Shown one piece after another: positions 1 to 14,451 of a DNA stretch of 14,451 nucleotides. The stretch lies in contig CALHGI010000617.1 in assembly GCA_938029995.1 (NCBI GenBank), positions 1 through 14,451 of the forward strand. Direction: 5' to 3'. The DNA is from an uncultured cyanobacterium. Lineage in GTDB: Bacteria > Cyanobacteriota > Cyanobacteriia > Phormidesmidales > Phormidesmidaceae. The position numbers were made by a program, and so were the translations under genes. Under the pieces are notes generated by a model. The model was not told where the DNA came from. It was given only the letters and a program-made list of their open reading frames with translations, and made no database searches. Positions within the stretch are counted from its first letter, which is position 1, and each line of letters begins with the position of its first letter.

Positions 1-1
1 G

Positions 2-1111
2 GTGTTTGCCACGGCTTGGGGACTCCAGACAATTCCCTGGGGAAAGCGCCACCAGGGGGTGATTTTTTGGGCGGTGTCCGCTGGCATTACCCTGACATTG
101 CTCATCGCTGGGGTGTTGCTGGGCGATGTGGGGGATGCTGAAATGGCCCTGTGGACCATGGTGTTTTTGGCCCAGTCAACCCTAGTGCCGGTGCGGTGGA
201 AGTTACATGTGCGATCGCAGCTCACTTTGCTCATTCCCCTCACCGTTTTAGTGACGGTGGCCTTTTTCACCGCAGACGATGCAGCGGAGCGTTCGGATGT
301 AGTCTTGGGTACGGTGGCTGCCTATATCTATTTGGTGTGGGTCTGTGTGGTGGCGGATTTGGGCGTATACCTCTATGAACGGTTACGGTACCAAGAGTTT
401 GCCGCCCGCCAGGAGGTCAAAACCTTTTTGCATGCTGTTTCCCATGATTTACGGAATCCCGTCACGGGTACCCAACTATTGATTAAAAGCTTGCTCGATC
501 AATCTGGGGAAACCGTGGCGATGGATCGATCGTTGCTAGAGCAAATGCTAGAAAGTGGAGAGCGACAGCTGGTGTTGATCAACAGTCTTTTGGAGGCCCA
601 CAACAATAATCTTAAAGGCTTAGTGCTACAACGACAGAATGTGGACCTCCATGCCCTCATAGACTCCATCTGTTATGAGTTAGCTCCTCAACTGGCATCA
701 GCCCGCATTACGCTCCATAATCAGCTATCTGCCGATTTACCGACAATTTCCGGTGACAAAACCCAGCTGTGGAGAGTTTTTCATAATCTGGTGCTCAATG
801 CCCTGAGCCATAATCCACCGGGGATTGTGATCTGGGTCAATGGGGTGGTGGTGTCCCAACCCCAACCCCATATTCGATGTACCGTGCAGGATAATGGGGT
901 GGGGATGGGGGCTGAACAATGTACCCAGCTGTTTAGTCTCTATGCCCAGGGCCATCGTCGTCGTCACCTGAGCATTGGGCTGGGGTTGCACATTGCCCAG
1001 CAAATTATGGTGGCCCATGGCGGTGCCATCGGCGTGGAATCTAACCTGGGGGAAGGCAGCACCTTTTGGTTGACGTTGCCCTTAGTGCACCCATCCTTTG
1101 CGCAGGGCTAA
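2..1111 (+). CDS. Membrane-bound sensor histidine kinase (5' end probably outside window)
   Basis: The protein autophosphorylates on a histidine and passes the phosphate to a response regulator. Numbering from the GTG at base 2, hydrophobic segments lie near residues 20-42, 71-91 and 100-126, so the input module is a multi-span membrane region with no recognisable cytosolic sensor. The HisKA H-box is SHDLRNP with the phospho-acceptor His148. The HATPase domain shows an N-box (HNLVLNA, Asn262 and Asn266), G1 (DNGVGMG, 297-303), G2 (GLGLHIA, from 326) and GEGSTFW near 350-356. All core ATP-binding motifs are intact. The reading frame is open to the first base, and GTG at base 2 has no visible ribosome site, so the true start probably lies upstream. 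The gene converges on a response-regulator gene whose 3' end it overlaps by 30 bp. They may be cognate partners, but this is inferred from adjacency only. Confidence 0.93.
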   Translation: MFATAWGLQTIPWGKRHQGVIFWAVSAGITLTLLIAGVLLGDVGDAEMALWTMVFLAQSTLVPVRWKLHVRSQLTLLIPLTVLVTVAFFTADDAAERSDVVLGTVAAYIYLVWVCVVADLGVYLYERLRYQEFAARQEVKTFLHAVSHDLRNPVTGTQLLIKSLLDQSGETVAMDRSLLEQMLESGERQLVLINSLLEAHNNNLKGLVLQRQNVDLHALIDSICYELAPQLASARITLHNQLSADLPTISGDKTQLWRVFHNLVLNALSHNPPGIVIWVNGVVVSQPQPHIRCTVQDNGVGMGAEQCTQLFSLYAQGHRRRHLSIGLGLHIAQQIMVAHGGAIGVESNLGEGSTFWLTLPLVHPSFAQG

Positions 1112-1744
1112 GACGGCTGCTTGTACCCGGTCATTGACGACCAGTTTGTTCATGATGCCTTTCACATAGGTTTTGACGGTGTTGGTGCTGAGGAACAACT
1201 GTTCGCCAATTTCTGGATTGCTGTAGCCTTCAACAATCAGTTTCAAGACCTCTAATTCTCGGGCCGATAGGTTATGTTCTGGGATGGAATCTTGCGGTTG
1301 GGGGGTTAAACAGGCCATCACCTGTTGGGCAATGTGGGGATCGAGGTAAATGCCACCGGTGGTGGCGATGGTAATGGCCTGCATGAGGGTGTCTATGCTG
1401 GTGCCCTTGATGCAATAGCCATCGGCTCCGCTGGATAGGGCGGCTACCACTTCGGTCTGCTCGGTGTGGGAGGTGAACATCACCACGCGGATGTGGGGCA
1501 GGGTGTGTTTGATTTGCTGGGTGGCGGCGATGCCGTCCAGGCGGGGCATGCCCACATCCATGAGCACCAGGGCTGGTTGGTGTGCTTGGGCCATGGCTAC
1601 ACCCTCATAGCCATCTGCCGCTGCCCCAATGACATTGACGGTGGGTTTAGGGGCCAAGGAATGGGTGAGCCCTAAGCGCATCATGGGATCGTCTTCCACA
1701 ATGAGAATATTTAGGGGCTCTTTGGGTGAGGGCTTTTGGGACAT
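1082..1744 (-). CDS. NarL/FixJ-family response regulator with LuxR-type HTH
   Basis: A 220-aa two-component transcription regulator of the family's usual length. The receiver domain (about residues 11-130) has the acidic pocket Glu17-Asp18-Asp19, the phospho-acceptor Asp63 (LMDVGMP), the switch Thr91 and the conserved Lys113. A LuxR/GerE helix-turn-helix follows at about 156-215 (SARELEVLKLIVEGYSNPEI, then NTVKTYVKGIMNKL). The ATG at 1744 gives a standard receiver N-terminus, although no clear Shine-Dalgarno is seen. It lies 92 bp downstream of gloB on the same strand, with an inverted repeat between them, so co-transcription is uncertain. Its last codons overlap, antiparallel, the last codons of the histidine kinase gene, which is its likely but unproven partner. 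The regulon cannot be read from this window. Confidence 0.95.
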   Translation of the reverse strand: MSQKPSPKEPLNILIVEDDPMMRLGLTHSLAPKPTVNVIGAAADGYEGVAMAQAHQPALVLMDVGMPRLDGIAATQQIKHTLPHIRVVMFTSHTEQTEVVAALSSGADGYCIKGTSIDTLMQAITIATTGGIYLDPHIAQQVMACLTPQPQDSIPEHNLSARELEVLKLIVEGYSNPEIGEQLFLSTNTVKTYVKGIMNKLVVNDRVQAAVLALRKGWVH

Positions 1745-1796
1745 GGAGTGGGGGATGGATTGTCCATTACTCTATACCAGGGATCATTCCATGGCG

Positions 1797-1836
1797 TCCC
1801 CTGGCAGGATCACCCGGTGGGGGGATGTCCAGGGGA
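1797..1836 (-). repeat. Inverted repeat directly after the gloB stop codon
   Basis: TCCCCTGG at 1797-1804 is perfectly complementary to CCAGGGGA at 1829-1836, with further partial pairing inside the loop. It abuts the last base of gloB. It could act as a 3' processing or stability hairpin, or as a weak terminator separating gloB from the response-regulator gene. There is no T-run after it on the minus strand, so it is not a canonical intrinsic terminator. Confidence 0.45.
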
Positions 1837-2604
1837 TTAGAACATGTCTTTCATGCCGCGAATGCGACCGAAGACACGGGCGGGGTCTTGTATGTTGGTG
1901 ATGGCTTGGAGGGCAGGCTGGTCCCAGCGCAGAAAGGGATTGGTTTGTTTTTCTGTGCCCAGTAGGGAGGGCACGGTGGCTTCTTGGCGTTGGCGGGCGG
2001 CTTGCACCTGGGTGTAACGACGTTGGAGATCAGGATTTTGGCGATCTACGGTGACGGCAAATTTTAGGTTGCTGAGGGTATATTCATGGGCACACCAGAT
2101 GCGAGTGTTGTCCGGCAGCTGTCTGAGTTGGCTCAAAGACTCAACCATTTGAGCTGGGGTGCCTTCAAACAGTCGTCCGCAGCCACCGGCAAACAGGGTA
2201 TCGCCGCAAAATAGCTCGCCGGGTTCGGCGGGAGTTGCGGGGGGAAAATAGTAGGCGATGTGGCCCTTGGTGTGGCCTGGGACGAAGAATATTTGGGCGG
2301 TGCGATCGCAAAATTCTACCGTGTCGCCACCCTTTAGAAAGACCTGTTGACCAGGAATGCGCCCTTGGTCGGCCTCACTGGCATACACCGTTGCCTGGGG
2401 AAACCGGTCTAGGAGTTGGCGGTTGCCGCCCACATGGTCACCGTGGTGGTGGGTATTGAAAATTGCAATCAGTTCAGCCCCTAGGTTTTCCAGCTGATCT
2501 AGCACGGGTTGGGCTTCCGTGGGGTCTACAACGGCGGCGACCGTACCGGTGTGGAGCAGAAAAATATAGTTGTCTGACCAGGCGTTAATGCGGTGAATCT
2601 GCAT
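1837..2604 (-). CDS. gloB: Hydroxyacylglutathione hydrolase (glyoxalase II)
   Basis: It hydrolyses S-D-lactoylglutathione to D-lactate and glutathione, the second step of methylglyoxal detoxification in the cytosol. The 255-aa length is typical of the family. The metallo-beta-lactamase fold is shown by THHHGDH at residues 51-57, giving His52, His54, Asp56 and His57. The remaining binuclear metal ligands are His111 (VPGHTKGH), Asp135 ([13 protein letters not shown]) and His173 ([12 protein letters not shown]). The C-terminal glyoxalase II domain carries the family-typical NPFLR motif near 222-226. The ATG at 2604 begins [15 protein letters not shown], the usual N-terminus. There is no evident ribosome site. 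The gene reads towards the response regulator. Nothing in the sequence ties the two functionally. Confidence 0.97.
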
Positions 2605-2696
2605 GGGAAAGAGTCAGTGCGGTCGGCACATCTATTATGAAGGATCGGTTACGTTAGTGCGTTTGCTGGGTAGCCTGCATATTCAGTCGTTAGGCG

Positions 2697-2722
2697 ATCC
2701 CAAATTTTGTCAGAATTGGGAT
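2697..2722. repeat. Dyad in the gloB/kinase intergenic region
   Basis: ATCCCAA (2697-2703) and TTGGGAT (2716-2722) form a perfect 7-bp inverted repeat with a 12-nt centre. With one bulged A the pairing extends to 9 bp. It lies between the divergent gloB and kinase genes and could be a regulator-binding dyad. It has no terminator-type T-run. Confidence 0.35.
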
Positions 2723-2730
2723 TAACCTTG

Positions 2731-2740
2731 TCCACGTCCA
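2731..2740. repeat. Inverted copy of the TGGACGTGGA motif
   Basis: TCCACGTCCA at 2731-2740 is the exact reverse complement of TGGACGTGGA at 2776-2785. The nine-base core TGGACGTGG recurs at 2881-2889. Three copies within 160 bp upstream of the kinase gene could be a regulator site. The two direct copies could instead be a target duplication around the element between them. Confidence 0.4.
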
Positions 2741-2786
2741 CACCGGTCGTTTTACCTGCGGAGAATCGACTAGTCTGGACGTGGAG

Positions 2787-2876
2787 GCGTTGCTGCTCCT
2801 TTCATGATGTCCGTGGGAAAGGCCCTGTCCCATGGCATGCCTAACTGGTCGGGTCTTCCGGCCAATCAGCAACGGC
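2787..2876. mobile_element. Putative third copy of the 90-bp inverted-repeat (MITE-like) element, diverged
   Basis: CGTTGCTG (2788-2795) and CAGCAACG (2867-2874) are perfect inverted repeats. The distance between the outer ends is 90 bp when aligned to the two better copies at 10392-10481 and 11699-11788. The last 20 bases match copy 1 at about 15 positions, but the interior is unrelated. The 9-mer TGGACGTGG flanks it on both sides (2776-2784 and 2881-2889), offset by 2 and 4 bases from the aligned ends. The same 9-mer also occurs inverted at 2732-2740, so the target-duplication reading is weaker here. The element ends 34 bp upstream of the kinase ATG and so could carry or disrupt regulatory sequence. 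Confidence 0.45.
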
Positions 2877-2910
2877 AACTTGGACGTGGTGTCGTCGATG
2901 TTCTGGTGTT

Positions 2911-4938
2911 ATGCCCTACTGCCTCAACTGCGATTATGCTCACAACCCCCATGGCGATCTGTATTGCCAGAAATGTGGCGCTTTGCTTGCTTTGAGGGGC
3001 CGTTTTAATATTGTGCGCCAAATTGGTGAAGGGGGCTTTGGGAAGACCTATTTGGCGGCAGACTTGGACAATCGGGATAAGCCTTGTGTGGTCAAGCAGC
3101 TGGTGCACCAAGGGACTAATACTGTCGCTGCTCAAGAGTCCCAACGGTTATTTGAGCAGGAGGCGGAGCGGTTAGATCAGCTCAATCATAGCCAAATTCC
3201 TCAGCTACTGGCTTATTTTGAGCAGGGTCACTATTTGTACTTGGTGCAGGAATTTATTGAAGGACACGATCTTCAGGCCGAATTGAGACAGCAAGGACCT
3301 TTTTCTGAGGATCAGATTTGGGAAATTCTGAGGGAACTGTTGCCAATTTTAGAGTTTATCCATGGTCATCATGTGATTCATCGGGATCTGAAGCCGGAGA
3401 ATGTGATGCGCAGGGAGTGCGATCGCAAACTCTTTTTAATCGACTTTGGTGTAGCTAAGCGGCTAGCAGAAACAACAAAAATGGACGGTACCGTTGTGGG
3501 CACCCCTGGCTATGCCCCACCCGAACAAATGCAAGGTCGAGTAAGCCCCGCCAGTGACCTATTTAGTTTGGGGATGATCTGTTTTCATCTGTTAACGCAA
3601 AAAAGTGTTTATCAGTTGTTTCAAGACCATAACTATACCTGGGTAGATCACTGGCAGCAGCATTTAAATGTCCCCATCAGTCAACGCTTAGAAACAGTCT
3701 TAGGTAAGCTCCTGAAATGGGATGAGAACGAGCGCTACCTAACCGCAGATGATGTTCTCAACGATGTCAATGGTGACACAGCTGTTGTCAGAGATACCAA
3801 GAAAGAATCACCTGCAATCCATTCCTTTTCACGGACAGTCAGGCCTGAACGAACATCGCTGCAAAAACGGACAGAATGGTTTTCTAAACCTGGGTATAAG
3901 TGGCTGATGCTGTTAGGAGTTTTGGGAGGGGGCGTTGTTAGTCTTGGGTTTTTGTTGCGATCGCAGCCTACTACATGGCACTCAAAGATAGCGACTTCGC
4001 CAAGTTCTGTTGAGGCGGAGGTGAGTATTGCTCGTCAACCTGTGGCTGATGCTTCTGTCCCGTTGTATGCTGACAGCTTTGCTCAAGTTACCCAGGTGCC
4101 GACCGGGATTTTTAACTATGGTGGCAGTACTACCTGGTCTCCTATCCGAGATTCAGTGGATGTAGAAATTCAGACGGCGAGACCTGAGTTTCGCTTGCGA
4201 TACGTTCCGCCAGAAGAGGTGCCGCCGTCTAGTCAGGCAGGGTTAGACATGCTAGTCCAAGGCAAGGTAGATTTTTCCTTGGCGTCGCGTCTGCCGTCTA
4301 ATGAATTGTTAGAGGCTCTGGCCGAGAAGGGGATAAACATTAGACTGGTGCCTGTGGCGGAAAATTTTGATGTGGCAGCGGTGAATCTTGCCTTACCCGT
4401 GGATCAATTAACGATTGATCAGCTCAATGCCATTCTGGAAGGTAGGATTCTGAACTGGCGCGAGGTGGGTGGTCCTGATCTAGACATTACTCGATTTGAC
4501 CGCGATGTGAATGAGAACTTTATGGATACGCGGCCCAATCTGGAGAGTGACAACATTAAACTGTTTACCACTCCCTCTGAGGCGGTGCGTACTTCGCCTG
4601 ATTTTCCAGGGGGCATCTATGTGCATACGGCGGCTATGTTGGTGCCGCAATGTTTAATGAAAACGTTGACCCTTGTGAATGGGGAGGGGCAAAGCATTAT
4701 GCCGTACAAAGAGCCCTTGGTGGCGGTGGAGCAATGTCCTATTCAGAAGAATAAGGTTAATCTAGCGGAACTGGGCAGTGATAAATATCCTCGGCAGCTG
4801 CGGGATACGCTTTATGTGGTGATTAATCAGAATGGTGAGGATGAACAGCGGGTGGGGGAGGCGTATGCGGGCTTCTTGTTGTCGGAGGAGGGACAAGCGC
4901 TTTTGGAACAAGCTGGGTATTTGAGAATTCGTCGGTAA
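2911..4938 (+). CDS. Receptor-type Ser/Thr protein kinase: zinc ribbon + kinase + membrane span + PstS-like substrate-binding domain
   Basis: A 675-aa protein in four parts. (1) A zinc ribbon with Cys4, Cys7, Cys19 and Cys22, typical of cyanobacterial kinases. (2) A Hanks-type kinase, about residues 32-290, with glycine loop IGEGGFGKTY from 38, Lys62 (VVKQL), the HRDLKPEN catalytic loop (157-164, Asp159), Asp178 of DFG and the APPE motif (202-205). All catalytic residues are present and the activation-loop RD pair marks an activatable kinase. (3) One membrane span at about 330-349. (4) An extracytoplasmic periplasmic-binding-protein-like domain, about 395-675, with GGSTTWSPI near 404-412, DFSLASR (454-460) and LTIDQLNAILEGRILNW (500-516), the pattern of the phosphate/oxyanion-binding PstS-like family. 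The architecture implies a receptor that couples a periplasmic ligand to cytosolic phosphorylation; ligand and targets are unknown. The ATG at 2911 places the zinc ribbon at the very N-terminus but lacks a clear ribosome site. Confidence 0.93.
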   Translation: MPYCLNCDYAHNPHGDLYCQKCGALLALRGRFNIVRQIGEGGFGKTYLAADLDNRDKPCVVKQLVHQGTNTVAAQESQRLFEQEAERLDQLNHSQIPQLLAYFEQGHYLYLVQEFIEGHDLQAELRQQGPFSEDQIWEILRELLPILEFIHGHHVIHRDLKPENVMRRECDRKLFLIDFGVAKRLAETTKMDGTVVGTPGYAPPEQMQGRVSPASDLFSLGMICFHLLTQKSVYQLFQDHNYTWVDHWQQHLNVPISQRLETVLGKLLKWDENERYLTADDVLNDVNGDTAVVRDTKKESPAIHSFSRTVRPERTSLQKRTEWFSKPGYKWLMLLGVLGGGVVSLGFLLRSQPTTWHSKIATSPSSVEAEVSIARQPVADASVPLYADSFAQVTQVPTGIFNYGGSTTWSPIRDSVDVEIQTARPEFRLRYVPPEEVPPSSQAGLDMLVQGKVDFSLASRLPSNELLEALAEKGINIRLVPVAENFDVAAVNLALPVDQLTIDQLNAILEGRILNWREVGGPDLDITRFDRDVNENFMDTRPNLESDNIKLFTTPSEAVRTSPDFPGGIYVHTAAMLVPQCLMKTLTLVNGEGQSIMPYKEPLVAVEQCPIQKNKVNLAELGSDKYPRQLRDTLYVVINQNGEDEQRVGEAYAGFLLSEEGQALLEQAGYLRIRR

Positions 4939-4940
4939 TC

Positions 4941-5117
4941 TAACATTGGGTTACTCCCAGGGCCGCATAGGGCTGTTCTTGGTGGATGTCCGCAGGAGCG
5001 ATATTCACCTCTCCTATTCAATCCGCTGGCGGATCGCAATCCAGATTCACCTTTCCACCAGCGGTTGATTGTGCATAGGGTCAGTGCTATCCGGTTCCGC
5101 CGATTTATCCAGCACCC
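4941..5117 (-). pseudogene. Degenerate Uma2 (DUF820) gene fragment
   Basis: Bases 4941-5062 align without gaps to 5581-5702 of the intact Uma2 gene. After a 7-nt deletion, 5063-5117 align to 5710-5764. By hand count about 130 of 177 positions match. Read on the minus strand, the fragment keeps the family core (PPxD...EV.I....DI....Q.YAA.GV) but has an in-frame TGA (5018-5020 on the + strand) where the intact gene encodes Leu136. The 7-nt deletion also breaks the frame. Only the equivalent of residues about 104-160 remains. The 5' end is replaced by other repeats and the 3' end stops a few bases from the kinase stop codon. It is a dead paralogue, consistent with an old tandem duplication or with import of a related Uma2 copy. 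Confidence 0.8.
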
Positions 5118-5132
5118 CCCCAGTTGAGCCCA

Positions 5133-5317
5133 GTTGTAGGGTGCCGTTTCAACGCACCATCTAATTGTAGGGGCACTCCCTTGTGGATCTCTTTCGATAT
5201 CGGGCGTATCCATCAGAATTTCGTATTCGAGAGTTGACGAAGAGTTTAAACGTGTTGCTTGGGGGCCCTTCGAGTTCCCCAAACCCCCTGATTAGGGACG
5301 GAACGCCGCCCTACAAC
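5133..5317. repeat. Possible small inverted-repeat-bounded element next to the Uma2 pseudogene
   Basis: GTTGTAGGG (5133-5141) and its exact complement CCCTACAAC (5309-5317) bound 185 bp. The next nine inner bases still match at 6 of 9. CCA lies immediately outside both ends (5130-5132 and 5318-5320), as a 3-bp target duplication would. Inside, GGTG-C-CGTT at 5140-5148 pairs with AACGCACC at 5151-5158 in a tight hairpin with one bulged C. The interior encodes nothing recognisable. The bases flanking the left end resemble Uma2 coding sequence, so the element may have inserted into the dying gene. Confidence 0.35.
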
Positions 5318-5396
5318 CCACCGTACTGTGTTATTCCTAATTGCATAAGTTGGGGTTACGGCGGGGTCGATTATCCAGCATTCGGCAATCAAGACT
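5318..5396. other. Non-coding remainder between repeats and Uma2 gene
   Basis: I see no gene, promoter consensus or terminator here. The first 8 bases after the 185-bp element weakly resemble the continuation of the Uma2 coding region, and then similarity disappears. Confidence 0.3.
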
Positions 5397-6065
5397 TTAT
5401 CCAATAGATCTCACCCATTCTCGCAAGGCCAATTCAGCATCTACCTCATCCTGTCTAGCTGTTGCTAAAAACTCATACAGTTTTACCTTTGGCACCAATG
5501 CAAACGTTGGACTCACTTCCACTTCTCCATACTCACCATCCTGCAACGCATAAACCCGCCATATTTCGCCGTTATACCGCCAAAATTCTGGAACTCCCAT
5601 GGCCGCATAGAGCTGCAACTTATTGATATCCGTATGGGTGATATCAACCTCCACCACTAAATCCGGTGGCGGATCGCGATCCAGATCCACATCCCGACCA
5701 GCCACCAAAGGTTGATTCTGAATATAGTAAGCATCATCCGGTTCAGCCGCTTTATCCAACACCTCCCTACATAGGGTGGTCGAACCCATCGTTTTCACCT
5801 TCATGCCTAGCTCAACTACCAAAATACGAATAAATAGCTCGATCAATCGAGCTGAAAACTCGTGAATTTCTAGTGGCATAGTAACTTCCAATGTCCCGTG
5901 CATATAGGTGCAACGAACGTTGCGATCTCGACTCAATGTATCTCGCAGTATTTGGTAATGCTGCCAATCAAGAGCACGAAATAAAAATCGTTTTTCACCA
6001 ACCGGCTGTGGTACCGGTTGGGAAATAATCGGGGCGACGCTGACCATAACAGCACTTGGAAGCAA
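5397..6065 (-). CDS. Uma2 family (DUF820) protein, predicted PD-(D/E)XK nuclease fold
   Basis: A 222-aa member of a family heavily expanded in cyanobacteria, whose fold is that of PD-(D/E)XK endonucleases and whose role is unknown. Family landmarks are His68 (EIHEFSARLI), AEPDDAYYIQN (107-117), PPPDLVVEVDITH (132-144, with candidate metal-binding Asp135 and Glu139), Lys149 and Tyr153 in KLQLYAAMGVPEFW, and the following strand with WR.Y. No residue of the core appears missing, so the gene looks intact. ATG at 6065 is used here; Met7 is an alternative. It is 62 bp downstream of the aminotransferase gene on the same strand. A dyad (6093-6105) in this gap could be an operator. A degraded copy lies about 640 bp away at 4941-5117. 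The substrate, if any, is unknown. Confidence 0.9.
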   Translation of the reverse strand: MLPSAVMVSVAPIISQPVPQPVGEKRFLFRALDWQHYQILRDTLSRDRNVRCTYMHGTLEVTMPLEIHEFSARLIELFIRILVVELGMKVKTMGSTTLCREVLDKAAEPDDAYYIQNQPLVAGRDVDLDRDPPPDLVVEVDITHTDINKLQLYAAMGVPEFWRYNGEIWRVYALQDGEYGEVEVSPTFALVPKVKLYEFLATARQDEVDAELALREWVRSIG

Positions 6066-6092
6066 AAGACATGAGACTAGCTTATCTTAGCG

Positions 6093-6105
6093 CTATTCAG
6101 AATAG
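6093..6105. promoter_or_regulatory. Small perfect dyad upstream of the Uma2 gene
   Basis: CTATTC (6093-6098) and GAATAG (6100-6105) form a perfect palindrome around one central A. It sits 28 bp before the Uma2 ATG on the minus strand, where an operator would lie. No promoter hexamers are convincing. Confidence 0.3.
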
Positions 6106-6127
6106 TTGAGCCCAGTGTGCATTAAGG

Positions 6128-7306
6128 TTATGCTGTTAATTCTGTAATACCTTGGACTAGCCTATCAATGCCTAACGCTGCATTCTCTGACGTCAGGCTA
6201 CCGTAGGAAATCCTCAGATAACAACTATCCTCCATCCCGAACGCTTGGCCTGGGATGACAGCGACTTTATACGTGTCAATTAACCGTTTAACCAAATCTA
6301 AGTCTGATAAATCTGAAGCCACTTTCAGAAAACAATAAAATGCTCCGTCAGGGATAACTACTGTGCATGTCGCAGGTAAATCTTGCAGTTTTTTCAGGAT
6401 ACTCTCTCTGACCTTGGCAATGGCTGATACATGCCCAGAAAGATAATTTTTATCAGTGCTTAACGCACCTAGGGCAGCGTATTGTGAAATGACCGGAGGA
6501 CAAATTAAATTGGTATCTTGTATTTTTAGGATGGCAGGTAATAGGGTTTGGGGGATAACCATATATCCAATGCGCCAGCTGGCAAACCCATAGGTTTTAG
6601 ACAGGCTAAAGAGAGAAATGGTATGGGGAGTACTGCCAGGAAAGGAGGCGGGGGAAGTATGGGGGATTTGATTGTAGGTAAAATACTCATAGGCTTCATC
6701 ACTAATGTGATAAATGCCTGCCTGTTGACAGATGGTGTTGATGGTCTGGAGCGTAGATGCGCTATAAACAACGCCTGTTGGATTATTCGGGGAAATGGTG
6801 ACTATTGCCTTTGTTTTAGGCGTAATGGCTTGGCGTAGAGCGTCCATATTGGGCTGGTACTGCCCATCCGTATTGACTGATATGGGCTGACAATTGACCA
6901 TGCGGATTGCCATCTCATGGTTAAAGTAGTAAGGCGTATTGAGGATAATTTCATCGCCCGCTTGGGTAATGGCTAAGATGGCATTTAAGAAGCCCATGTT
7001 GCTGCCAGCGGCAACGACAACACAGTTGTCATCTCCCATCGTAATTTGATTGTCCTGGCGTAACTTTTCATGAATTTTATCTAGCAGTTTAGGGATACCA
7101 ACGGTTGCCTGATATTTATGGGCTTGGGGCTGCTCCAAAAACTCTTGAATAGCATTGATGGCATCCTGGGGGGGCGTGTAGGAAACCACCCCTTGATCTA
7201 ATGGAATGGTGCCAGGATTTTGTTGGATGAGCGCTTTGATGAATGGAATGATCGGCGTCTGTATACTTGTCATGCGAGAGTATACGGGACTCGGAGTTTC
7301 AGCCAT
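6128..7306 (-). CDS. PLP-dependent class I/II aminotransferase
   Basis: A fold-type I aminotransferase of 392 aa from the ATG at 7306. The pyridoxal-phosphate lysine is Lys237 in SLSKTYGFASWRIGYM, with the nearby phosphate-binding Arg245. Other signatures are PNNPTG (173-178), Asp203 and Tyr206 (ISDEAYEYF), and the substrate-carboxylate Arg365 (CYLRISYG). The amino-donor specificity cannot be read; it resembles the aspartate/kynurenine-type aminotransferases common in cyanobacteria. A TTG at 7351 extends the frame by 15 residues and has a purine-rich AAGAG before it. I prefer the ATG because MAETPSPVYSRMTSIQTPII gives the expected N-terminus. The gene diverges from the rhomboid gene with 64 bp between starts, so both promoters must share that interval. 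Third-position AT looks higher than in the neighbouring gloB and metY genes, a weak hint of different origin. Confidence 0.93.
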   Translation of the reverse strand: MAETPSPVYSRMTSIQTPIIPFIKALIQQNPGTIPLDQGVVSYTPPQDAINAIQEFLEQPQAHKYQATVGIPKLLDKIHEKLRQDNQITMGDDNCVVVAAGSNMGFLNAILAITQAGDEIILNTPYYFNHEMAIRMVNCQPISVNTDGQYQPNMDALRQAITPKTKAIVTISPNNPTGVVYSASTLQTINTICQQAGIYHISDEAYEYFTYNQIPHTSPASFPGSTPHTISLFSLSKTYGFASWRIGYMVIPQTLLPAILKIQDTNLICPPVISQYAALGALSTDKNYLSGHVSAIAKVRESILKKLQDLPATCTVVIPDGAFYCFLKVASDLSDLDLVKRLIDTYKVAVIPGQAFGMEDSCYLRISYGSLTSENAALGIDRLVQGITELTA

Positions 7307-7370
7307 TGTGATGAACGATGATGTTGCGTATTCCTGATATCTTGTAAGCAAGTGTATCTCTTGGTGCAGC

Positions 7371-8093
7371 GTGGTCCCTATTCGTGATGAAAACCCGGTT
7401 CAGATTACGCCCTACGTTACCTATGGGCTCATCCTGCTCAATGTTTTAGTGTTTATCTATGAGCTGACGCTGTCGGCACCCATGGAGCTAACGGCGTTCT
7501 TCCGCACATGGGCCCTAGTGCCGGAGCAGCTGACGGTTAGTTTTTGGGGCGGTGGGTCCATTCCGTTTGATCTGTATGAATGGTCCACTTTGTTTACCAG
7601 CCAGTTTATCCACGCGGGTCCCCTGCACTTGGCAGGGAATATGCTGTACCTATGGATTTTTGGCAATAATGTTGAGGAGCAGCTGGGGCGGGCGCGATAC
7701 TTGTTGCTATACCTAGGTTGTGGTGTTTTGGCGGCCTTAACCCAGTGGTATTTTGGGATGTTTTCCGAAATTCCATCCCTGGGGGCCAGCGGTGCGATCG
7801 CAGGGGTGATGGGAGCCTACATCTTCAAATTTCCCACTGTGCGTATCCTGACCATTGTCCCGTTGGGGTTTATTTTTCTGCCCCTCCGGATTCCAGCCAT
7901 CTTTTACCTAGGCTTCTGGTTTCTACAGCAAGCGGCCTATGGTGTCGCTAGCCTCAGCGTCCCTACGAATGTCGGCATGGCGGACGGCGGCATCGCCTAC
8001 TGGGCCCATGCCGGTGGCTTTGTCTTCGGAGCACTCCTAGGGCCAGCCCTGGGGTTATTCGAACAGTCCGATGATGAGATTCAGCAAGTGTAG
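7371..8093 (+). CDS. Rhomboid family intramembrane serine protease
   Basis: A 240-aa six-span membrane protease that cleaves transmembrane substrates within the bilayer. The Ser-His dyad is Ser140 (SLGASGAIAG) and His213 (YWAHAGGFVFG). The oxyanion residues His86 and Asn90 are in HLAGNMLYLWIFG, followed by the conserved NVEEQLGRARYLLLY loop of rhomboids. Hydrophobic spans lie near 15-33, 75-97, 108-128, 137-153, 158-192 and 206-230. The start is GTG at 7371 and gives MVPIRDENP, the usual N-terminus of this bacterial subfamily. There is no strong ribosome site. It diverges from the aminotransferase and is followed by about 0.9 kb before the next + strand gene, so it is probably monocistronic. 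Substrates are unknown. Confidence 0.96.
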   Translation: MVPIRDENPVQITPYVTYGLILLNVLVFIYELTLSAPMELTAFFRTWALVPEQLTVSFWGGGSIPFDLYEWSTLFTSQFIHAGPLHLAGNMLYLWIFGNNVEEQLGRARYLLLYLGCGVLAALTQWYFGMFSEIPSLGASGAIAGVMGAYIFKFPTVRILTIVPLGFIFLPLRIPAIFYLGFWFLQQAAYGVASLSVPTNVGMADGGIAYWAHAGGFVFGALLGPALGLFEQSDDEIQQV

Positions 8094-8169
8094 AGTAGCG
8101 CAGGGGGAATGATGCGGCGTTGGCCATGGGTGTCAGAGCCCTGAGCCAGGACGTGGCTGGCGCAAAAAA

Positions 8170-8207
8170 CCGTGTAAATCTCAACTGGAGCCATGACATT
8201 TACACGG
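8170..8207. repeat. Perfect 10-bp inverted repeat downstream of the rhomboid gene
   Basis: CCGTGTAAAT (8170-8179) and ATTTACACGG (8198-8207) are exact complements with an 18-nt centre. It lies 77 bp past the rhomboid stop. No T-run follows on the + strand, so this is more likely a dyad or RNA hairpin than a standard terminator. Confidence 0.45.
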
Positions 8208-8263
8208 ATATTCATGGTTACGGTAGTGCACCTAGCAAAGGGGACTGCTGGCAAGACCGGCTA

Positions 8264-8291
8264 CCTAGGCAGCGGAGAGAGTTTGCCTAGG
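8264..8291. repeat. 8-bp inverted repeat in the rhomboid-metY intergenic region
   Basis: CCTAGGCA (8264-8271) pairs with TGCCTAGG (8284-8291) across 12 nt. Each arm itself contains the palindrome CCTAGG. Its function is unknown. Confidence 0.35.
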
Positions 8292-8334
8292 GGGATGGTG
8301 TGCAGTGGCCAGTGCCGATCATGCTGTTTTGTTA

Positions 8335-8357
8335 CCACATCATGATAGACGATGTGG
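8335..8357 (-). repeat. Hairpin downstream of the 52-aa secreted-peptide gene
   Basis: CCACATC (8335-8341) pairs with GATGTGG (8351-8357) across 9 nt. It begins 24 bases beyond the stop codon of the small minus-strand gene, so it could stabilise or end that transcript. No T-run follows on the minus strand. Confidence 0.3.
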
Positions 8358-8380
8358 ATGGGTCGACACCCTAGCAAGAG

Positions 8381-8539
8381 TTATGGGAACGGAACAAAAT
8401 CACCATCTTCAGTTAACCGACCCATGACCTTTCCCGGATTACCACGGCGGCGGGTGGGTTTATCTGAGTGAGCCCCAACCCCTTGGGACATGAGGAGCAA
8501 TAATGTGAGCGGTAGAAAAACAAATACAGCAGGAGACAT
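8381..8539 (-). CDS. Small predicted secreted protein, 52 aa, unknown function
   Basis: I do not recognise this gene. It starts at ATG 8539 with a good ribosome site, GAGGA on the minus strand (8547-8551 on the + strand), 7 nt upstream. The product opens with a hydrophobic stretch (AVFVFLPLTLLLLM, residues 4-17) and a VGA signal-peptidase site at 21-23. A 29-residue mature peptide would follow, rich in Arg, Lys and Gly (KPTRRRGNPGKVMGR, 27-41) and ending in a polar, acidic tail. The n-region lacks a positive charge, which is atypical. The RGxPGKxxG stretch recalls, from memory only, the early mature region of cyanobacterial DUF928 proteins, but the rest of that domain is absent. It stands alone in a 0.9-kb intergenic region. 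Ribosome site and signal sequence together support it; its short length limits certainty. Confidence 0.55.
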   Translation of the reverse strand: MSPAVFVFLPLTLLLLMSQGVGAHSDKPTRRRGNPGKVMGRLTEDGDFVPFP

Positions 8540-8546
8540 CGACTTT

Positions 8547-8551
8547 TCCTC
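8547..8551 (-). promoter_or_regulatory. Ribosome binding site of the small secreted-protein gene
   Basis: GAGGA on the minus strand with a 7-nt spacer to ATG 8539. It is one of the best Shine-Dalgarno matches in the window and is the main reason for accepting this short gene. Confidence 0.5.
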
Positions 8552-8593
8552 GTAGGGATAATGGATGTGGAGATAACTGATGTTTGTCCTTAT

Positions 8594-8627
8594 GACAGTG
8601 CAAGTGAAATATTGCTTGCATTCTGTC
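8594..8627. promoter_or_regulatory. Strong dyad, candidate operator
   Basis: GACAG-TGCAAG (8594-8604) is matched by CTTGCA-TT-CTGTC (8615-8627). This gives 11 complementary bases with a 2-nt bulge around a 10-nt AT-rich centre. It lies 55-88 bp upstream of the small secreted-protein ATG and could be a binding site for a dimeric regulator of that gene. Which gene it controls is inference. Confidence 0.4.
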
Positions 8628-8711
8628 TATCCATGTCTCTATTGTATTGTCGGGGCCAGAAACTTGAAATAACCAAACTCGTCAACTTGATGCATAAAAA
8701 GAGTGGCATGG

Positions 8712-8731
8712 CTTTGTAGAAAACTACAAAG
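8712..8731 (+). terminator. Hairpin with short loop, weak terminator candidate
   Basis: CTTTGTAG (8712-8719), loop AAAA, CTACAAAG (8724-8731), then TTGTTTCATG. The stem is perfect and compact, but AT-rich and followed only by a broken T-run. It could end a transcript reading rightwards or be an attenuator-like structure in the long metY leader region. Confidence 0.3.
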
Positions 8732-8919
8732 TTGTTTCATGTTAACTCGTTGTTGACGCTGTAGTGGCTCCACTGCCTAGCCGCTGAAACAGACGCCGGG
8801 GGATAATTCTCGGATCATTGTGTTGAACATCCAGAGAGATATTCCCATCGCTGGTTTTGTCATTGGTCTAACCTTGTTGTTCCGTAACGGTTTGCGATGT
8901 TTTGTGTTCAACCTCATTG

Positions 8920-8944
8920 AGTTGTAACGAATGCCCATACAACT
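8920..8944 (+). promoter_or_regulatory. Inverted repeat in the region just upstream of metY
   Basis: AGTTGTA (8920-8926) pairs with TACAACT (8938-8944) across 11 nt. It ends 65 bp before the metY ATG, where an operator or a leader hairpin would act. A TAAAAT at 8972-8977 is a possible -10 box, but no -35 at normal spacing is evident. I do not see a recognisable SAM riboswitch. Confidence 0.3.
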
Positions 8945-8994
8945 TCAAGGTAGTCCGTCTTCTCCCTAAGCTAAAATTTCAGGACTGTTAATGC

Positions 8995-9002
8995 GGAGAG
9001 GG
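8995..9002 (+). promoter_or_regulatory. metY ribosome binding site, decides the start
   Basis: GGAGAGGG precedes ATG 9009 by about 7-10 nt, whereas the in-frame ATG at 8991 lies upstream of it and has no such site. This favours the 427-aa product beginning MSAEYGLGTQ. Confidence 0.7.
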
Positions 9003-9008
9003 TTGTTC

Positions 9009-10292
9009 ATGAGTGCAGAATACGGTTTGGGGACACAATGTTTACACGCAGGTCAAGCACCTGACCCGACCACAATGGCTCGTGCTGTGCCCGTCTATCG
9101 CACCACGGCCTATGCTTTTCGCGATACGGAACATGCGGCTAATTTGTTTGCCCTCAAAGAGTTGGGCAATATTTATACGCGGTTGATGAACCCCACCCAC
9201 GATGTGTTAGAAAAACGGGTGGCGGCCCTAGAAGGGGGAGTGGCAGCCCTGGCGGTGGCATCTGGCACCAGCGCCATTTTCTACAGCATTATTAATATTT
9301 GTCAGGCTGGGGATGAAATTGTTTCTGCGAATACCTTGTATGGTGGCACTTACACCATGTTTAAGGATATCTTGCCCCAGTTTGGCATCAAGGTGAACTT
9401 GGTGGACCCTCGCAACCCTGAGAATTTTCGTGGGGCCATCAATGACAAGACAAAGCTACTGTTTTGTGAAACGGTTAGCAATCCGGGGTTAGAGGTGTCG
9501 GATTTGAGTGCGATCGCAGCCATCGCCCACGACAACGGCATCCCCCTGGTGGTGGATAGCACCTTCACTACGCCCTACCTGATTCGTCCCCTAGAACATG
9601 GGGCCGACATCGTTGTTCATTCCCTCACTAAGTGGATGGGGGGACACGGCACGGGGATTGGCGGCATTATGATAGATTCCGGCAAATTTGACTGGACCTC
9701 CGGCAAGTTTCCCCTGATGAGTGAGCCAGATGCCAGCTACCATGGTCTGCGATTTGCCCATGACCTTGGCCCCTTGGCTCCCATTGCCTATGCCCTACGC
9801 ATGCGGTTGGTACCCCTGCGCAACCTAGGAGCCTGCATCTCCCCAGACAATGCTTGGATCTTCCTCCAGGGCATTGAAACTCTACACCTACGCATGCAGC
9901 GCCATTGTGAAAATGCCATGGCGGTGGCCGAATTTCTACAGCAGCACCCAGCTGTCGAATGGGTCCGTTACCCCGGTTTAGCCACCGATAAGGCCCACGA
10001 CGTGGCCCAGCGCTATTTGACCAAGGGCTTTGGAGCCATGGTGGTCTTTGGCATCAAGGGCGGTGCCGACGCCGGTAAGAAATTTATCGAACAGTTGAGT
10101 TTGTTCTCTCACCTGGCCAATGTGGGTGATGCCAAGAGCTTAGCCATTCATCCGTCATCTACTACCCATTCCCAACTGTCCGAGGCAGATCTAGCCAGCG
10201 CAGGCATTGCCCCTGAGCTGATTCGTCTGGCCATCGGCATTGAAGATGTGGACGACATTATCGGTGACCTCAAACAGGCACTGGCTGCATAG
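9009..10292 (+). CDS. metY: O-acetylhomoserine sulfhydrylase (aminocarboxypropyltransferase)
   Basis: A PLP enzyme that combines O-acetyl-homoserine with sulfide to give homocysteine and acetate, the direct-sulfhydrylation route to methionine. The 427-aa length is typical and longer than cystathionine gamma-synthase (about 380-400 aa). Signatures are the N-terminal GTQCLHAGQAPDP, the YTRLMNPT phosphate-contact segment (Tyr56), the cofactor Asp183 (VVDSTFTTPYL) and the Schiff-base Lys208 in HSLTKWMGGHGTGIGG. The C-terminal SLAIHPSSTTHSQL motif is characteristic. The insertion between about residues 225 and 290 (SEPDASYHGL, LRMRLVPLRNLGACISP) separates MetY from the cystathionine enzymes. metX lies 279 bp downstream on the same strand, which strengthens the call. 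A long leader region with inverted repeats precedes it, but I see no identifiable sulfur-responsive riboswitch. Confidence 0.97.
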   Translation: MSAEYGLGTQCLHAGQAPDPTTMARAVPVYRTTAYAFRDTEHAANLFALKELGNIYTRLMNPTHDVLEKRVAALEGGVAALAVASGTSAIFYSIINICQAGDEIVSANTLYGGTYTMFKDILPQFGIKVNLVDPRNPENFRGAINDKTKLLFCETVSNPGLEVSDLSAIAAIAHDNGIPLVVDSTFTTPYLIRPLEHGADIVVHSLTKWMGGHGTGIGGIMIDSGKFDWTSGKFPLMSEPDASYHGLRFAHDLGPLAPIAYALRMRLVPLRNLGACISPDNAWIFLQGIETLHLRMQRHCENAMAVAEFLQQHPAVEWVRYPGLATDKAHDVAQRYLTKGFGAMVVFGIKGGADAGKKFIEQLSLFSHLANVGDAKSLAIHPSSTTHSQLSEADLASAGIAPELIRLAIGIEDVDDIIGDLKQALAA

Positions 10293-10312
10293 GGGCACAG
10301 GCTTGAGCGGAA

Positions 10313-10344
10313 GGGAATGGGGGGTGGCTAGCGGCCTCATTCCC
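10313..10344 (+). terminator. GC-rich hairpin after metY, weak terminator candidate
   Basis: GGGAATG (10313-10319) pairs with CATTCCC (10338-10344), beginning 20 bases after the metY stop. A compact palindrome, TCCCTGG-G-CCAGGGA, follows at about 10354-10368. Neither has a T-run, so both may stabilise the 3' end rather than terminate. Confidence 0.3.
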
Positions 10345-10382
10345 CCGTCCGTTTCCCTGGGCCAGGGAGGCAGCGGTCAGAG

Positions 10383-10490
10383 CGTAATCTGCCGTTGCTG
10401 ATTTAGAGGATGAATCGATCTGTAAACCTGACTATTAGGCGGATTGAGACTAGTAAAATCATCCCGGGGATCAGCAACGCCCGTAATCTG
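10383..10490. mobile_element. 90-bp MITE-like element, copy 1, with perfect 9-bp flanking repeat
   Basis: The element is 10392-10481, bounded by CGTAATCTG direct repeats at 10383-10391 and 10482-10490. The terminal inverted repeats begin with CGTTGCTGAT on the left and the complement of ATCAGCAACG on the right. They continue as GGATGA after a 5-base mismatch, giving arms of about 23 bp. The interior has no coding capacity. Copy 2 at 11699-11788 has the same length, with about 62 of 90 positions identical and both ends far better conserved than the middle. Identical length, inverted ends and a target duplication are the hallmarks of a small non-autonomous transposable element. A transposase with the same ends would have to lie elsewhere in the genome. 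Confidence 0.8.
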
Positions 10491-10571
10491 ACATGTCCTC
10501 AGCTGTGGGGGACTTAAGGGGGCCTGGATCATGCATGCAGCATAGTCAGTATTTTTTCAACTTTTTCCCTA

Positions 10572-11693
10572 ATGAGTATTGGCCCAGTCCAAACCCAGTT
10601 TTTTCATCTCAATCAACCCTTTCCATTAGATTCAGGCGAATCTTTTGACTCCCTAACCCTGGCCTATGAAACCTATGGCACCCTCAACAGCGACGGCAGC
10701 AATGCCATTTTGGTGCTCCATGCCCTAACCGGCAGTCAGCATGCTGCGGGCATTAACGAGTCGGTGCGTGGGGTGGGGTCCCTGTGGACCGATGAATGTG
10801 TTGTGGGCTGGTGGGATACCTTTATTGGCCCCGGCAAGGCGTTGGATACGGACCGTTATTTTGTGATCTGTGCCAATTATTTGGGCAGCTGCTATGGGTC
10901 CACCGGTCCTCGCTCCACCAATCCTTTAACCGGGAAGCCCTACGGCAGCCAGTTTCCCCAGGTGAGTGCGTGGGATGTCATCCGCAGTCAGCTGTGTTTG
11001 TTAGACTCCCTCGGTATTGATTGTCTGCATGCGGTCATTGGTGGGTCCATGGGGGGCATGCTGTCCATTTTATTGGCCACCCGTTGCCCCCACCGGGTTA
11101 AAACCGTTTTGCCCATTGCCACGGGGCTGCAAACCACGGTGCTACATCGGGTGCATAACTTTGAGCAGATTTTAGCCATTCGCAATGATCCCAAGTTTCA
11201 GGGGGGTGATTATTACGACTCGGAACCGCCGAAGGATGGGTTGTTATTAGCCCGGATTATTTCCCATAAGACCTTTGTGTCTTTGGCGGTGATGGCCAAA
11301 CGGGCGAAACGAGAAATTACTGTAAAACAACCGATTGGTCATTTTTATGAACTGTCTAACCCGATTGAATCCTATATGTTTTATCAGGGGAAGAAGTTTG
11401 CAGAACGCTTTGACGCCAATAGCTATTTGCGCATTATGGACATGTGGCAGCGGTTTAGTTTGAATGCCCAGCAGCCTGATTTATTTAAAGACTGTGGCCA
11501 TCAGCAATATTTAATTTTTAGTGTCGATTCTGATGTTTGTTTTTATCCAGAAGAACAACAGGTCATTGTTCAATCCTTAGAAGCTGCACAGATGCAGGTG
11601 AAACATATTACGGTCCATTCCGATAAGGGGCATGATTCATTTCTGTTAGAGCCCGATCTCTATGCGCCGTATATTCATTTTATTTTGGGCTGA
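10572..11693 (+). CDS. metX: Homoserine O-acetyltransferase
   Basis: An alpha/beta-hydrolase-fold acyltransferase that activates homoserine with an acyl group from acyl-CoA, supplying the substrate of MetY. The 373-aa length is normal. The catalytic triad is Ser159 in the nucleophile elbow GGSMGGM, Asp321 (VDSDVCFYPEEQ) and His354 (KGHDSFLLE). The family motifs NAILVLHALTGSQHAAG (44-60), WWDTFIGPGKALDTDRYFVI and GSCYGSTGP are all present. Acetyl rather than succinyl specificity is inferred from the adjacent metY, since sequence alone does not always separate the two. The ATG at 10572 follows a T-rich leader without a Shine-Dalgarno. Upstream lies one MITE-like copy, and the other begins 6 bp after the TGA stop. 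The stop codon itself falls in that copy's target repeat. Confidence 0.96.
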   Translation: MSIGPVQTQFFHLNQPFPLDSGESFDSLTLAYETYGTLNSDGSNAILVLHALTGSQHAAGINESVRGVGSLWTDECVVGWWDTFIGPGKALDTDRYFVICANYLGSCYGSTGPRSTNPLTGKPYGSQFPQVSAWDVIRSQLCLLDSLGIDCLHAVIGGSMGGMLSILLATRCPHRVKTVLPIATGLQTTVLHRVHNFEQILAIRNDPKFQGGDYYDSEPPKDGLLLARIISHKTFVSLAVMAKRAKREITVKQPIGHFYELSNPIESYMFYQGKKFAERFDANSYLRIMDMWQRFSLNAQQPDLFKDCGHQQYLIFSVDSDVCFYPEEQQVIVQSLEAAQMQVKHITVHSDKGHDSFLLEPDLYAPYIHFILG

Positions 11694-11797
11694 TTCCGCC
11701 GTTGCTGATTTAGGGGATGAACCGCTCTGGAAATGACGCGATACATCCAAATTTCGCAGATCAAATCATACCGAGGATCAGCAGCGCCATGATTCCC
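11690..11797. mobile_element. 90-bp MITE-like element, copy 2, wedged between two convergent stop codons
   Basis: The element is 11699-11788, in the same orientation as copy 1. Its left 30 bases match copy 1 at about 27 positions, and its right end (GGATCAGCAGCGCC) is nearly identical. Flanking nine-mers are CTGATTCCG (11690-11698) and ATGATTCCC (11789-11797), sharing TGATTCC (7 of 9). The left repeat contains the metX TGA, and the right repeat ends directly at the stop codon of the next gene (11798-11800, minus strand). Its long inverted ends could fold into a hairpin that acts as a terminator for both convergent genes. Confidence 0.75.
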
Positions 11798-12292
11798 TTA
11801 GGTCCTGTTCGGTCCGGAAGATGTCTGCGGTGAGACGCGATGACGGATAGATTCGATCAGGTCTGGGAGGGTGGCCACCATGGGTATGTGGTAGCGATCG
11901 CAAACCACTTCCACATTGCCCTTGCGCCAAAATCCATCTGGGCAACACACCACTAGTTTGCCACTGTTAGCAAACAGGCCCAGCTCCAGCAAGGTAATGG
12001 GTGATTGGGTGGCCGGGTCAAAATACATGACAATCATGGCGGCCCTATCCTGGGCTTCCAGTTCCCAGGTGACCTGCTGTCGAAAGTTGGGGTTGCTAAT
12101 GGTCTGTTCCCAAGTGGGGTCCCAAACATCACGGCGGGGGTTGAGCAGTGTTAGATCTTCATTGGTCAGAGCTTGTGCTACCTGGTCTTGCCAGTTTTCC
12201 GCTGTTCCCATTTCAATGGAGCCCGCCAGAAAGACCGCTTTTCCATAGTCTTGAAGGTCCAGTCTTTGGGGTGGTTTAATCACATGGATCAT
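11798..12292 (-). CDS. Nucleoside 2-deoxyribosyltransferase-like protein
   Basis: A 164-aa cytosolic protein with the pattern of the nucleoside 2-deoxyribosyltransferase-like family. FLAGSIEMGTAENWQ (21-35) is the first strand and nucleotide-binding loop, LLNPRRDVWDPTWEQ (49-62) follows, and SPITLLELGL (97-106) carries Glu103 at the position of the catalytic nucleophile. The segment GFWRKGNVEVVCDRYHIP (120-137) is also typical. Family enzymes exchange or hydrolyse the glycosidic bond of deoxynucleosides, but many members have no assigned substrate, so activity is inferred. Its ATG lies 4 bp after the stop of the TPR/protease gene, with no ribosome site of its own, which suggests translational coupling in a three-gene operon. 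The gene ends where MITE-like copy 2 begins. Confidence 0.88.
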   Translation of the reverse strand: MIHVIKPPQRLDLQDYGKAVFLAGSIEMGTAENWQDQVAQALTNEDLTLLNPRRDVWDPTWEQTISNPNFRQQVTWELEAQDRAAMIVMYFDPATQSPITLLELGLFANSGKLVVCCPDGFWRKGNVEVVCDRYHIPMVATLPDLIESIRHRVSPQTSSGPNRT

Positions 12293-12296
12293 ATTT

Positions 12297-13622
12297 TTAG
12301 CTTAAACGGCTCAGTTCAATCTCATCTTTGAGGATACGCACATTAAAACGACACAGAAAGTCTTGGCCCAGTAATCCGTTCTTGCTCGTAGGAGAGATGG
12401 AGACACTGACGTTTTCAACCTTGGCTTGGTCCAAGGCAATGGACTGCACCCGGCCGACAGGGTCGGTGACAATGCGACCATCTGCCACTTGAAACCGTTG
12501 GTGTCTCGTCGGTATGACATTGAGTAAATTTCCCATAGTTTGGGTGAGACATGTCATGGAAGCTCCGGTATCAAGAGTCATGTCAAACCGGTTGCATCCG
12601 TTGAAGATCACCTCCACCGTCGGGGTGCCACATCTCCAATCTTTAATCGGCACTCGGACAATGCGATTTTCTTCTTCTTTCTGTTCTTGTAGCTGAGTTT
12701 CTAGACTTTGAATATCGTATTGCAGTTCTTGGTGAGTAACCGAATTACCCTGATTCAAAAACAACATCGCGGCCTTTTTGTAGTCCCTGAGAGCATCGGC
12801 TAGCTGACCCATGGCTTCACGACTGTGGCCGCGCGATTGATAGCTCGCTGCATTTTCTAGGTCGCTGATTAAAATTTGAGAAAAGTCTTGGCAGGCTTGC
12901 TGATGTTGATTGATTTTGGCGTAGGTCTCTCCCCGTAAACGATAGATGGGTAACGGATCGAGTACGTTCAGCTGCAACAGGGCTGAGAAGTCGGCTAGGG
13001 CGTTGTCCATGTTGCCCAGCATTAAATGCATTTCACCCCGCTGGAGTTGCAGCTGTGGGTTATGGGGCTCCAAGGCCATGGCTTTGGCAAAATCTTTGAG
13101 GGCGGCGGTATGGTTATGGCAGCGGGCGTGGAGTAACCCTCGCTGGGCCAAAATGCGCGGGTTGTTGGGCTCTAGCTGTAGCATCCAGTCCATGTCCTGG
13201 AGGGCTTGATGGTAGTTGCCTTTTTGGACTTTGGCTGTTGCTTCGACTAGAAAATTCCGTGGCGATATCAGCTGTTTGGGCAGTAGGCTGTCTATTTGCT
13301 GGAGACAGGTTTGGGCATTAGCCTTGTCTTGTTGTTGGAGGTATAGCCGAGTGGCTTGTTTGTAGGCTGAGATAGCTGCTTTCCGGTTCCCGGCCTGCTG
13401 CTGTGCTTTGCCTAGCAGTCGATGAGCCATGGCCATGTCAGGGTTGAGGCGCAGGGCCTGGTCGATGGCAATAATGGCGGCATCGGGTTGCCCTAGACTC
13501 AGGTGGGCAACGGCTTTGGTATTCCATAGTTTGGCCTGGGCCAGATCGGTTTGAAGGAGTTGGTCTAGCTGTGCGATCGCACTGGCATAATCCCCCATTT
13601 CCATCGCTTTTTGGTAGCTCAT
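12297..13622 (-). CDS. TPR protein with C-terminal retropepsin-like aspartyl protease domain
   Basis: A 441-aa fusion. Residues about 1-290 are tetratricopeptide repeats, visible as repeating patterns such as AKLWNTKAVAHLSLGQPDAA, PRILAQRGLLHARCHNHTAA and LQLQRGEMHLMLGNMDNA. They form a protein-binding scaffold. A short Glu/Gln-rich coiled linker (about 298-320, QSLETQLQEQKEEE) leads to a clan AA aspartic protease domain (about 325-438). This has the active-site DTGAS at 351-355 and the second hallmark GLLGQDFL at 416-423, so it would work as a dimer like retropepsins. There is no signal peptide, so it is probably cytosolic. The ATG overlaps the stop of the upstream zinc-ribbon gene as ATGA, a classic sign of translational coupling. 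Substrates are unknown; the coupled neighbours are the first candidates. Confidence 0.92.
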   Translation of the reverse strand: MSYQKAMEMGDYASAIAQLDQLLQTDLAQAKLWNTKAVAHLSLGQPDAAIIAIDQALRLNPDMAMAHRLLGKAQQQAGNRKAAISAYKQATRLYLQQQDKANAQTCLQQIDSLLPKQLISPRNFLVEATAKVQKGNYHQALQDMDWMLQLEPNNPRILAQRGLLHARCHNHTAALKDFAKAMALEPHNPQLQLQRGEMHLMLGNMDNALADFSALLQLNVLDPLPIYRLRGETYAKINQHQQACQDFSQILISDLENAASYQSRGHSREAMGQLADALRDYKKAAMLFLNQGNSVTHQELQYDIQSLETQLQEQKEEENRIVRVPIKDWRCGTPTVEVIFNGCNRFDMTLDTGASMTCLTQTMGNLLNVIPTRHQRFQVADGRIVTDPVGRVQSIALDQAKVENVSVSISPTSKNGLLGQDFLCRFNVRILKDEIELSRLS

Positions 13623-14451
13623 ACTCCCGAAAATAAACCTGCAATCACTTCAGCGAGGACGCCCACCATACTCCCGGCCACTTCCCCCGTCACTTCTAGT
13701 ATTACGGTGGCGACTTCAGGTAATAATTCTCCAGCTGTTTCTAATGCAGCTCCAGTCACTTCAGCGAGGACCTCAACCGTTCCACCCGCCAGTTCAGGTG
13801 CCTGGGCGACAGCTTCCGCTGTACCTTTGGCCGTATTACCAGCAGCATGAGCCAGCAAGTCGATTCCCGGTTCAACGATGTCAACACCGGACAGCATGGA
13901 ATTGACGCTAACGTCGACAATCGAGTCTCCTACGGCTTGATGAACAATATTCTTGGAGCCATGGGATACTTGTGATTCCATCGCTTGTGGTCTCGTGTCA
14001 GATTTCACCGGTTTCGTGGTGCCTGATGGTCCCACCGATGCATCGTTCCATAGGTGCAGTAGTTCCACCTGGTCAAACCAGACGCCCTGACACCCTTGGC
14101 AAACATCGAGAATGAGATTTTTATGATGTTTACGTTGGAGAGTCTTTTCACAGACGGGACAGTTGACTTGATTCTGCCAACCACAGGTGCTGCAATTCTT
14201 TAGGTTGCGATCCATTAGACTATTGCACTGGTGGCAATGACTCATCCACCGTTTAGGTGTTTGTAGAATACGTTGACGGATTTTTGGTGAATTAATCTGT
14301 TGCGAAAGCTGGACTTCGTTTTCGTCAAACCACACACCACCACAGCGCCGACAACAGTCTAGAGTCAGTACGACCTTCTGATTGTTCTGAGTGATTTTGA
14401 GCTTTTGCATCGGTAGCCCGACACAAACGGGGCAGTCGTACTGAACTTCGG
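13619..14451 (-). CDS. Multi-zinc-ribbon (zf-TFIIB-like) protein with Ala/Val-rich tail, N-terminus outside window
   Basis: The frame stays open to the window edge, and 13 codons upstream of the first internal ATG (14410) encode EVQYDCPVCVGLP. This supplies the missing half of a zinc ribbon, so the gene starts beyond 14451. Numbering the 276 visible residues, three ribbons appear: Cys6/Cys9 with Cys33/Cys36 (CGGVWFDENE), Cys72/Cys75 with Cys86/Cys89, and Cys97/Cys100 with Cys117/Cys120 (CQGVWFDQVE). The first and third match the zf-TFIIB type, ending in GVWFD. A polar linker (about 134-165) is followed by a 100-residue tail rich in Ala, Val, Glu and Gly with recurring VLAEV units, perhaps amphipathic or membrane-associating. 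The final TGA overlaps the ATG of the TPR/protease gene. Function is unknown; metal and protein or nucleic-acid binding are inferred. Confidence 0.88.
   Translation of the reverse strand, partial: EVQYDCPVCVGLPMQKLKITQNNQKVVLTLDCCRRCGGVWFDENEVQLSQQINSPKIRQRILQTPKRWMSHCHQCNSLMDRNLKNCSTCGWQNQVNCPVCEKTLQRKHHKNLILDVCQGCQGVWFDQVELLHLWNDASVGPSGTTKPVKSDTRPQAMESQVSHGSKNIVHQAVGDSIVDVSVNSMLSGVDIVEPGIDLLAHAAGNTAKGTAEAVAQAPELAGGTVEVLAEVTGAALETAGELLPEVATVILEVTGEVAGSMVGVLAEVIAGLFSGV
13645..13771 (-). repeat. 16-bp direct repeats inside the zinc-ribbon gene tail
   Basis: TCACTTCAGCGAGGAC occurs at 13645-13660 and again at 13756-13771, both encoding the VLAEV unit on the minus strand. A shorter related GTCACTTC lies near 13684-13691. 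They point to growth of the tail by internal duplication. Confidence 0.55.

Follow-up and report, generated by a model that had tools for sequence, protein, structure and literature searches.

Genes and repeat elements in the window

The window, i.e., the whole stretch of 14,451 nucleotides analyzed from an uncultured cyanobacterium of the family Phormidesmidaceae, contains two methionine genes on the forward strand: a metY-like O-acetylhomoserine sulfhydrylase gene (8991..10292, +; TIGR01326 above cut-off) and metX, encoding homoserine O-acetyltransferase (10572..11693, +; NF001209 above cut-off). We find that these genes are accompanied by two copies of a 91-bp inverted-repeat element, both reading GCCGTTGCTGATTTAG...GGATCAGCARCGCC in the same orientation, with copy 1 (10391..10481, +) in the metY-metX gap and copy 2 (11698..11788, +) directly 3′ of metX. 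An earlier note on this DNA described two elements of identical length and orientation with conserved ends and diverged cores, which our analysis bears out; the length of 90 bp that it gave is corrected to 91 bp in both copies, the element starting at the G that precedes CCGTTGCTG, one base upstream of the start noted earlier.

Copy 1 lies between two identical copies of CGTAATCT (10383..10390 and 10482..10489). This is the perfect flanking duplication reported before, at 8 bp instead of 9 bp; the apparent ninth match comes from the G that opens the element, which another G happens to equal by coincidence. The flanks of copy 2, CTGATTCC (11690..11697) and ATGATTCC (11789..11796), agree at 7 of 8 positions, which replaces the earlier count of 7 of 9. 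The metX stop codon (11691-11693) lies inside the left duplication of copy 2, and the element itself starts 5 bases past the end of this codon. With copy 2 placed on the metX stop and copy 1 in the metY-metX gap, effects on the expression of the methionine genes are possible, judging from position.

In addition to these two copies, the window contains a decayed third copy on the reverse strand (2786..2876, -), which had been missed. It is exactly 91 bp long, matches the arms at 41 of 64 positions (maximum of 34 in 20 shuffled windows), and has flanks, GACGTGGA and AACTTGGA, that agree at 6 of 8 positions. Copy 3 sits in the gap ahead of an open reading frame at 2911 and is adjoined by a further inverted repeat (2731-2752/2764-2785). 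The window also holds a direct repeat of just under 190 bp (4942-5120 and 5582-5767), whose two units are 73-77% identical. It surrounds neighboring reading frames on the minus strand and may reflect the duplication of a small gene.

Spread in the host genome and its relatives

The host assembly (G000; 3.74 Mb in 733 contigs, 70% complete) contains many copies of the element. Counting by the left arm only and allowing at most 3 mismatches, we obtained 108 matches in this genome and 164 in a second genome of the genus (G006), with 0 matches for the reversed-pattern controls. Each window copy matched at least 41 places in the host genome. When the best 40 of 155 candidates for copy 1 and of 161 candidates for copy 2 were scored, identity to most of the best-listed places was 94-96% and 95-98%, respectively. 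Among 65 fetched 91-bp host copies, the median identity to the nearest neighbor was 98%, and 39 of 64 flanked host copies have perfect duplications. These copies include two large clusters of 30 and 29 members, sizes that were favored by the use of the two window copies as BLAST queries; despite this bias on the cluster share, amplification in the host genome is recent.

The element is present in all eight genomes of the host genus that we examined. In the other 55 genomes of the host family, clear copies occur in three (G014, G023, and G029) and weak matches in four (G025, G063, G075, and G085). Across the class, 11 of 388 genomes gave a match at E 1e-5, all of them inside the host family, and an exact arm match was absent from viral contigs. 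Copies in three of the genus genomes (G003, G004, and G005; n = 22) include no perfect duplication and eight at 7 of 8 positions, and in these small samples the copies look older. The closest named records by metX are an uncultured Leptolyngbya MAG, Leptolyngbya sp. Heron Island J, Leptolyngbya sp. PCC 7375, and Adonisia turfae. In the nearest named relative, a left end of the element, clipped by the contig end, lies about 60 bp downstream of that strain's own metX (L091:4182-4245) and appears to have been inserted independently beside this gene.

Target duplications, empty sites, and mobility

A flanking duplication was consistently found, and its length is 8 bp. Using 111 copies with both flanks (from 115 elements, with four near a contig end dropped and a few elements counted twice), we observe 51 perfect duplications and 68 with at least 7 of 8 matches at this length, compared with 1 of 111 perfect at 9 bp; when the flanks of this set were randomly paired, 1.2% reached at least 7 of 8. 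In the non-redundant set of 142 distinct copies, detected with a ceiling of 9 mismatches in each arm, above which more decayed copies are missed, 138 have flanks, and of these 53 are perfect and 76 reach at least 7 of 8 at 8 bp. The tabulation of flanking 9-mers proposed in the earlier note thus upheld the duplication and replaced its length. The 53 perfect duplications are 75% A+T, compared with 52% for host-genome flanks.

To identify empty sites in relatives, we compared joined flanks with six genomes of the genus at five sites, i.e., those with a duplication of at least 6 of 8 among 13 joins (leaving out L066/L088, one site shared by G003 and G004), and a single target copy was found at two of the five. 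For example, one copy of G004 (L077), filled also in G003, is inserted in a dispersed repeat, and four aligned copies of this repeat carry one AAAAATAT and no element. At the second locus, filled in G003 and G004, the corresponding site in G007 is empty and carries one CAGTATTT. At two of the remaining sites, G003 and G004 both carry the element, and the last site has no junction-spanning match elsewhere. The intergenic DNA flanking metX in the named relatives is too diverged for empty sites to be read. A comparison of 400-kb stretches of G003 and G004, of which about 77 kb are collinear, showed two probed elements aligned in both genomes and no empty site, with ten further elements lying outside the collinear part and giving no alignment. 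A dispersed repeat of the host genus that is distinct from the 91-bp family (L283, L284, L288, and L289), at least 120-150 bp long and present in several genomes, is hit by one copy of the element.

The 8-bp duplications and the empty sites at two independent loci demonstrate that the 91-bp element has transposed, and the reading of the repeats as a non-autonomous transposable element (MITE), proposed from the two window copies, is supported genome-wide. The insertions are seldom genic: a long joined frame was obtained for only 2 of the 76 copies with good duplications, and in neither case did we regard it as a real, interrupted gene. This bears on a different account, in which the element would be an in-frame coding insert; Rickettsia palindromic elements are described as such in a section of a review (PMC10969869). 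The arithmetic would suit it, since 91 + 8 = 99 bp keeps the frame and could account for the constant length, but a frame that stays open throughout, with at least 90 nt on each side, was seen in just 6 of 142 copies, and together with the joined-frame result this makes the account hardly credible. At one host copy (L023), the surrounding frame extends for 1.5 kb in one direction and 95 nt in the opposite one, and this insertion may change the terminus of a gene.

Anatomy and fixed length of the element

The element has a variable core of 27 bp between two arms, which are imperfect, about 32 bp long, and show block-wise conservation. In copy 1 these are the left arm (10391..10422, +; placed by column conservation and end comparison), the hypervariable core (10423..10449, +; placed by core versus arm identity), and the right arm (10450..10481, +), an imperfect inverse of the left. 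Among 37 representatives less than 85% identical to each other, mean identity is 77% in the arms and 42% in the core. Using the same number of representatives, restricted to 91-bp copies, we found that the arms pair at 60% of positions, compared with at most 33% at slid offsets, and that the core pairs at 33%, compared with up to 32%. The mismatches in the arms (13-16 with 76-79, and 24-27 with 65-68), which separate the pairing blocks, are themselves conserved, and we infer that the blocks, about one helical turn apart, are spaced as for protein contacts on one face of the DNA.

These patterns were also used to weigh the alternative that the repeats are a functional structured RNA or a REP-type palindrome that spreads by recombination. 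Both strands of the two window copies fold better than shuffled sequences (z -4.7, -3.4, -3.7, and -2.4), as would be expected from any inverted repeat, and a few pairs exceed their shuffled partners (11-81, z 4.4; 39-53, z 3.6; 22-70, z 3.3; and 4-88, z 3.1). Set against this are the conserved arm mismatches, core pairing that does not improve on the slid offsets, and the absence of an Rfam match in the window, so that the folded RNA, named earlier as the competing reading, is not favored. As an account of how the element spread, it is contradicted by the empty sites, found alongside the 8-bp duplications, and we regard it as very improbable; a secondary RNA role for the element is possible.

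The length of the element is nearly constant. Exactly 91 bp was found for 122 of the 142 distinct copies (65 of the 68 host copies and 57 of the 74 from other genomes), and 12 of the 20 that differ are 90 or 92 bp long. A constant length combined with a core free to vary suggests a constraint on the spacing of the ends. Shorter forms include an 81-bp form (L112:2345-2425) and a 43-bp miniature (L116:2054-2096) that has both arm tips almost without the middle.

Similarity to IS1-family elements

A likeness of the arms to IS1, which we at first presumed, was then tested in the genomes of the host family. A protein search showed relatives of IS1 at E 1e-10 or better in at least 44 of 63 family genomes. 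From matches to PF03400 in 11 genomes we arrived at elements of 777 bp in G014. These have GGCATTGCTGAAATGAGGGATGA and GGCGTTGCATAATTGAGGGATGG as their ends, two overlapping frames that both score above the NCBIfam IS1 cut-off, and a perfect 8-bp duplication in one of three copies. IS1 elements with the same kind of ends were found in six further genomes (G008, G059, G023, G067, G032, and G062), i.e., such elements exist in other genera of the host family. One subgroup (L162, L178, L227, L145, and L185) is about 750-780 bp long with ends GGCGTTGCATAAT and GGCGTTGCTGAAT, and stop codons interrupt the transposase frame in several of its copies. Perfect 8-bp duplications flank four of the IS copies (L162, and L227, L228, and L236 in G059), with none in copies such as L163, L164, and L173.

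The left arm of copy 1 resembles the right ends of these sister-genus elements. The right ends of seven elements match a MITE arm at 16-19 of 23 bases, with the similarity extending through GGGATGA, and the left ends of four match at 15-16 of 23, barely above a background whose maximum is 15 of 23, reached at 2 of 28,180 window positions. A related IS1 subgroup (L172) scores 14 of 23, and two IS1 ends read in the host genus score 5-8. Identity between MITE and IS is confined to the ends. We rejected a plain internal deletion of a sister-genus IS as the origin of the element, since both MITE arms are like the right end of the IS (GCTGA) and not like its left end (GCATAA).

The two kinds of element overlap in part in their distribution. 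Of the three genomes outside the genus with a clear MITE, G014 and G023 carry such an IS1, and in G029 the MITE is present and a close IS1 absent. Several family genomes, e.g., G059, G022, and G034, contain the IS yet no MITE match. In the host genus, four of eight genomes have weak IS1 relatives only (33-40% identity among the matches listed). One IS1-family copy of the genus (L156:942-1764, in G003) carries GGTAGT at its ends and is flanked by CAAATCAG, duplicated perfectly over 8 bp.

Search for a full-length partner in the host genus

A cognate IS1 partner would carry GGCGTTGC ends. The earlier note had proposed looking for a transposase gene lying between two such arms; a gene of this kind was not found in the host genus, nor was any IS with the MITE arms, in genomes of which several are about complete and the host assembly 70% complete. 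Our search with GAT end patterns covered G003, G004 (among the matches listed), and G007, and that with GAV end patterns covered G000, G001, G003, G004 (again among the matches listed), G005, and G006; 40 end-matched regions were fetched. In G007 most ends pair at 81-93 bp, and the single inward pair, about 1.4 kb apart, was rejected as an IS since the element at its start is already closed by a right end after 93 bp. Most ends in the GAV-end regions are single. A 2.5-kb end pair in G003 was likewise rejected, with no duplication and ends judged to be coding. The left-end pattern of the IS gave one partnerless match each in G002, G003, G004, and G006 and no credible IS; three of these four share the sequence that follows, which we judged to be coding.

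Proposed mechanism

We consider it probable that the element is a MITE mobilized in trans by an IS1-family transposase. According to this model, an IS1-family DDE transposase acting in trans would bind the arms and pair both ends of the element, and the 91-bp unit would be inserted into AT-rich, mostly non-coding DNA, leaving the 8-bp target duplication. The constant length would then reflect a need for spacing or helical phase when ends so close together pair. Since our searches of the genus yielded no IS1 whose ends match the arms, we infer the enzyme family, probably IS1, from the end sequence and the duplication length. The transposase serving the host copies may be unassembled, lost, a diverged IS1, or a member of another family.

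A transposase of another family, e.g., IS5/IS903, IS6, ISL3, or IS1595, is an alternative that gains from the missing partner. Some of these families have ends starting with GG and duplications of 8-9 bp, and similar termini are seen elsewhere, in GGCTTTGTTGCACAAA-ended IS of Acinetobacter (IS5-type), mostly with 9-bp duplications. The duplication of the 91-bp element is 8 bp, however, and its likeness to the right ends of the IS1 subgroup runs through GGGATGA, so that, with transposase searches that covered the IS1 family, we think this alternative unlikely, while according it a real chance. Within the IS1 reading, a more specific version is that a length-locked MITE amplifies without a resident cognate transposon, relying on the enzyme of an IS1 with different ends (for instance, the GGTAGTCC type read in the genus), and that the length of 91 bp is mechanical. 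We hold this version to be a rather long shot; if true, 91 bp would represent the helical phasing of ends that are nearer than one DNA persistence length, and the geometry of the IS1 transposition complex would be readable from the spread of lengths that occur in nature.

These findings describe a MITE family of high copy number, with empty sites demonstrated, in one group of filamentous cyanobacteria, tied to IS1 by its ends and its duplication length. Across species, older copies occur side by side with recent ones, near-constant in length and variable in the core, which makes a length requirement for end pairing testable. The main interest of the 91-bp element lies in this strict length and in the missing partner.

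Comparison with known systems

The sister-genus IS1 elements (L162 in G014; L178 in G008; L227, L228, and L236 in G059; and L145 in G023) are like the MITE over their ends of about 23 bp and in the 8-bp duplication. They differ in being about 750-780 bp long with transposase frames and one GCATAA end, whereas the MITE is non-coding with two GCTGA ends. REPINs, which are not known to leave a target duplication and depend on a RAYT transposase, have similar paired arms, but the 91-bp element shows 8-bp target duplications. The published account of REPINs describes short paired inverted arms in many copies, mostly extragenic (PMC3116915).

Among cyanobacteria, the MITEs of Anabaena sp. 90 are comparable by description, differing from our element in length and lineage: sections of the original report give 147 complete or partial copies, 132 of them intergenic, of 77-541 bp, and state that these do not evidently resemble the inverted repeats of resident IS (PMC3542288). 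Other cyanobacterial MITEs are catalogued in part of a review (PMC10969869). A search of the open-licence literature, including one with the arm 10-mer, revealed among the papers listed no account that we recognized as the same family, and as far as checked the 91-bp element is a new family within the known MITE kind.

A fixed length combined with a variable core already has a published parallel, the closest to our element, in MITEAba12 of Acinetobacter, as portions of its description show (PMC6382973). The two share a near-fixed length, a variable center, conserved terminal repeats, and a likeness to IS at the ends only. According to the same portions, MITEAba12 is 111-114 bp long (90% at 113 bp), 40% of copies have target duplications, these being of 9 bp, and its ends are like those of ISAba12 and relatives (GGCTTTGTTGCACAAA), which are co-resident in its hosts (PMC6382973). 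The 91-bp element, in contrast, has 8-bp duplications and IS1-like ends, with no partner found in its genus.
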